Shown piece after piece: positions 1 to 64,000 of a DNA stretch of 64,000 bases. The stretch spans positions 1 to 64,000 of the forward strand of contig JANXBZ010000001.1 of the NCBI GenBank assembly GCA_025060475.1. Reading direction: 5' to 3'. A program made the position numbers and the translations under genes. Under the pieces are notes generated by a model, which was given only the letters and a program-made list of their open reading frames with translations, was not told where the DNA came from and searched no databases. How positions within the stretch are numbered: the stretch's first letter is position 1; the number at the start of each line of letters is the position of its first letter. The stretch comes from Dictyoglomus sp. GTDB lineage: Bacteria; Dictyoglomota; Dictyoglomia; Dictyoglomales; Dictyoglomaceae.

Positions 1-104
1 AAATAGAAAGGTATGCAGAAGAAGTAAGAAGAGTTTTAAATCCTGTCTGGATTGAAGAGTTTGGTGGAAAAGCACCTGTAGAAGACAAAGAGATGAGAGT
101 TTAA
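1..104 (+). CDS. C-terminal end of an unidentified gene (partial)
   Basis: Only the last 33 or so codons are present; the gene begins left of the window. The frame is open from base 3 to a TAA at 102-104 and ends with the residues APVEDKEMRV. I do not recognise the family from so short a tail. The next gene starts at base 106, one base after this stop, so the two are probably co-transcribed and translationally coupled. Confidence 0.55.
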   Translation, partial: IERYAEEVRRVLNPVWIEEFGGKAPVEDKEMRV

Positions 105-105
105 G

Positions 106-681
106 ATGAGTATTACTGAGAGAAGAAGGCAATTCCTCGAAGTTCTAAAAGAATTATATAAGACTAAAAAAAGACCTATTCATTACTATGAAGTTGCAAG
201 GGAAGTTAAAGTAAGTCCTGCTACTGCATATGACATATTACAACTTCTTCTTAAAGAGGGATATATAAAGTCAGAATACGAGAAAAATATGAAAAAAAGA
301 GGAAGAAAAAAAATTTATTACAAACCTATAGAAGAAAAAGAAGAGAACATTATTGAATTGAATAATATCGATAAAACAAGTCCTCTTTTTTTGTGTATTT
401 CTTTTCTCCTTTTTCTTCTAAAAAAAATACAATGGCACGAAGAATTAAAAAATTATATTCTCTTTATTCTTGGAAATCTAAAAATAAATATGGAAATAAT
501 TCTATTAGTTATTCCCTTATTAATCTTAGGGTATGTTAGTAAGAATATCTATCAAGGTGTAAATAAAGAAAAGATAAAAACAACTTTAGAAGAATATTGG
601 AAAGCTCTTTTAAATTTAGCAGAAGAAGATAAAAAAACTTTGTATAATCTAATTATTTCAACAATTAAAAATATTAGTTAA
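106..681 (+). CDS. winged-helix DNA-binding protein with hydrophobic C-terminal half
   Basis: A 191-residue protein. Residues about 5-80 look like a winged helix-turn-helix: a helix, then EVAREVKVSPATAYDILQLL as the probable HTH, then a basic wing (KKRGRKKIYY). After an acidic linker, residues about 95-107 and 125-150 are strongly hydrophobic (LFLCISFLLFLL and a second stretch around MEIILLVIPLLILGYV), which suggests membrane association. The C-terminus is an amphipathic Lys/Glu-rich helix. This layout fits a small transcriptional regulator that may be membrane-tethered, but I do not recognise a named family. It starts one base after the preceding stop and its 3' end overlaps the convergent NIF3 gene by four bases. 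The start is chosen from the tight junction; there is no clear Shine-Dalgarno. Confidence 0.6.
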   Translation: MSITERRRQFLEVLKELYKTKKRPIHYYEVAREVKVSPATAYDILQLLLKEGYIKSEYEKNMKKRGRKKIYYKPIEEKEENIIELNNIDKTSPLFLCISFLLFLLKKIQWHEELKNYILFILGNLKINMEIILLVIPLLILGYVSKNIYQGVNKEKIKTTLEEYWKALLNLAEEDKKTLYNLIISTIKNIS

Positions 682-1631
682 CATCTTGGAACTCGAATAA
701 GACCAGAAGCTCCTATTACCTCGATTCCTTGATTTTCTAATTTATCAAGAAGAATATTCATACCTAGGGAATCTGAAGCAATATGGCCTGCAATTACAAC
801 ATTTATATGATGTTTTTCAGCTTCCTTTCTATGTTCCTCACTCATATGCATACCCACAATAGTTCCAATTCCAGCTTGTGCCATTTTTTCAATAAGCTCT
901 ACTGCCCCTTCGGTGCCTCCTGTCATATCCACAAAAACTTTTCCCGCTCTATTTTTAATATTTCCAACAATTATCTTCGGAGGAATATTTCTTTTAATAG
1001 CCTCCTTATATTCAGGAATCTCCTCTAATAATTCTATAATATCTCCCACAGTATAAGGAGCATTTTCATCAAACAATTTTTGTAAATATGTGGCTACACA
1101 GTTATCTGCAGGAGTATGACAACACATAAAGGGAATATCTAAAATTCTCGCAGCATCTACTGTTTTGTAATGATTTGCTGGAAGTACCCTTCTTTCTACC
1201 TCTCCAATTCTTGGTAATAAAAGTCCCTCTGCAACATTTATAGGAATTCCCCATTGATTTAAAAGATCTTCTTGAAGATGCATAACTTCATAGAAATTGG
1301 CGTACGCCTTACCCTGAGGATGATGAGAAATAACTAAATCAATCCTTTTTCCTTGTCTCTCCAATTCTTTCGCTAAAAGTAGTTCTGAGGTATCAATATC
1401 TATTCCTGCTAAAACCCTTTTTACTTTTCTTTCAGGGTCTCCATATAGTATTCTTGTATCTGAATAGGGATTATAAAGTTTTTCCAGATCAAATTTTTCT
1501 CTTTCTTTACTGCTTAATTTTTCAAACTCTTTTTTAGTTCTCTCTAATGTTTTTTGAACATTATCCCATCCTCTAGGATCATTCTTCATTCCAAGTTCTA
1601 CAAAAAGTTCGTAAATTTCTCTAATATTCAT
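678..1631 (-). CDS. NIF3-like metal-binding protein
   Basis: A 317-residue protein of the NIF3/DUF34 type, a widespread cytoplasmic family with a dinuclear metal site and no settled biochemical role. Family signs are a His-rich metal motif (VISHHPQG, about residue 104), HTPADN near residue 172, and the C-terminal AGHIASDSLGMN, matching the second half of the metal site. It is somewhat longer than short bacterial homologues because of an N-terminal segment of about 70 residues. It lies three bases after the Cys-rich gene, so the two form an operon, and it overlaps the convergent winged-helix gene by four bases. Identification rests on these motifs; the substrate is unknown. Confidence 0.75.
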   Translation of the reverse strand: MNIREIYELFVELGMKNDPRGWDNVQKTLERTKKEFEKLSSKEREKFDLEKLYNPYSDTRILYGDPERKVKRVLAGIDIDTSELLLAKELERQGKRIDLVISHHPQGKAYANFYEVMHLQEDLLNQWGIPINVAEGLLLPRIGEVERRVLPANHYKTVDAARILDIPFMCCHTPADNCVATYLQKLFDENAPYTVGDIIELLEEIPEYKEAIKRNIPPKIIVGNIKNRAGKVFVDMTGGTEGAVELIEKMAQAGIGTIVGMHMSEEHRKEAEKHHINVVIAGHIASDSLGMNILLDKLENQGIEVIGASGLIRVPRC

Positions 1632-1634
1632 TTC

Positions 1635-2258
1635 CTATTCTCCTTTTGATACTATTATAGGTTTATCATTTCTCTCGGGCTGAAATTTTTCGACAAAGTT
1701 TCTTAAATCTTGTAAAAAGAAATCCATTCCAACATTTTTATTATTTCTCTGATATTCTTCTATTATATATTTCTCCCATGAAAGAACTTTCACTATATCC
1801 TCTACACTAAAGAGAGGAAAACCAAAATCATCTAATTTTTTCAGAAAATCTTTTAAAACATCTTCAAGCAGATTTTTTAAAATTAACCCACGGGAAGATT
1901 TTGGATACAATGAAGGAAGAAGTAAATTTTTAAGTTTTACCTCATACTCTCTTCTCAGTAAATCTATTACTTCTTTATATTCATCATCAGTAAAGTTTTG
2001 ATTATCTTTAAGAAATTTATATGTGGAAAGCCTAATACTATAAAGTAAAAACCAAAGTTTTTCTTCCCTCCATAAAGGAAATATTTCTGTAATTTTTTCA
2101 CTGGAATAATCTTTAGCTTGCTTTAGGTATACACAATCTTTTAAACAATTGATCTCTCTGAATCTCTTTTCTCCACAACATTCAGAGCAGATCATTCTAT
2201 TCACACTTTTACAGTATCTTCTTCCTTTTCTTTTATTACAGAGAATACACTTTTCCAT
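1635..2258 (-). CDS. Cys-rich putative zinc-binding protein, uncharacterised
   Basis: A 207-residue protein whose first 45 residues hold eight cysteines (about 4, 7, 16, 24, 27, 28, 38, 42), arranged CxxC, C, CSECCG, C, DCVYL. This looks like a small zinc-binding module at the head of a helical, Lys/Glu-rich protein. I recall similar unnamed N-terminal modules in other thermophiles but assign no function. I chose ATG at 2258 because an extended -10 box (TGGTATAAT) ends nine bases upstream; an upstream TTG at 2327 would put that promoter inside the gene. There is no Shine-Dalgarno just upstream, so the message may have almost no leader. It is followed three bases later by the NIF3 gene. Confidence 0.6.
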   Translation of the reverse strand: MEKCILCNKRKGRRYCKSVNRMICSECCGEKRFREINCLKDCVYLKQAKDYSSEKITEIFPLWREEKLWFLLYSIRLSTYKFLKDNQNFTDDEYKEVIDLLRREYEVKLKNLLLPSLYPKSSRGLILKNLLEDVLKDFLKKLDDFGFPLFSVEDIVKVLSWEKYIIEEYQRNNKNVGMDFFLQDLRNFVEKFQPERNDKPIIVSKGE

Positions 2259-2267
2259 ATGGAAGAT

Positions 2268-2276
2268 ATTATACCA
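2268..2276 (-). promoter_or_regulatory. extended -10 promoter for the Cys-rich/NIF3 operon
   Basis: Read on the minus strand, TGG followed by TATAAT is a perfect extended -10 element; no good -35 lies 16-18 bases upstream. The box ends nine bases before the ATG at 2258, so transcription would start about two bases before the start codon. It is back to back with the phoU promoter. Confidence 0.5.
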
Positions 2277-2303
2277 TATTTTCCTCCTTAATATAATTTT
2301 AAA

Positions 2304-2332
2304 TTGAAAAAAGAGTATTGTATCCATATAAT
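2304..2332 (+). promoter_or_regulatory. sigma-70 promoter of phoU (leaderless geometry)
   Basis: TTGAAA at 2304-2309, a 17-base spacer and TATAAT at 2327-2332. Seven bases separate the -10 box from the ATG at 2340, so the expected transcription start is the A of the start codon or one base away. Confidence 0.7.
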
Positions 2333-2339
2333 CTTACTT

Positions 2340-3002
2340 ATGAAAAGGAATTTCTTAGATAAAGAGATTGAAACATTAAGAGAAAATGTTATAAGAATGG
2401 GAAGCATTGTGGAAAAAATGCTACACCAAACCCTAGAAGCTCTTAAAAAAAGAAACTTGGATTTAGCTGTTGATGCTATAAAAAAAGATGATCTTGTAGA
2501 CAATTATTACTGGAATATTGAAGGTAGCTGTATAAACCTTCTCGCTCTTTATCAACCTATTGCAAAAAATTTAAGAATAATAGCATCTACAATGAAAATT
2601 ATCAAAGATTTAGAAAGAATTGGAGATTATTCCGTAGATATTGCAAAATTTTCTTCAAATCTTCTTAAAAATTTTTTTGAATTACCATGGAAAGAAATAT
2701 TCTTCCTAGGAGAACTTACAGAAAATATGATAAGAGAGGTCATAAAAGCATATTTTAAACCTGATTTGGGTTCCTTAGAAAATTTATCTTTAAAATATAA
2801 GGAGATAAACTCTAAATATCAAGAAATTTTATATAACATGATTCATGAAATTCAGAAAAATCCTAAGAATACTCAAGAAATAATTCAATTAATTATGATT
2901 TCAAGATATTTGGAAAGAATAGCGGATCATATAACTAACATGATTGAAATTATTTATTATATGGAAACAGGTGAGAAAAAAGAACTTCATGGAGAAATTT
3001 GA
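2340..3002 (+). CDS. phoU: PhoU-family phosphate transport regulator
   Basis: A 220-residue, all-helical protein with two PhoU repeats. Each carries the family pattern: an N-terminal MGSIVEKMLHQTLEAL helix, LRIIASTMKIIKDLERIGDY near residues 75-95, and the second-repeat match MISRYLERIADHITNMIE near 183-200. PhoU proteins damp the Pst transporter and PhoR signalling, but no pst or pho genes lie in this window. ATG at 2340 is preferred over an upstream TTG at 2304 because a consensus promoter occupies 2304-2332, seven bases before this ATG. That implies a leaderless mRNA, in keeping with the missing Shine-Dalgarno. The 3' end overlaps the lyase-like gene by 14 bases. Confidence 0.85.
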   Translation: MKRNFLDKEIETLRENVIRMGSIVEKMLHQTLEALKKRNLDLAVDAIKKDDLVDNYYWNIEGSCINLLALYQPIAKNLRIIASTMKIIKDLERIGDYSVDIAKFSSNLLKNFFELPWKEIFFLGELTENMIREVIKAYFKPDLGSLENLSLKYKEINSKYQEILYNMIHEIQKNPKNTQEIIQLIMISRYLERIADHITNMIEIIYYMETGEKKELHGEI

Positions 3003-4365
3003 ATTTATTCCCTTTGGACTTTCTATTGAAGATGTATATATATTAAGCACTAAACCTTATAATATTCAGCTTTCCCAAGAATTAGAGAAAAAAATTAAAG
3101 AGAGCAGAAAACTTTGGAAAGAAACCTTAAGAGAAAAACCCAGAAACCATGACAATTATGATAGTGTTAAATTCAAAAACTCTCTTACTCCTGAAGAAAT
3201 AAGAGCAATTATGATATTACAAGCCTATTCTTTAGCTTTAGGTTATTCTGGAGTTCGCATAGAAGTTGTAGAAAAAATATTAGAGTTTCTAAGAAAAAAT
3301 ATTATTCCTTTGATTCCAGAGAACTTATCTTTGAAGAGGAATTTAAATCCTTTAATTTTTATTGTTTATGCTCTCAAAGGAAAGGGAGAAGTCTTATATA
3401 AAAATAAGAGAATGAAGACAGAAAAAGCATTAAAGGAATCTAATACGAAATACATAGATTTAGAAGAAAATGAAATTCTAGCGCTTACAAGTGGAACTCA
3501 ATATATAGCTGGTATTTTAAGTATATATTTCATAAAAATAAAGAAACTAGGAAAACTATCAGAAATAGCTTTTGCTCTTTTTCTTGAAAATTTAAGAATA
3601 GAGGAAAAACTACTTAATTCCTTTATTTATGCATTAAAACCTCATCTTGGATTAATAAAATTTTATGAAAACCTTAGAAAACTTTTAAAGGAAAGTGAAT
3701 TTATTTTCTCTTCTGATAATCCTAAATCTCAGAACCTTTATATTCTAAACAATCTTTCTCAGGTTTTTTTTATATTTCATCAAACTATAGATTTTATGAA
3801 AAATATATTAGAAACAGAAATTAATTCTATTTCTAATAGTCCTATAATTATTCCTAAGGAAAAGTTTATTCTTTATGAAAATCTTTATGTGGAAACTCTT
3901 AGTCATATTATTGATTATCTATCTATAGTTATTGCAAACCTAAGTTACTTGTTAGAAAAAATAATAGATATAATTAAATCTAAATTTGAGCTTGATTTTC
4001 CATCTCTTTATGCTATTTATCAAAATTTATCTAAAGAAAACAAAAAGTTATCTAAACCCTCTAATAAAAGAATATTCTGTTTAAATAAATATGATTTTAT
4101 AAAACTTGAAATTAAGAATATTATTAAGCTAAAAAAAATAGTCAAAAATTGGGAAAAATTAATTACTATAAACTTCGTCTATGCAACTCATGGAATAGAT
4201 TATTACAAACCTTTAAAATGCGGTAAGGGGACAGAAATAGCATATCAATTTATAAAATCCTTAATTTCTCCAATTAAAGACAATTTACATAAAATTAAGA
4301 TATTAGAAGAAAATCTAGATAAACTTTTAAGAAAAGTAGAAGAAGAAATAGGAGAACTGTTTTAA
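2989..4365 (+). CDS. histidine/phenylalanine ammonia-lyase-like pseudoenzyme
   Basis: A 458-residue protein that by eye aligns with the HAL/PAL fold over most of its length. Matches include ALGYSGVRIEVVEKIL (lyases: RGxSGIR), PLIFIVYALKGKGEVLYKNK (lyases: APLAH...L.GEG), ILALTSGTQ (lyases: GLALINGTQ), INSISNSPII (lyases: NAVSDNPLV) and LSKENKKLSKP (lyases: ASENKALSHP). The Ala-Ser-Gly triad that cyclises to the MIO electrophile is replaced: GSVGASGDLAPL corresponds to ENLSLKRNLNPL, so the triad reads about Leu-Lys-Arg. The YGxNTGFG loop and the Arg of YSLRCQPQ are also lost. It is therefore unlikely to be a lyase and may have a regulatory or structural role. ATG 2989 overlaps phoU by 14 bases; the Shine-Dalgarno is weak. 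Confidence 0.7.
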   Translation: MEKFEFIPFGLSIEDVYILSTKPYNIQLSQELEKKIKESRKLWKETLREKPRNHDNYDSVKFKNSLTPEEIRAIMILQAYSLALGYSGVRIEVVEKILEFLRKNIIPLIPENLSLKRNLNPLIFIVYALKGKGEVLYKNKRMKTEKALKESNTKYIDLEENEILALTSGTQYIAGILSIYFIKIKKLGKLSEIAFALFLENLRIEEKLLNSFIYALKPHLGLIKFYENLRKLLKESEFIFSSDNPKSQNLYILNNLSQVFFIFHQTIDFMKNILETEINSISNSPIIIPKEKFILYENLYVETLSHIIDYLSIVIANLSYLLEKIIDIIKSKFELDFPSLYAIYQNLSKENKKLSKPSNKRIFCLNKYDFIKLEIKNIIKLKKIVKNWEKLITINFVYATHGIDYYKPLKCGKGTEIAYQFIKSLISPIKDNLHKIKILEENLDKLLRKVEEEIGELF

Positions 4366-5012
4366 ATTATAGCTCTTAAAGCATTTTTTATTACTTCTAC
4401 TCCTTGTTCCCAAGATAATAAGCCAGTATTTAAGATTAAGTGATACAATTCTGGATTATTCCAATCTACGTTATAAAATCTTTTTAGATATTCCTCCGCA
4501 GATTTATCCTTTTCTATGATCAATCTCAAAGATTCTTCTCTTGTAAGATTTCTTTCTTTCATAACATTCTTAACCCTATATTCTAAAGGAGCAATAATTC
4601 TTATATGTAATGTTTTTGGATTATCTTTTAAAAGAACTTGTGCTCCTCTACCTAATATAACTACATCTCCCCAATCTTTTAATTTTTTTATAACAGCTTG
4701 AACAAATCTTAAACCACTTTCTTCATCAAAAGTTTTAGTTATAATACTTGTAATTCCTGTAACATTATCTTTTTCTTTTACTGTAATCTCCCCTACAAAC
4801 TCCCTTCTCCTAAATAATTGTTCAAAGAATCCCTTAACTTTGTAGTTATCCTCATTAAAATCAATAACCTCAGCCTCTGAAAGTCCAGAGGATATTGCAA
4901 TTTCTGTCATTAGAAACTTGTCAAAATATCTATAATTTAAATCCCTTGCTAATTTCTCTGCAATCTTCTCACCATTACTTCCATATTGACGAGATATGGT
5001 AATAATAGCCAT
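4362..5012 (-). CDS. cytidylate kinase-like P-loop protein
   Basis: A 216-residue P-loop kinase of the cytidylate-kinase-like family. The N-terminus AIITISRQYGSNGEKIAEKL is its typical ISRQxGSxGxxIA variant of the Walker A loop. VVILGRGAQVLL near residue 113 and the lid-like RVKNVMKERNLTREES near 143 also fit. Family members are distinct from true Cmk and their substrate is not established; a nucleotide or small-metabolite kinase is the reasonable inference. It is last in the clpC-like/adenosine-kinase operon, ten bases after the preceding gene, and overlaps the convergent lyase-like gene by four bases. Confidence 0.75.
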   Translation of the reverse strand: MAIITISRQYGSNGEKIAEKLARDLNYRYFDKFLMTEIAISSGLSEAEVIDFNEDNYKVKGFFEQLFRRREFVGEITVKEKDNVTGITSIITKTFDEESGLRFVQAVIKKLKDWGDVVILGRGAQVLLKDNPKTLHIRIIAPLEYRVKNVMKERNLTREESLRLIIEKDKSAEEYLKRFYNVDWNNPELYHLILNTGLLSWEQGVEVIKNALRAII

Positions 5013-5021
5013 TTTTTTCCC

Positions 5022-5504
5022 TTATAACTTATAACCTATTTTTCGTAAGAACTCTTTTCTGTAAACAATGTCCTTTTCTTCTTCGACTCCTTTAGGTTTA
5101 ACACCATCAATTACACCTATTATTCCTCTTCCATCTCCATCTTCTACTATTACTACTTTCAACGGATTTGCAGTTGCGGCAAAGATATTAACAACCTCTG
5201 AAACATGTTTTATCGCATTTAAAACATTAATTGGATAGAGATTTCTCAAGAAGATTAAAAAGGAGTGACCTGCTCCTATCCTTTGTAAATTCTTTACTGC
5301 TAACTCTTCTAACTCCAGGTCTGTACCTACATGTCTAATCAGAGCTGGACCTGAAGATTCACAAAAAGCTAATCCAAATTTTGCACCAGGTACAGAACTA
5401 ACAATTGTTTCATAAATATCTTCTACAGTCTTAATAAAATGGGCTTGTCCCAAAATAAGATTAACTTCATTAGGTTTCTCTATCTCCACTATTTGAAATT
5501 CCAT
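5022..5504 (-). CDS. adenosine-specific kinase family protein
   Basis: A 160-residue protein of the small adenosine-specific kinase family described from thermophilic archaea and bacteria. Visible signatures are FGLAFCESSGPALIRH near residues 63-78, RIGAGHSFLIFLRNLYPINV and FAATANPLKVVIVEDGDGRG near the C-terminus. It lacks a P-loop, as the family does. Function, by family knowledge, is adenosine binding or phosphorylation in nucleoside salvage. A strong Shine-Dalgarno (AAGGAGG) precedes the ATG. It lies between the Hsp100 gene, 16 bases upstream, and the cytidylate-kinase-like gene, so two nucleotide-salvage-type proteins follow a protein-quality-control ATPase. Confidence 0.8.
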   Translation of the reverse strand: MEFQIVEIEKPNEVNLILGQAHFIKTVEDIYETIVSSVPGAKFGLAFCESSGPALIRHVGTDLELEELAVKNLQRIGAGHSFLIFLRNLYPINVLNAIKHVSEVVNIFAATANPLKVVIVEDGDGRGIIGVIDGVKPKGVEEEKDIVYRKEFLRKIGYKL

Positions 5505-5520
5505 TAGATTTCCTCCTTTC

Positions 5521-8211
5521 TTAAGACTTAGCTTTTATTTCCTCCTCTTCTTTAATCTTCTCAAACTTTATTCTCTTTTCATTCTCATCGTATGTCACAA
5601 AAATTTTATCACCTTCAGAAATCTCTCCCTTTAGCATCGCTTCAGCAATTTTTGTTTCTAATTCATTTCTTATTTTTCTCTTAAGTTCTCTTGCACCAAA
5701 TTCTGGTTGATATCCGATTTTTGCAAGATAGGAAATAAGAGATTCATCAAAGTTTAATTCTATTCCTTGTCCCTTAGCCACTTTTCTTACCCTCTCTAGT
5801 TGTAATTTTACAATTTCTTTAATTTGTTCTTGAGTTAAAGCATGGAATATTATTATTTCATCAATTCTATTTAAAAATTCAGGTCTAAAATATTTTCTTA
5901 ATAGATTCATAAGCTTTTCTTTTAACTGTTCATAAGTTAACTTCTCCTTTTCAGGAGCAGTAAGGTTATATTGAATTATATCAGATCCTATATTACTTGT
6001 TGCTATGATTATCGTATTTGTAAAATCCACAGTTCTTCCCTTTCCATCAGTTAACCTTCCTTCATCAAAAACTTGAAGTAAAATATTATGAACATCAGGA
6101 TGAGCTTTTTCAATTTCGTCTAATAAAATAACACTATATGGCCTTCTTCTTACCTTTTCTGTTAACTGTCCCCCCTCCTCATACCCCACATATCCTGGAG
6201 GAGCACCAATTAATCTTGAAACAGTATGTCTTTCCATATACTCACTCATATCAATTCTAATTATAGCATCCTCATCTCCAAAGATTGCCCAAGCAAGAGC
6301 TTTTGCTAATTCAGTTTTTCCAACTCCTGTGGGACCTAAAAATAAGAAAGTAGCAATAGGACGGTTTCCTTCTCTCAAACCTGCTCTTGATAGTCTTATA
6401 GCATTAGCAACTGCCTTTACTGCTTCTTCTTGTGCAACAACTCTTTCATGAAGTTTTTCTTCTAATTTCAACAATCTCTCTCTTTCGTCAGTAGATAATT
6501 CAGAAACTGGAATACCTGTTAGAGTAGAAATTATTTCTGCTATATGTTTTGCTTTAACTTCTGCAGATTCTGATGCTACCATTTTTTTCCAATTTTCCTC
6601 TGCATTTCTTAACTCCTCTTCTAACTTTTTAATCTGTTCCTCTAATTCCTTTGCCTTGTCAAACTGTTTTCTTGATGTAGCATACTCTTGTTCTCTCTTC
6701 AACTGTTTTAACTTTGATTCTATTTCATGAATTTCTGAAGGACGAGAAGTCAAGCTGATACGAACTTTAGCACATGCTTGATCAATAAGATCAATAGCTT
6801 TATCTGGAAGATATCTATTAGTAATATACCTGTCAGAGAGAACTGCAGCAGCAATTAAAGCCTCATCAGTAATTCTAACTTTATGATGAGCTTCAAATCT
6901 ATCTCTTAACCCCCTCAATATATTAATAGTTTGTTCCACAGTGGGTTCTGAAATAAAAACAGGCTGAAATCTTCTTTCTAAAGCAGCATCTTTTTCTATA
7001 TATTTTTGGTACTCATTTAAGGTTGTCGCTCCTATAAGATGAAGTTCTCCCCTTGCTAAAGCAGGTTTGAAAACATTAGCAAGATCCATTGAGCTTTCCC
7101 CTGCTGATCCTGCTCCTACAATAGTATGTATCTCGTCAATAAATATTATTAACCTATCTTGATTTGCAATAATCTCATCCAATATCTGTTTAACTCTTTC
7201 TTCGAACTCTCCTCTATATTTTGTTCCTGATATTAAAGAATTTATGTTTAATTCAACTAATCTTTTATTTCTTAAAACCTCAGGAACTTCTCCCTTAACA
7301 ATTCTCTGAGCTAAACCTTCCACTATCGCTGTTTTTCCTACCCCAGGTTCTCCTATAAGAACTGGATTATTCTTTTTTCTTCTTGCTAGAATTTCTATTA
7401 TTGTCTCAATTTCCTTTGCTCTTCCGATTACAGGATCTAATTTCCCTTGTCTTGCAAGTTCTGTTAAATCCCTAGAATATTTATCTAAATTTGGAGTCAT
7501 CATAGAAGATCTTGCTTTTATTTCTTCTTTTCCTTCGCCCACTATATTTATTACTGCTCTTCTTATATCTTGAGGAGTTAGACCAAATTTTCTTAAAATA
7601 TCATAGGCAAATCCATCTGGTTCTTCAGAAAGACCAATTAATAAATGTTCTGGACCAATATAGTTATGTCCCAAATCTCGAGAAGCCCAAAAAGATCTTT
7701 CTAGAGCGCTTTTTAAACGAGGAGAAACTTCCATCTCAATATTTTCTCCTTGAGGAGCTTTAAAAGTTCCTTTTGGAGCATTATATTCTATATACCCTTT
7801 TAAATCTTGAGGTGTTATATTAAAATGTCTTAAAACCTCTTGAACAATCTCATTTTCTGTTAACGCATATAAAAGATGTTCCGTATCTACCTCTGATTTT
7901 CCAAACTCAATAGCTTTTCTTCCTGCTTTTTGGAGATACTCTTTGGCACTGTCACTAAGATATAAGGAAAGATCTATAGCTTCCCTATCAAATCTTTCAC
8001 TTTCAAAGGGACCAAATTCTTCTCCAAAAAAGTCCTTGAAAAAATCACCCCAAAAAAGAGATTCTAAAGGAGAAAAACTTCTCTCTTTCTGTCTATATTT
8101 AGCATAACAAACCTCACATAGATCAAGAGTTTGTTTTTTTCCACTTTTTATTATGGATACTCTGATTGTTGCAACTCTTTGTCCACATCTGTCACATGTT
8201 TTCTTAGACAT
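5521..8211 (-). CDS. clpC: Hsp100 Clp ATPase with N-terminal zinc finger (ClpC/ClpE-like)
   Basis: An 896-residue double-AAA+ unfoldase. Order: a four-Cys finger (Cys 6, 9, 32, 35) like those of McsA and ClpE; a Phe-rich linker; two Clp-N repeats (about 85-220); AAA1 with GEPGVGKTA and IIFIDEIHTIVG; a short UVR-like coiled middle domain (about 500-545), ClpC-sized not ClpB-sized; and AAA2 with GPTGVGKTELAKALAW and a C-terminal sensor-2 domain (GARELKRKI). Between TSNIGSDIIQ and FRPEFLNRIDEI, where ClpA/ClpC carry the (I/V)G(F/L) ClpP-docking tripeptide, I see none. It may work without ClpP or dock differently. It heads an operon with two kinases, behind an extended -10 promoter and a clear AGGAGGTG ribosome site. 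Confidence 0.85.
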   Translation of the reverse strand: MSKKTCDRCGQRVATIRVSIIKSGKKQTLDLCEVCYAKYRQKERSFSPLESLFWGDFFKDFFGEEFGPFESERFDREAIDLSLYLSDSAKEYLQKAGRKAIEFGKSEVDTEHLLYALTENEIVQEVLRHFNITPQDLKGYIEYNAPKGTFKAPQGENIEMEVSPRLKSALERSFWASRDLGHNYIGPEHLLIGLSEEPDGFAYDILRKFGLTPQDIRRAVINIVGEGKEEIKARSSMMTPNLDKYSRDLTELARQGKLDPVIGRAKEIETIIEILARRKKNNPVLIGEPGVGKTAIVEGLAQRIVKGEVPEVLRNKRLVELNINSLISGTKYRGEFEERVKQILDEIIANQDRLIIFIDEIHTIVGAGSAGESSMDLANVFKPALARGELHLIGATTLNEYQKYIEKDAALERRFQPVFISEPTVEQTINILRGLRDRFEAHHKVRITDEALIAAAVLSDRYITNRYLPDKAIDLIDQACAKVRISLTSRPSEIHEIESKLKQLKREQEYATSRKQFDKAKELEEQIKKLEEELRNAEENWKKMVASESAEVKAKHIAEIISTLTGIPVSELSTDERERLLKLEEKLHERVVAQEEAVKAVANAIRLSRAGLREGNRPIATFLFLGPTGVGKTELAKALAWAIFGDEDAIIRIDMSEYMERHTVSRLIGAPPGYVGYEEGGQLTEKVRRRPYSVILLDEIEKAHPDVHNILLQVFDEGRLTDGKGRTVDFTNTIIIATSNIGSDIIQYNLTAPEKEKLTYEQLKEKLMNLLRKYFRPEFLNRIDEIIIFHALTQEQIKEIVKLQLERVRKVAKGQGIELNFDESLISYLAKIGYQPEFGARELKRKIRNELETKIAEAMLKGEISEGDKIFVTYDENEKRIKFEKIKEEEEIKAKS

Positions 8212-8242
8212 TTTGCTTCACCTCCTAGTGTTATTAGAAATA

Positions 8243-8251
8243 ATTATACCA
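8243..8251 (-). promoter_or_regulatory. extended -10 promoter of the Hsp100 operon
   Basis: On the minus strand TGG-TATAAT forms a perfect extended -10, 31 bases before the ATG at 8211, with AGGAGGTG between. No consensus -35 is seen. I saw no CtsR-type or CIRCE-type repeat around it. Confidence 0.5.
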
Positions 8252-8260
8252 TAAAAGTAT

Positions 8261-8288
8261 TTAACTATTTGTTCTCAGATGATATAAT
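8261..8288 (+). promoter_or_regulatory. promoter of the IMPase gene
   Basis: TTAACT at 8261-8266, 16-base spacer, TATAAT at 8283-8288, preceded by TGA at 8280-8282, so also an extended -10. The gene starts 28 bases later with GAGGT as ribosome site. Confidence 0.5.
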
Positions 8289-8316
8289 TTTTACTCAAAA
8301 ACTGAGGTTAAAACAT

Positions 8317-9099
8317 ATGGAAGAAATTTTAAGTATTGCAAAAAATATTGTAATAGAAGCTGGTAAAATTCTTTTACAATATTTTTATGAAGAAAAGGAT
8401 ATAAAATTAAAAAGTATTTCTAATCTTGTCACTAAAGCAGATAGACTATCCGAAGAAAAAATTATTGAGTTAATTAATAAAAATTTTCCTGATCATTCAA
8501 TATTATCCGAAGAAAAAGGATATATAAAAAGAAATACCATATATCATTGGATAATAGATCCTTTAGATGGAACTACAAATTATGCCCATAACAATCCTTA
8601 CTTCTCAGTAAGTATTGCTTTAAAAAAAGAAAATGATATTATTTTAGGAATAATATATGACCCTGTCCGAAAAGAACTTTTTTCTGCTATGAAGGGAAAA
8701 GGTGCCTTTTTAAACGAGGAGAAGATAAGGGTTTCTAAAGTAAAATATATTAGAGATTCTCTTTTAGCTTTTGGCTTACCTTATGAATTAACTATGGATG
8801 AAAAAAACTTTATTTCCTTTATAAATCTCTCAAGAAAAAGTCATGGTGTAAGAAGAATTGGATCTGCAGCATTAGAGTTAGCATATGTATCTTGTGGAAG
8901 ATTAGATGGATATTGGTGTAAGAAACTAAATCCTTGGGATTTTTCTGCAGGAATAATTATTATTGAAGAAGCAGGAGGAAAAGTAACAGATTTTGATAAT
9001 AAAACTATCCCTTTTAAGGAATCAAGTATTGTTGCATCTAACAGCTTAATTCATGATGAACTATTAGAAACATTAAAATTAGGATTAACATCTATATGA
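8317..9099 (+). CDS. suhB: inositol-1-monophosphatase family phosphatase
   Basis: A 260-residue Mg-dependent sugar phosphatase of the IMPase/FBPase superfamily. The metal-binding motifs are all present: SILSEEKG (about residue 67), WIIDPLDGTTNYAHN (about 82-96) and LNPWDFSAGIIIIEEAGG (about 207-224). Likely substrates are inositol phosphates or fructose-1,6-bisphosphate; many thermophile homologues act on both, so the gene symbol is tentative. ATG at 8317 is chosen because GAGGT lies eight bases upstream and the protein then begins as the family does; a longer reading from 8131 would run through the Hsp100 start region. Its last 49 bases overlap the convergent GH57 gene. Confidence 0.85.
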   Translation: MEEILSIAKNIVIEAGKILLQYFYEEKDIKLKSISNLVTKADRLSEEKIIELINKNFPDHSILSEEKGYIKRNTIYHWIIDPLDGTTNYAHNNPYFSVSIALKKENDIILGIIYDPVRKELFSAMKGKGAFLNEEKIRVSKVKYIRDSLLAFGLPYELTMDEKNFISFINLSRKSHGVRRIGSAALELAYVSCGRLDGYWCKKLNPWDFSAGIIIIEEAGGKVTDFDNKTIPFKESSIVASNSLIHDELLETLKLGLTSI

Positions 9100-11165
9100 A
9101 AAACTATTTCCGTATCCCAATCTTCATTAGGTTCAAGTTTTATATTATAAAAATGGAGAAGAGCACTTCCTTGATATACTCTTTCAAAACCTTCTTCTGA
9201 CAAAGATACAGTTTCAATAGGATATCTATACCACTTAGCTTTATCTTTAAGCCTACAAGTTAAATAAATAAAAGGAGACTTTATTCCCCAATTATATGTT
9301 TCTTCTATACCCATAGACCTTAAACTAGACTTCCAAGAGGTTTCAGGAATATAAAAATAGTATTCATCATGTTCTGGTGCTAGGAAATTAAAAAGAACTT
9401 CCCATCCAAAAACAAAAGAGATTTTTTCTGAGGAAATATTTTTTATTTTATATATTAAACCAAGTTCATTCTTATCTTCATAGATCATAAAGATTTTTTC
9501 TAATTTAACATAATTGTTCTCACCTGAAAAAATCAACAAGAATTTCTTTTTTGTTTTTTTATAAGTCCAATTAAAAGAAAAATCTAAAGAATAAAACCAA
9601 GGTTTATCTTCACACTTCCATAATTCTTCAACTGAAGGAAAGTTTTTAAAGAAGTATTCCTTAAAGGAAACTCTTCTATGTCTATCATAAAAAAGAATAT
9701 TTTCTAAACCCTTCTCTTTAACAGCCCATCTTTCATGAATGGTCCTTCCTTTTCCTTCGTTTTCTTTTATTAAATGAAGTTTTTCATGATAAGCTTCCTC
9801 TCTTCTTGTTAAAATATCAGTAAGATTAAAAGAAAGAGGCTTAAAATCCCACTCTAAGAGTCCCGCACCAAGATGAGGAGCAAAATATAGATTAAAATTC
9901 TTTGATTCAACAATTATCTCCTCTTTACCATCACAGTCAAAATCAAAATATTTTAGAATAATACTATTTTTATTTTTCATTTTCTCTAAATAATTTTCAG
10001 CTTTAATTATATGAGAATAAATTGTTGATCTTAAATGAGGAAGATAAAGTCCTCCAAAAATACCATGCCAGTAGGCGTCATTTGCCTGAGCCTTCCATAT
10101 TTCTTCTAAAGCAAAATTCTTATACTTACTTTTTTCTGATATACTTTCAATTTTTTTTCTTACATACAACATCCTTTTATGAATATGATTTGCTTCAGGA
10201 TATTTTACTAAGAAATTTCTCCAAAATCCCCCTCTAATAAAGGGAGAATATTTTTCCCATTTTTCCATATTTTTGATATCATTAATTAAATTTTCTAAGT
10301 CTTTTTGAGCAGAAGTATAAAGAGACCATTCCATCATTTCTCTATATGAAGCAGTAGGTAAGTATATTCTTTCAGAAAGAGAATTTTTCTCATTATAGTC
10401 CCTAAAATTCATTAGCTTTATCCAATGAGAGTTTTCTTTTAAAATCTCCCAAAATCTTTCTAACCATCGTTCCTCATAAACCGTTTTATAAGTATCAGGC
10501 CAAAGCCCAAATTTCTCTCCATCATCAAATAAAACTACAATATTTATTTCCCCTTTTAAGCAACTTTTTAAATACTCAATAGTCTCTAAAGGTTCATGAA
10601 AAGGTATAAGATATCTAAGTTTCATATTGATAGGAAATACTTTAATCATGTATCCTTGTTCTTCTATGATAAAATAGTTAAAAAGTCTTTCAGGATTTAG
10701 GCCAGTAGAAAGAAAGTGAGTATCATCAAGTACAGTATATTCAATTTCTGATTCAGCTAAAAACTTGACAAGATGAGGTTCCCAAACTCTTTCTGCGAGC
10801 CACATTCCTTTAGGTTTTTGTCCGAATTTATTCCAGATATATTTATTTAATTTCTTAATTTGTAAAATTTTATCCTCATCAGGAATTATTGGCAATATAG
10901 GTTCATAAAATCCTCCAGAAAAAATTTCCATTTGTCCTCTTTCTGAAAGTATTTTTAAATTCTTAAAATATTCAGGGTGTTTATTTTCAAGCCATTGAAG
11001 AAGAAATCCTGAAAAATGAATACTAAAGGGAAAATCTGGATTTTTCAAAAAAAAGTCAATAAGAGGCTTATAAGCCAAATTATAAGCCTTTTCAATTACA
11101 AAATCAAAATTTCCTATAGGTTGATGATTATGAAAACCTAAAGTAAAAAAGATCTTATCTTTCAT
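9051..11165 (-). CDS. amyA: GH57 4-alpha-glucanotransferase / alpha-amylase
   Basis: A 704-residue family GH57 enzyme, close in layout to Dictyoglomus AmyA and the Thermococcus 4-alpha-glucanotransferase. GFHNHQPIGNFDFV opens the catalytic (beta/alpha)7 barrel. GMWLAERVWEPH holds the likely nucleophile Glu125, and VVLFDDGEKFGLWPD holds the likely acid/base Asp (214 or 215). ANDAYWHGIFGGLYLPHLR joins to a C-terminal beta-rich domain (about 400-690) that starts with FDFDCDGKEEIIVES. No signal peptide, so it acts on cytoplasmic glucans or maltodextrins. It overlaps the preceding GH57 gene by 11 bases. The last residues (about NPNFNVSNSSS) are encoded opposite the end of suhB, an unusual antisense tail. 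Confidence 0.88.
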   Translation of the reverse strand: MKDKIFFTLGFHNHQPIGNFDFVIEKAYNLAYKPLIDFFLKNPDFPFSIHFSGFLLQWLENKHPEYFKNLKILSERGQMEIFSGGFYEPILPIIPDEDKILQIKKLNKYIWNKFGQKPKGMWLAERVWEPHLVKFLAESEIEYTVLDDTHFLSTGLNPERLFNYFIIEEQGYMIKVFPINMKLRYLIPFHEPLETIEYLKSCLKGEINIVVLFDDGEKFGLWPDTYKTVYEERWLERFWEILKENSHWIKLMNFRDYNEKNSLSERIYLPTASYREMMEWSLYTSAQKDLENLINDIKNMEKWEKYSPFIRGGFWRNFLVKYPEANHIHKRMLYVRKKIESISEKSKYKNFALEEIWKAQANDAYWHGIFGGLYLPHLRSTIYSHIIKAENYLEKMKNKNSIILKYFDFDCDGKEEIIVESKNFNLYFAPHLGAGLLEWDFKPLSFNLTDILTRREEAYHEKLHLIKENEGKGRTIHERWAVKEKGLENILFYDRHRRVSFKEYFFKNFPSVEELWKCEDKPWFYSLDFSFNWTYKKTKKKFLLIFSGENNYVKLEKIFMIYEDKNELGLIYKIKNISSEKISFVFGWEVLFNFLAPEHDEYYFYIPETSWKSSLRSMGIEETYNWGIKSPFIYLTCRLKDKAKWYRYPIETVSLSEEGFERVYQGSALLHFYNIKLEPNEDWDTEIVFHIDVNPNFNVSNSSS

Positions 11166-12717
11166 AATTTCTCCTTCTAAATATATTATAATTTATATTT
11201 GGAAACAAAGAATCTGTATCTTCCAACTTTTTTAATAGATTAAAATCTTCTACTTTTGGCTCTTTTATTTTTAAAAAGCTATAGAGTTTTGAGAAATTTT
11301 CATAATGTTGATAAAATCTTTTATATCCATACTCTCGAGCCTGATATGTACTGATCAAAAAAGGCCAATCACTACTCTCTAAAAGTAATTTTTCTCTTGC
11401 CATTTGTTTAAGAACCTTTTCTTTCCATAAAGAGTCTGTTTTTTCTTCAGAAGCTTCTTCCATAATTTCCTCAACAGAATGTATTTTCTGCCAAAGTTCT
11501 TCAGTATCTTTGTTTAACCAGACTTCATGTTTTCCTCCTTTTCCCCATGAAGATTCAGGAAGATATATTTTTTTGTTTGGCTCAAAATAGGTAAGATATA
11601 ATTTAGGAATTGTACTTTTTACAATCTTACTTTCGTTGATTAATTCATAAACCCTTTCTAAGAAAATTAATCCCTCAAACCACCAATGACCAAAAAGTTC
11701 TGTATCATACATTGCAGTAATTATTCCCTTTTCTCTCTTTCCCTCTTCTTCTAAAAGGCTAACAAAATGACTTGCATGTTCTAAAGCTTTATTTTTAGCA
11801 ACCTCAGGATCATATATCTCTTTGAGTCCTAAATCTGTGTTTTTAGAAACAATTCTCCAATATTGAAGTCCTGAAGTCTCTGCCTTTTTATGAAACTCTC
11901 TATATAACCCATCTCCTGGATAACCCCACTCAGCAGACCATACTTGCATACTAGTTCTCTCATGTCTTCCAAACACTATTACTTCAGTTTCATCTACATA
12001 ATAAGGCTCTAAAATCGATCTCATTTTTCCTGAGCTTTTTACCTCAGGATATCCAAGGGATTCACCACCTAATATAGAATGCGTATCTACAAAAAAATAT
12101 TTAAATTTTAATTCAGATAAAACTTTCTCAAGCCCAGGTTTATAAGCACACTCAGGAAGCCATATTCCTACTGGTTGGCTTCCAAAATGTTTTATATAAT
12201 TTTCCTTGCCTATATATAATTGAGCATAAATAGAAGAATTCTTTTTTAATAAAGGAAGATATGCATGAGTTGCAGAACTTGTTAAAATTTCTAAATTTCC
12301 ATCTCTTTGTAATTCTCCCCAAAATTTTAATAGATTTCTTGAAAAGGAATTTCTAAAATGATCCAACATTTTTTTATAAAGGTTCTTATAGAACAATGCT
12401 AACTGAGCTTCCTTTTTGTTTTCCTTACTAAATTCATAAAAATCCCTTTCTGCTAAAAATATTCTCTCTTCAATATATTTTTCTGCCTCATAAAGCATAT
12501 ATGCATCAGAAAGCTGTTCTGCAAGAACTGGGGTAACACTAAGAGTTATATGCCAATCTACACCCTTTTCTTTAAGATTGTAAAAGAGTACTGTAAGAGG
12601 AATATAAGTCTCTAACATTGCTTCAAAAAACCATTCCTCTCCAAAAGGCCATCTTCCAGCTTTTTTAACAAAAGGGATATGGGAATGTAAAACTAAGTTA
12701 AAAAATATATTATTCAT
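11155..12717 (-). CDS. GH57 glycogen branching enzyme-like protein
   Basis: A 520-residue GH57 protein of the branching-enzyme (AmyC/TK1436) group. LHSHIPFVKKAGRWPFGEEW at the N-terminus is typical. The proposed nucleophile is Glu189 in VGIWLPECAYKPG and the acid/base Asp338 in ITAMYDTELFGHWWFEG; a C-terminal helical domain (about 410-500) follows, as in the family. Expected reaction: forming alpha-1,6 branches in alpha-1,4-glucan. No secretion signal. ATG at 12717 is preferred to a GTG at 12726 because the GTG lies inside the ribosome site AGGGGTGAT. It is first of the GH57 pair and shares 11 bases with the glucanotransferase gene, so both act together on storage glucan. Confidence 0.8.
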   Translation of the reverse strand: MNNIFFNLVLHSHIPFVKKAGRWPFGEEWFFEAMLETYIPLTVLFYNLKEKGVDWHITLSVTPVLAEQLSDAYMLYEAEKYIEERIFLAERDFYEFSKENKKEAQLALFYKNLYKKMLDHFRNSFSRNLLKFWGELQRDGNLEILTSSATHAYLPLLKKNSSIYAQLYIGKENYIKHFGSQPVGIWLPECAYKPGLEKVLSELKFKYFFVDTHSILGGESLGYPEVKSSGKMRSILEPYYVDETEVIVFGRHERTSMQVWSAEWGYPGDGLYREFHKKAETSGLQYWRIVSKNTDLGLKEIYDPEVAKNKALEHASHFVSLLEEEGKREKGIITAMYDTELFGHWWFEGLIFLERVYELINESKIVKSTIPKLYLTYFEPNKKIYLPESSWGKGGKHEVWLNKDTEELWQKIHSVEEIMEEASEEKTDSLWKEKVLKQMAREKLLLESSDWPFLISTYQAREYGYKRFYQHYENFSKLYSFLKIKEPKVEDFNLLKKLEDTDSLFPNINYNIFRRRNYER

Positions 12718-12747
12718 AAAAATCACCCCTAAAATTTATAAAAAACA

Positions 12748-12780
12748 AAATAAGGGGGAATAGAGAATCCCCCCTTATTT
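12748..12780 (-). terminator. terminator after the MalK-type gene
   Basis: An 11-bp perfect stem (AAATAAGGGGG at 12748-12758 with CCCCCTTATTT at 12770-12780), 11-base loop, followed on the minus strand by TTTTGTTTTTT. It separates the ATPase gene from the GH57 pair. Confidence 0.85.
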
Positions 12781-12811
12781 TCAGATAAGTTTAATAAGGA
12801 GATTACTATTC

Positions 12812-13924
12812 TCAAATGATTGCTACCTGAGTTACAGGATCAAACAAGTGCATCTTTCTTAAATCAAACATAACTTTAATTCTCTCTCCCATCCTTGCTC
12901 TTGTTTCTGAGCCTACTCTTGCCACAGCACTTACTGGACCTTCGATAAGATAGAGATAAACTTCTGTTCCCATAGGTTCCAAAACCTCAATTTTCATCTC
13001 TGCTACATCTTCAGGTATAATCTCTTCTGTTTTAATAAGAGATACATCATAAATATGTTCTGGTCTTACTCCAAGAATAACTTTCTTTCCAAGATAATCC
13101 TTTGCATGCTCCGCAACAAAGCTTTGCATATCTTGAGGAATTCCCAATTTTATACTTCCTAGATCTAAAACTCTTGCATTTTCATCAAGACGTGCATCTA
13201 TAAAATTCATAGGAGGACTACCTATAAATCCAGCCACAAAAATATTATTAGGTTTTTCATAGATAGTAAGAGGCTCATCTACTTGTTGTACAACTCCATC
13301 TCTCATCACTACAATACGATCTCCCATGGTCATTGCTTCAGTTTGATCATGAGTAACATATATTGTTGTAACTCCAAGACTTCTTTGTAATTTTTTAAGT
13401 TCTGCTCTCATTTGAACTCTTAACTTTGCATCAAGGTTTGACAAAGGCTCATCCATCAAGAATACTTTTGGTTCTCGAACAATAGCACGTCCTAAAGCTA
13501 CTCTTTGTCTCTGTCCACCAGATAACTCTTTGGGTTTTCTTTTTAATAAATTCTCAATACCCAGCATTTCTGCTGCTGCTTTTACTCTTCTGTCAATTTC
13601 TTCTTTTGGAAATTTTCTAAGCTTTAATCCAAAAGCCATATTATCATAAACAGTCATATGAGGATATAGAGCATAGTTTTGAAATACCATTGCAATATCT
13701 CTATCCTTTGGAGGCACATCATTAACCAGTCTTCCACCTATATAAATTCTTCCTTCTGTAACCTCCTCTAATCCCGCAATCATTCTCAAAGTCGTCGTTT
13801 TACCACATCCTGAGGGACCTACAAGAACTATAAATTCTCTGTCTTGAATATCTAAAGAAACATTGTTAACAGCTATAACATCTCCAAATTTTTTAGTTAC
13901 ATTTTCCAGTTTTACGTCTGCCAT
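12812..13924 (-). CDS. sugar ABC transporter ATP-binding protein (MalK/MsmX type)
   Basis: A 370-residue ABC ATPase of the carbohydrate-importer class. It has Walker [10 protein letters not shown] (about 38-46), Q-loop [14 protein letters not shown], signature [15 protein letters not shown] (about 135-149), Walker [13 protein letters not shown] and switch His in THDQTEAM. The C-terminal OB/TOBE domain (about 235-370) is full length, as in UgpC/MalK/MsmX. No permease or binding protein gene is adjacent, so it may be a shared ATPase serving several sugar importers, as MsmX does (inference). It has its own AAGGAGGT ribosome site and a terminator downstream. Confidence 0.9.
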
Positions 13925-13957
13925 CTCCTAAACCTCCTTTTTAATTAAAGAAATTAA

Positions 13958-13981
13958 ATTAGTGTGAGAATTAGCGTGAGA
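13958..13981. repeat. tandem 12-bp direct repeat upstream of the ABC ATPase
   Basis: Two adjacent 12-mers, ATTAGTGTGAGA and ATTAGCGTGAGA, differing at one base, lie 34-57 bases upstream of the ATPase start and downstream of tRNA-Arg. They could be a regulator site; nothing else shows their role. Confidence 0.45.
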
Positions 13982-14058
13982 AGATAGAAAATTTCTAAAA
14001 ATATCACCTCCAAGTAGAACTTTATTGAAGCATGAGGTAAAAGGAGAGTATTCACACT

Positions 14059-14135
14059 TGGTGCGCCCGAAGGGACTCGAACCCCCGACACGCGGTTTAG
14101 GAAACCGCTGCTCTGTCCTACTGAGCTACGGGCGC
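14059..14135 (-). tRNA. tRNA-Arg (CCT)
   Basis: A full cloverleaf on the minus strand: acceptor GCGCCCG/CGGGCGC, D-stem GCTC/GAGC, anticodon stem GCGGT/ACCGC with loop TTCCTAA (anticodon CCT, reading AGG), and T-loop TTCGAGT. The T-stem has two G-T pairs. CCA is encoded. It follows tRNA-Phe by 76 bases; a weak promoter of its own is possible in that gap. Confidence 0.93.
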
Positions 14136-14211
14136 TTATTAGGAAAGAGAGTATAATATTTTTATATAAATTATTTTTTGTTTTCAAACTTAATTTTTTC
14201 TTTATATTTTA

Positions 14212-14287
14212 TGGTGCGGACGGGTGGAATCGAACCACCGACGCAGGGATTTTCAGTCCCTCGCTCTACCGACTGAGCTACGTCCGC
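14212..14287 (-). tRNA. tRNA-Phe (GAA)
   Basis: A full cloverleaf on the minus strand: acceptor GCGGACG/CGTCCGC, D-arm GCTC/GAGC, anticodon stem AGGGA/TCCCT with loop CTGAAAA (anticodon GAA), T-loop TTCGATT, encoded CCA. It is preceded by a near-consensus promoter. Confidence 0.95.
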
Positions 14288-14301
14288 AACTTTATAGAAA
14301 A

Positions 14302-14330
14302 ATTATAACAAATAGACTTTGACTTATCAA
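14302..14330 (-). promoter_or_regulatory. promoter of tRNA-Phe (and perhaps tRNA-Arg)
   Basis: On the minus strand TTGATA (14325-14330), a 17-base spacer and TATAAT (14302-14307), also with TG one base before the -10. The start of transcription would be about seven bases before the tRNA. Confidence 0.7.
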
Positions 14331-14335
14331 GTATT

Positions 14336-14707
14336 TTAGTCCTTTTTTATTGGAATTATTAATTTCTGCCCTACATATAACTTATTAGGATCTTTAAGAT
14401 TATTAATTTTTGCTAATTCTTTCCAATCTATAGAATATCTTTGAGCAATCCCTATAGTTGTATCTCCTACTTTAACTTCATATATTATTTGAGTATACGT
14501 TTCCTTTGATTTTTCATCTTTCAAAATATTCTTAGAAGAGTCATTAATTCTTTCTACTTTTTCTTTTGCTGGTCTTATTTCCACGCTTTTTGTCTCCTCT
14601 TTCGATTCTTGAGGAATTTTCTCTATCAAAAATAATTGATTCGCAAGAAAAACAATTAAAACAAAACTTATTATATAAACTACAAATTCTTTAAGAAATC
14701 TTCTCAT
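14336..14707 (-). CDS. membrane-anchored LysM-domain protein
   Basis: A 123-residue protein. Residues about 8-27 (VVYIISFVLIVFLANQLFLI) are one membrane-spanning or signal-anchor helix. A charged linker follows, and residues about 75-119 are one LysM domain, YEVKVGDTTIGIAQRYSI through LYVGQKLIIP. LysM binds peptidoglycan, so this is an inner-membrane protein touching the wall, too small to carry an enzyme domain. Its start overlaps the end of the calcium ATPase gene by 17 bases, so it is the last gene of that operon. The tRNA-Phe -35 box begins six bases past its stop. Confidence 0.75.
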   Translation of the reverse strand: MRRFLKEFVVYIISFVLIVFLANQLFLIEKIPQESKEETKSVEIRPAKEKVERINDSSKNILKDEKSKETYTQIIYEVKVGDTTIGIAQRYSIDWKELAKINNLKDPNKLYVGQKLIIPIKKD

Positions 14708-17285
14708 ATATTTTCTCTATAATAAGCTTAAATATAGGAAGCAAGGAAACTAAAATTACTATTAAAATTTTTTCAGGGCTTAAGTACTCTAGATTAAAGA
14801 AATTTCTTCCAAAGGGAGTATAGAGTATTAAGAACTGCAAAGAGAAGGATAGAAGAATGGCTAAAATTAAATAAATATTAGAAAAAGCATCTATAAATTC
14901 CTTTCTTCTTCTAAGAGATAAGCTTAAAGCCTGAAAGAGTTGTGCAAATACAAGTCCAGAAAAAGCCAAAGTCCTTGCTAAAGTTATATTATTGAAAGAT
15001 AGTCCCCAATAGAATAAAGATAATGAAGCTAAACCCATAATAACACCATCTAATAACAATTTTCTCCATATATCTTTCGTCAATATTCCCTCATTTATAG
15101 ATCGAGGCTTTCTCTCCATAATATCTTTTTCAGCAGGTTCTATACCTAAAGCTAAAGCTGGAAAACCATCGGTTACCAAATTTATCCATAAGAGTTCAAT
15201 AGGAGTTAAGGGCAATGGAAATCTTAATAATATACTTAACCCTACCACAACAATTTCACTTAAATTACAAGAAAAAAGATAATAAGTCACCTTTCTTATA
15301 TTATCAAAAATTCTTCTTCCTTCTTCAACTGCTTTTACGATGGTGGCAAAGCTATCATCAAGTAAGACTAAATCCGATGCCTCTCTTGCTACTTCTGTAC
15401 CTCTTTGTCCCATGCTTACTCCAATATCTGCCATTTTCAAAGCAGGAGCATCATTTACCCCATCACCAGTCATAGCAACCACTTCACCCTTTTCTTTTAA
15501 TCTTTTAACAATCTCCATCTTATGTTCAGGAAGTACCCTTGAAAAAAGTGAAACTTTTTCCCAATTTATATTATCAAAAGCTTTTTCGTCCTTTAGATCT
15601 TCTCCTTGATATGAGAGTCCATTTTCTATATCCATTCCAAGATCTTTTGCAATCTTCTTGGCAGTCCATATATAATCTCCTGTGACAATTATTGGTCTAA
15701 TTCCTGCCTTTGAACATAGATCTACAGCCTCTTTAACTCCATCCCTTAATGGATCTAAAAAGGCTACGAATCCTAAAAAAGTAAGATTCTCTTCTATATT
15801 ATCTTGAGTTAAATATTTAAGACTTCTTTTTGCTACTCCTAATACTCTAAGACCTTCTTTAGCTAGTTCTATCTGTTTTTCTGTCAATTTCTTTTCAATC
15901 TCTTCATTCAACTCCAAAATTTGGTTATCTGATTTCACATATTTACTCTTCTTAATAATCCCTTCGGGAGCACCCTTAACAAACAAAAGATAACCATCAC
16001 TATTTTTATAGACAACGCTCACTCTTTTCCTCTGAGAATCAAAAGGGATCTCTTTAACCTTTTCTCTATTTTCCAATACTTTATCTAATATACCTAAGTT
16101 TTCTCCTGTTCTAAAAAGAGCAATCTCTAAAGGATCTCCTAAATAAGTATTTTCCTTTTTTCTAACATCGCTACATAAAATTGCACTTTCCAATATTTCA
16201 TAAATTTCTGAAGTAACCTTAGAGAAATTCTCTCTCTCATAAACCTTTTCTAAAAGTCCTATCTTAACCAATTCCATTCTATTCTCTGTTAATGTTCCTG
16301 TTTTATCAGTACAGATTATAGTGGTTGCCCCAAGAGCTTCCACAGCGGAAAGTCTTCTCACTACTGCCTTTCTTCTAGCCATTTCTTGAACACCTAAAGC
16401 AAGAAGAATAGTAATAACTGTGGGAAGCCCCTCAGGAATTGCTGCTACCGCAAGACTAACAGAAGTCATAAACATTTCAAAGAATTCTCTTTTTTGTATA
16501 ATTCCAATCCCTAAAAGTATTGAAACTAATATGAGTATTAGAACAGAAATTTGTCTTCCTAATTTTTCTAACTCCTTCTGCAAGGGTGTAGGTTCTTCTT
16601 TCATCTCAGAAAGCATCTTTGCAATTTTTCCTAAAGCAGTATTTTCTCCAATTCCAACAACAATTCCTTTACCCTTTCCAGACATGATATATGTCCCTTT
16701 AAATCCCATATTATATTGCTCTCCAAGATCTAAATTTCCTTCACCAACAAAATCAGCATCTTTTCTTACTGCTTCTGATTCTCCAGTTAATATAGACTCG
16801 TCAACTTGTAGATAATGAGTCTCAAAAAACCTAACATCTGCAGGTATTTTCTCTCCTTCTTCTAAAATAATAATATCTCCTGGTACTAAATCATCAGATA
16901 GGATTTCTTTTAACCTTCCATCTCTTATAACTTTTACCACTGGATTTGTTAATGCTTTTAGAGAAGCTAAGGTTTTTTCTGCCTTAAATTCCTGAGATGC
17001 TCCTAAAACAGCGTTTATTAGGACAATAACGAATATAGCAATGGCATCTTTAATTTCTCCTAAGATTAAGGATATAAAAGTAGCAGATATAAGAATTATA
17101 GTAAGAAATTCCTTAAATTGATTAATAAATAATTTTAAAAAAGTGGTAGGAGGTTTTTCAGGTAAAACATTTCTTCCAAAAATTTTTTGTCTTTCTTTAG
17201 CCTCTTTTTCTGACAATCCCTTTTCAAGATCTGTCCCTAATTCTCTAGTTATCTCATCTATTCTCAAATTACTCCATTCTCTCAT
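14691..17285 (-). CDS. calcium-transporting P-type ATPase (P2A, SERCA-like)
   Basis: An 864-residue inner-membrane pump. Motifs run in order: cation-ATPase N domain, ILTGESEAV (actuator loop), AVAAIPEGLPTVIT (M4, ion site), CTDKTGTLTENRM (phosphorylated Asp), KGAPEGIIKK (nucleotide domain), MTGDGVNDAPALKMADIGVSMG (hinge), M5 NLSEIVVVG and M6 LLWINLVTDGFPALALG. The M4/M5/M6 ion-site residues match SERCA-type Ca2+ ATPases; Mn2+ transport cannot be excluded. ATG at 17285 is preferred over one at 17330 because GAGGAG lies seven bases before it and the longer form would extend into the HNH gene. Role: export of Ca2+ from the cytoplasm. Confidence 0.88.
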   Translation of the reverse strand: MREWSNLRIDEITRELGTDLEKGLSEKEAKERQKIFGRNVLPEKPPTTFLKLFINQFKEFLTIILISATFISLILGEIKDAIAIFVIVLINAVLGASQEFKAEKTLASLKALTNPVVKVIRDGRLKEILSDDLVPGDIIILEEGEKIPADVRFFETHYLQVDESILTGESEAVRKDADFVGEGNLDLGEQYNMGFKGTYIMSGKGKGIVVGIGENTALGKIAKMLSEMKEEPTPLQKELEKLGRQISVLILILVSILLGIGIIQKREFFEMFMTSVSLAVAAIPEGLPTVITILLALGVQEMARRKAVVRRLSAVEALGATTIICTDKTGTLTENRMELVKIGLLEKVYERENFSKVTSEIYEILESAILCSDVRKKENTYLGDPLEIALFRTGENLGILDKVLENREKVKEIPFDSQRKRVSVVYKNSDGYLLFVKGAPEGIIKKSKYVKSDNQILELNEEIEKKLTEKQIELAKEGLRVLGVAKRSLKYLTQDNIEENLTFLGFVAFLDPLRDGVKEAVDLCSKAGIRPIIVTGDYIWTAKKIAKDLGMDIENGLSYQGEDLKDEKAFDNINWEKVSLFSRVLPEHKMEIVKRLKEKGEVVAMTGDGVNDAPALKMADIGVSMGQRGTEVAREASDLVLLDDSFATIVKAVEEGRRIFDNIRKVTYYLFSCNLSEIVVVGLSILLRFPLPLTPIELLWINLVTDGFPALALGIEPAEKDIMERKPRSINEGILTKDIWRKLLLDGVIMGLASLSLFYWGLSFNNITLARTLAFSGLVFAQLFQALSLSLRRRKEFIDAFSNIYLILAILLSFSLQFLILYTPFGRNFFNLEYLSPEKILIVILVSLLPIFKLIIEKIYEKIS

Positions 17286-17289
17286 TGTT

Positions 17290-17817
17290 CTACTCCTCAG
17301 AGTTAACAAAGAAATATTTTCGCCATTCAATATTCTCTTCTCGTTCTAAATATCTTGTCAAATGAAAGTAAGGAATATATTTAGGTGGTTTTGGCTCTCT
17401 TATTAATTTCATTTTTGCCTCTTCCAACGTCTTATCTCCTTTCTTCTTATTACATTCTTTACAAGCACAAACTAAATTCTCCCATACCGATTTTCCCCCT
17501 AATCTCTTTGGTACAACATGATCAATAGTCATTTCTCCATCCCTTTTGCCACAATATTGACAAGTAAAATTATCTCTAATAAAAACTCCTTTTCTTGATA
17601 GTTTAAGTTCTAATCTAGGTCTTTTTACATAATATAAAAGTCTAATCACCGATGGAATAACAAAAAATACCGATGGAGAAGCAATAATCCCACTGTTTTC
17701 TTCTACTACTTCTGCCTTTTTTTGAACAAGAAGGGATATTGCCCTTTTTACTCCACAAACATCTAAAGGTTCATAATTACTATTTAATACTAAAACTTTA
17801 CTACTTAAATCCTTCAT
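17290..17817 (-). CDS. HNH endonuclease domain protein
   Basis: A 175-residue protein. Residues about 80-140 form an HNH nuclease of the zinc type: CQYCGKRDG, TIDHVVPKRLGG (catalytic His), WENLVCACKECNKKKGDKT. The N-terminal 70 residues (VLVLNSNYEPLDVCGVKRAI) belong to a common short HNH family found in many bacteria, whose biological role is not established; it is not a restriction or homing context here. First gene of an operon with the calcium ATPase four bases downstream. It has only a weak ribosome site (GAAG) and an extended -10 box 18 bases before the ATG, giving a leader of about 11 bases. Confidence 0.8.
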   Translation of the reverse strand: MKDLSSKVLVLNSNYEPLDVCGVKRAISLLVQKKAEVVEENSGIIASPSVFFVIPSVIRLLYYVKRPRLELKLSRKGVFIRDNFTCQYCGKRDGEMTIDHVVPKRLGGKSVWENLVCACKECNKKKGDKTLEEAKMKLIREPKPPKYIPYFHLTRYLEREENIEWRKYFFVNSEE

Positions 17818-17835
17818 AGCTTCAAATATGCATTT

Positions 17836-17844
17836 ATTATATCA
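17836..17844 (-). promoter_or_regulatory. extended -10 promoter of the HNH/Ca-ATPase operon
   Basis: TGA-TATAAT on the minus strand, a perfect extended -10. No convincing -35. It lies just before the end of the sugar transferase gene, which ends at 17847. Confidence 0.45.
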
Positions 17845-17846
17845 TA

Positions 17847-19226
17847 TCAATATGCTCCCTTTCTAAGAATAACCGATGGGATGGTTTTCAGTATGATTTG
17901 AAAATCTAATTTTATACTCCAATTTTGAATATAATATAAGTCCAATTGGACTCTTCTAGCATAATCTAAGTCACTTCTTCCACTCACTTGCCAAAGACCT
18001 GTAAGACCTGGCTTTACTCTCAAAATTTCATCTGCAAAGATTCCATATTTTTCTAACTCTTTTCTTACCACAGGTCTTGGTCCTACAATACTCATATCTC
18101 CCTTTAGAATATTAAAAAATTGAGGAATTTCATCTAAACTCCATTTTCTTAGAAATTTGCCAATTTTTGTTACCCTTGGATCATCTTTTAACTTAAAACT
18201 TTTTTCAAATTCTAACTTTAATTTAGGATTATTTTCTAGAATTTTGTCTGCATCCTTATACATTGTTCTAAATTTCCAAACGTATATATCTTTACCATAT
18301 CTTCCCACCCTTTTATGTTTGAAAATAACAGGACCTTCGGAATCTAGTTTTATTAATAAAGATATTATAAACATAAGAGGCAAAAAGAAAATAAGTCCAA
18401 TAGTAGCAATAATTATGTCTTCAATCTCTTTTAAATAACCCTGCCATCCCTCGAGATTAGAAGTTTTAATTCTTAAAATAGGAATACCACTAATTTCGTC
18501 AAATATAATCTGAGAGCCAAAAAGAAGATAAAGATCAGGAACTATTTTAACTGTAATTCCTTTTTTCCTAGATATCTCTATTAAACGAAAAATCTCCTCA
18601 TCTTTTATAGGATGTGTTATTATAATTTCCTGGAAATTATAAAATTCTTCTAAGTTCTCTTTTAAATATGAAAGATCAGGAATATTTCTATATAATTTAT
18701 ATCCCACCCATGGATTTTTCTTCCAAAAATCTATAAGTGTGTTTGCTATTTCATTATTTCCAATTAAAAGAACTTTTGTTATACTTCTTTCTATTTTAAA
18801 TAGTCCCCATCTTAAAAGTAAAAGAATAATTCTATTTAAGAAGATAAGAAAAAGAGCAGAAAAACCTGTGAGAATAAAAATTAATCTCGAGAAAGAAAAA
18901 TCCCTATAAAAGAAGGAAAGAAAGGACAATATAAAAATAGAAAGAGCAACAGAAATAAATATGGGTCCAAAGGAAAAATAGTTTTTGGAATTATAGGCTT
19001 TATTCCAAATAAGAATAATTAGAGCCATTATTCCAAAAAAAATAGAAAGATAAAAATAATAAGGATAGAAAACAGGAAAATCAGACTCAGGAAGATAAAG
19101 TTCAGGAATTTTTATTAAAAAATTAAATCTTATATAATAAGCTAAAGGAACAGAAAGTATTAGACAGATAAAGTCTAATACAATTAAAACAAAAAGCCAA
19201 AATATCTCTCTTCTTATCTTTTCCAT
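17847..19226 (-). CDS. polyprenyl-phosphate sugar-1-phosphate transferase (WcaJ/WbaP type)
   Basis: A 459-residue membrane enzyme that loads the first sugar phosphate onto undecaprenyl phosphate for surface polysaccharide. Layout: four or five N-terminal membrane helices (about 10-140), a Rossmann-like domain (VLLIGNNEIANTLIDF onward), one more membrane helix near 265, then the catalytic domain with GPVIFKHKRVGRYGK, KFRTMYKDADK, SLDEIPQFFNILKGDMSIVG, PRPV, and KPGLTGLWQVSGRSDLDY. ATG at 19226 is chosen because an exact consensus promoter (19254-19282) lies upstream; an ATG at 19277 falls inside that promoter. The ribosome site (AAGAAG) is weak. Confidence 0.85.
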   Translation of the reverse strand: MEKIRREIFWLFVLIVLDFICLILSVPLAYYIRFNFLIKIPELYLPESDFPVFYPYYFYLSIFFGIMALIILIWNKAYNSKNYFSFGPIFISVALSIFILSFLSFFYRDFSFSRLIFILTGFSALFLIFLNRIILLLLRWGLFKIERSITKVLLIGNNEIANTLIDFWKKNPWVGYKLYRNIPDLSYLKENLEEFYNFQEIIITHPIKDEEIFRLIEISRKKGITVKIVPDLYLLFGSQIIFDEISGIPILRIKTSNLEGWQGYLKEIEDIIIATIGLIFFLPLMFIISLLIKLDSEGPVIFKHKRVGRYGKDIYVWKFRTMYKDADKILENNPKLKLEFEKSFKLKDDPRVTKIGKFLRKWSLDEIPQFFNILKGDMSIVGPRPVVRKELEKYGIFADEILRVKPGLTGLWQVSGRSDLDYARRVQLDLYYIQNWSIKLDFQIILKTIPSVILRKGAY

Positions 19227-19232
19227 TTCTTC

Positions 19233-19261
19233 TTGCTTTATTTTCTTTTTTGGATTATAAA
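19233..19261 (+). promoter_or_regulatory. promoter of the barrel/LolA-like pair
   Basis: TTGCTT at 19233-19238, 17-base spacer, TATAAA at 19256-19261. It overlaps the minus-strand promoter at 19254-19282, so the two polymerases would compete for the same bases. Confidence 0.4.
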
Positions 19262-19282
19262 AGTAAAAAGAAATCATGTCAA
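19254..19282 (-). promoter_or_regulatory. consensus promoter of the sugar transferase gene
   Basis: On the minus strand TTGACA (19277-19282), a 17-base spacer and TATAAT (19254-19259): a perfect sigma-70 consensus. The gene starts 28 bases after the -10 box. Confidence 0.75.
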
Positions 19283-19300
19283 AATTTTTGGAGGAAGGCT

Positions 19301-20317
19301 ATGAGGAGATTAATATTATTATTTGTTTTGAGTTTCTTATTAATATCTAATACCTTCGCAAGTGAATGGGGAATTATGGAATTAAATACAGAAGTTTTTT
19401 CAAGCAAAGAGAAAACGTATCAGAAATATAATTTTCTATTAGAAAAGTGGTGGAGTGAAAATTTAGGAATCACTATTAATTTGGAGCATGAAGAATATTT
19501 TAAATATAGATTGGGATTACAAACTCCTTATTTAAGAAGTATTTATGGTTATTTTTATCCCAATCTAAATTCCTATTCAAAATATCTAAGATTTAAAGGA
19601 CTCTTTTTAGGATTATATATCTTAAAAGATGAAATATATTTACTTACTGGAGAAAATATAGCGGATAATAAACCATTAAAAGCATTAGGATGGCAGAGAT
19701 TATTTACTCCAAATAATATAGCTAATTTCTCTCTCTTATCTTATAAAGAAAGCTATAATTTAAACATTAATCTTCTACAAAAACATACACTTCCATTAGG
19801 AATTTGCTATACTTCTGAGGAATTATCTTTTCTCATTAAAGATTCACGAGTCTATATTAGTGGTTTAGTTCAAGGTGAGATAAGTATTGGAAATTTTTCT
19901 CTTAAGGGTTATGTTGGATCTAATCATTCTCAGAATTTTGATCTTTATGATATAAAACCTGGAGAATTTGGTGGAGAGATCTTTCTAAGAACCCCTTTTA
20001 TTGTAAATATTTTCAGCAGAATTTCAGGAGGATATTTTCATAATTTCAGTAATGGAGTTGGAAGACTTAAATTAGGAGCTTCAATGGAGTGGAGTTTAAG
20101 AGATTATTTAAATTTAGAGTCCTTAACAACTTTTGAATATATCTTTAAAGAAGAAGGAGAATATAGCCTAAACCAAAAAATTCAATTGAATTTCCCTACT
20201 ATGGAAGGAATCTTAGTGGGAAGTATTTATTGGACATATAATTTAGAGAAATTAAGCACAGGAGAAATAAAGAATGAAACTCAAACTTTTGGATTAAAAT
20301 TATCTTATCAATTTTAG
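19301..20317 (+). CDS. putative outer-membrane beta-barrel protein
   Basis: A 338-residue secreted protein. The signal peptide LILLFVLSFLLISNTFASE would be cut near residue 20. The rest alternates short amphipathic beta strands with turns, is rich in Tyr, Leu and Asn, and ends GLKLSYQF, with a C-terminal Phe as in BAM-assembled barrels. I recognise no named family. ATG at 19301 has GGAGGA five bases upstream; a reading from 19250 would add a hydrophilic leader before the signal peptide. It lies 12 bases before a LolA-like gene. With the divergent sugar transferase this marks an envelope locus. Confidence 0.6.
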   Translation: MRRLILLFVLSFLLISNTFASEWGIMELNTEVFSSKEKTYQKYNFLLEKWWSENLGITINLEHEEYFKYRLGLQTPYLRSIYGYFYPNLNSYSKYLRFKGLFLGLYILKDEIYLLTGENIADNKPLKALGWQRLFTPNNIANFSLLSYKESYNLNINLLQKHTLPLGICYTSEELSFLIKDSRVYISGLVQGEISIGNFSLKGYVGSNHSQNFDLYDIKPGEFGGEIFLRTPFIVNIFSRISGGYFHNFSNGVGRLKLGASMEWSLRDYLNLESLTTFEYIFKEEGEYSLNQKIQLNFPTMEGILVGSIYWTYNLEKLSTGEIKNETQTFGLKLSYQF

Positions 20318-20329
20318 GAGGAATAAACT

Positions 20330-21055
20330 ATGAAAAGAATTATTGGATTAATTTTAATATTTTCTTTGATATTGAGTTCCTCGATTTTTTCTCAGATTTC
20401 TGCAGAGTCCATATTAAAGGAAGTAGGAGACAAATGGGGCTCAGCTAAAGATATCCAGATGAAATTATCCATAACTCTCTATTCTTACTCCTCAAAAGGA
20501 GAATCCATACCTCAAAAAATGACTATGGAAATGTTTTACATAACTAATCCATTAATATTAAGAATTAATTTTTTAGAACCTGCCCTTTTCTCGGGTCAAA
20601 TAATCTTAATAGACTCAGAAAAAAAGTTAATGAGAGTTTACATTCCTGCTACAAAACAAATCCTTGAAAGCGAATTTACTCAAACCTTAACATATACTTC
20701 AGGAATAAATCTACCCTTTATCTCAGGAAAAGAAGAAGACTTTAACTTAGAAGTAGCAGAGTTAATAGAAAAGAATGAAAAATTTTACAAAATTATAGGA
20801 AAACCCAATACACCAGAACTAAAAACTCAAATGTCATATTTTGAGCTTTATCTTAATAAAAGTGAACTAAAACCTATAAGACTAAAAATTTTTGACATAT
20901 ATAACAGATTATATATGGATATGCTATGGACAGAATTAAAAATAAATCAGAATCTATCCGCAACTAAATTAAGAACTCTACCTCAAGGTAAAATTATAAA
21001 ACAAAAGGAACCCCAAAATATAACTCCCATTCCCTTTTTCTCTCCTGGAAAATAA
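20330..21055 (+). CDS. LolA-like outer-membrane lipoprotein carrier protein
   Basis: A 241-residue secreted protein with a signal peptide (RIIGLILIFSLILSSSIFSQ, cut near residue 22-25). The mature part starts AESILKEVGDKWGSAKDIQMK and continues with anti-parallel strands typical of the LolA/LppX fold: MEMFYITNPLILRI, IILIDSEKKLMRVYIP, YFELYLNKSELKPIRLKIFD. Such proteins carry lipoproteins or lipids across the periplasm. It sits 12 bases after the beta-barrel gene with a GAGGAA ribosome site, so the two are co-expressed. The assignment is to the fold family; it could equally be a variant linked to its barrel neighbour. Confidence 0.7.
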   Translation: MKRIIGLILIFSLILSSSIFSQISAESILKEVGDKWGSAKDIQMKLSITLYSYSSKGESIPQKMTMEMFYITNPLILRINFLEPALFSGQIILIDSEKKLMRVYIPATKQILESEFTQTLTYTSGINLPFISGKEEDFNLEVAELIEKNEKFYKIIGKPNTPELKTQMSYFELYLNKSELKPIRLKIFDIYNRLYMDMLWTELKINQNLSATKLRTLPQGKIIKQKEPQNITPIPFFSPGK

Positions 21056-21056
21056 A

Positions 21057-21081
21057 AGGAGCAAGAATTTATCTTGCTCCT
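21057..21081 (-). terminator. terminator of the repair operon
   Basis: AGGAGCAAGA (21057-21066) pairs with TCTTGCTCCT (21072-21081) around a five-base loop; the minus strand then runs TTTTATTTT. It contains the stop codon of the ROK kinase gene. The T-run is only on the minus side, so it mainly ends that operon. Confidence 0.8.
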
Positions 21082-22013
21082 ATCTCACTTAAGATAAGAG
21101 CTAAAGCACCATATAGTCCTACATCTTCTCCTAATTGAGAGGATAATATTTCTACTTTATCTACTGGAACTAACTTTACTCTCTCTTTTACTACCCTTTT
21201 TACTGTCTCTAGCACTTCTTCTCCTGCTTTCATTATCCCTCCACCAAGAATTATCCTTTCTGGACTCAATATAGTTATAACATTTCCTATACCAATTCCA
21301 AGATATTCTAAAGCACTTTTCCAAATTCTTTCAGAAACCTTATCACCTTGAAGATATGCCTTTCTTACGAGCTCTGCAGAAATTCTTTCTTTTCTACTTA
21401 ATTCTTTTAAAATAGTATCTTCATTATTTAGAATAGCCTCTTCTGCTCTTTTTGCAATAGCTATTCCTGATGCTAAAGCCTCAAGACAACCTTTGTTTCC
21501 ACAATTACAAAGAGGACCATGAGGTAAAATAGTCTGATGTCCTATCTCTCCAGCACTATTTCTTTGTCCACGAAGAATTTTTCCATCAATAATAACTCCT
21601 CCGCCAATTCCCGTGCTCACAGTTATGTAAACTAAATTCTTAACTCCTCTACCCGCTCCAAAATAATATTCTCCTAAGCATGCAGTATTTGCATCATTAT
21701 CTAAAAAAACAGGAATATTTAAGGCAGATTCTAAATCTCCCTTTAATGGAACATTGTCCCAACCTGGAAGATTAGGAGGGGAAAGGATAACTCCCTTCTC
21801 ACTATCTAAAGGTCCCCCACATCCTATTCCAAGAGCCAAAGTATCACTTGTTTTAAGTTTTTTTAGATTTTCTATGATTTCTTCTAAAATTTTTCTGTAT
21901 CCTCTTTCTGCATTTGTAGGAAATATTATTTTTTCCTCTAATTTTCCATCTCCCAAAAATCTTCCCAGAGCAATCTTAGTACCACCAATATCTAAGGCTA
22001 AGAATCTTTCCAT
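21069..22013 (-). CDS. ROK-family glucokinase
   Basis: A 314-residue sugar kinase. It has the N-terminal ATP loop [51 protein letters not shown] (catalytic Asp), EIGHQTI and the ROK zinc motif CNCGNKGCLEALASG. Expected reaction: ATP plus glucose (or another aldohexose) to the 6-phosphate. A second ROK protein lies at 51841-52803; this one has a longer loop between the catalytic and zinc motifs. AGGAGGT stands five bases before the ATG. Its start overlaps the end of the alkyltransferase gene by 38 bases, so it is the last gene of the repair operon, an odd place for a sugar kinase. Confidence 0.87.
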   Translation of the reverse strand: MERFLALDIGGTKIALGRFLGDGKLEEKIIFPTNAERGYRKILEEIIENLKKLKTSDTLALGIGCGGPLDSEKGVILSPPNLPGWDNVPLKGDLESALNIPVFLDNDANTACLGEYYFGAGRGVKNLVYITVSTGIGGGVIIDGKILRGQRNSAGEIGHQTILPHGPLCNCGNKGCLEALASGIAIAKRAEEAILNNEDTILKELSRKERISAELVRKAYLQGDKVSERIWKSALEYLGIGIGNVITILSPERIILGGGIMKAGEEVLETVKRVVKERVKLVPVDKVEILSSQLGEDVGLYGALALILSEIGAR

Positions 22014-22464
22014 TTTCTACCTCCTCTATTCCCTCTAATTTTAAGAGAAATTTCTTAAATTCTACTCCCAAAGAAAAATTTCCTAGTCTTCCATCACTTC
22101 TTATAACCCTATGACAAGGTATAATAATTAAGAAGGGATTTTTTGCTAATGCCTGTCCTACTGCTCTTGATCCATTATTGTATCCCAATTTTTCAGCTAT
22201 TGCTTTATATGAAGTTATCTTACCAAAGGGAATTTCCCTTGCTAATTCATAAACCTTTTTACAAAAAGGAGAAACCATAGAAAAATCTAATGAAACTTTA
22301 GAAAAATCTACATTTTCTCCATGAAAATAAGAATCAAAAAGAGTATAAAAAGGGAAATTAATATTTATCTTCTTAGGATTCTTCTCCCAATAAATTCTCT
22401 TTATAATCTTTCCTTCATAATTTATAATCAAGTAACCATTATTTAAGGGATAAGTACCTATCAT
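21976..22464 (-). CDS. ogt: methylated-DNA-protein cysteine methyltransferase
   Basis: A 162-residue suicide repair protein that removes O6-alkyl groups from guanine. The active site is [16 protein letters not shown] (Cys near residue 118), preceded by the HTH region [31 protein letters not shown], which binds DNA. The N-terminal domain is short, as in single-domain AGT proteins. It begins with a four-base ATGA overlap with uvrA and ends 38 bases inside the ROK kinase gene. Direct reversal and nucleotide excision repair are thus encoded side by side. Confidence 0.9.
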
Positions 22465-25295
22465 GCATATATCTTTCTCTCTAAGAATAAAATTTTTCTT
22501 AAAAACCGTCCTGTATGAGAATTAGGAATCTCTGCAATCTCTTCAGGAGTCCCTACAGCTACGATTTCTCCTCCTCTTTCTCCTCCTTCAGGACCTAAAT
22601 CTATTATATAATCTGCAGTTTTAATAACTTCTAAATTATGTTCAATAACTAATACTGTATTGCCACTATCTACTAATCTATGAAGAAGATTTACAAGCTT
22701 CTCTACATCTGCAAAATGAAGTCCTGTGGTGGGCTCGTCCAATATATAAAAGGTTCTTCCTGTACTCTTTTTTGAAAGTTCTGCTGCTAACTTTATTCTT
22801 TGAGCCTCACCACCTGAAAGAGTAGTTGCAGGTTGTCCCAACTTTATGTACGAGAGCCCCACATCATATAGAGTTTGAAGTTTTCTTTTTATAGAAGGAA
22901 ATTTATCAAAAAATTCCAATGCAGACTCTACACTCATATCTAAAACATCCGCAATATTTTTTCCTTTAAAGGTTATTTCCAAAGTTTCACTATTATATCT
23001 TTTTCCTTTACAGACTTCACAAGGAATATAAATATCAGGAAGAAAATGCATCTCAACCTTAACCATACCCTCACCATGACATGCCTCACATCTTCCACCC
23101 TTAACATTAAAGCTAAATCTTCCGGGCTTATATCCTCTTATTCTTGATTCAGGAAGTTCTGCAAATAACTCTCGAATATCTGTAAAAACTCCTGTATAAG
23201 TTGCGGGATTAGATCTTGGAGTTCTTCCTATGGGAGATTGATCAATTATAATAACTTTATCAATATACTCTGTCCCTAAAACCTCATCATAATTTTTACC
23301 CTTTATTTTCTTTCCATATATTGCCTTTTGAAGGGCAGGATATATTACCTCTTCTACCAATGTACTTTTTCCAGATCCAGAAACTCCTGTAAGACATACA
23401 AAGGTTCCTAAAGGTATTTTTACATTTATATTTTTAAGATTTCTTGCACGAGCTCCTTTTATTTCGAGCCAATTAGAATTTCCTTTTCTTCTTTCTTTAG
23501 GTATTGGGATTTTTCTATCTCCTCTTAAATATTGAGCAGTGATAGATGTAGGATGAGACAATACCTTTTCTAAAGATCCTGCAACAACTATTTCTCCTCC
23601 ATGCTCTCCTGCTCCAGGTCCTATATCCACAATAAAATCCGCAGATCTTATAATCTCTTCATCATGCTCCACAACTAATATAGTATTTCCTAAATCTCTT
23701 AAATTTTTAAGATTCTCTATCAACCTCTTATTATCTCTAGGATGAAGTCCAATACTTGGTTCATCTAAAACATAAATAACTCCCACAAGACCAGAGCCAA
23801 TTTGAGTAGCAAGTCTCACCCTTTGAGATTCTCCTCCTGATAAAGTATCTGCAGATCTATCTAAGGTTAAATAATCTACTCCCACTTCAATTAAAAATCT
23901 CACCCTTTGAAAGATTTCTTTTAAGATAGGTTCTGCAATGATTCTTTCTTTTTCAGAAAGTTCAAGATTTTTAAGAAAATCTTGAAGCTCTAAGAGGGTT
24001 AAACTACAAACCTCCGCAATATTCTTACCACCTACAGTAATTGCTAAAGACTCTTTCTTTAACCTTTTTCCTCCACATTCACTACATGGAGAAAATATCA
24101 TAAATTTTTCAAAATAATCTCTTATTTCTTCGGATTCGGTCTCCTGATATCTTTTCATGAATATATTTATCAAGCCTTCAAAGGATCTGTATCCATAGAT
24201 ATCCCAATCAGGATATTCAACATGAATAGCAAAGGGAACACCATATAATAATGCATTTTTTTGCTTTTCCGAGAAAAATTTTAATGGGATATCCAAAGAA
24301 AAACCCAGTTTTTTACCCAAATTAGTAAGAAGAATCCTATAGTAGGGAGAAATATCCTTTCCCCAAGGAATTATTCCTCCTTCTAATATGGATTTCTCAA
24401 GATCAAGGATTAAATCGGGATCAAACTCCTTTTTACCACCAAGTCCTGAACAAGAAGGGCAAGCACCGTAGGGACTATTAAAGGAGAAAAGACGGGGAGT
24501 TATCTCTCCAAAACTAAATCCACATTGGGGACACGAAAAATTCTCACTAAATAGATGTTCCTTGGGTCCTTCTTCTGTTAACTCTTCTATTAATACCAAT
24601 CCTTCACTCAGTTTAAGAGAAAGCTCAACAGCTTCAAAGAGTCTACTTCTTATATCAGGTTTTATTATCAAGCGATCAACAATAACAGAGATATCATGCT
24701 TTTTATTTTTATCAAGATCAATATCCTCATCCAAAGAATATACTTCATTATCTACTTTAACCCTTAAAAAACCTTGCTTTCTTAGATTTTCCCAGAGTTT
24801 TTTATATTCACCCTTTCTCCCTCTAACTACAGGAGATAAAACCTGTATTCTTCTTCCCTCAGGAAAGCTTAATATTTTATTTACAATTTGTTCCACCGTC
24901 TGAGCAGAGATCTCAATATTACAGTTAGGACAGTGAGGTTTTCCTATATTTGCAAAAAGAAGTCTTAAATAGTCATAAATTTCTGTCACAGTTCCCACTG
25001 TAGATCTTGGATTCTTAATAACTGTTTTTTGATCAATAGAAATAGCAGGAGAAAGTCCTTCTATAATATCCACATCTGGCTTATTTAATTGTCCTAAAAA
25101 TTGTCTTGCATAAGTAGATAAGGATTCCACATATCTTCTTTGTCCTTCCGCATAAATAGTATCAAAGGCTAAGGAAGACTTTCCAGATCCACTAATTCCT
25201 GTAAATACTATTAGTTTGTTTCTCGGAAGATCTAAATTTATATTCTTAAGATTGTGTTCCCTTGCTCCTCTTATTTTAATATACTTCTCACTCAT
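22461..25295 (-). CDS. uvrA: excinuclease ABC subunit A
   Basis: A 944-residue DNA-damage sensor of nucleotide excision repair. It has two ABC ATPase modules: Walker [15 protein letters not shown] near residue 35 and [14 protein letters not shown] near residue 640; two signatures ([16 protein letters not shown] and [15 protein letters not shown]); and two Cys4 zinc fingers (CPQCGFSF...[14 protein letters not shown]...CEVCKG). Length matches the family. It overlaps uvrB by four bases (ATGA) upstream and ogt by four bases downstream, so the three are translationally coupled. Confidence 0.97.
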
Positions 25296-27280
25296 TTTAG
25301 GCTTTTTTTCTTAAGAATTTCTTTTAATTCCTTTATTTGATCCCTTAATTGAGCAGCTTTCTCAAAATCTAAATTTCCTGCAGCCTCATACATAGCCTTT
25401 TCTAATTCCAAGATCATTTCTTCAATCTCTTCTTTTTCGAGCTCCTTGGAAATCATCTTATAATCAACTTTATTTTCCATAAGTGCCTCTGCAAATTGAA
25501 ATACCTCTTTCAAAGATTTTTTTATACTTTTTGGAACAATTCCATGGGTCTTGTTATATTCCATCTGAATTTTTCTTCTTCTTTCGGTCTCTGCTATAGC
25601 TTTCGCCATAGATTCTGTAATAGTATCCGCATACATTATTACTTTTCCATTTATATTTCTCGCAGCCCTTCCCATAATTTGAATAAGAGACCTTTCAGAT
25701 CTTAAAAATCCCTCTCTATCCGCATCTAAGATAGCTATCAAAGATACCTCAGGAAGATCTAAACCTTCTCTTAACAAATTAATCCCCACAAGAACATCAA
25801 ATTTTCCAGCTCTTAAATCTTGAAGAATTCCTGTTCTTTCTAAAGTTTCTATCTCTGAATGCAAATAAGTTACTTTCATTCCGAGATCCGAAAGATATTC
25901 TGCAAGATCCTCCGCAGTTCTTTTCGTTAACGTAGTTACTAAAACTCTCTCTCCCCTTTCTACCACTTCTTTAATTTGAGAAATTAAGTGTTCAATTTGT
26001 CCCTTTGTGGGATGAACCTCAATTTCTGGATCAAGAAGTCCTGTAGGTCTTATTAATTGCTCCACTACCTGTTCCGACACTGAAAACTCAAACTCTGCAG
26101 GAGTTGCAGATACAAAGATAACTTGATTTACTCTTTCTAGGAACTCCTCAAAGGTTAGTGGGCGATTATCATAGGCAGAAGGTAAACGAAATCCATATTC
26201 CACAAGATTAAATTTTCTTGATCTATCCCCATGATACATTCCCCTAAGCTGAGGAATTGTAAGATGAGATTCATCTATAAAGAGAAGATAGTCATCGGGG
26301 AAATAATCCAAAAGAGTGTATGGAGGTTCTCCAGGAAGTCTTCCATCAAAATGTCTTGAATAATTTTCTATTCCTTTACAATATCCAATTTCCTGCAAGA
26401 GTTCTAGATCATAAAGGGTTCTTGCTTCTAATCTTTTGGCTTCTAAAAATTTTCCTTGTCTTTTCAATTCTTCTAATCTTTCTTCCAACTCTTTTTTTAT
26501 AGATTCTAAAGCTCTTTCCATCTTCTCAGGAGGAGCAACATAATGGGTTGCAGGATAAATCCAAACTTCTTTTAGATCTATTGTTCTTTTACCTGAAATA
26601 GGATCAAATTCTGATATCCTCTCTATATAATCTCCAAAATATTCTATTCTTATTGCAGTTTCAGATCCTATTGGAAAGATTTCTACTACGTCTCCTCTTA
26701 CCCTAAATCTTCCTCGAATAAATTCGTAATCATTTCTTTGATATTGAAGTTTAACTAACCTTCTCAAGAGCTTATCCCTTGGAAATTCTTCTTCTAATCT
26801 TATTCTAAATACCATATGCTCATAATCTTCAGGAGAGCCAAGACCGTATATACAGGAAACACTAGCAACAACTATAACATCTCTTCTACTTAGAAGAGAA
26901 CTTGTAGTGCTGTGTCTTAATCTATCTATTCTGTCGTTTATATCAGCATCCTTTTCTATGTATGTATCTGTCTGAGGTATGTATGCCTCAGGCTGATAAT
27001 AGTCATAATAACTGACAAAATATTCTACTGCATTATAAGGAAAGAATTCCTTAAATTCACCATATAATTGGGCAGCTAAGGTTTTGTTAGGAGCAATAAC
27101 TAATGTAGGTTTCTGAACATTAGCGATAATATTTGCCATAGTAAAAGTTTTTCCAGACCCTGTAACTCCTACTAAAGTCTGGAATTTATATCCTCTTTTT
27201 ATTCCCTCGGTAAGTTTTTCTATAGCCTGAGGCTGATCTCCACAAGGTTTAAACTCCGATACCAATATAAATCTTGACAT
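25292..27280 (-). CDS. uvrB: excinuclease ABC subunit B
   Basis: A 662-residue helicase-like core of nucleotide excision repair. Visible are Walker [15 protein letters not shown], the beta-hairpin region [25 protein letters not shown] box [14 protein letters not shown], motif [22 protein letters not shown], and the C-terminal UVR motif [24 protein letters not shown], which binds UvrC. No uvrC lies in the window. I chose ATG at 27280 because GGTGAT stands just upstream; GTG at 27289 is part of that ribosome site. Confidence 0.97.
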
Positions 27281-27292
27281 TTTTATCACCCT

Positions 27293-27898
27293 TTATCCAT
27301 TCTTATTATAAACCATTCTTTTTATATAATAAAATCTTTCTTTTACCTGATTTATTGTATTTTCTATGCTCCCAGAGTTATCTATTATATAATGAGCTTT
27401 TTTTATTTTTTCTTCCATAGGCATCTGAGAATATATTCTTTCTATAGCTTCCTCATAAGAAATATTCTCTCTTTTTATCAATCTCTCAATTTGCTTCTCA
27501 AAGGGACAGTAAACTACCCATATCTCATCAAACCAATCTTCAATTCCTACCTCAAAAAGCAGAGGAACTTCAAAAGCCAGGATTCCTTTTTTTCCTTTAT
27601 TTTTTTCTATTTCTTCTTTCATTATTTTAAGAACAGGAGGATGTAAAAGATTATTTAAAATTTTTCTCTTTTCTTCTGAAGAAAAAATAACCTTCCCAAG
27701 TTTTTTTCTATTTAAGATCTCGCCATCAAAAACTCCATCTCCAAAGATTTCTCTAATTTTATTAAGATAATAAGGTTGCAAGAGAAGAGAATGAACAATC
27801 TCATCTGCACTGATAACACAAACTCCAAGACTTTTTAATGTATTAACTACAAGACTCTTTCCTGAAGAAATTCCACCAGTAATTCCCAAAATAAACAT
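27293..27898 (-). CDS. coaE: dephospho-CoA kinase
   Basis: A 201-residue P-loop kinase for the last step of coenzyme A synthesis (3'-phosphorylation of dephospho-CoA). It has Walker A GITGGISSGKSLV, the CoA-domain motif ISADEIVHSLL, LHPPVL and FEVPLLFEVGIEDWFD, all typical. It follows polA with no spacer and precedes uvrB by 12 bases. polA-coaE neighbours (often with mutM) are common in bacteria, so the context supports the call. Confidence 0.93.
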   Translation of the reverse strand: MFILGITGGISSGKSLVVNTLKSLGVCVISADEIVHSLLLQPYYLNKIREIFGDGVFDGEILNRKKLGKVIFSSEEKRKILNNLLHPPVLKIMKEEIEKNKGKKGILAFEVPLLFEVGIEDWFDEIWVVYCPFEKQIERLIKRENISYEEAIERIYSQMPMEEKIKKAHYIIDNSGSIENTINQVKERFYYIKRMVYNKNG

Positions 27899-30463
27899 CT
27901 ATTTTAGTTCTGCCCAATTTTTCCCAATAGATAATTCCACTTTTAATGGGACAGAAAGACTAATAACATTTTCCATCTTTTCTTTTGCAATTTTTCCAAT
28001 CAAATCTATTTCTTCCTCTGGAGCTTCCAATATTAGTTCATCGTGAATCTGCAAAAGAATTCTCGATTTTAGATTTCTTTTTTCTAATTCTTTATAAATT
28101 TCAATCATAGAAAGCTTAATAATATCAGCAGAAGTTCCTTGAATAGGAGAATTTATAGCAATTCTTTCAGAAAGTTGTCTTAATTGTCTATTAGCACTAT
28201 TTATTTCAGGAAGATATCTTTTTCTTCCCAATAATGTCTTTACGTATCCCTTTTCCCTTGCAGTTTTTATGGATTCTTCAATATATTCCTTAACTTTTGG
28301 ATAATGTTGAAAATATTTCTCTATGAACTTTTCACATTCTTCTATAGAAAGTCCTGTTGCTTCCGAAAGACCCTTAGGAGTAATGCCATAAATTATTCCA
28401 AAATTTACTGCCTTCGCCTTAGCTCTTAAATTATCGTCTATTTTATCCTCGGGAATTCCAAAAATTTCCGATGCGGTTCTTCTATGAATATCTTTATCTT
28501 CTAAAAAAGCTTTAATTAGTTTTTCTTCTCCAGATAGATGTGCAAGAATTCTCAATTCTATTTGAGAATAATCTAAGGAAATAAAATACCATCCCTCTTC
28601 GGGAATAAAAGCTCTTCTTATCTTCTTACCTTCTTCACTTCTTATGGGTATATTTTGAAGATTGGGTTCACTACTACTTAACCTTCCTGTAGATGTTCCT
28701 GTAGGATTAAAACTACTATGAAGTCTTTGGGTTTTCGGATTTATCAGGCTTGGAATAGAATCAACATAAGTGCTTTTTAGCTTATAAAATTCCCTATATT
28801 CTAGGACTTTTCTTACTATAGGATGATAATTAATAAGTTCTTGAAGCGTTTCTTGAGAGGTTGAATAACCTGTTTTTCCCTTTTTTCTCGTAGGAAGTTT
28901 TAATCTTTCGTATAAAACCTCAGAAAGTTGCTTTGGAGAATTTATGTTAAATTTTACCCCTGCTAGTTGATAAATTTCTTCTTCAATTTTCAATAATCTT
29001 TCTCCCCACTCCCTTGATAGCTCTTTAATATACGAAATATCTACTTTTATTCCAAATTTTTCCATAGAATAAAGAACAGGTATTAACGGAATTTCAATCT
29101 CCCAAAATATTTTTTCCAATTCCTCTTCTTGTAATCTTTTTTCTAATATTTCCTTTAAAGGGATGAGATATCCTGAAAAAGTTTGAGGAAGAACTTTTGT
29201 CTCCCCAAAATATTCAGCAATGAGTACAGGAAGAGAATGATTTTGTCTCTCGGGATTAAGAAGATAAGATGCAATACTAACATCAAAAATTTTACCTGAT
29301 ATTTTTAAAGGAAAAAGGGAAAGATCCTTTTGAATATAAGAACCAATTTTTTCTATATTTGAAGATGCAAAAATCCGTTCTAATGAATCTCTATATTTTT
29401 CTAAATCTAAACTAGAAAGATAATATCCCTCTTTCTCTTTAAAGGAAAAGGAAAGTCCGTCTAAACTTTTATCTCCTAAGAACTTAAAAGCAAAAACCCC
29501 CTCTTTTTCAATCATTTTTTCGAAATCATCAGGATCAGGAACAGAGGACAAAACAATAGGAGAAGTTTCCATATGTGGAAATATTTTTGCAATTAAACTT
29601 TTCATCTCAAATCTCTCTAAAAATCTTAATAATTCCTCCTTCTTCAGTTCATTTTCATCATAAGGCTTCAAAGTAATTTTTTTGGGCAAAATTTTCAAAG
29701 ATACCAGTCTTATATTTCTTTCTAATATATCCCAGTTTTCTTCTATATTCTTTTTTATATCCTCATCAATATCTCTTAAACTAAATTTTAACGTTTCTAA
29801 AGAAGATACTTTTTCTAAAATTTTTACTGCTCTTTTTGGACCAATCCCTGGAATTCCTGGAATATTATCTGAATTATCTCCTACTAAAACCTTGAATAAG
29901 GGCAGTTTCCATGGTAAAACTCCAAATCTTTCTTTAACCTTAGATTCATCATATATATTAAACTCAGTTATTCCCCTCTGAGGATGAATAAGAAAGCAAT
30001 TTTCTGAAACCAGTTGAAGAAGATCCAAATCTCCAGAAAGAATATATATCTTCTTATCTTTATTTTGACAGACTACGGTAGCAATTAAATCATCTGCTTC
30101 AAGACCAGGTTCCTCTAATATGGGGATATTTATAATTCTTAAAAATTCCTTTATCCAAGGAATTTGTCGTCTTAAATCATCACCCATGGTAGGTCTTTGA
30201 GCCTTATATTCTTTATAAATCTTATGCCTAAAGGTAGGTTGAGGAAGATCAAAGGCAGATACTAAGTAGTTTGGTTTAAATTCATCAATAGCATTGAGAA
30301 AAATTCTTATAAATCCATAAAGAGCATTGGTCATTTCCCCACTTTTAGTTTTAAGAGAAGGAAGGGCATAATATACCCTATAAATTATACTAGATGCATC
30401 AATAACAAGAACTTTTTCTTCTTTTCTCTCCTCAACTAACTCCCAAAAAGTCTTCTGTTCCAT
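27899..30463 (-). CDS. polA: DNA polymerase I, proofreading domain degenerate
   Basis: An 854-residue family A polymerase. The 5'-3' nuclease domain (about 15-290) has VLVIDASSIIYRVYYALP, GLEADDLIA and VGDNSDNIPGIPGIGPKRA. The 3'-5' exonuclease-like domain (about 300-480) seems inactive: where active enzymes read FDTETxSLD it reads FKFLGDKSLD, and the last DxxxY motif is missing. The polymerase domain holds motif A ISLDYSQIELRILAHLSG, motif B RAKAKAVNFGIIYGITPKGL (Phe at the ddNTP-discriminating site) and motif C QIHDELILEAP. So this is a Taq-like, non-proofreading repair polymerase. It follows radC by two bases. Confidence 0.95.
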   Translation of the reverse strand: MEQKTFWELVEERKEEKVLVIDASSIIYRVYYALPSLKTKSGEMTNALYGFIRIFLNAIDEFKPNYLVSAFDLPQPTFRHKIYKEYKAQRPTMGDDLRRQIPWIKEFLRIINIPILEEPGLEADDLIATVVCQNKDKKIYILSGDLDLLQLVSENCFLIHPQRGITEFNIYDESKVKERFGVLPWKLPLFKVLVGDNSDNIPGIPGIGPKRAVKILEKVSSLETLKFSLRDIDEDIKKNIEENWDILERNIRLVSLKILPKKITLKPYDENELKKEELLRFLERFEMKSLIAKIFPHMETSPIVLSSVPDPDDFEKMIEKEGVFAFKFLGDKSLDGLSFSFKEKEGYYLSSLDLEKYRDSLERIFASSNIEKIGSYIQKDLSLFPLKISGKIFDVSIASYLLNPERQNHSLPVLIAEYFGETKVLPQTFSGYLIPLKEILEKRLQEEELEKIFWEIEIPLIPVLYSMEKFGIKVDISYIKELSREWGERLLKIEEEIYQLAGVKFNINSPKQLSEVLYERLKLPTRKKGKTGYSTSQETLQELINYHPIVRKVLEYREFYKLKSTYVDSIPSLINPKTQRLHSSFNPTGTSTGRLSSSEPNLQNIPIRSEEGKKIRRAFIPEEGWYFISLDYSQIELRILAHLSGEEKLIKAFLEDKDIHRRTASEIFGIPEDKIDDNLRAKAKAVNFGIIYGITPKGLSEATGLSIEECEKFIEKYFQHYPKVKEYIEESIKTAREKGYVKTLLGRKRYLPEINSANRQLRQLSERIAINSPIQGTSADIIKLSMIEIYKELEKRNLKSRILLQIHDELILEAPEEEIDLIGKIAKEKMENVISLSVPLKVELSIGKNWAELK

Positions 30464-30465
30464 GA

Positions 30466-31149
30466 TTAAATATAATTTTTTTCCTTTAAACTCAAAAATC
30501 TGTTATTTCCTATAATCAAATGATCTAAAACTTCTAACCCTATTATTTTTCCTGCTTCTATTATCCTTTTGGTAAATATTATATCTTCTTCACTGGGAGT
30601 AATATCACCAGAGGGATGATTATGAGCTAATATTATTTTCACAGCATTTTCTTGAAGAGCATATCTTAAAATTTCCCTTGGCTGAGCATAAACTACATTT
30701 AAATTCCCTTTTGCAATAAGTCTTTTACTTAAACAGTTATTTTTTGTGTTTAAATAGGCACAAAAAAGATGTTCCTCAAAGAGATTTAAAAAGTCTTCCT
30801 GAAAAAGTCTATATGCGGACTCAGGATTTTGAATACTTTCTTGAAAGAATTCCCTTTTATCTAATAAAATCCTTTTTCCCAGTTCAATACTTGCCTTAAT
30901 TTGAATAGCTTTTGTAATACCAATCCCTGGATATTTTATCAACTCTCCAATCCCAATCTCTGAAAGCCTTTTTAAACTTCCAAATTCCGATAAAATATTT
31001 TGAGCAAGATCCAATACCGATAAATTCCTACTACCAGTCCTTAAAATTATAGCAAGAAGTTCAGAGTCAGATAAACTTTGTCCTCCATAATGAAGAAATC
31101 TTTCTCTTGGTTTTTCATTCTTTGGAAGATCCTTAAGCTTTTTCCCCAT
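30466..31149 (-). CDS. radC: RadC-family JAB-domain protein
   Basis: A 227-residue protein: N-terminal helix-hairpin-helix region (DSELLAIILRTGSRNLSV, IKYPGIGITKAIQIKA) and C-terminal JAB/MPN metal domain with the full motif LAHNHPSGDITPSEED. The JAB domain resembles a metal-dependent hydrolase. The name is historical and a direct role in recombination repair is doubtful, but the place in this repair operon fits a DNA-related task. It overlaps the coiled-coil gene upstream by 17 bases. Confidence 0.9.
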   Translation of the reverse strand: MGKKLKDLPKNEKPRERFLHYGGQSLSDSELLAIILRTGSRNLSVLDLAQNILSEFGSLKRLSEIGIGELIKYPGIGITKAIQIKASIELGKRILLDKREFFQESIQNPESAYRLFQEDFLNLFEEHLFCAYLNTKNNCLSKRLIAKGNLNVVYAQPREILRYALQENAVKIILAHNHPSGDITPSEEDIIFTKRIIEAGKIIGLEVLDHLIIGNNRFLSLKEKNYI

Positions 31150-31531
31150 CTTCCGAAGGAGGAATCTTTTCTACATCCTCTGGTTCTAATTTTTCCTCTT
31201 CTGCTATTCTTTTAATTTCTTCTTTTTTATATTCAATATCTTTATTTAATTTATCAATTTTTCCAAAAAGTTCTAAAAAACTTTCTTTACTTATGTCCTT
31301 TCCTTCTTTATATAAATTATAAGCTCTTTCCCCAATATTTTTATAAACTTCCCTTATAGAACTTTCTAAACTCAAAATCTCTGCTTTTAATGCTCCAATT
31401 CTTGCTAACTTCCAAGATTCCTTACCCAAAGTCTTTGCTAAATCAACTATTGTTTCTCCCGCTTTTTTTGCAAAGGATCCAATTTGAGGTTTTAAATCCT
31501 CCCAAATCTTTTTCCATTTATCTTCTTTCAT
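31133..31531 (-). CDS. small coiled-coil protein, uncharacterised
   Basis: A 132-residue, highly charged helical protein. Residues about 1-40 form amphipathic helices (FAKKAGETIVDLAKTLGKES), and about 45-115 look like a helical hairpin or coiled coil ending in an acidic tail (EPEDVEKIPPSEDGEKA). No membrane segment, cysteine or known motif. I do not recognise the family. It starts two bases after the upstream pseudopilin stop and overlaps radC by 17 bases, bridging the pilus and repair blocks. Confidence 0.65.
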   Translation of the reverse strand: MKEDKWKKIWEDLKPQIGSFAKKAGETIVDLAKTLGKESWKLARIGALKAEILSLESSIREVYKNIGERAYNLYKEGKDISKESFLELFGKIDKLNKDIEYKKEEIKRIAEEEKLEPEDVEKIPPSEDGEKA

Positions 31532-31533
31532 AT

Positions 31534-31962
31534 TTATCTCTCTCCCATAATAACAATTCTATTTGAAAGAAGCAATAGTCTTTTATAATTATACCTATTC
31601 CTTACTATCAATGTATATGAATTTTCTACTGGGTCATAAGTATATGTTATTCTGTAATAATTGTTATTTTCATCAGAATAGGGCATATTATTATAAGGAT
31701 TTTGGGGCATTTCTCCCCCTGGAAGATACTTTTTTATCGCTTCTTTTAACTCATTAAGAGAATTTGCTCTAGGATAAATACCCTTTGTGTCTGTAGAATA
31801 CATCTCAATAGAGGTATGTAAAACTCTTAATGCATTTACTGCAGTATTTTCTCTTCCTTTTTCTATAAAGTTATAGTACCCGCCAATTCCTACTATTGAT
31901 AATATAGCAATAATAATTATAACTATAAGAAGTTCCACTAAAGTAAAACCATTTTTAAGCAT
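31534..31962 (-). CDS. type IV pilin-like / pseudopilin protein
   Basis: A 142-residue prepilin. A three-residue leader ends in Gly at the class III cleavage site: KNG|FTLVELLIVIIIIAILSIVG, with the Glu at mature position 5 needed for assembly. The globular part has the GspG-like layout LRVLHTSIEMYSTDTKGIYP and KKYLPGGEMPQNPYNNMPY, as in the second pilin upstream. It is probably a minor pilin or pseudopilin. A terminator after the upstream pilin gene precedes it, so it may rely on read-through or a weak promoter. Confidence 0.85.
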   Translation of the reverse strand: MLKNGFTLVELLIVIIIIAILSIVGIGGYYNFIEKGRENTAVNALRVLHTSIEMYSTDTKGIYPRANSLNELKEAIKKYLPGGEMPQNPYNNMPYSDENNNYYRITYTYDPVENSYTLIVRNRYNYKRLLLLSNRIVIMGER

Positions 31963-32014
31963 ATTTTTTATCTCCCCTAATTAATATGAGGCCCTTATAT
32001 AAGAACTTGATATA

Positions 32015-32048
32015 AAAAGGGGGAAAGATATTTCTCCTTCCCCCTTTT
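32015..32048 (-). terminator. terminator after the major pilin gene
   Basis: AAAAGGGGGAA (32015-32025) pairs with TTCCCCCTTTT (32038-32048) around a 12-base loop; the minus strand then continues TTTTTATA. It would let the pilin be expressed far above its downstream neighbour. Confidence 0.8.
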
Positions 32049-32071
32049 GAATTTCAAAATTTTTAAATAAG

Positions 32072-32506
32072 CTATTGTGTTGTTCCTTGGCTAGAAACTT
32101 GAATTACTGTCTTTGTGTTATCTTTTGCAAATCCTGTTATAGTATAGGTGGTTCCATCGGAATCATATCTAATTCTATATGCGTTTTCGTTACTGAGTAC
32201 ACTGTTTCCACTTGGGTTACCAAAGGCATATGGTTGATTTGTTGATGGATTCTTGGGAAATTCTCTGCCTGGTAGATAACTCTTGAAAGCAGTAGAAGTA
32301 AATTGGGTTGCTGTAGGATAATATCCTTGATTATCTGTCGCATACATTTCAAGAGATGTCTGAATTGTCTTTACTGCACTTCTTACCGCAGATTCCCTTG
32401 CTTTCTCAGTTGCTCCCATAAAGTTTGGAAGAGCTACTGCAGCCAAAATGGCAATAATTACAATAACAACCATTAACTCAATAAGAGTAAATCCCTTTTC
32501 TCTCAT
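32072..32506 (-). CDS. type IV major pilin-like protein
   Basis: A 144-residue prepilin with leader MREKG and cleavage before FTLIELMVVIVIIAILAAVALP, the canonical N-terminal helix with Glu5. The head contains IQTSLEMYATDNQGYYP and KSYLPGREFPKNPSTNQPY, the GspG-like pattern shared with the downstream pilin; no disulphide cysteines. A strong AAGGAGGTG ribosome site and its own terminator suggest this is the abundant subunit of the fibre. A possible promoter (TTGGAA, 18 bases, TAAAAT) lies upstream. Function: pilus fibre for motility, adhesion or DNA uptake (inference; comEC lies at the window's right end). Confidence 0.88.
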   Translation of the reverse strand: MREKGFTLIELMVVIVIIAILAAVALPNFMGATEKARESAVRSAVKTIQTSLEMYATDNQGYYPTATQFTSTAFKSYLPGREFPKNPSTNQPYAFGNPSGNSVLSNENAYRIRYDSDGTTYTITGFAKDNTKTVIQVSSQGTTQ

Positions 32507-32590
32507 CCTTTACACCTCCTTTCTATTATCTATTTTACTACTTTTATAAAAATTATTCCAAAAGAAAAGGGATTTTTGTCACAAATTTTT

Positions 32591-33319
32591 TTAAAAAATT
32601 TCCTTAGTTAATATTTCTTTTAATTTTTTTAGTGCATTTTTTAGTAATTTTGATACTTGTCCTTGAGAAATTTTTAAGTTTTTTGCAATTTCTGATTGGG
32701 TAAGGTCGTAATAAAAAATATAGTAAATTATTTTTCTTTGAATCTCTGGGAGAGAATTTATAGCCTGTTCTAAAGCAATCCTATCTTCGATAGGAAGTTG
32801 AAAGGAAACTAATCTTTCACTCTTTATCTTAGATAGATCTATTTCAAAATCTTCATCTTCTAAGGATAAAGAATAAAGAGCTTCTCTTGTTCTTAATAAT
32901 TCCAATACTCCTTCTTCTTTTAAATTCATTCTTTTTGCAATTTCTTTTGTATCTGGAAATCGTTTTTCTTTTTCTAAGAATTCGTAAATAATCTTTTCCA
33001 ATTCAAAAATCAGACTTTTAACAGTTTTCGGTATTTTAATCCTAGAAACTTTATCTCTTAAATAGTGAGTGATCTCTCCTCTTATAAAAAAAGATGCATA
33101 TGTTGAAAATTCTCCCTTTTCAGGATCATAATTTTCTATAGCTTTAATAAGACCAATATATCCTTCTTGAATTAAATCCTCAAGAGGTTCATTATAATCA
33201 GTAAATTTTTTTGCCCAATAATACACTAAATTACTGTTTTTCCTAACTATCTCTTCTAAAATCTTTTGATCCCTATTTTTTTTATATTCTTCTAAAAGTT
33301 TTAAATTAGTATCAATCAT
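32591..33319 (-). CDS. group 3 sigma-70-family factor
   Basis: A 242-residue alternative sigma factor. Region 2 is LEDLIQEGYIGLIKAIENYDPEKGEFSTYASFFIRGEI (-10 recognition), shown here only to locate it at about residues 46-83; region 3 is about 105-150; region 4 HTH is SEIAKNLKISQGQVSKLLKNALKKL near residue 215. It resembles SigB/F/G/FliA-type factors, with no region 1.1. It overlaps pilC by four bases and lies just before the major pilin gene, so it is encoded inside the pilus operon and may control pilin or envelope genes. No anti-sigma gene is adjacent. Which promoters it reads cannot be told from the window. Confidence 0.82.
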   Translation of the reverse strand: MIDTNLKLLEEYKKNRDQKILEEIVRKNSNLVYYWAKKFTDYNEPLEDLIQEGYIGLIKAIENYDPEKGEFSTYASFFIRGEITHYLRDKVSRIKIPKTVKSLIFELEKIIYEFLEKEKRFPDTKEIAKRMNLKEEGVLELLRTREALYSLSLEDEDFEIDLSKIKSERLVSFQLPIEDRIALEQAINSLPEIQRKIIYYIFYYDLTQSEIAKNLKISQGQVSKLLKNALKKLKEILTKEIF

Positions 33320-34539
33320 TTTATATATTGGAACATAGTAAATATGGGAAGATAGAGAGAAATAAGTATTCCTCCTGCAAGCCCACCAATTACTACTAAC
33401 ATTAAAGGTTCAATAAGAGAAGTCAAGCTTTCTATGGAATTCGCCAATTCTCTTTCATAGAAATCTCCAATTTTATTTAACATTAACTCTAAATTTCCAG
33501 ATTCCTCTCCCACTGATATCATATGAATCACCATAGGAGGAAAAATTTTACTATCTCTTAAAGGAGGAGCAATTTTCTCTCCTTCTCTTATCCTTTTACT
33601 AGCACTAATTATTGCCTTTGAAAACACACTATTTCCTACAGTTTGAGATACTAATTCTAAAGCTTGAAGAATAGGAACTCCTGTTTTTATTTGAGTTGCA
33701 AAAACTCTTGAGAAATTAACTATAGCACTTTTTTCTATAAGAGACCCCAGAAGAGGAGTTTTCAGAAGGTAAGCATCTATTTTTTCTTTTATTTTTGGAT
33801 TTTTTATTGCTCTAAATCCCCCATATATAAGACTAAAGAATACTCCTGAAACTATTAAAAAATTCTGTCTTAAAATTATGCTAATTTTTAAAATGATCGC
33901 AGTAGGAAGAGGTAATGGAGCACCCAGACTTTCAAACATATTGGCAAAGGTTGGAACCAAGAATATTAAAAGCCCTGCGGTAACTAAAATTGCAAAGATC
34001 AAAATTGCTACAGGATAAGTCATTGCAGATCTTATCTTTCCTCTTAATTCTTGTTGCTTTTCAAGTGTTGTTGCTAATCTCTCAAGAGTTTCATCTAAGG
34101 TTCCTGATGCCTCTGCAGCTTTTATCATGTTAGTGTAAAGTTTTGAAAAAACTAAAGGAAATTTGCTAAGAGCTTCAGAAAGAGCCATACCTTCGTCCAC
34201 ACCTTTTTGTATCTCTCTAACTATTGTTCTTAATGCTTTACTTTCTGTTTGCTCCGCAAGAATCTTTAACGCCGTAGCCATAGATAAACCTGAATTTATC
34301 ATAGTAGCAAACTGTCTTGTAAATATAACAAGATCATTTAACTTTACCTTTTTAGGTTTTTCTTCTTTACTGAAAGCTAGAGAGAAAAGACCTCGTTTTT
34401 TCTTTTCTTCAATCTTTACAGGTAAAAGTCCTTTTTCTCTTAAGAAATTTGCTACCTCTCTTATATCTTCCGCCTCTATTTCCCCTCTGACTAATTCTCC
34501 CCTAATATTTCTTGCATTATATTCAAAGGACTTAGCCAA
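33316..34539 (-). CDS. pilC: type IV pilus inner-membrane platform protein
   Basis: A 407-residue GspF/PilC protein. The N-terminal cytosolic extension (SFEYNARNIRGELVRGEIEA) is followed by two T2SSF repeats with LVIFTRQFATMINSGLSM (about residue 68) and IVNFSRVFATQIKTGVPIL (about 270), and three membrane helices (about 170-190, 220-240, 375-400). It anchors the PilB and PilT motors. Its stop overlaps the sigma factor start; it lies five bases after pilT. Confidence 0.92.
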   Translation of the reverse strand: MAKSFEYNARNIRGELVRGEIEAEDIREVANFLREKGLLPVKIEEKKKRGLFSLAFSKEEKPKKVKLNDLVIFTRQFATMINSGLSMATALKILAEQTESKALRTIVREIQKGVDEGMALSEALSKFPLVFSKLYTNMIKAAEASGTLDETLERLATTLEKQQELRGKIRSAMTYPVAILIFAILVTAGLLIFLVPTFANMFESLGAPLPLPTAIILKISIILRQNFLIVSGVFFSLIYGGFRAIKNPKIKEKIDAYLLKTPLLGSLIEKSAIVNFSRVFATQIKTGVPILQALELVSQTVGNSVFSKAIISASKRIREGEKIAPPLRDSKIFPPMVIHMISVGEESGNLELMLNKIGDFYERELANSIESLTSLIEPLMLVVIGGLAGGILISLYLPIFTMFQYIK

Positions 34540-34544
34540 TTAAA

Positions 34545-35627
34545 TCACCTCCTGGCCTCACCCCATAAAAGCCTTATAAGCTCTTCTTTGTTAACAGCCC
34601 TTTGAAGGGCAACTTCCTCAGTAACAAGATTTCTTCTAACCAAATCTGCTAAAGACTGATCCATTGTCTGCATTCCTAATTTCCCACTTGTTTGAATAAC
34701 ATTATAAATTTGAGGAGTCTTAGCTTCCCGAATCAAACTTCTCACCGCGGGAGTAGCTATTAATATTTCAACAGCAGGAACTCTCCTTGTTCCATCCTTT
34801 GTGGGTAATAACTGTTGAGATATTACTCCTTGAAGAACTCCAGAAAGCTGAACTCTAATCTGTTGTTGCTGATGGGCTGGAAATTGATCTACGATCCTTT
34901 CAACACTCTGGACTGCGTCTACAGTATGCAATGTCGCCATAACCAAATGCCCTGTTTCTGCTGCAGTAATAGCAATTGAAGTTGTCTCTAAATCTCTCAT
35001 CTCTCCTACTAAAATTACATCAGGATCTTCCCTTAATGCAGATCTTAAAGCATTAGCAAAAGAATGAGTATCTGTTCCTACTTCTCTCTGGTTAACTATG
35101 GACTTTTTATGAGTATGAAGATATTCTATAGGATCTTCAATAGTTATTATATGTTTACTAAAGTTTGTATTTATGTAATCAATCATTGACGCCAACGTCG
35201 TAGATTTTCCACTTCCTGTGGGCCCTGTAACTAAAATTAATCCTCTAGGTAGACTTGCTAATTCCTTAAGTACAGGTACAGGAAGACCTAATTCCTGAAA
35301 ACTTGGAATTTGCCAAGGTATAAGTCTAAAAGCAGCTGCAACACTATTCCTTTGAAAAAAGGCATTAACTCTAAATCTTCCTTCTCCCTTTACTCCCACA
35401 GAAAAATCTAATTCTCTTTTTTCTTGAAATCTTTGTTTATTTTCTTCGGTAAGAAGACTAAATATTAACTCAATAGTATCCTGGGGAGTCAAAGGAGAAT
35501 ATTGAGATTGAGGAATTAACTGCCCTTTAATTCTAAAGATAGGTGGGACTCCTACTGTTATATGCACATCAGAAGCATTCTTTTTAATAGCTTCTTGTAA
35601 AATATCTATCATAGAAAAATTTGGCAT
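34545..35627 (-). CDS. pilT: type IV pilus retraction ATPase
   Basis: A 360-residue secretion ATPase of the PilT class. Walker A VTGPTGSGKSTTLASMIDYI, Asp box TIEDPIEYLH, Walker B DPDVILVGEMRDLETTSIAI, His box ATLHTVDAVQSVERIVDQF, and the retraction motif AVRSLIREAKTPQI, PilT's AIRNLIRE equivalent. N-terminal PAS-like domain about 1-110. It powers pilus disassembly. AAGGAGGT ribosome site; 15 bases after pilB. Confidence 0.95.
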   Translation of the reverse strand: MPNFSMIDILQEAIKKNASDVHITVGVPPIFRIKGQLIPQSQYSPLTPQDTIELIFSLLTEENKQRFQEKRELDFSVGVKGEGRFRVNAFFQRNSVAAAFRLIPWQIPSFQELGLPVPVLKELASLPRGLILVTGPTGSGKSTTLASMIDYINTNFSKHIITIEDPIEYLHTHKKSIVNQREVGTDTHSFANALRSALREDPDVILVGEMRDLETTSIAITAAETGHLVMATLHTVDAVQSVERIVDQFPAHQQQQIRVQLSGVLQGVISQQLLPTKDGTRRVPAVEILIATPAVRSLIREAKTPQIYNVIQTSGKLGMQTMDQSLADLVRRNLVTEEVALQRAVNKEELIRLLWGEARR

Positions 35628-35642
35628 AATCTAAACCTCCTT

Positions 35643-38126
35643 TTAATCAGCAGCTGTCACTCTCATAACCTCTTCAATAGTAGTAATACCTTCTAAAACT
35701 TTAAAAAGACCATCTTCCCTTAAAGTATTCATACCCTTTCTTCTTGCAGCTTCTCTAATAGTTTCCTTTGACACTTTCTTCAAAATTAACTCTCTTATAT
35801 CATCATCAATAACCATAACTTCGTGAATTGCAGTCCTTCCTTTGTATCCTCTATTATTACAATTAGAACATCCCTTACCCTTATAAAGGGTTATATTTTT
35901 AACATCAATATGAAGATGGCTTTCTAAAATTTCCAACTCCTCAGAAGTGGGCTCATAAGAGGTTTTACAATTCGGACATATTTTTCTAACTAATCTTTGA
36001 GCCACAGCACCTAGTAAAGAAGAGGAAATTAAAAAGGGCTCAATTCCCATATCAATTAAACGAGTAATAGTAGATGGGGCATCATTGGTATGTAAGGTAG
36101 AGAGAACTAAATGTCCTGTTAATGCCGCTTGAATAGCAATTCTTGCTGTCTCTTCATCTCGGATCTCACCAACAAGAATAACGTCAGGATCTTGACGAAG
36201 AATTGATCTTAAAGCAGCAGCAAAATCTAACCCTGCTTTAGGATTTACCTGAACCTGATGAATTCCAGGTAGCTGGTACTCCACAGGATCCTCTACAGTA
36301 ATTATGTTTATATCTGGTGAATTTATCATATTAAGAGATGCATAAAGAGTTGTAGATTTTCCACTTCCTGTAGGCCCAGTTACTAATATAATTCCATATG
36401 GGGTTTTGAGCATTTTTAGATATTTTTTATAATTTTCTTCTCTAAATCCTAAGCTCTCTAAAGATAGAGAAATTTCACCTCTTCCTAAGATACGAAGAAC
36501 TACTTTTTCTCCAAAGACTCCTGGCAGTGTGGAAACACGAAAATCATAAGTATTTCCTTTAATTACCATTTTTATACGACCATCTTGAGGTACTCTTCTT
36601 TCTGCAATATCCATATCACTTATTATTTTTATACGAGAAACAATAGGAGCATGATATTTTTTGGCAAAGTTAGCAACTTGATGCAATATTCCATCAACTC
36701 TAAATCTTACTCTTACTCCTTTCTCCATAGGTTCTATATGGATATCGCTTGCTCCTTGATCTACAGCTTCCAAAAGTAGACTATTAACTAATTTTGCTGT
36801 TGGTCCAGTTTCTTCTCTTATTTCTTCTTCCGAAACTTCTAAAGTTTGCGTTTCTTCTTCAACCTTTGTGAAATCTTCTATTATTTCCTTCATTTCTTGA
36901 CTTTTCCATAGTCTGTTTATTACTTCTAAGAATTCATTTTTGGGAACTACTACAGGTTCTACTTCGCTCTTTGTAATCATTTTTATATCATCTAATGCCA
37001 TAATATTTGCGGGATCTACCATAGCAACCACAACCCTATTATTTTCTTTATAGAGAGGAAGAATTAAATCTTGTTTTGCTTTAGAAAAGTTGATCATTTT
37101 TGCTATTTCAGGATCAATTTTTATCTCTTTCAAAGACTTAAAGGGAAATCCTAATTGTATACTCAATACCTGTGCAAGTTGATAATCATTTATATATTTA
37201 AGTTCAAGCAATGTTTCTCCAAGAGGTTTTGCTCTCTTATGGGATTCTTCAAGAGCAATTTCTAACTGCTCTTTTGTTATTATACCCTCTTCAATAAGAA
37301 TTTCCCCTAACAATTTTCTTCTCGGAACCCTTGTAGCCTTTTCTGACCTCAGTAAGGCATCTCCTCGAGGAAGAGTATCTTTTACTGCACCAATTATTTT
37401 CTCCATAATAAGTTTAGATTTACTTCTTTCTTCTTTTTTACTTTCCTCAGTTTCCTCAACTTCTTTGATAACGCTATTTTCCTCTATTATTTTTTCTTCT
37501 GGCTCTTCAAAATTAACTTTCTGTACTTCTTCTACTATCTTCTCTATACTCTCTAAATCTTCCTCTTTTAACTCTATTACCTTTTCTTCAGTTTCCTCTA
37601 CTATTTCCAGCTCTTCTTTCTCAACATTTTCTATTTTCTCTTCCTTTAATTCAATAATTTTTTCTTGCAAGTCTACAACTTCTGATTTCTCCATTATTAA
37701 GGTTTCTTTTTTTAAATTATCCTTAGATGAAACATCTAAAATATAGGGTACTACAGAATAGCCTGTTATAAGAACAATATCATCCACTGCAGCAGGATTT
37801 ATAGGAAGAGTAAATCCAACATGTAGAGTCTTATTTTCAACTTTTAAGGGTATAAATTTATAAAACTTAGTAAGGAAAGAAGGAATAATTTTTAAGGCTT
37901 CAGGATTTGGTTCAGGATTTTCAATACTCATGATCTTCCATTTTAGAATTTCAGAAATAATCTTTATTAATTCAGAAGGTTCTAAGATATTTTGCTCAAG
38001 GAGAATTGTTTGTATGTCTTTATTAGAAATTTGCAACATATTAACAAGTCTTTTATAGATTTCTCCTTCTAAAATATTTCTTTCCCTTAGAAAATTTAAT
38101 ATTTTCTCATCAAAGGGTTTAATCAA
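35643..38126 (-). CDS. pilB: type IV pilus extension ATPase
   Basis: An 827-residue PilB/GspE ATPase, longer than usual. Two N-terminal GspE_N-like domains (about 1-140 and 270-410) are split by a Glu/Val/Ile-rich linker of some 100 residues (for example EKIIELKEEKIENVEKEELE) that looks extended or coiled. The ATPase core follows: VTGPTGSGKSTTLYASLNMI, TVEDPVEYQ, DPDVILVGEIRDEETARIAI, and STLHTNDAPSTITRLIDMG, with a Cys4 site (CPNCKTSYEP...CSNCNNRGYKGR). Duplicated N-domains can bind c-di-GMP in relatives; that is not visible here. TTG start at 38126, ten bases after GGAGG. Confidence 0.9.
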   Translation of the reverse strand: MIKPFDEKILNFLRERNILEGEIYKRLVNMLQISNKDIQTILLEQNILEPSELIKIISEILKWKIMSIENPEPNPEALKIIPSFLTKFYKFIPLKVENKTLHVGFTLPINPAAVDDIVLITGYSVVPYILDVSSKDNLKKETLIMEKSEVVDLQEKIIELKEEKIENVEKEELEIVEETEEKVIELKEEDLESIEKIVEEVQKVNFEEPEEKIIEENSVIKEVEETEESKKEERSKSKLIMEKIIGAVKDTLPRGDALLRSEKATRVPRRKLLGEILIEEGIITKEQLEIALEESHKRAKPLGETLLELKYINDYQLAQVLSIQLGFPFKSLKEIKIDPEIAKMINFSKAKQDLILPLYKENNRVVVAMVDPANIMALDDIKMITKSEVEPVVVPKNEFLEVINRLWKSQEMKEIIEDFTKVEEETQTLEVSEEEIREETGPTAKLVNSLLLEAVDQGASDIHIEPMEKGVRVRFRVDGILHQVANFAKKYHAPIVSRIKIISDMDIAERRVPQDGRIKMVIKGNTYDFRVSTLPGVFGEKVVLRILGRGEISLSLESLGFREENYKKYLKMLKTPYGIILVTGPTGSGKSTTLYASLNMINSPDINIITVEDPVEYQLPGIHQVQVNPKAGLDFAAALRSILRQDPDVILVGEIRDEETARIAIQAALTGHLVLSTLHTNDAPSTITRLIDMGIEPFLISSSLLGAVAQRLVRKICPNCKTSYEPTSEELEILESHLHIDVKNITLYKGKGCSNCNNRGYKGRTAIHEVMVIDDDIRELILKKVSKETIREAARRKGMNTLREDGLFKVLEGITTIEEVMRVTAAD

Positions 38127-38131
38127 ATTTG

Positions 38132-38653
38132 CTAAGCCTCCTCTGTTAGTTCACCCTTTTTTATCCAGATTTTTATAAAAAGATTTTCCAAAACTCTAAC
38201 AGTCCATTTTTTTATCCATATTTCATTTCTATTTAGTGGTGAGACCAAAATAGTATACATTCCCAATCTATTTCCTCCCCATATATCTGTTAATATTCTA
38301 TCACCAATTACTAAAGTTGTCTTGGGGGAAGTTTTAAGTATGTTTAGAGCTTTTTTAAAAGCTCTATTTCGTGGTTTTAATGCGCCTCCAATAGCAGGTA
38401 TTTTTGTTATTGTTGAATAATATTTAACTCTCTTTAAAGACCAGTTATTAGATATGATAATTATCTTAAAACCAATTTTTTTTATATACTCTAAAAATTC
38501 TAAAGTTTTTGAATCTATACCTTTTTCATTCCACGGAACTATAGTGTTATCAAGATCAAAAATTATTCCCCTAAAGCCTTCTTTATATAGATTCTCAAAA
38601 TCTATTTTAAAAATGGAATGAATATATCTTTTGGGTTTTAATTCTTTCAACAT
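38132..38653 (-). CDS. YqeG-family HAD phosphatase
   Basis: A 173-residue HAD-superfamily protein of the YqeG/GEP4 group. Motif I GIIFDLDNTIVPW (two Asp), motif II IIIISNN, motif III Lys in KPRNRAFKKAL, and motif IV VIGDRILTDIWGGNRLGM. Eukaryotic GEP4 dephosphorylates phosphatidylglycerol phosphate; for bacterial YqeG that role is plausible but unproven. pgsA, which makes PGP, lies elsewhere in the window (51332-51841), so both ends of that step may be present. Three bases after mltG and five before pilB. Confidence 0.85.
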   Translation of the reverse strand: MLKELKPKRYIHSIFKIDFENLYKEGFRGIIFDLDNTIVPWNEKGIDSKTLEFLEYIKKIGFKIIIISNNWSLKRVKYYSTITKIPAIGGALKPRNRAFKKALNILKTSPKTTLVIGDRILTDIWGGNRLGMYTILVSPLNRNEIWIKKWTVRVLENLFIKIWIKKGELTEEA

Positions 38654-38656
38654 TTC

Positions 38657-39733
38657 TTATTTTTTTTGCTTTTGAAATTCTAAATGTTCTTTATAATTCT
38701 TTGTAAAATAATGACTTCCATCCCCTTTAGAAACAAAAAACAAATAATCTCCCTCGGGATATAATACTGCTTTTAAAGAAGAAAGAGAAGGAGAAGAAAT
38801 GGGAGTTGGGGGAAGTCCATGATAAATATAAGTATTATATGGAGAATCTATCTTTAAGTCTTCATAAGTAAGAATTGCTTTTTTAAAATTAAAGATATAT
38901 TCAACAGTAGCACAAGACTGTAATTTATATCCTTTCTTTAACCGATTAATAAAAACTCCCGCGATTAATGGTCGTTCTTCTTCGAGTTTTCCTTCTTTTT
39001 CAACAATTGATGCTAAAATTACCCAATCATTAAGAGAAAAGTTTTTCTTTTCTAATTCCTTTCTCCAGTTCGGAATCTCTTTATTTATTTTTTTAAAAAA
39101 AGTATCAATCATAGTTAAAATAATATATTCTTCTTCTACATCCCTTGGGAAATAATAGGTTTCTGGAAAAAGGTAGCCTTCTAAAGAAGATGGAAGATCC
39201 TCTGGAAAATACTTTTTAATTCCTCTTATTTTATCAGGATTTTTAGAAAGATTTATAAATTCTTCCCTTGAGATATTTAGTTTATCAGACAAAATATAAG
39301 ATATATCTTCTAAATTTAAACCCTCAGGAATTGTAACTTTAATTACTAAAGTATCTCCTCGAGAAAGTTTCTTAAGTATCTCTAAAATACTAAGTCGGGG
39401 TGAAAGTTCATAATAACCATATTTTAATCTTTCTTCCACCCCAAGAATTTTACACCAGAACCAAAAAATAAATTCAGAGAAAATTAAATTTTTCTCTTTT
39501 AGAAGATGTCCAATTTCTAAAGCAGAACTTCCCTTCGGTATATAAAATACTATTTTTTCTCCTTTATTGAAATTTCGTGGAATTATACTAATAGCAAAAA
39601 ATAGAGCAAAAAATATTAAAAAGAAAAAGAGTAGAATTAAATTACTCTTCTTCCAAATCTTCCTCGTCCAAGTCTTCCTCCCATTCTTCTTCTTCCAAAG
39701 CTTCCACAACTCTTTCAAATTCGTCTTCGTCAT
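38657..39733 (-). CDS. mltG: endolytic murein transglycosylase MltG
   Basis: About 358 residues from the ATG at 39733. One N-terminal membrane helix (around LILLFFFLIFFALFFAISII), a LysM-like region (VFYIPKGSSALEIGHLLKEK), and the catalytic domain with ILASIVEKEGKLEEERPLIA (catalytic Glu) and KGYKLQSCATVEY. It cuts nascent glycan strands and sets their length. The start is uncertain: ATG 39733 gives a strongly basic cytoplasmic head but overlaps the DUF1292 gene by 92 bases in another frame; TTG codons at 39718 and 39709 or a non-ATG start past the DUF1292 stop are alternatives. An ATG further up (39859) is unlikely. Confidence 0.82.
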   Translation of the reverse strand: MTKTNLKELWKLWKKKNGRKTWTRKIWKKSNLILLFFFLIFFALFFAISIIPRNFNKGEKIVFYIPKGSSALEIGHLLKEKNLIFSEFIFWFWCKILGVEERLKYGYYELSPRLSILEILKKLSRGDTLVIKVTIPEGLNLEDISYILSDKLNISREEFINLSKNPDKIRGIKKYFPEDLPSSLEGYLFPETYYFPRDVEEEYIILTMIDTFFKKINKEIPNWRKELEKKNFSLNDWVILASIVEKEGKLEEERPLIAGVFINRLKKGYKLQSCATVEYIFNFKKAILTYEDLKIDSPYNTYIYHGLPPTPISSPSLSSLKAVLYPEGDYLFFVSKGDGSHYFTKNYKEHLEFQKQKK

Positions 39734-39950
39734 CAATTTCCTCAAGACTTTCAATGTAATATTCACCATCTTCCTCAGAAATTCTACAACGAAATACATA
39801 AATTTCTTCGGGATCATTAGAAGACTTGGGAGAAAGTAAAACATAAGTCTTTTCATCAACTTCTACAAAATCTCTAATAATATACTCATACTTTTGCCCA
39901 TTCTCATCTTCAAGAATCAAAATGTCTTCTTCATATTGATGTTCTGCCAT
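39642..39950 (-). CDS. DUF1292 family acidic protein
   Basis: A 102-residue, very acidic protein of the DUF1292 (YrzB) family. LILEDENGQKYEYIIRDFVE and KTYVLLSPKSSNDPEEIYVFRC are the typical beta-strand pattern, and the tail is almost only Glu/Asp (EEEEWEEDLDEEDLEEE). Function unknown in the family; often near yrrK/mltG-type genes in Firmicutes, and here it directly precedes mltG. GAGGTGATTT is the ribosome site. It starts 37 bases downstream of tRNA-Leu, so it may be transcribed with the tRNA. Confidence 0.82.
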   Translation of the reverse strand: MAEHQYEEDILILEDENGQKYEYIIRDFVEVDEKTYVLLSPKSSNDPEEIYVFRCRISEEDGEYYIESLEEIDDEDEFERVVEALEEEEWEEDLDEEDLEEE

Positions 39951-39977
39951 AAATCACCTCATTAAAAAAATTTTAAG

Positions 39978-40091
39978 GGATTAAAAATGGTGCCGGAGGC
40001 CGGACTCGAACCGGCACGGGTATTGCTACCCTCTGGATTTTAAGTCCAGTGCGTCTGCCAAATTCCGCCACTCCGGCAGAATTTTTAATCC
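39978..40091. repeat. 11-bp inverted repeat flanking tRNA-Leu
   Basis: GGATTAAAAAT (39978-39988) and ATTTTTAATCC (40081-40091) are perfect complements just outside the tRNA. In the precursor, leader and trailer could pair and lengthen the acceptor stem by 11 bp. Confidence 0.6.
39988..40077 (-). tRNA. tRNA-Leu (TAA)
   Basis: A class II cloverleaf on the minus strand: acceptor GCCGGAG/CTCCGGC, anticodon stem CTGGA/TCCAG with loop CTTAAAA (anticodon TAA), a long variable arm (GGGTAGCAATACCC), T-loop TTCGAGT, encoded CCA. Confidence 0.95.
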
Positions 40092-40148
40092 TCTTTTCGA
40101 AAGAAAGTTTATCACAACTTTTTTATTTAGTAAAGAGAAAATTGAAAC

Positions 40149-40178
40149 TTGTTTTTATATTAACTTTTAGTGTATAAT
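40149..40178 (+). promoter_or_regulatory. promoter of tRNA-Met-tilS-ftsH
   Basis: TATAAT at 40173-40178 with TTGTTT at 40149-40154 (18-base spacer, three of six -35 matches). Transcription would start about ten bases before the tRNA. Confidence 0.5.
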
Positions 40179-40196
40179 ACATTTACAAGATTTTTA

Positions 40197-40272
40197 GGCG
40201 GTGTAGCTCAGCGGTTAGAGCACACGGTTCATAACCGTGGTGTCCAGGGTTCGAATCCCTGCACCGCCACCA
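40197..40272 (+). tRNA. tRNA-Met (CAT), probably elongator
   Basis: Acceptor GGCGGTG/CACCGCC, D-arm GCTC/GAGC, anticodon stem CACGG/CCGTG with loop TTCATAA, T-loop TTCGAAT, encoded CCA. Position 1 pairs normally, so it is not an initiator tRNA. The body resembles elongator tRNA-Met of Gram-positive bacteria as I recall it; tRNA-Ile2, whose CAT is modified by TilS, cannot be ruled out. tilS starts six bases later. Confidence 0.9.
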
Positions 40273-40277
40273 TAAAA

Positions 40278-41651
40278 GTGAAAAACAAAAGAGTTTTAGA
40301 TCCTTTAGAATATAAAGTTTTAGAATTCATAAATAAAGAGTCGCTTTTAAAACCTTCAGACTCCATTTTAATAGGAATCTCAGGAGGAAGCGACTCTTTT
40401 GCTCTTTCTCATATTCTTTTTAACCTTTCTCATATTTTTAACTGGAAATTATCTTTAGCTTATGTTGAACATTTTATAAGAAAAGATACCTTCATAGAAA
40501 AGGATCTTATCAAAAAATTTGCAGAAAAAAGAAATTTACCATTATATTTCCTAGAGGTATCTAAAAGATCTTTAAAAGAAAAAGAATTAAGAGAAGAAAG
40601 GTATAGGCTATTAGAAAAATTAGCCGAAGAAAAAGGACTAGACAAAATTGCTTTGGGACATACTTTAGATGACCAAATAGAATCCATTATCATGAATTTT
40701 TTAAGAGGTATGGGACTTAAAGGGTTAGTAGGGATTCCTATAAAAAGAGGTAAATTTATAAGACCCTTGCTTAATATTAAAAAAGAAGAAATTAGAGAAT
40801 ATTGTAAAAGAAATAATATAATTTATCATGAAGACTATACCAATTTTCTTCCCATAACCTTAAGAAATAAAATCCGTTGGCAATTAATTCCATTTCTTCA
40901 AGAAATTTCAGAACATTTTCCAGAAAGTCTAATAACCCAGAAAAAAATTGCAGAAGAGGAAGAGAAATTTTTAAACAAATTCACAGAAGATTATCTGAAT
41001 AAAGAAGTAGTCAAAAAAGAAGATTATCTTGAAATAAATTTATCAACATGGAAAGATTTAGCATTTCCTATAAAATTTCGAGTTCTCTCTCAAGTATATA
41101 GTGGTCTTAATAAAAATCTTTCTTCAAGAGCTATTACGAAAATTATTTTGCAAATAGAGAAACCAAAGGAGGGCTTTTTAGGTAAAATAAATTCTATTGA
41201 ACTATATAAATCAAAGAATAAGATTTTAATAGTTCCTCTAAAAAAATATGATCAATATTCTATAACATTAAAAATTCCAGGACATGTAGAACTTCCTACT
41301 GGAGAGAAGCTTATTGCAGAAGTGGTTGATAGAGAGAACATTAAAAATATTGATTTTCAAAATCCTTTTCATGTGTATTTTGACTATGATAAAATAAACT
41401 TAGAAGAGTTAACAATAAGAACTTGGAAAGAGGGAGATAGATTTAAGCCCTTTGGGCTCGGAGGAAGGAGTAAAAAATTGCAAGATTTCTTTATAGACAG
41501 AAAGATACCTCGATTTAAGAGGAATTTGATACCTTTAATCCTGGGAAAAAATGAAATTCTTTGGATTGTTGGAATAGGAAGAAGTGATTTAGCAAAAATC
41601 GATGAGAATACAAAGAAAATACTTTATATTAAAGTAGAAAAGGAGGTTTAG
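40278..41651 (+). CDS. tilS: tRNA(Ile)-lysidine synthetase
   Basis: A 457-residue enzyme that converts C34 of tRNA-Ile2 (CAU) to lysidine, switching it from Met to Ile. PP-loop [18 protein letters not shown] near residue 30, then [22 protein letters not shown], the [16 protein letters not shown] region, and the C-terminal TilS domain with [26 protein letters not shown] at 40278 is the first plausible start after the tRNA; a longer reading upstream would translate the tRNA itself. The tRNA gene ends six bases before it, so tRNA and enzyme are on one transcript. Confidence 0.9.
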
Positions 41652-41658
41652 TATAAAA

Positions 41659-43476
41659 TTGAAGAATATTATGCAAAAATTAATTTTCCTAATTTTAATT
41701 ATAGTCTTGATATATACCTTTATAAATCCGCCTTTAAATATAAATAAGGGTGCTATAGAGATAAATTATTCTGAATTCTTAAGAAATATTGAAAGAAACG
41801 AGATAGCAAAAGTTACTATTAGTGATAGAGAGATCGAAGGAATTTTCAAAAATGGAACAAAATTTTCTGTTACAATTCCTATTCAAGATTCGAAAATAAT
41901 TGATAAATTAATAGCCCATGATGTAGAGATAGAAGTGAAACCCCCAGAAACTACCCCTTTATGGTTAAATGTTCTTTTAGGATTTGGACCATATTTATTT
42001 GTATTTTTCCTTATGTGGCTTCTTCTTCGTCAGCTTCAAGGAAGCAATAATCAGGCTTTTTCCTTTGGAAGAAGTAGAGCTCGAATCTTCTTAGATAATA
42101 AACCAAAAGTTACATTTGCAGATGTTGCAGGAGCGGACGAAGCAAAGGAAGAATTAAAAGAGGTAGTAGAATTTCTCAAAAATCCCCAAAAATTTCGTCA
42201 ATTGGGAGCAAAAATTCCCAAGGGTATTCTTCTTGTGGGACCCCCAGGAACAGGAAAAACCTTATTAGCAAGAGCGGTAGCTGGAGAAGCTAATGTTCCC
42301 TTCTTATCCATTAGTGGATCCGAGTTTGTAGAAATGTTTGTTGGAGTTGGAGCTGCAAGAGTGAGAGATTTATTTAATCAAGCAAAAAGATTATCTCCAT
42401 CTATTGTATTTATAGACGAGCTGGACGCTGTAGGTAGACATAGAGGAGCAGGACTTGGAGGAGGACATGATGAAAGAGAACAGACTTTAAATCAACTCTT
42501 AGTAGAAATGGATGGCTTTGATGAAAATACCAATGTTATAGTTCTTGCAGCTACAAATAGACCCGATATATTGGATACTGCTCTTTTAAGACCAGGGAGA
42601 TTCGATAGAAGAGTAGTCGTGGATAGACCAGATTTAGAAGGAAGAAAAAAAATTCTTGAAGTTCACATGAGAGGAAAACCTATAGCAAAGGATGTTAATA
42701 TAGAAGCATTAGCAAAGGGAACCCCTGGTTTTGTAGGAGCTGACTTAGCAAATTTAGTAAATGAAGCTGCAATTTTAGCTGCAAGGAGAAATAGAAAAGA
42801 AATTACTATGCAAGACTTTGAAGAAGCAATAGAAAAAGTTATTGCAGGACCAGAGAAAAAGAGTAGGATCATAAGAAGTAGCGAAAAGGAAATTGTAGCT
42901 TTTCATGAATTAGGACATGCCTTGGTAGGAAAAATACTTCCAAAAGCTAATCCTGTGCATAAGGTAACTATAATTCCTCGAGGATTAGCTCTTGGATATA
43001 CATTACAAATGCCAGAAGAAGATAGATATTTATTAACAAAGGAAGAACTAGAATCAGAAATTGCTGTATTATTAGGTGGAAGAGCAGCAGAAGAATTAAT
43101 CTTTGGACAACCCACTTCAGGTGCTGCTGATGACCTTAAGAGAGCAGTAGAACTTGCAAGAAAAATGGTATGCGAGTTTGGAATGAGCAAGAAATTGAAA
43201 AATCTTTCTCTTGGAGATCAACATTCTGAAGTTTTTCTAGGAAAGGATCTAATGCAAATTAGAAACTTCAGTGAGGATACAGCAAAAACCATCGATGAAG
43301 AAATAAAAGAAATAATCGACTCAGCATATAATAGAGCATTCAATATCTTAAAAACCCATGAAAATGTACTAAGAGAGTTATCTAAAATACTAATAGAAAA
43401 AGAAACTTTAGAAGGAGAAGAAATTGATAGATATCTGAAAAATTTTGAAGTTCAAGGTACTACTTTAAAAAATTAA
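41659..43476 (+). CDS. ftsH: ATP-dependent zinc metalloprotease FtsH
   Basis: A 605-residue membrane AAA+ protease. Two membrane helices (about 5-20 and 105-125) flank a periplasmic domain. AAA domain: [48 protein letters not shown]; pore motif [11 protein letters not shown]. Zinc protease: [12 protein letters not shown] (HEXXH) and a downstream Asp in [18 protein letters not shown]. It degrades damaged membrane proteins and regulators. TTG at 41659 is used, 12 bases after GGAGG; ATG at 41671 is the alternative. tilS-ftsH adjacency is widespread in bacteria. Confidence 0.96.
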
Positions 43477-44069
43477 GATTTTTCTTTAATTTCTTTTGCT
43501 TTTTCTCTTAATTGTTGGATTCTCTGAAAAATTTGCCAATCCTGAGGATCAAAGGCTCTAAATTTCTTAATTTCTTCTTCTGCTTCTTTTAATTTTCCTT
43601 CCTTTATAAAAACTTCAATAAGATTATCTCTTGCAGCAGCATTTCCAGAATCAAGTTCTAGGACTCTCTTAAGAAGTAACTCTGCTCTTTCTAAATTTCC
43701 AGATATATACTCAGTCCATGCTAATCCTCTTAAATATTCTGGATTTTCAGGAGATAACTCTAATGCTTTTAAAAAACTTATTTTCGCAATTTCTATATTA
43801 TTTTCTGCGAGATAAACAAATCCCAAAAGATAATAATATAGAGGATTAAAAGGATCCAAATCTATACTTTTTGTCAACAATTCTTTTGCTTTCTCATAAT
43901 TTTTAACCCACAAATATAGATCTGCTAAAGTTATTCTAATCCATTGAGATAAATCAAAATCATGAATTTCCTTTAGAAGTTCCTCATATAAGGAAATAGC
44001 TTTTAGAAGTTTTCCCTGTAATTTATAATCATCCGCTAACTTTAAAATTTCCTCTATATTATCAAGCAT
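43473..44069 (-). CDS. TPR-repeat protein
   Basis: A 198-residue protein of about five tetratricopeptide repeats from residue 5 to 185. Clear units are [60 protein letters not shown] and [30 protein letters not shown] (located only by position here, about residues 42, 74 and 108). No signal peptide or enzyme domain: a cytoplasmic protein-binding scaffold of unknown partner. No Shine-Dalgarno precedes ATG 44069; a TATTAT box nine bases before it hints at a nearly leaderless message. It overlaps the end of ftsH by four bases. Confidence 0.75.
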
Positions 44070-44126
44070 AGATTAAGTATAATATGCAGAAAGAAAAAAG
44101 AAAAGAGAAAAAATTGGAGGGAATTT

Positions 44127-45056
44127 ATGATTCTCACTGTTACTTTAAATCCTAGTTTAGATTTAACTTTATTTTTATCCAAATTAAGAATAGGAAGAGT
44201 TCACAGATCTGATAAAGAAATTTTAATTCCAGGTGGCAAGGGAATAAATATCTCAAGAACATTAAAAATCTTTAATGAAGATACTTACGTTCTTGGAATA
44301 TCTGGAGGAAAAACTGGAGAAATATTAGAAGAAGAATTAAGAAAGAGAGAAATTCCCTTTGACTTTGTAAAAATGAAAAAGGATATACGTTTTGCTGTTG
44401 GGATAATAGAAACTGAAAACAAAAGACCCACAACAGTTATAAATGGAAGAGGACCTGAAATTTCTATGGAAGATATTTATGAGCTTAAAGAAAAATTTAA
44501 GAAATTAATTATAAATTCTAAATTTGTAGTTCTTTCTGGTAGTATCCCTCCAGGAGTTCCTTCAGATATATACTCAGAGTTATTAGATATTTCAGGAAAT
44601 TATCCTGTGATTAAAGTGCTAGATGCTCAAGGGGATGCATTAAAAATCTCTCTTGAGAAAAAGCCAGATATTATAAAGCCAAATAGAGAGGAGGCAGAAG
44701 AAATTTTAGATTTTTCTATAAAAACTAAGAGAGATTTAAAAAGGGCAGGATATTTTTTTAAAGATAAGGGAATTAAATATTCTTTAATAACCTTAGGAGA
44801 AAAGGGAGCATTTCTTGCCACAGAAGAAGATATGTTTTTTGCTACTTTACCTCCTATTAAAGGATTCAACTGGGGAGCAGGAGATGCATTTCTTGCAGGC
44901 TTTATAATAGGTATTAAAAATAATGATCCTGTTTACGCCTTGAAACTTGCCTACTCTACAGCATATATAAAAATTCAGAAGTTAGAGCTTAAGAAAGAAG
45001 ATATATCATTAATTTTCAATCTGTTAAATAAAGTAGAAATACAAAAAATAATTTAA
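44127..45056 (+). CDS. 1-phosphofructokinase-type PfkB sugar kinase
   Basis: A 309-residue PfkB kinase of the FruK/LacC group. TVTLNPSLDLTLFL at the N-terminus, substrate motif IPGGKGINISRTLKIF (PfkB signature 1), LSGSIPPGVPSDIY, KPNREEAEEILD and signature 2 with the catalytic Asp in GFNWGAGDAFLAGFIIG. Likely substrates are fructose-1-phosphate, tagatose-6-phosphate or fructose-6-phosphate; the sequence does not decide. No PTS genes lie nearby. GGAGG stands six bases before the ATG. It begins a plus-strand set with the aminotransferase and flavin reductase. Confidence 0.85.
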   Translation: MILTVTLNPSLDLTLFLSKLRIGRVHRSDKEILIPGGKGINISRTLKIFNEDTYVLGISGGKTGEILEEELRKREIPFDFVKMKKDIRFAVGIIETENKRPTTVINGRGPEISMEDIYELKEKFKKLIINSKFVVLSGSIPPGVPSDIYSELLDISGNYPVIKVLDAQGDALKISLEKKPDIIKPNREEAEEILDFSIKTKRDLKRAGYFFKDKGIKYSLITLGEKGAFLATEEDMFFATLPPIKGFNWGAGDAFLAGFIIGIKNNDPVYALKLAYSTAYIKIQKLELKKEDISLIFNLLNKVEIQKII

Positions 45057-45120
45057 TAAAAATCTTGACCAATTAAAAGAATTATGATAAGAATATGAAA
45101 AATTTTCGGAGGGATCTTAT

Positions 45121-46308
45121 ATGAGAGATTTACTTTCAAAAAGAACAAAAACTCCTTCTTCTGATGCTATGTCCAAATTTGTTCTTGCTCAAGACCCTGA
45201 AGTTATTTCCTTTGCTGGCGGTTTACCTGATAATAATTTATTTCCCATTGAGGAAATTAAAATATGTCAAGAGGAAATGCTAGAAAAAGAAGGGAAAATT
45301 GTTTTTCAATACTCGTCGAGTATAGGAGATACAAATCTTAGAAGTTGGATAGGAGAGGAATTTTTTATAAAATGGGGAAAAACTGTGCCTATAGAAAATA
45401 TAATTATAACAGAAGGATCTCAACAAGCTTTAGACCTAATTGGAAAATTATTATTAGATCCTGATGATTATGCATTAATTGAGTCTCCTGGATATTTAGG
45501 AACAATTCAAGCCTGGAGAGTCTTTCAATCTACATTAATTGGTATCTCTCAGGATGAGAAGGGAATAAATTTGGAAGAACTAGAAGAAACTATTAAAAAA
45601 CTACCGACTTCTCCAAAAGTTTTATATGTTGTTCCTGATTTTTCAAACCCTGCTGGAACGTGTCTTCCTTTAGAAAGAAGAAAAAAATTAATAGATCTTG
45701 CAGAAAAATATAAATTTTATATTGTGGAAGATTTAGCATATAGTCTTTTAGCCTATGATGAGGATACTTTGCCTCCTTTATTAACTCTGAAGGATAGTGA
45801 TTATCTAATTACCATAGGAAGCTTTTCAAAAATATTATCTCCTGGGTTGAGGACAGGATTTATTGTTGCACCAAAGGATCTAATTAGACCTTTGCGATTA
45901 CTAAAAGAAGCATCCGATCTCTGCTGTGGAACATATGCGCAAAAATTAATATACTATTTTTGTAAAAATGGTTTTTTGAAAAGTCATCTGGAAAGATTAA
46001 AAACTGCATATAAAGTAAAAAGAGATAAATTAAAAGAAGCTCTCAAAACATATTTTTCAGGAAAGGCAGTCTGGAATAATCCTTCAGGAGGTTTTTTCTT
46101 CTTTTTGACATTTCCTGAGAATATGGATTGTTATAATTTGGCAGAAAAAGCATTAGAAAATAAAACCAGTTTTGTTCCAGGAGAGGAATTTTTTGTAAAT
46201 GGAAAAGGAAAAAATACTGCAAGAATATCTTTCTCACAAACTAATGTGAATGATATTTTTGAAGGAGTCCGACGACTTCTTAAAGCTTGGGAAGAACTAC
46301 AAGAATAA
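45121..46308 (+). CDS. PLP-dependent aminotransferase (LysN/2-aminoadipate type)
   Basis: A 395-residue fold-type I aminotransferase of the MocR/LysN-like subgroup. VISFAGGLPDNNLFP at the N-terminus, FQYSSSIGDTNLRSWIGEE, ITEGSQQALDLIGKLLLDP, VPDFSNPAGTCLPLERR, and the PLP lysine in IGSFSKILSPGLRTGFIVAP; the carboxylate-binding Arg is in GKGKNTARISFSQ. Substrates in the family include 2-aminoadipate, aromatic and branched-chain amino acids. GGAGGG ribosome site. Its TAA overlaps the next ATG by one base (TAATG). Confidence 0.88.
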   Translation: MRDLLSKRTKTPSSDAMSKFVLAQDPEVISFAGGLPDNNLFPIEEIKICQEEMLEKEGKIVFQYSSSIGDTNLRSWIGEEFFIKWGKTVPIENIIITEGSQQALDLIGKLLLDPDDYALIESPGYLGTIQAWRVFQSTLIGISQDEKGINLEELEETIKKLPTSPKVLYVVPDFSNPAGTCLPLERRKKLIDLAEKYKFYIVEDLAYSLLAYDEDTLPPLLTLKDSDYLITIGSFSKILSPGLRTGFIVAPKDLIRPLRLLKEASDLCCGTYAQKLIYYFCKNGFLKSHLERLKTAYKVKRDKLKEALKTYFSGKAVWNNPSGGFFFFLTFPENMDCYNLAEKALENKTSFVPGEEFFVNGKGKNTARISFSQTNVNDIFEGVRRLLKAWEELQE

Positions 46309-47510
46309 TGCTATGGGATTTGATAATAATTGGTGCAGGACCTATTGGTAATTTTACAGGCTATCTTTCTGCCTCTTTAGGACTAAAAGTTGTCATATTG
46401 GAAGAACATAATAAAATTGGAGAACCTCTTCATTGCTTAGGAAAATTAAGTGTTCATGCTTTTAAGGAATTTCTCCTTCCTCAAGATTCTATTCTTTTCC
46501 CTTTAAAGGGAGGCTATTTTTATTCCCCTTCAGGAAAAGAGATAAAATTAAAAAAAGAAAAAGAAGATTCGTATATATTAGATAGAGTAAAATTCGATGA
46601 AAAATTAGGAGAGATTTCAGAAAAGAAGGGAACAAAAATATTACTTGGATCAAAAGCCTTTGGTATTGAACATTTTAAAGGATATAGCGAAGTATACTAT
46701 AAAGAAAAGGAAAGAATAAACAAGATAAAGGGAAAAGTAATTGTAGATGCTGAAGGGGCGAAAAGACAATTTTTAAGAAATTTAGGAATTTCAGTGAATC
46801 CATTTTTAATTGGTTTTCAATATGAAGTATCTGGAATATCTTTAAAAGATAAAGAATGTGTTGAATTATACTTTGGAGAGAAATATTCAAAGGGATTTTT
46901 TTCTTGGATTTCTCCTTTTAAAGATAATTTAGTAAAGATCGGAGTTGCAGTTTATCCGAAAAATAACCCTCAAATTTTTTTAGATAATCTAATATTTAAA
47001 ATAAAAGAAAGGATAAAGAATTTAAAGATTGAAAAAAGATACTCTGGAATTATCCCTTTATATGGACCTTATGAAATGTATATTCCTCCAAACATAATTG
47101 TAGTAGGAGATGCAGGAGGATTTAATAAATCTACCACAGGTGGAGGAATATACTTTGGACTCAAGGGAGCCAAGATAGCAGTAAATCAGATTTACAGATA
47201 TCTTGAGACAGGAAATTTAAATTTTTTAAAAAACTATCCCAGACTAATAAAAAAATCTTTTGGAAAAGAACTATTTTTCACTGGATTTATAAGAAGATTT
47301 TTAAATAAACTTTCTGATAAAGATCTAGAAGAAATATGGGATATTATTTTAAAAAATCCCGACGTGATCAAAAAGTTAGAAGAAAAAGGAGATACTGCCT
47401 ATCAATCCTCAATTCTTTCTGCTATTCCTTCAATAATTTCAAATCCTAAAAACTTAAAATCAATTAAATTTATTCCTTTTTTATTCAGAGCATTGCTTGA
47501 AAACATATAA
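46308..47510 (+). CDS. geranylgeranyl reductase family flavoprotein
   Basis: A 400-residue FAD protein. The Rossmann motif LIIIGAGPIGNFTGYLSASLGLKVVILEE opens the chain (about residues 5-33), PLHCLGKLS contains the Cys seen in this family, and VVGDAGGFNKSTTGGGIYFGLKGAKIA near residue 265-290 is the second FAD motif with the TGGGI signature. Relatives reduce double bonds of prenyl lipids or carotenoid/quinone side chains; the substrate here is unknown. ATG 46308 overlaps the aminotransferase stop by one base. A bidirectional terminator follows. Confidence 0.8.
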   Translation: MLWDLIIIGAGPIGNFTGYLSASLGLKVVILEEHNKIGEPLHCLGKLSVHAFKEFLLPQDSILFPLKGGYFYSPSGKEIKLKKEKEDSYILDRVKFDEKLGEISEKKGTKILLGSKAFGIEHFKGYSEVYYKEKERINKIKGKVIVDAEGAKRQFLRNLGISVNPFLIGFQYEVSGISLKDKECVELYFGEKYSKGFFSWISPFKDNLVKIGVAVYPKNNPQIFLDNLIFKIKERIKNLKIEKRYSGIIPLYGPYEMYIPPNIIVVGDAGGFNKSTTGGGIYFGLKGAKIAVNQIYRYLETGNLNFLKNYPRLIKKSFGKELFFTGFIRRFLNKLSDKDLEEIWDIILKNPDVIKKLEEKGDTAYQSSILSAIPSIISNPKNLKSIKFIPFLFRALLENI

Positions 47511-47541
47511 AAAAAGGGGCCCCCACGTGGGAGCCCCTTTT
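47511..47541. terminator. bidirectional terminator
   Basis: AAAAAGGGGC (47511-47520) pairs with GCCCCTTTTT (47532-47541); the inner bases CCCACGTGGG are also self-complementary, giving a stem of up to 15 bp with one mismatch. A-run and T-run at either side serve both convergent genes. Confidence 0.9.
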
Positions 47542-47555
47542 TATGATTGCTTAGA

Positions 47556-50500
47556 TTAGAAGCTCACTGAAGTTGTTACACTAGCAGATAGATCTTTTAA
47601 TGGATCAGTTGTTAATGTTCCTAATGCCTTCTTAAGTACTGTAAAGTTTACATTAACCTTAGGAGCAAGCTCTAGATCCGCGGAGATTTTTCCTGCAGCA
47701 GTAGTAGTACCTTCATAATGTGTAGTTACAAAGGCTGATAGTTTAAGATTTGGTGCAAGTTTATAACTTCCCTCTACTGTTAACTTTGTAGTATTAAGAT
47801 CAGCAATCTTTGTCAGATCTGGCATATCTGCCACAACTTTGAAGGAGTAAGGATCCATTACTGCAGAAACCTCTACATATCCTGCATATTTATTTGTTTT
47901 TAGATCAGCAGAGAGCCATGTCTTATATGCAAAGGGAGCAATAGTTCCCTCTACTGTTCCCTTTACTGTTACGCCAGGTGTAGCTGTTACATCAGAGACT
48001 GTAACCTCTCCCGTTACTTTTGCCTGAGGAGTCACTGGATAGCTTGCAGATGCATAAAGTTCTAATTTATTATCTTTATATGTCGCTTTTAAGGTGGAGC
48101 TTAGTCCTTTTGCAAGTATATCTTCGAGAGATGTTCCAGCTAACAAATTAAATATTGCATTGTCATACATAATTTCACCGAAAAGTTTAATTCCCTTTGC
48201 AATAGAAGTATCAACATCTATACCAAGAGGCCCAGTTATAAATAGAGCAGTGGTTAAGGTAGTATGAGTTGATAAAGTACCAAATATATTGAAGTTTATA
48301 TTACCTACACTCCCATAAACTTTACCTACAATAAGATCTGTATATGTTCCATCAAAACTTCCATCAACTCCAAGACTTGCTTTTATTCCTTTAAATGGTA
48401 ATTCTGCAGATGCTACTAATTTTGCAGTTTTTGCTCCTACAAGCCCATTGACATCTACTGCGAAATTGCTACTTGCAGTATGATCATAGACAAGAGAAAC
48501 ATTCTTTATTCCAAATACTGCTTCTGATACACTAACATCTAATTTATTAAGTTTAGGATCTATTTTCGAAGTTATACCCTTGAGAGATATACTTGTAGAT
48601 ATTTTTACGCCATCTACAGGTACAAATGTTAAATTCAGAGTTGTAGAATCATCAACAACAATATTTTTTGCTTCTCCAAATTCCTTCTTTGCAGTAACAG
48701 AAGTAGATCCACTTACTGTAAATTTAGCAATAGATTTCTCAATTCCTGCTACCTTTTCCTGAACACTAGATATTGATTCTTCAAGAGAAGAAACTTTTTC
48801 TCCCAAGCTTGTAAGACTTATTGCTAAATCATCAACGAGAGTATAAAGGTTTTCAGTTCCAACGTCTATTTTTTCTATTGTTGCTAATAATTTATCTACT
48901 TCTATAATCACTTCTAATACTTCTGGTTTCAATCCTGATTCAATAAGAGATACTCTATCAGCCAATTCTGCTACTTGATTTTGCAAACCTGCTATATCAT
49001 CTTTTATTGTAGGTAATTCTTCAACAAGAATGGCATCTACATCAGCTCTTAAAGCCTCAAGAGTATCACTATGTTCCTCAACTAAGAGTCTTAATTCTTC
49101 TACATTTGGAATTTCTATCTCTGCTAATTTTTCCTCTAATAGCGCAATTACTTCGTCCATTGTAGGTCTATCAGTGAGAAGAATTTCTACATCAGATACT
49201 CTAACTTCAAGATCTTCTACCATAGCTGATAAATTATCAACAGTTTCAGTTAATCCCTCAAGAGCATCTACTCTTTCAGAGAGAGAAATAAGATTAGATG
49301 ATAGATCATCAGTTACTACTAATAAATCAGAAAGTCCACTTTCTAAATCTGATATAAGTGCCTCAACATTATCTAATCTTTCAACAACACCTGATATTTT
49401 TTCCTCTACTTCATATAAGCTTGCTTTCTCAGTTAATGCTACCTCTACATCTACTAATCTACGGTCAATATCTCCTACTAATCCCTCTAAATCACTTACC
49501 CTACCAATTAGCTCTTCCATTACTTCTCTTGTTATTTTTTCAATTAGTTCCTCAAGTTTTACCTCCACTACCGCTCTGATCTGTTCTTCAGTCACTTCTA
49601 TCTTTTCAATCTCTGCAATTTGAGTAGCAAGATCTGCAATTTGCAATTCTAAATCTTTAACTGAGCCCTCAAGAGCATCTATTCTCTCAGAAAGAGAGAT
49701 TAAGTTAGATGATAGATCATCAGTTACTGCCATTAAGTCAGAAATTCCATTTTCTAAAGTTCCAATACGTATATCTAAATCTGATACAACTGCCTCAACA
49801 TTATCTAATCTTTCAACAATACTTACTAATTTGTCTTCTATTAATGCCTCTACTTCTTCTAAACTTACCTTCTCCGTTAATGCTACCTCTATCTCAGATA
49901 ACCTGCTATCTAAGTCTCCTACTAACCCTTCTAAATCACTTAATCTTCCCTCTAATTCACTTATGTCAGGTATCTCTATCTCTGCTATCTTCTCTGATAT
50001 TAATGCCTCTACTTCTTCTAAACTTACCTTCTCCGTTAATGCTACCTCTACCTCAGATAACCTGCTATCTAAGTCTCCTACTAACCCTTCTAAATCACTT
50101 AATCTTCCCTCTAATTCATCTAATCTTGATACTACATCTCCTAAACTTTCATCAACTATAGTTTTTACATCTTCTAAAGAAGCTTTTCCTTCCAACGCAG
50201 ACTCTACATCAGCCACTCTTCCTGATAATTCATCTAATACTGCCATTAAATCATCTACCTTACTGCCTAAGAGAGTTAATTCTTCGCTAAGCTCCTTCAC
50301 TAAGGTTTTTAGTTCTGCAATATCTTTTGCTGGAATAGCAAGCTCTGCAAGTTTGAATTGTTGAATTAATTTATAAAGCAGAACCGCTATTTGGTATCTT
50401 GTAACATACATGTCACCACCAAAAGTATCAGGTTTTATTCCTGCAATTATTCCTATCTCTGAGAGGTATTTTACTGCTTCTGCTGCCCAATGAGTGGGAG

Positions 50501-50594
50501 GAACATCTTTAAATCTAGTCTTTACTTGAGCAAAAGTCAACGAAGATAAACCTAAACATAAAATTAAAGTAAATATCAAAAATTTTCGACTCAT
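47556..50594 (-). CDS. SLH-domain envelope protein with coiled coil and C-terminal barrel
   Basis: A 1012-residue exported protein. The signal peptide (FLIFTLILCLGLSSLTFAQ) ends near residue 22. One SLH domain (FKDVPPTHWAAEAVKYLSEIG, about 27-75) would bind the cell wall. Residues about 75-610 are a long coiled coil of heptads with internal repeats (EGRLSDLEGLVGDLDSRLSE twice at 53-residue spacing). Residues about 625-1012 are beta-rich and end SVTTSVSF, with C-terminal Phe. This order matches outer-membrane tether proteins (OmpM, Omp-alpha/beta type): wall-binding head, periplasmic spacer, membrane barrel. A strong GGAGG and a structured leader suggest high expression. Confidence 0.82.
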   Translation of the reverse strand: MSRKFLIFTLILCLGLSSLTFAQVKTRFKDVPPTHWAAEAVKYLSEIGIIAGIKPDTFGGDMYVTRYQIAVLLYKLIQQFKLAELAIPAKDIAELKTLVKELSEELTLLGSKVDDLMAVLDELSGRVADVESALEGKASLEDVKTIVDESLGDVVSRLDELEGRLSDLEGLVGDLDSRLSEVEVALTEKVSLEEVEALISEKIAEIEIPDISELEGRLSDLEGLVGDLDSRLSEIEVALTEKVSLEEVEALIEDKLVSIVERLDNVEAVVSDLDIRIGTLENGISDLMAVTDDLSSNLISLSERIDALEGSVKDLELQIADLATQIAEIEKIEVTEEQIRAVVEVKLEELIEKITREVMEELIGRVSDLEGLVGDIDRRLVDVEVALTEKASLYEVEEKISGVVERLDNVEALISDLESGLSDLLVVTDDLSSNLISLSERVDALEGLTETVDNLSAMVEDLEVRVSDVEILLTDRPTMDEVIALLEEKLAEIEIPNVEELRLLVEEHSDTLEALRADVDAILVEELPTIKDDIAGLQNQVAELADRVSLIESGLKPEVLEVIIEVDKLLATIEKIDVGTENLYTLVDDLAISLTSLGEKVSSLEESISSVQEKVAGIEKSIAKFTVSGSTSVTAKKEFGEAKNIVVDDSTTLNLTFVPVDGVKISTSISLKGITSKIDPKLNKLDVSVSEAVFGIKNVSLVYDHTASSNFAVDVNGLVGAKTAKLVASAELPFKGIKASLGVDGSFDGTYTDLIVGKVYGSVGNINFNIFGTLSTHTTLTTALFITGPLGIDVDTSIAKGIKLFGEIMYDNAIFNLLAGTSLEDILAKGLSSTLKATYKDNKLELYASASYPVTPQAKVTGEVTVSDVTATPGVTVKGTVEGTIAPFAYKTWLSADLKTNKYAGYVEVSAVMDPYSFKVVADMPDLTKIADLNTTKLTVEGSYKLAPNLKLSAFVTTHYEGTTTAAGKISADLELAPKVNVNFTVLKKALGTLTTDPLKDLSASVTTSVSF
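49842..50118. repeat. 159-bp-period direct repeat within the SLH protein gene
   Basis: Bases 49842-49959 and 50001-50118 are nearly identical (118 bp, one difference noticed), 159 bases or 53 codons apart. The copies encode the same coiled-coil segment; a third, more diverged copy lies near 49440-49510. They mark recent internal duplication. Confidence 0.8.
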
Positions 50595-50618
50595 GCTACC
50601 CTCCTTAACAAATAATTT

Positions 50619-50667
50619 TTAGAGAGAGTTTCCATTACCCAGATAAGGTAATGAACTTCCTCTCTAA
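50619..50667 (-). promoter_or_regulatory. hairpin in the leader of the SLH protein mRNA
   Basis: TTAGAGAG/CTCTCTAA forms the outer stem and CATTACC/GGTAATG (50633-50639, 50647-50653) the inner stem with a seven-base loop. It ends 25 bases before the ATG, just above the GGAGG site, and has no T-run; it may stabilise the message or shape ribosome entry. Confidence 0.6.
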
Positions 50668-50720
50668 ATTACAGAGGGGAAAAAGTACATTGATAATTTT
50701 TAAAAAATTCCTTTCTTTAA

Positions 50721-50732
50721 TCACCTCCTTTT
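50721..50732 (-). promoter_or_regulatory. full-length Shine-Dalgarno match in the SLH leader without a clear gene
   Basis: On the minus strand AAGGAGGTGATT, a complete match to the 16S 3' end, lies about 130 bases before the SLH gene start. No ATG is well placed; a GTG overlapping it, or an ATT, would give a leader peptide of about 29 codons ending near 50638. Confidence 0.4.
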
Positions 50733-50749
50733 GTATAATTGTTGACTTT

Positions 50750-50779
50750 ATTTTATCACTAAAATTACAATTGTGTCAA
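50750..50779 (-). promoter_or_regulatory. promoter of the SLH protein gene
   Basis: On the minus strand TTGACA (50774-50779), an 18-base spacer and TAAAAT (50750-50755). The leader would be about 150 bases long. Confidence 0.6.
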
Positions 50780-50839
50780 ATTTTAAATTCTTTATCTTTA
50801 TATTTTAAAATAACCTTTTAGAAAAGCCTCCTCTGCTGT

Positions 50840-50867
50840 TTGACTTTCATGAAACCTTTCGTATAAT
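50840..50867 (+). promoter_or_regulatory. promoter of the FHA gene
   Basis: TTGACT at 50840-50845, 16-base spacer, TATAAT at 50862-50867; the start would be about 25 bases before the ATG. Confidence 0.6.
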
Positions 50868-50898
50868 AAATTAATATATAACTATGGAGGTATCAATC

Positions 50899-51345
50899 AT
50901 GGGAAATATATTATTGGGAATTCTAATTTTATTAATAGCGGTTGATCTAATATTAAGACTAAAAAAAATAGAGAAACCTAAAATGCAAAAATTTAAAGAC
51001 CTTAAAGAATTTAAATCAAATACTATTATGTTAGACTCAGCTGTTGCACCAATTTATTGGGCATATTTAATAATAAAACATGGCTTAGAAAGAGGAAAAG
51101 ACTTTAAGATTCAAAAAGAAGAAACTAAAATTGGAAGAGATGAAGGAAATGACATAATTTTTTCTCATCCCACAGTTTCAAGGTTTCATGCAAAAATTAT
51201 AAGAGAGGGAGAAAACTATTACATAGAAGATTTGAATAGCGCTAATGGAACATTTGTAAATGGTATAAAAATCCAAAGAGAGTTATTACATGATAACGAC
51301 ATTTTACAATTTGGAGATATAGTCTGTATATTCAAGAAGATTTAA
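50899..51345 (+). CDS. FHA-domain protein with N-terminal membrane anchor
   Basis: A 148-residue protein. Residues about 3-20 (NILLGILILLIAVDLILRL) form one membrane helix; residues about 70-146 are a forkhead-associated domain with the conserved IGRDEGNDIIFSHPTVSRFH (Arg, Ser, His) and NSANGTFVNG, which binds phosphothreonine peptides. It implies Ser/Thr kinase signalling, but no such kinase is in the window. ATG at 50899 is preferred over 50884 because GGAGGT lies between them, seven bases upstream. Its 3' end overlaps pgsA by 14 bases. Confidence 0.8.
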   Translation: MGNILLGILILLIAVDLILRLKKIEKPKMQKFKDLKEFKSNTIMLDSAVAPIYWAYLIIKHGLERGKDFKIQKEETKIGRDEGNDIIFSHPTVSRFHAKIIREGENYYIEDLNSANGTFVNGIKIQRELLHDNDILQFGDIVCIFKKI

Positions 51346-51841
51346 GTTTTTTAGTATATATTAAAAGATAATCGAAACCCGCTATCAAAGATAAAAAAAG
51401 ACCTATAATAAAGATAATTTCTGCAAAGGAAAGTTTAATTAAAATCATAATAACAGAGATAGAAGTAAAAACTGTTGCGAGTTTACCGAAAATTCGTGAC
51501 GATATAATCTCTATCTTTTTTGAAAGAAAATAGAGACCTATTAGTATCATTAAACTTTCTTTTATAAAAAAAACTATTACTAAAAAAAAGGGAAGATAAC
51601 CGTTTAAACCAAAATATAGAAGGCTCGTTATAATAATAATTTTGTCAGAAACAGGGTCTAAAATTTTTCCTAAATTACTAACTTGATTCAATTTACGCGC
51701 TAAGTATCCATCTAATATATCACTTAAAGCTGATAAAAGAAAAAGAATTAAAGCTAAGAAAAAATTTTTATCAAGTAAAGAAAAAATGTAAAAAGGAATT
51801 ACAATAAACCTTAAAATTGTTATTAAATTTGGAATAGAAAT
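51332..51841 (-). CDS. pgsA: CDP-alcohol phosphatidyltransferase (PgsA-like)
   Basis: About 169 residues with four or five membrane helices. The catalytic motif is DILDGYLARKLNQVSNLGKILDPVSDK, located at about residues 40-66, with DG-AR-G-D-D all present. Likely reaction: CDP-diacylglycerol plus glycerol-3-phosphate to phosphatidylglycerol phosphate. Family members begin M(N)IPNLLTLLR; here SIPNLITILRF is preceded by an in-frame ATT that overlaps the ROK stop as TAATT (51839-51843). I therefore propose an AUU start at 51841. The only in-frame ATG, at 51904, would add 21 Arg/Trp/Cys-rich residues read from inside the ROK gene. Confidence 0.8.
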   Translation of the reverse strand: MSIPNLITILRFIVIPFYIFSLLDKNFFLALILFLLSALSDILDGYLARKLNQVSNLGKILDPVSDKIIIITSLLYFGLNGYLPFFLVIVFFIKESLMILIGLYFLSKKIEIISSRIFGKLATVFTSISVIMILIKLSFAEIIFIIGLFLSLIAGFDYLLIYTKKLKSS

Positions 51842-52803
51842 TACTTGTGTAATATCATTAAGCCAGCACCTATTCCACCCGCATCTTCTCCTAATTCCGC
51901 CCATGCAAAACTCACTCTCTCTTTCACATAATTTAAGGCTCTTTTATAAAATTCCTCTCTCATAGGCTTTGCAATATATTCTCTTACATTAGCAACTCCA
52001 CCGCCTATAACTATTCTTTCAGGATCTATAATGTGAACATAGTTAGCTAATGCAATACCTAAATAATATCCAGCATAATTGAAAATATGCAGAGCTAAAT
52101 CATCTTTCCTTTCCGCAGCTTCCAAAATGGTTTTAACAGAAACTTTATTTAAATCCCCATCACAAAGTTTCCAAATAATACTCTCTGAATGTTGAGGTAA
52201 TAAATTTCTTGCATATCTCTCTATAGCGCTTCCAGAAGCAATAGCTTCTATACAACCCCTATTACCACAACCACATAAAGGTCCATCAGGAAGAACTGTT
52301 GTATGTCCAAATTCTCCGGCGATACCGTGAGCTCCTCTCCAAATTTTACCATCAAGAATAATTCCTGAACCAATACCCGTTCCAATTGCTATTGATAGCA
52401 TAGTTCTTGTTCCTTTTCCAGCTCCAACAAGCCATTCTGCCCAAGCTATTAAATTTACATCATTTTCTATTTCTATGGGAAGATCAAAAAAGATAGAAAG
52501 TGCTTCCCCAATAGGAACTTCTTGTTTCCATTCTTCACCTAAATTAGGAGCATAAATTGCTACTGATCTTTCTCTATCAACAATACCTGGAAATCCAATC
52601 CCAATACCTTCAATATCTCCTAAACCTAATTTTGCTTCCTCAAGGACTTTTATAATCATTTCTTTTATTTTCTTAATAACTTGATCTTTACCCTTTTCTA
52701 CCTCAGTTGGTCTCTTATCTCTTGCTAAAATATTTCCCTTTTCATCTACTAATAAGACATTTATCTTTGTTCCACCAAGATCCACACCTATTGCTCTAGG
52801 CAT
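51841..52803 (-). CDS. ROK-family glucokinase (second copy)
   Basis: A 320-residue sugar kinase with the ROK signatures AIGVDLGGTKINVLLVD, GIGIGFPGIVD, EIENDVNLIAWAEW (catalytic Asp), EFGHTTVLPDG and zinc motif CGCGNRGCIEAIASG. Only about one third or so of residues look shared with the copy at 21069-22013, so they may prefer different sugars. Three start codons (TTG, ATG, ATG) stand in a row; ATG 52803 is best spaced, five bases from GGAGGT. It lies between a lipoprotein and pgsA and shares its stop bases with the proposed pgsA start. Confidence 0.87.
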   Translation of the reverse strand: MPRAIGVDLGGTKINVLLVDEKGNILARDKRPTEVEKGKDQVIKKIKEMIIKVLEEAKLGLGDIEGIGIGFPGIVDRERSVAIYAPNLGEEWKQEVPIGEALSIFFDLPIEIENDVNLIAWAEWLVGAGKGTRTMLSIAIGTGIGSGIILDGKIWRGAHGIAGEFGHTTVLPDGPLCGCGNRGCIEAIASGSAIERYARNLLPQHSESIIWKLCDGDLNKVSVKTILEAAERKDDLALHIFNYAGYYLGIALANYVHIIDPERIVIGGGVANVREYIAKPMREEFYKRALNYVKERVSFAWAELGEDAGGIGAGLMILHK

Positions 52804-52814
52804 CATCAACCTCC

Positions 52815-53402
52815 CTATCTGCTAATAATGAATTCGAAAGTCAAACTTCTCATAGATTCTTCAAGATAAATATCAGGTATAATAAATCTACCTGGAAGTC
52901 TATATGAAGGAATATAGAAAAGAAGAATGCCACTTACAGTAGCACCAGGAAAAATTCTTCCATCCTTAAATTTCATAAGATCAAACTTTTCTATTAATTT
53001 TACAAGCTCCTTTTCCTTCCTTTCATCTCCAAATTCAACGAAAAGAGAAAATTCAGGAGGTTTTTGAGAAGAGAAAAGAAACTCTAATGAGAACCGAGGA
53101 TAGGGTTCTATTCTCTGATATGTTATTTCTCTTAGAGGTGAATATTGTCTATTTAATGAATCAATAATTACTGATTTAATTAAAGGATAGGCCCATATAG
53201 CTTCTTTCCTTAAATTGGTAATTTCTAAATTAATTACTAGAATATCTTTAGATAAAGTAGTCCACTCATAAGGATCAAGAAGAGAAAGTCTTATTTCTAC
53301 TCCCTCAATATTAATAACTTGAGGCTTTATAGCCAGAGGTTTAACACAACCAGCGACTATAGTTATTACTGCTAAAAAAAATAAAAATACTAATTTTTTC
53401 AT
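52815..53402 (-). CDS. lipoprotein, uncharacterised
   Basis: A 195-residue exported protein with a lipoprotein signal: hydrophobic stretch VFLFFLAVITIVAGC, lipobox ending at Cys19, no Asp at +2, consistent with sorting away from the inner membrane if Lol rules apply. The mature domain is beta-rich (DILVINLEITNLRKEAIWAY; VSGILLFYIPSYRLPGRF), reminiscent of DUF4352-type immunoglobulin-like lipoproteins, but I make no family claim. GGAGG ribosome site; promoter TTGCTT-N17-TAAAAT upstream. First gene of the ROK/pgsA operon. Confidence 0.7.
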   Translation of the reverse strand: MKKLVFLFFLAVITIVAGCVKPLAIKPQVINIEGVEIRLSLLDPYEWTTLSKDILVINLEITNLRKEAIWAYPLIKSVIIDSLNRQYSPLREITYQRIEPYPRFSLEFLFSSQKPPEFSLFVEFGDERKEKELVKLIEKFDLMKFKDGRIFPGATVSGILLFYIPSYRLPGRFIIPDIYLEESMRSLTFEFIISR

Positions 53403-53426
53403 TTTTTATCCTCCCTTCTTTGTTTC

Positions 53427-53455
53427 ATTTTACAATAAAGATTATTTAAAAGCAA
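53427..53455 (-). promoter_or_regulatory. promoter of the lipoprotein-ROK-pgsA operon
   Basis: On the minus strand TTGCTT (53450-53455), a 17-base spacer, TAAAAT (53427-53432), 24 bases before the ATG. Confidence 0.45.
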
Positions 53456-53479
53456 TTATCTATACTTAGCTCTCTTGAC

Positions 53480-53507
53480 TTGACAAGTTACTTGATTATT
53501 TTATATA
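53480..53507 (+). promoter_or_regulatory. promoter and small palindrome before the glycosyltransferase
   Basis: TTGACA at 53480-53485, 16-base spacer, TATATA at 53502-53507. The -35 lies in the palindrome ACTTGACAAGT (53478-53488), which could be an operator half-site pair. A leader of about 100 bases follows; I see no known riboswitch in it. Confidence 0.45.
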
Positions 53508-53615
53508 TATTTTAATTAGATATACTGAGGGGTACACTTATTTCCTCCAAAAACTATAAGGGCTCTTATATTCTTTATAAAAACATACTCTAAATTCCAT
53601 AGGAGGTGAAAAGAA

Positions 53616-54788
53616 ATGAAAAAATTAGGGACCGTAGCTTTTTTGAGTACTTATCCTCCTCAAGAATGTGGTATTGCAACTTTCACTTATGATTTAGTAA
53701 ATGCTATAGATAAATATTTTCCATATATTAATACCCAAGTTATAGTGATAGAAGAAAACGACAAAGAGTATAAATTTAATAATAAAGTGGTCTTTAAAAT
53801 TAAAGAATACAATCCAAGTGATTATATTCTTAGTGCTCGATATATAAATAAAAGTAATATTGATATGGTTAACATTCAACACGAGTTTGGAATATTTGGG
53901 GGAAAAGATGGAGAGTATTTAAATCTTTTTCTAGATGTTATTAAAAAACCCGTTATTACAACTTTACATACTGTTCTTACTCAACCTCGTGAAGAACAAA
54001 AAAGGATAATTCAAAAGATTGCTCAAAGAAGTGAAAAATTAATAGTTTTAAGTAATACTGCAATTCAAATACTTAATGATGTCTACTCTATACCCAAAGA
54101 GAAAATTACAGTTATTCATCATGGAGTGCCGATATATAATTCTTTATCTAAAGAGGAAGCAAAACAAAAGTTTGGTCTTTCAGATAAATTAGTTATTTCC
54201 ACTTTTGGACTAATAAATCCAGGAAAGGGTATAGAGTATGCTATTGAAGCAATATCTTTTCTTGTTGAAAAATATCCCAATATAGTCTATCTAATTCTTG
54301 GGGAAACTCATCCTAAAGTAAAGAAAATATACGGCGAAGACTATAGAGAAAAACTGATAGCCAAAGTAAAAGAGCTTAATCTAGAAAATAATGTTATATT
54401 CGTAAATAAGTATTTGACTAAAGAAGAACTAATAGAGTATTTAATAGCAACAGATATTTATATTACTCCATATTTAAATAAAGAACAAATTTGTAGTGGA
54501 ACTCTTGCTTATGCAATTGGCTTTGGAAAAGCTATAATATCTACACCATATCTTTATGCAGAAGAAATGCTAAGTAATAACAGAGGAATCTTAGTTGATT
54601 TTAGAAATGCTAAAGCAATTTCTGAAGCTATAGATAGAATTCTAAAAAATCCAGAGTTTATGAAAACTCTAGAGAAAAAAGCATTGGAATTTGGAAAACA
54701 AATGAAGTGGCCCTATGTGGCTTTAAAATATGTATTTTTATTTAAATCCATAATAAATTTCCCAAAAAGAGTCGAAGTTTTATATTAA
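53616..54788 (+). CDS. GT4-family glycosyltransferase
   Basis: A 390-residue GT-B glycosyltransferase. The N-terminal half has FLSTYPPQECGIATFTYDLV (acceptor side) and VNIQHEFGIFGGKDGEY; the C-terminal half has STFGLINPGKGIEYAIEAI (nucleotide-sugar phosphate site) and the GT4 donor motif region around EQICSGTLAYAIGFGKAIIST. No membrane helix; likely cytoplasmic or peripheral. Linked 29 bases before a glycosidase-like gene, a pairing seen in several bacteria. Donor and product unknown. GGAGGTG ribosome site. Confidence 0.85.
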   Translation: MKKLGTVAFLSTYPPQECGIATFTYDLVNAIDKYFPYINTQVIVIEENDKEYKFNNKVVFKIKEYNPSDYILSARYINKSNIDMVNIQHEFGIFGGKDGEYLNLFLDVIKKPVITTLHTVLTQPREEQKRIIQKIAQRSEKLIVLSNTAIQILNDVYSIPKEKITVIHHGVPIYNSLSKEEAKQKFGLSDKLVISTFGLINPGKGIEYAIEAISFLVEKYPNIVYLILGETHPKVKKIYGEDYREKLIAKVKELNLENNVIFVNKYLTKEELIEYLIATDIYITPYLNKEQICSGTLAYAIGFGKAIISTPYLYAEEMLSNNRGILVDFRNAKAISEAIDRILKNPEFMKTLEKKALEFGKQMKWPYVALKYVFLFKSIINFPKRVEVLY

Positions 54789-54805
54789 CACTTTGGAAAG
54801 GAGGT

Positions 54806-54843
54806 GTAGGATACCCTATGATAAAACTTCCAGGATATCCTAC
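54806..54843 (+). promoter_or_regulatory. hairpin with the start codon in its loop
   Basis: GTAGGATA (54806-54813) is complementary to TATCCTAC (54836-54843). The 22-base loop contains ATG 54818 and the left arm begins right after GGAGGT, so folding could limit or time translation of the glycosidase-like gene. Confidence 0.4.
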
Positions 54844-55903
54844 CCTTACCCTTTCCCATTTAAGAAGACTTACTGATGATACGGGAATAATACAACATTC
54901 CAAATATTCTGTACCTGACAGAAAAACTGGCTATACAACTGATGATAATGCAAGAGCCTTAATAGTAGTAGTAAAATATTATGAGATAACTAAAGATAAG
55001 AATATTTTGGAGTTTATTATTAAATATTTAAGCTTCATACAACATGCCCAGAAAGAAGACGGATATTTCCATAATTTCATGAATTACAATCGAGAATTCA
55101 TAGATGAAATTGGATCAGAAGATTGCTTTGGGAGATGTCTTTGGGCTTTAGGTTATATGATAGGACACATAGATATTTTCAACTTACACTTAGCAGGAAG
55201 AGAAATATTTGAAAAGGCATTAAGAAATATAAAAAATCTAAATTCTCCAAGAGCAAAAGGATACAGTATCCTTGGCCTTTATCATTTTCTTGAAAAATAT
55301 AAGAAAAAAGAGATTTTAGATTATATAAATGAACTCTCAGAATCTCTTGTAAATCAATATAAGCACAATAAAGAAGAAAAATGGGAATGGTTTGAGGAGT
55401 ATCTTACCTATGGAAATGCTATCATTCCTATGGCTTTATTTTATGCTTATGATTTAACAAAAAATTTAGAATTCTTAAGAATTGCAAAAGAAAGTACAGA
55501 ATTTTTAATAAGAAATTTAATTAAAGAAGATTATTTAGATGTAGTAGGAAATAAAGGATGGTACTATAAAAACGGTATAAAAAGCGAATATGATCACCAA
55601 CCTATTGAAGCAGGATATATGACTCTTCTATTTTTATCAGCTTATAATACTACTTTAGAGAGAAGATATTTAGACTTTGCTTGGCTTTCCTTTGATTGGT
55701 TCTTTGGAAAAAACAAAAATAGTAAAGTTTTATATGATGAAGAAACAGGAGGATGCTTTGATGGTCTTACTCCTGAAGGTGTTAACCTTAACCAAGGAGC
55801 AGAATCTTTATTGGTTTTTCTTTTAGCTTACTTATCCTTATATCAATATTTTGAGAAAATTAGACATGAAAGGGATTTATGTATTATTAATGCTCTTAAG
55901 TAA
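54818..55903 (+). CDS. (alpha/alpha)-barrel glycosidase-like protein
   Basis: A 361-residue helical protein. The N-terminus LTDDTGIIQHSKYSVPDRKTGYTTDDNARALI is a distinctive Asp-rich block (about residues 19-50); later blocks are FHNFMNYNREFIDEIGSEDCFGRCLWALGY, WEWFEEYLTYGNAIIPMAL and EYDHQPIEAGYMTLLFLSAY, located near residues 84, 190 and 255. Regular helix pairs suggest an (alpha/alpha)6 barrel with acidic catalytic candidates. I know it as an unnamed glycosidase-like partner of GT4 enzymes and GH130-type loci; activity is not established. Ribosome site GGAGGT lies 13 bases from ATG, inside a possible hairpin. Confidence 0.7.
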   Translation: MIKLPGYPTLTLSHLRRLTDDTGIIQHSKYSVPDRKTGYTTDDNARALIVVVKYYEITKDKNILEFIIKYLSFIQHAQKEDGYFHNFMNYNREFIDEIGSEDCFGRCLWALGYMIGHIDIFNLHLAGREIFEKALRNIKNLNSPRAKGYSILGLYHFLEKYKKKEILDYINELSESLVNQYKHNKEEKWEWFEEYLTYGNAIIPMALFYAYDLTKNLEFLRIAKESTEFLIRNLIKEDYLDVVGNKGWYYKNGIKSEYDHQPIEAGYMTLLFLSAYNTTLERRYLDFAWLSFDWFFGKNKNSKVLYDEETGGCFDGLTPEGVNLNQGAESLLVFLLAYLSLYQYFEKIRHERDLCIINALK

Positions 55904-55905
55904 AG

Positions 55906-55995
55906 ATGAAAAGTTTAAAGTTTGAATTAATTGGAGATATTGATTTTCTCTTAAGTTCTGAAAGTATAGAAACTCTATTTAGAAAAACTAAATAA
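55906..55995 (+). CDS. possible 29-residue small protein
   Basis: ATG two bases after the glycosidase-like stop, ending TAA at 55993-55995: MKSLKFELIGDIDFLLSSES and nine more residues. No Shine-Dalgarno. It could be a coupled microprotein or the remnant of a lost downstream gene; nothing decides. Confidence 0.2.
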   Translation: MKSLKFELIGDIDFLLSSESIETLFRKTK

Positions 55996-56084
55996 TGTAA
56001 CTATCTTATAATTCTTGACAAAACTTTTTCTGATTATTAAAAATTAATTTTAGTCGTAGAAAAAAATAAGGAGGTGACGCTGGA

Positions 56085-56309
56085 ATGCCAATCTATGAAT
56101 TTATCTGCATTAATTGCAATGAAAGATATGAAATAATGACTACCTTAGGAGATGAACCTCCAAAGGTATGTCTAAAGTGCGGAGGAACCTTAAAAAAAAT
56201 GTTTTATCCAGTAGGAATTGTATTTAAAGGTTCAGGATTCTACACAACCGATTATAAAAAGAAATCGGAAAAAACTGATAGTGAAAATAAAGATACGGGG
56301 GAGAAATAA
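56085..56309 (+). CDS. FmdB-type zinc ribbon protein
   Basis: A 74-residue protein of the FmdB/putative regulatory family. PIYEFICINCNERYEIM and PPKVCLKCGGTLKKMF give the CxxC...CxxC zinc ribbon at residues 10-33, followed by GIVFKGSGFYTTDYKKK, the family's second motif, and a short charged tail. Widespread, with no established role. AAGGAGGTGA ribosome site. A TTGACA at 56015-56020 lacks a good -10. The stop codon lies inside its own terminator hairpin. Confidence 0.85.
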   Translation: MPIYEFICINCNERYEIMTTLGDEPPKVCLKCGGTLKKMFYPVGIVFKGSGFYTTDYKKKSEKTDSENKDTGEK

Positions 56310-56325
56310 AAAATCTCCCCTTTTT
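56298..56325 (+). terminator. terminator after the FmdB gene
   Basis: GGGGAGA (56298-56304) pairs with TCTCCCC (56314-56320), then TTTTT. It also abuts the end of the convergent methyltransferase gene. Confidence 0.8.
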
Positions 56326-57085
56326 ATTCTCTTTTCATACATAATACGATTAATCGATGAGAAGCTAAACTATACTTATGACCCTCATAATCACCAATAA
56401 ATCTTAAAACTTTAAACCCTTCTTCTTCTAATAAATTACTTAATTCACTAGCAGTATAAAGGTAAATCTTTCTAAAAAATTCCCTCACTTCTCCAGACTC
56501 CCTATTATATACAATCCTTCGGGATATATAATATCCACTTTCAGGCTCAAATTTATGCTCTGAAAGGAGTACAAACTTATCCATTATATTCCAAGAATAT
56601 GGAATAAAATGTCTTAATAATGCTTCTCTATTTTCAATATCTATGAATAATTTTCCTTGAGGTTTTAATATCTTATATATCTCTCTTAAAGTTATTTTAT
56701 CTTCTCTATACGAATGTAAACCAAAACTTGTATATAAAGATAAGACTACATCAAATGAATAAGTTAATTGATTTAAATCTTTATATTCTATGGGATAAAA
56801 TTCCAAATTTATAAGATTTTCCTCTCTTGCAGTTTTTTTAGCAATTTCTAAAAGCTCTAAAGATCTATCTACGCCAATAACCTTATAACCTCTCTTTGCC
56901 ATCTCTATACTATGCCTTCCAAAACCACATCCTAAATCTAAAATCAACATGTTCTTTTTTAAAGGAATCACTACTTCTAAAAAATCTACTTCTTTTCTTG
57001 TTCTTTCTGGTGTTAAATGACGAGCTAAAAACTCATAATAAGATCTACTAAAATATTCATCTCGCCAATCTCTGTTTTTCTCCAT
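56324..57085 (-). CDS. class I SAM-dependent methyltransferase
   Basis: A 253-residue methyltransferase. Motif I is [20 protein letters not shown] (about residues 47-66), the acidic residue ending strand 2 is in VIGVDRS, and motif IV/post-motif is [19 protein letters not shown], followed by [18 protein letters not shown]. Substrate unknown; the head ([21 protein letters not shown]) resembles small-molecule methyltransferases. Its ATG overlaps the end of mnmG by 29 bases without a ribosome site, so it depends on coupling; it is the last gene of the surE-to-mnmG operon. Confidence 0.8.
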
Positions 57086-58934
57086 ATTTTTGTTTTAAAT
57101 AGTATAAAAGAATTGTTAAGTCACCTATGTTAACCCCTGGAATCCTCTGCGCTTGCCCAAAGGTTTGAGGTCTTATTTTTAGCAATTTATCTCTACCTTC
57201 GCGAGAGAGATGAGGAATATTTTCATAATCAAAATCTTCTGGAATTTTTAAGTCTTCATATTCTTTAAATTCTGCTATTTTTGACAATTCTCTTTGAATA
57301 TATCCCTCATACTTTATTTCAATCTCTACTACTTCTTTCCAATCTTTTCTTAACTCTCCACCTAAATTCAGCTTATCAAGATCTTCATAAGTAATCTCAG
57401 GTCTTTTTAAAAGATTATTTAAAGAAATAGGGGTCACTAAAGGGTTTGTTCCTTTCTCTTCTAAAAGTTTATTTAATTCTTGAGTTGGAGAAACAATTGT
57501 CTTAACTAATCTCTTCTTTTCGGAGGCTATAGCTTCCATCTTCTCTTGAAACATTTTCCATTGATCTTCGCCAATTAATCCCAATTTATATGCCTTTGGA
57601 GTTAATCTCTGATCCGCATTATCACACCTCAAAATTAACCTATATTCCGCGCGAGAAGTTAGAATTCTATAAGGTTCATCTACTCCTTTAATAACTAAAT
57701 CATCAATCAGTACTCCAATATATCCTTCGTCTCTTCTTATTATTAGAGGTTCTTTTCCTAGAAGACTTAATGCAGCATTAGCCCCTGCAATAATTCCCTG
57801 TGCAGCAGCTTCTTCGTACCCAGTAGTTCCATTAATCTGTCCTGCAAAATAAAGTCCCTTTATCTTTTTTGTTTCTAAAGTTAACTTCAACTGATGAGGA
57901 TATACAAAATCATAAGCGATAGCATATCCTGGACGTATTAACTCCACCTCTTCCATACCTGGAATAGTTCTCAGAATTTTCAATTGAATTTCTTCAGGAA
58001 GACTTGTATATATTCCTTGAACATAAAGCTCAATAGACTCTTTACCTTCGGGCTCTAAAAAAACCTGGTGGGTTTCATGATTAGGAAACCATATATATTT
58101 TTCTTCAATAGAAGGACAATACCTTGGTCCCTTTTTAACCATTCCACCAATTCTTGATGCAGTTAAATGAATATTTGCCAAAACAACGTCTCTTGTTTTT
58201 AGTGTAGTTCTTGTAAGATAAGATGGAATTTGTTCTCTATATTCAGGTTTTTCCCAAAAAGAGAAAGAAGGTAAAGATTCGTCCCCAGGTTGTGGAATAA
58301 GTCTATCAAAATCTACAGTTCTTTTGTCTACCCGGGGTGTAGTTCCTGTATTAAATCTTCCTAATTCTAATCCTAATCTTCTTAAAGCATCCGAGAGTCC
58401 AAAGGAAGGAAATTCTCCCATTCTTCCTGCAGGTTTTGACCACGTACTAATATGAATCACACCGTTCAGAAAAGTTCCCGGAGAAATGACTATTCTTTCC
58501 CCATAGATCTCTTTTCCTGTAGATAATATTACTCCTTTTACCTCGTTATTTTCTACAATAATCTCTGTAACTTCTCCTTGATAAATCTTTAAATTACTCT
58601 GTTGTTCCAAAAAATGCCTCATTAGTCTTGGATATTGCCATTTATCTACCTGAGCCCTTAAGGCTCTTACTGCGGGCCCCTTTGATGTATTTAACCACTT
58701 AACTTGAAGCATACTTTTATTTGTTATTCGTCCAATAGCTCCTCCTAAGGCGTCTATTTCCAGTATAAGTTGTCCCTTTCCTGGACCTCCCATAGCAGGA
58801 TTACATGGGAGCCAGGCAAGAGTATCATAATTCATAGTTATAAGTAAAGTCTTCACTCCTAAGCGAGAAGACGCATATGCTGCCTCACAACCAGCATGTC
58901 CTCCACCGACTACAATTACATCATATCTTTCCAT
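57057..58934 (-). CDS. mnmG: tRNA uridine-5-carboxymethylaminomethyl modification enzyme
   Basis: A 625-residue FAD enzyme (GidA) that with MnmE makes cmnm5U34 in tRNAs. [22 protein letters not shown] (FAD motif), [66 protein letters not shown] and [21 protein letters not shown] are all diagnostic; the C-terminal helical tRNA/MnmE domain is complete. Full family length. No mnmE in the window. It starts 14 bases inside the wecA-like gene with GGTAGGT as ribosome site. Confidence 0.96.
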
Positions 58935-59946
58935 TTCTACCTACCATTAGAATTCCTAATTTTACCAATATAAATATAATTAAACCTAAAGTACCTGTAA
59001 GAATAAGTAATGCTATCTCTTTATTATAATACAAAAGAGATAAAATAATAGCAATTAAACTCATAGATATAGTTATAAGATAAATAAAACCAATACTTTG
59101 TCTTGTATCCATACCTATTTTTAAAAATCTATGATGAATATGATCTTTGTCAAATTTCCAAGGAGGTCTTCCCTCGATTATTCTTCTAATTATTGAAAAA
59201 ATCGTATCTAAGATAGGAAATCCTAAAATCATGATAGGAACGAATAAGTTTATTAATGTACTAAACTTTAACACTCCAGTTATAGATATAGCAGACAGCA
59301 AGAAGCCTAAGAACATAGCTCCTGAATCTCCCATAATTATAGATGCAGGAGGAAAGTTAAAAAATAAAAATCCCAATACTCCTCCTAGCATTGTAGAAAG
59401 AAAAATTGCAGTTTCCATTCTTTTTAATAAAAGAGCGATAATTAGAAGAGAGAAAGAAGCTATAGCGGAAACACCTGCTGCAAGCCCATCTAATCCATCA
59501 ATAAAATTCATAGCATTAGTTATGCCCAAAAGCCACAAAAAAGAAAAAACATATGCTAACCATCCCGAAATAGTTATATCTGTATATGGAATCTTAAAGG
59601 ATTCTAGTCTTATACCTATAAAAACTGAAACTAGTATTGCTAAAAAAGTTAACCAAAATTTAGGCGCAGGTTTTAACTCAACAAAGTCATCTATTAATCC
59701 AATAATAAAGATCAGACTTCCTCCTAAAAGAACTTTTTCAATAATTATGGTTTTATTAAATATAAGATTCACTAGTAGAATTGATAAATAAAAAGCTACA
59801 CCACCTATTCTAGGAATAGGTTTATCATGAACTTTCCTCTCATTTGGATAATCTAAAACTCTGAGCTTAAAAGCTATATTTCTAATAATAGGGGTTAAGA
59901 TTATCGAAATTATAAAAGAAATAAAGAAAGTTATATATAACATCAT
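58921..59946 (-). CDS. undecaprenyl-phosphate sugar-1-phosphate transferase (WecA/TagO type)
   Basis: A 341-residue polytopic membrane enzyme with about eleven helices. Motifs: [35 protein letters not shown] (DD), [17 protein letters not shown] (catalytic Asp), [15 protein letters not shown] and the polyprenyl/UDP-sugar loop [15 protein letters not shown]. The HIHHR motif marks WecA/TagO/RgpG and separates it from MraY. It transfers GlcNAc-1-phosphate, or a related sugar, to undecaprenyl phosphate for wall polymers or surface glycans. It overlaps the response regulator by four bases (ATGA) with GGAG upstream. Confidence 0.87.
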
Positions 59947-60542
59947 TGTTTCTCCTTTTTATCCTTTAATTCATATGCTAATATAATCGCCTGTGCAATT
60001 TCCTTCATAGGCTTTCTCTTATCCATACTAGCCTTTTGAATTAACCTAAAAGCCTCATGTTCTTTCAATCCTTCAAAATCCATAAGAAGACCCTTCGCTC
60101 TATCTACCAATTTCCTTGTTTCTAAAGCATCTTTCAAATCTTTCACTTCCTCTTTTAACTGTATAAATTCTTTAAATCTTGCTATAGCTATCTCAATAGC
60201 AGGAAATAAATCTGTTTCTTTAAAGGGTTTTACAAGATATGCTACGATACCTACTTCTTTTGCTTTCTCTACCAATTCTTTATCAGAATAAGCAGTTAAA
60301 AAAATAACAGGAGCAATTTCTTCTTCTGTTAGAATCTTAGCAGCCTCTATACCATCCATTCCAGGCATTCTAATATCCATTATAACTACGTCAGGTTTTT
60401 CTCTTCTTGCAATACTTACAGCAGACCGTCCATCAGAAGCTTCTCCTATCACTTGATATCCCTGACTTTCTAAAAGTTCTCTTAAGTCCATTCTTACAAT
60501 AGGCTCATCCTCTGCAATTAAGACTTTTACTGATTTTTTCAT
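59943..60542 (-). CDS. ANTAR-domain response regulator
   Basis: A 199-residue two-domain protein. Receiver (about 5-122): acidic pair in LIAEDEPIVRMDL, phosphorylated Asp near residue 56 in DVVIMDIRMPGMDG, FLTAYSDKE, and Lys in AYLVKPF. ANTAR RNA-binding domain (about 140-195): RKLVDRAKGLLMDFEGLKEHEAFRLIQKAS and MKEIAQAIILA. Such proteins antiterminate transcription by binding paired hairpins in leaders when phosphorylated. No histidine kinase is nearby, so its signal is unknown. It lies between surE and a sugar-phosphate transferase gene. Confidence 0.9.
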   Translation of the reverse strand: MKKSVKVLIAEDEPIVRMDLRELLESQGYQVIGEASDGRSAVSIARREKPDVVIMDIRMPGMDGIEAAKILTEEEIAPVIFLTAYSDKELVEKAKEVGIVAYLVKPFKETDLFPAIEIAIARFKEFIQLKEEVKDLKDALETRKLVDRAKGLLMDFEGLKEHEAFRLIQKASMDKRKPMKEIAQAIILAYELKDKKEKQ

Positions 60543-60555
60543 TTTTAAATCCCCC

Positions 60556-61311
60556 TTACTTTATTTTAAAGTTTTCCTTCAGATTATTTAATATAGAATA
60601 ATCAGTCATATCCCATCTAAGAGGAGTAATAGAGATTTTTCCATTTTTAATTGCTTCTATATCTGAGCCCTTCCCATTATTTTCTCTTAATTCCCCATAA
60701 ATCCAATAATATTCTCTTAACCATGGATCTAATCTTTTTTCCACTCTATTTTTATAATGAAATTTACCTTGATAGGTAAATTCAACCTCTACATTCTCTA
60801 AGCTTTCAAGAGGAGGAATATTAATATTAAGAAATACCCCATAAGGAATAAATTTTATAACTAAAGGTATAATCTTTAAAAGAAAATCACAGGCAATTTC
60901 AAAATCTTTTTCTCTTCCCTCAGGAGATACAGAAATCGAAATAGCAGGAATACCATTTATAGCAGCCTCTCTCGCCCCAGAAACAGTTCCAGAATAGATG
61001 ACATTATTTCCCAAGTTGTATCCTTTATTTATTCCAGAAATAACAATAGAAGGAGGATAAGGTAAAAGAGAATAAAGACCTAAAAGAACACAATCCGCAG
61101 GAGTTCCATTACTGGACCATATTTTAACACCTTCTTTACTTATGTAAGGATAGACACGTAGGGGTTTATGAAATGTAAGAGCATGACTTCCCCCACTTCT
61201 TTCCCTTTCGGGAAGAATACCATATATTTCTCCAAAAGATTTGAATTTATTAATAATAACTTCTAACGATGGAGAATTTATTCCATCGTCATTTGTTATA
61301 AAAATAATCAT
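60556..61311 (-). CDS. surE: survival protein SurE, 5'/3'-nucleotidase
   Basis: A 251-residue metal-dependent nucleoside monophosphate phosphatase. FITNDDGINSPSLEVI (metal Asp pair), PERERSGGSHALTFHKPLR, SSNGTPADCVLLGL, VISGINKGYNLGNNVIYSGTVSGAREAAINGIPAISIS hold the known active-site residues, given here only as guides to about residues 5-130. It acts on stray nucleotides and short polyphosphate. First gene of the operon with the ANTAR regulator 13 bases downstream. A palindrome containing two divergent TATAAT boxes lies upstream. Confidence 0.93.
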   Translation of the reverse strand: MIIFITNDDGINSPSLEVIINKFKSFGEIYGILPERERSGGSHALTFHKPLRVYPYISKEGVKIWSSNGTPADCVLLGLYSLLPYPPSIVISGINKGYNLGNNVIYSGTVSGAREAAINGIPAISISVSPEGREKDFEIACDFLLKIIPLVIKFIPYGVFLNINIPPLESLENVEVEFTYQGKFHYKNRVEKRLDPWLREYYWIYGELRENNGKGSDIEAIKNGKISITPLRWDMTDYSILNNLKENFKIK

Positions 61312-61343
61312 AAATTATCTTCTTGTCTCTCCTTTGCTAAGAA

Positions 61344-61359
61344 GTATAATATATTATAC
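61344..61359. promoter_or_regulatory. perfect palindrome with divergent -10 boxes
   Basis: GTATAATATATTATAC is exactly self-complementary and carries TATAAT on each strand. The minus-strand copy could serve surE, about 40 bases downstream, although no good -35 is correctly spaced. Confidence 0.45.
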
Positions 61360-61378
61360 TATAAACTTATTGCTTTTC

Positions 61379-61407
61379 TTTCAATTTTAAATATATTATG
61401 GTATAAT
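61379..61407 (+). promoter_or_regulatory. promoter of rpsT
   Basis: Extended -10 TGG-TATAAT at 61399-61407 with a weak TTTCAA at 61379-61384 (17-base spacer). The leader is about 36 bases. Confidence 0.55.
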
Positions 61408-61449
61408 TCCCAAGGTAAATTTTAGAAAAATAAAGAAGGAGAGGGATAT

Positions 61450-61725
61450 ATGGCACATACAAAGTCAGCAATTAAAAGAATTAAAATTAACGAGAGAAAT
61501 AGGATTAGAAACAGATTAAGATTAGGAAGAATTAAGTTTTATACTAAAAAATTTCTCTCGCTTTTAGAGGAAAACAAAATTGAAGAAGCAAAACAGATTC
61601 TTCCGCAGGTTATCAGTGTTATTGATAAGGCAGCCCAAAAGGGAACGTTACATAAGAACACTGCTGCGAGAAAAAAATCTCGGCTTATGAAACTTTTGAG
61701 AGAAAAGTTAGCAAGTTTAAGTTAA
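61450..61725 (+). CDS. rpsT: 30S ribosomal protein S20
   Basis: A 91-residue, strongly basic helical protein that binds the 5' and 3'-minor domains of 16S rRNA early in assembly. AHTKSAIKRIKINERNRIRN at the N-terminus and GTLHKNTAARKKSRLMKLL at the C-terminus are the family's signature blocks. Normal length. GGAGAGGG ribosome site, extended -10 promoter. Its stop overlaps the convergent holA end by four bases. Confidence 0.96.
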   Translation: MAHTKSAIKRIKINERNRIRNRLRLGRIKFYTKKFLSLLEENKIEEAKQILPQVISVIDKAAQKGTLHKNTAARKKSRLMKLLREKLASLS

Positions 61726-62702
61726 AACTTTTTATTTATTCTTATTAAAAATTTTTCTAATAATATTCTTGGATTTTTACTTGTAGATTTAATTTCCTGA
61801 TCTAACTGCCGCAGAAGAAAATACAACTCAAAAAGTTCTGCGGCAGTAAAATTTGTTAAATTTTGAAGAGTTTTTTTAATCACAAAAGGGTGCAAATCAA
61901 GTTTTTCTCTGATTTCTTCTTCTGAAAAACCCTCTTTTGATAAAGCATAAATTCTTAGAATTTGTCTAATTTGCTTAATAATTATATCTAATATTACCAT
62001 TGGATGAATACCTTCATTCCATAAAGTATCTAGTCCGCTAAGAAGTAAATATACATCTCTTTTATATAGAGCATCTAAAAAGGTAAAAAATGCTACTTCC
62101 TTTGGGGATGAAACTTTCTTAAGATCTTCTAAAGTAACTTCTTTTCTTTCTCCAACAAAAGAAACCACTTTCTCTAGTTCTTTATATAAAAAAGCTAAAT
62201 TGTCTCCCCACGATATGGTTAAAAAATACTGAGCGTCAGAATCTAATGTAATATTTAATTCCTTAAGCTTTTCATTTAGCCATCTCCTAACACCTTCTGC
62301 CCTTAGTTTTGAAAATTCAACAATTCCATTTCCAGGAATAATCTTTTCCAAATAGTTTTTTTTCTTAATCTCTTCTTCCCCATTCGCCATGAAAACAATA
62401 CAAGTATTCATAGGTTTTTTTAAAAGAGAAATAATCTTATCTTTTTCCTTTGGTTCCTTTAAATTTTGACAATGTCTTATAACTAGTAATTGATTTTCAA
62501 AGAGAGGAGGAGCCTCCAGAAAAGGAATAATCTCTTTCCATGTTATATCTTCTCCAAAGAATACATGATAGGAGGCGCTCTTAAATCTATTTCTTAATGA
62601 CTCTAATGCATCCTCCATAAGAAATTTTTCTTCTCCAATGAATAGATATACTAGTGGAATTTCCTTTTGTTTAATTAATTTTTTAAACTCCCAATAATTC
62701 AT
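61722..62702 (-). CDS. holA: DNA polymerase III delta subunit
   Basis: A 326-residue clamp-loader subunit that opens the beta clamp. AAA-like N-terminal domain with PLVYLFIGEEKFLMEDALESL and LLVIRHCQNLKEPKEKD, then GDNLAFLYKELEKVVSFVGE near residue 170, and a C-terminal collar domain (IKQIRQILRIYALSKEGFSE; NPRILLEKFLIRI). The holA-rpsT neighbourhood is common, with comEC upstream, which supports the call. It starts 20 bases inside the comEC gene's end. Confidence 0.9.
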   Translation of the reverse strand: MNYWEFKKLIKQKEIPLVYLFIGEEKFLMEDALESLRNRFKSASYHVFFGEDITWKEIIPFLEAPPLFENQLLVIRHCQNLKEPKEKDKIISLLKKPMNTCIVFMANGEEEIKKKNYLEKIIPGNGIVEFSKLRAEGVRRWLNEKLKELNITLDSDAQYFLTISWGDNLAFLYKELEKVVSFVGERKEVTLEDLKKVSSPKEVAFFTFLDALYKRDVYLLLSGLDTLWNEGIHPMVILDIIIKQIRQILRIYALSKEGFSEEEIREKLDLHPFVIKKTLQNLTNFTAAELFELYFLLRQLDQEIKSTSKNPRILLEKFLIRINKKF

Positions 62703-64000
62703 TTCTTGTATTCTTTAAAATAAAAGGAAAAATAATAAGTATCAAACTTAGTATCAAACTAATTTTATAATTTATAAGTATAAATTGCAAACCAGAGAAA
62801 AGTATATTTATAAGAAATTCAATAATGGATATTAGGAAAGAAGTGAATGGAAAAATATTCAAGAGAATTAATAAAAATGAAAGAAAAAGAATCAAATGAA
62901 AAATTGGAATAGAAAAAAGATTCCCAATGAGAGATAAAATATGAACTCTTTCAAAAAAATAAATATTAAAAGGCATGAGAAAAATAAATAACCAAAAAGA
63001 AGATTTCCATAAGTCTTGATAGTATTTTTTAATTAAGGGAATTTTAAAAGATGGAGTCAATATAAGTCCAAGAGTTGCGAGATAAGATAACTGAAAACTA
63101 ATATTGAAAATATTTAAAGGTGAAAAAATTAGAGAGATTAAACAAACCATAAAGAAAGAATTAATAATATCTTCTTCTCTTATAAAATTTTTTGCTAAGA
63201 TACTATAAAAATACATAAATACTGCCCTCAATACAGGAGGTTTATTTCCAACTATAAAAGCATAGAAAAATAAGAATAAACTTATAACAAACCTTAAATT
63301 TTTAGAATTAATTAAAAAAACTAAAAAACTCACTAATAATGTAATATGAAGCCCAGAAATTGCTAAAATATGTATTGTTCCAGTATTTATAAAAAGATCC
63401 TTTACTTTTTTACTCACAATTCCACTTTCTCCTAAAATAACAGCTCTTAAAAAAGATGAAATTTCAGGTTTACTTAATAATAAAATATTTTTTATATAAT
63501 TTTTAACCCTAATTCTTAATAACTTAAGAAAAGAAAGTTTTTTCCCTACAACTTTAAAATATTTTGTATTTCCAAACAAAATTATTCCTTCCCCCCAAAA
63601 CTTGTAAATATTTTCTCTTCCTACTGGAAATACTTTCAATTCCTCTAGATAAATTATATCTCCTATATTTATCTCTCTATTCTTATCAACTGTGAGAAGA
63701 ATCTTCTCCTTCTCATTAAGAGGTCTAAAGATAACTTCTTTTATCTTTTCCCTTTCTTCTACTTCCTCAACTATTCCCTTAACTTTCTCAAGTTTAAAAC
63801 CTCTAAAATAACTAAATTCTGGAATAGAAGATTTAGAAAGAAAAAATCCTAAAAAAAGGAAAAATAAAAAAAGAGGTGTAAGAAATAAATATTTTTCTTT
63901 GATAAGTATAAGAGAAAAAATAAAAATAGCTAAAAAATAAATTAAATCTCCTCCAATCCTCTGAAGGAAAATCCCACAAATAAAATATATTAAAAAGAAA
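62683..64000 (-). CDS. comEC: competence protein ComEC/Rec2 (partial, 5' end beyond the window)
   Basis: The frame stays open from the stop at 62683 through the window's right edge, giving about 439 codons; the ATG at 63639 is internal, because upstream residues (membrane helices, then GIVEEVEEREKIKEVIFRP and NIGDIIYLEELKVFPVG) match the N-terminal DUF4131 OB-like domain. The competence domain has SSFLRAVILGESGIVSKKVK, FINTGTIHILAISGLHITLL and several helices ending at FPFILKNTRNELLGV. There is no C-terminal metallo-beta-lactamase domain. ComEC is the inner-membrane channel for single-stranded DNA uptake, and would fit with the type IV pilus block. Confidence 0.88.
   Translation of the reverse strand, partial: FFLIYFICGIFLQRIGGDLIYFLAIFIFSLILIKEKYLFLTPLFLFFLFLGFFLSKSSIPEFSYFRGFKLEKVKGIVEEVEEREKIKEVIFRPLNEKEKILLTVDKNREINIGDIIYLEELKVFPVGRENIYKFWGEGIILFGNTKYFKVVGKKLSFLKLLRIRVKNYIKNILLLSKPEISSFLRAVILGESGIVSKKVKDLFINTGTIHILAISGLHITLLVSFLVFLINSKNLRFVISLFLFFYAFIVGNKPPVLRAVFMYFYSILAKNFIREEDIINSFFMVCLISLIFSPLNIFNISFQLSYLATLGLILTPSFKIPLIKKYYQDLWKSSFWLFIFLMPFNIYFFERVHILSLIGNLFSIPIFHLILFLSFLLILLNIFPFTSFLISIIEFLINILFSGLQFILINYKISLILSLILIIFPFILKNTRNELLGV

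Follow-up and report, generated by a model that had tools for sequence, protein, structure and literature searches.

We found that the analysed stretch of Dictyoglomus sp. DNA (the window, 64,000 nucleotides of contig JANXBZ010000001.1) encodes a further member of the ClpG/ClpK class of Hsp100 proteins. This is an already-known type: a 2010 account characterized it by its extended N-terminus with a putative zinc finger, its linker of intermediate length and its missing ClpP tripeptide, and already listed Dictyoglomus thermophilum as having a homologue (Bojer et al., PMC2976762). The initial annotation had presented the protein as a hybrid Hsp100; that description gives way to the ClpK/ClpG class, which has the same feature set. 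Our literature search found no mention of ClpG together with Dictyoglomus, the homologue appearing there under the name ClpK. Taken by itself the protein is ordinary, and its interest is that of a chromosomal ClpG in a genome where no ClpB was found. By analogy with characterised relatives it is very probably a ClpG/ClpK-type stand-alone disaggregase, and it probably takes ClpB's place in the source genome.

The gene is an intact open reading frame on the reverse strand, running from an ATG at 8211 to a stop at 5521, and its product is an Hsp100 of 896 residues with two AAA rings. Pfam recognizes two Clp_N stretches, AAA, AAA_lid_9, AAA_2 and D2-small domains in it, and a motif scan recovered Walker A and Walker B in both rings together with both pore tyrosines (Y332 and Y674). 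The M segment, at 76 residues, has the commonest length among the ClpC-type proteins surveyed below (133 of 205); hence, the two Clp-N repeats and the short ClpC-like middle domain of the initial annotation hold.

Table. Features of the clp gene, its product and the two genes downstream of it, in window coordinates
Feature	Coordinates	Strand	Basis
clpG/clpK-type gene, whole open reading frame with stop, 896 residues	5521..8211	-	ORF, Pfam, NCBIfam, tblastn, tree
N1 putative zinc finger core, residues 6-35 (C6, C9, C32, C35)	8107..8196	-	sequence; PDB 8p66 top by phmmer and Foldseek
Spacer, residues 47-84, starting with the SPLESLF motif common in ClpG proteins	7960..8073	-	alignments
N2, two Clp_N repeats, about residues 85-225	7537..7959	-	Pfam
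AAA1, about residues 242-485; Walker A 287-294, pore Y332, Walker B ending D359-E360	6757..7488	-	Pfam and motif scan
Short M domain, about residues 490-550	6562..6744	-	aligned segment of 76 residues
AAA2, about residues 575-790; Walker A 626-633, pore Y674	5842..6489	-	Pfam and motif scan
Region of ClpC's ClpP-docking loop, residues 738-780; no docking tripeptide	5872..6000	-	alignment, motif scan, model
D2-small domain, residues 792-871	5599..5838	-	Pfam
Adenosine-specific kinase family gene (PF04008), next downstream of the clp gene	5022..5504	-	Pfam
Cytidylate-kinase-like gene (PF13189), third gene	4362..5012	-	Pfam

The best NCBIfam models for the protein are those of the ClpG disaggregase (1293.5 bits) and ClpK (1277.5 bits), followed by ClpB (1025.5 bits). 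The first two scores lie under the curated cut-off of 1900 bits (NF033607, NF033606), which we do not take to exclude membership because these are narrow exception models. A tblastn search against plasmids matched residues 1-875 to enterobacterial ClpK at 61% identity and also found a Microvirga protein at 65%, and in alignments the finger, the SPLESLF spacer and the Clp_N region are in register with those of ClpG. For a tree we selected 69 rows from the 132 matches (loop cut out, quick search without bootstrap). It separates the protein from the ClpC of its own genome and places it in a ClpG clade of 43 rows (SH-aLRT 100) that includes the ClpK of E. coli and the protein of P. aeruginosa PA7; within that clade it sits among 14 rows of Dictyoglomaceae and Bipolaricaulota (support 81). 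Besides this grouping, it shares with ClpK/ClpG the intermediate ClpC-like linker and the missing ClpP tripeptide. The other Hsp100 classes do not accommodate it: the [LIVMP]G[FL] docking motif of the ClpC loop is absent; of the zinc finger and docking loop that mark ClpE only the finger is present; and the M segment is too short for ClpB, with a TIGR03346 score of 1025.5 bits against the equivalog score of 1232.1. A ClpB paralogue is ruled out by the short M domain and the tree.

The source genome (1.72 Mb, 99.56% complete) yielded only two Hsp100 matches to the window protein, namely itself and a ClpC. ClpB was not found in it, the best match to the ClpB model (E = 6.7e-162) falling far under the cut-off. 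The ClpC gene, whose product has LGF in its loop, clusters with genes for a McsA-like protein (152 residues), a McsB-like protein (349 residues) and RadA, and the genes for ClpP and ClpX are adjacent to each other beside trigger factor (names by sequence reading, for ClpP also by Pfam). The statement of the initial annotation that no mcsB or ctsR is nearby agrees with what was seen around the clp gene, but mcsA and mcsB do occur at another site of the genome, next to an ordinary clpC; the annotation had also asked for ClpP and McsB to be looked for, and both ClpP and a McsB-like protein are encoded. McsB-family matches were obtained in 8 of 11 genomes, including all seven Dictyoglomaceae, although the 14 control genomes, B. 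subtilis among them, gave none. CtsR gave no match in the 11 genomes, the source genome included; this negative is weak because the B. subtilis control was also without a match, and among the controls only L. lactis had one. The mcsA-mcsB-clpC-radA cluster at L012:3331-8694 has no CtsR match. The McsB-family score, about 180 bits in the sister genus, is down to 82-119 bits in the genus of the source genome, and judging from these scores the kinase may be diverging or decaying.

The clp gene is present in five of the seven Dictyoglomaceae genomes (G000-G004), all five keeping the order of clp, adenosine-specific kinase and cytidylate-kinase-like genes; neither such a clp gene nor ClpB was found in the other two (G005 and G006, 86% and 72% complete). 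No other ClpG locus in the scan showed the two-kinase order, though the flanks of many of these loci are short. A search of the 64-kb window for the CIRCE operator returned 0 matches with up to three mismatches and thus gave no sign of heat induction of the clp gene. Elsewhere in the window, a 230-residue open reading frame at 1635-2327 includes a stretch rich in cysteine (CILCNKRKGRRYCKSVNRMICSECCGEKR); at E 0.001 this frame matched neither Pfam nor NCBIfam models.

No ClpB having been found, ClpG is probably the main disaggregase of this genome. It could conceivably be one that needs DnaK, as ClpB does: DnaK is present in 11 of 11 genomes tested, including the source genome, in which no ClpB was found to use it. 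However, the M domain of the window protein is short, whereas ClpB's M domain is what contacts DnaK (PMC5561102), and N1 is reported to confer on ClpG an aggregate binding of its own (PMC10641755). We accordingly consider a requirement for DnaK unlikely and favor a stand-alone disaggregase.

The central feature of such a disaggregase would be a ring uncoupled from ClpP. The initial annotation described AAA2 as having no (I/V)G(F/L) between TSNIGSDIIQ and FRPEFLNRID, and both the alignment and our motif scan agree: the sole [LIVMP]G[FL] in the whole protein is an IGL at residue 192, inside Clp_N, and AAA2 has none. As positive controls, the same scan recovered LGF in the loop of the ClpC from the same genome (residue 677 of the open frame) and IGF in ClpX (residue 260). 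The earlier, narrower motif would miss the LGF of this ClpC, which leaves the conclusion on the window protein unaffected. The accompanying view that the AAA2 loop is more like that of ClpB survives in part: the docking tripeptide is indeed lacking, but the TSN-to-FRPEFL segment, at 43 residues, falls between the ClpB example (37 residues, L127) and the ClpC example (47 residues, from the same genome), and segment length by itself fails to split loop-less from loop-bearing proteins. A full-length AlphaFold model, built on an alignment (A3) of the window protein with 26 of 31 located proteins, is weak (pLDDT 66.7, pTM 0.37) and served only for a look at the loop, whose region it predicts as a helix (743-751), a coil and a second helix (760-774). 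A broken gene or a chance loss of the motif is ruled out by the intact reading frame and by the same loop-less segment in four other Dictyoglomaceae orthologues.

Five ClpG-like loci (L055, L059, L060, L063 and L078) have IGF or VGF at the loop position, and all three that were included in the tree nest inside the ClpG clade. Because of this nesting, the docking motif can reappear within ClpG, and it is possible, as far as the motif can tell, that ClpP docking was regained at these loci. Together with the similar finger of ClpE, which works with ClpP (PMC13125188), a loop segment longer than ClpB's and a 2013 paper whose title attributes both ClpP-dependent and ClpP-independent activities to the clpK locus, these relatives would be compatible with a ClpC/ClpE-like unfoldase that feeds ClpP through a non-canonical contact, its substrates being degraded. 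Such a role is distinctly unlikely, however, given the absence of the tripeptide from the window protein and most of the ClpG rows listed, and the presence in the genome of two canonical ClpP partners, ClpX and ClpC.

The N-terminal finger, with the pattern C6-x2-C9-x22-C32-x2-C35, forms a putative zinc site. A phmmer search of the finger against the PDB placed the ClpG/ClpK N1 domain (8p66) first (E = 0.0011), ClpE next (0.015) and McsA fifth (0.35). Foldseek, with a predicted model of residues 1-80 (pLDDT 66.4, residues 1-40 being in blocks of 78-86), likewise ranked 8p66 first (probability 1.00, E 0.021), which is consistent with an N1 domain of the ClpK/ClpG kind; the second and third matches were to the Lsr2 dimerisation domain (probability 0.99), with TM-scores above that of 8p66 and 20% identity as against 35% for 8p66. 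In the solved structure of ClpG N1, the zinc site is required, V17 and L21 are crucial to substrate binding, and natural variation to Gln occurs at the L21 site (PMC10641755). V18 of the window protein aligns with V17 of P. aeruginosa ClpG and K22 with L21, and the fourth zinc ligand of most relatives in our alignments is Cys, Asp or His.

The resemblance of this Cys4 finger to McsA and ClpE, pointed out in the initial annotation, is real: N1 is described as homologous to the ends of ClpE and McsA (PMC10641755), the PDB match to ClpE has E = 0.015, and the NCBIfam McsA model matches at E = 1.5e-4 (21.6 bits, under its cut-off of 210, and over residues 5-38 only); the best match is nevertheless the ClpG N1. 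The idea built on it, a fusion in which a McsA-like finger in cis is the receptor for the kinase McsB and regulates a ClpC body, keeps in its favor the homology of the two fingers (PMC10641755) and the McsB-like protein in the genome, but is rejected as highly improbable, since a free McsA-like protein adjoins mcsB and clpC in a separate cluster, so that the system has not simply moved in cis, the finger is closest to ClpG N1, and G106 and G244, which group with Bipolaricaulota, have the finger with no McsB match (a weak point, as the B. subtilis control likewise gave no match in that search).

As a ClpG/ClpK-type disaggregase, and on the precedence of the stand-alone function of ClpG and ClpL (PMC10641755, PMC11006417), the window protein would assemble as a hexamer, in which several N1 zinc fingers, via their beta-strand, might grip hydrophobic patches on aggregates by avidity. 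The two AAA rings would then thread chains out of the aggregate, independently of DnaK and ClpP, and because the ring has no ClpP-docking motif, these chains would be released to refold with no delivery to a protease. ClpC (with McsA/McsB) and ClpX would supply ClpP in this genome, and ClpG would separately replace ClpB. Counting against the ClpG reading are the C-terminal extension, which reaches only 25 residues past the D2-small match, whereas ClpG carries such an extension (PMC11006417), the K22 at the L21 site, the ClpG/ClpK scores below the 1900-bit cut-off and the Lsr2 TM-scores above that of 8p66.

Our survey also points to a wider pattern, in which ClpC-type proteins with no docking motif go with the absence of ClpB. 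In a first set, such loop-less proteins were seen in 24 of 70 ClpB-lacking genomes versus 1 of 108 ClpB-bearing and 0 of 3 ambiguous ones; by family the figures are 15 of 52, 1 of 91 and 0 of 3 (Fisher p = 1.9e-10 by genome and 6.8e-7 by family, values that are too small because the rows are related). In a second set, with the expectation fixed beforehand, the counts were 9 of 24 versus 1 of 40 (p = 3.6e-4) and, for newly sampled families only, 3 of 9 versus 0 of 20. The two ClpB-bearing exceptions (G103 and G369) belong to one genus, and both carry a true ClpG and a loop-bearing ClpC. Of the 24 first-set genomes with a loop-less protein, 18 also contributed a loop-bearing ClpC-type one to the rows. 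Among loop-less rows, the finger was called in 8 of 25 in the first set, each of the eight being a ClpG, and in 3 of 10 in the second set; the finger rule missed L020, whose finger is visible in the alignment.

The motif state behind these counts was read in 205 ClpC-type proteins of 181 genomes (208 loci, the three truncated ones being dropped), and a G followed by F, L or Y in the loop was scored as loop-bearing. This rule scored L022 (EGF) and L344 (GY) as loop-bearing though their family mates are loop-less, which works against the pattern (the call for L022 is probably false), and likewise the ATGF of G114, which works for it. ClpB status was assigned by the best E-value to TIGR03346: genomes with a value above 0 were taken as lacking ClpB (85 of 290) and the other 205 as bearing it, the curated ClpB cut-off being passed by only 176 of the 290. 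Six ambiguous genomes (G009, G037, G086, G087, G222 and G246) were set aside, three of which were sampled. Among the other 79 ClpB-lacking genomes, 70 entered, six had no ClpC-type protein and three had truncated ones only; 108 of the 205 ClpB-bearing genomes entered, and about 20 of the 97 outside have a long ClpC-type match by E-value. Up to three candidates per genome were scored in one search and up to two in another; the counts are among the matches listed. The second set comprises 65 of 96 new genomes with a best match of E < about 1e-190 (76 loci, two truncated ones dropped), of which 37 pass the ClpB cut-off; it shares many families with the first, and the families of the survey are not independent events.

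A tree built from 84 of these 205 proteins (loop cut out, quick search without bootstrap) gathers the 25 loop-less rows into one 28-row group with L022, L031 and L037 (support 87), and loop state changes three times on it, compared with a mean of about 21.6 in shuffled data (0 of 500 shuffles were as low). A single loop-less clade (the 25 rows and L022, i.e., 26 versus 58) is not rejected by the AU test (p = 0.68); the constrained tree improves on the free quick one by 12.2 log units, and hence the latter is not fully optimised. Tentatively, and with slightly less than even confidence, we propose that the loop-less family is old, stems from ClpC, lost its ClpP-docking loop about once and took ClpB's role where ClpB is absent, ClpG being one of its branches. 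The lineages concerned perhaps include many deep-branching thermophiles. It is also conceivable, though we would stop just short of giving it an even chance, that such genomes often keep two ClpC-type machines, a loop-less one for rescue and a loop-bearing one for destruction.

Several observations count against a strict rule. No loop-less protein was seen in 46 of the 70 and 15 of the 24 ClpB-lacking genomes, from which it follows that ClpB loss needs none; ClpG stands beside ClpB in G103, and neither was found in the incomplete genomes G005 and G006. In the literature, the loop-lacking ClpIb of Actinomycetota coexists with ClpB and ClpC (PMC10149685), and Listeria is reported to have both ClpB and ClpL (PMC11006417). 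For ClpL alone, a link to ClpB absence in Gram-positive bacteria has already been made (PMC11006417); a general link for loop-less ClpC-type proteins was not found in the open-licence literature searched.

Some individual loci merit mention in their own right. L021, L022, L025, L028, L032, L034, L036, L039 and others are ClpC-type proteins of ClpB-lacking genomes with no docking motif (L022 by its sibling) and no finger call, and L021 and L022 retain a phenylalanine-rich stretch resembling the ClpG spacer. In L020/L144 (G052) and L324/L360 (G327), a finger-bearing loop-less protein is encoded close to a loop-bearing ClpC, on one contig and in the same orientation. ClpG further occurs in records named Thermaerobacter, Bathyarchaeota, Euryarchaeota and Saccharibacteria (L057, L067, L070, L115 and several loci of Saccharibacteria MAGs), reflecting either wide transfer or mis-binned contigs; for L057, from the Thermaerobacter marianensis MAG, an error of binning is possible.

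A question already in print is which machine dissolves aggregates in Gram-positive species with neither ClpB nor ClpG (PMC8129007); the wider pattern carries it to other lineages and supplies candidate proteins. The pattern is relevant, too, to where the stress-tolerance island came from, a point described as so far unknown (PMC8290217): if the proposal is true, the ClpG on the stress-tolerance islands of Proteobacteria would derive from loop-less stock.

Among known systems, ClpK of Klebsiella and E. coli plasmids, from the transmissible locus of stress tolerance, is alike in its extended N-terminus with a finger, its intermediate linker and its reported lack of the tripeptide (PMC2976762). 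It differs in having a Cys3His rather than a Cys4 finger and a longer spacer and C-terminus; moreover, two kinase-family genes come after the window gene, none of the six neighboring proteins scanned is Hsp20, FtsH or HdeD, and the genome is one where ClpB was not found. P. aeruginosa ClpG has the same N1 (8p66), N2, two AAA domains, short M domain and tree clade, whereas the window protein has C35 for H34, K22 for L21 and a shorter C-terminal extension. ClpE is similar in its N-terminal zinc finger and short M domain, the linker being like that of ClpC, ClpE and ClpL (PMC2976762), but it partners ClpP (PMC13125188), unlike the window protein, which has no docking motif and groups with ClpG. 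ClpIb of Actinomycetota, likened here from its description, also has a short M domain and a docking loop cut to about five residues; it is, however, reported beside ClpB and ClpC and with a variable N-terminal domain (PMC10149685). Finally, ClpL resembles the window protein as a stand-alone disaggregase described as having no ClpP motif, with 45% identity over residues 189-860 (tblastn) and a different N-terminal domain, and it is the central disaggregase in L. gasseri, likewise a species without ClpB (PMC11006417).
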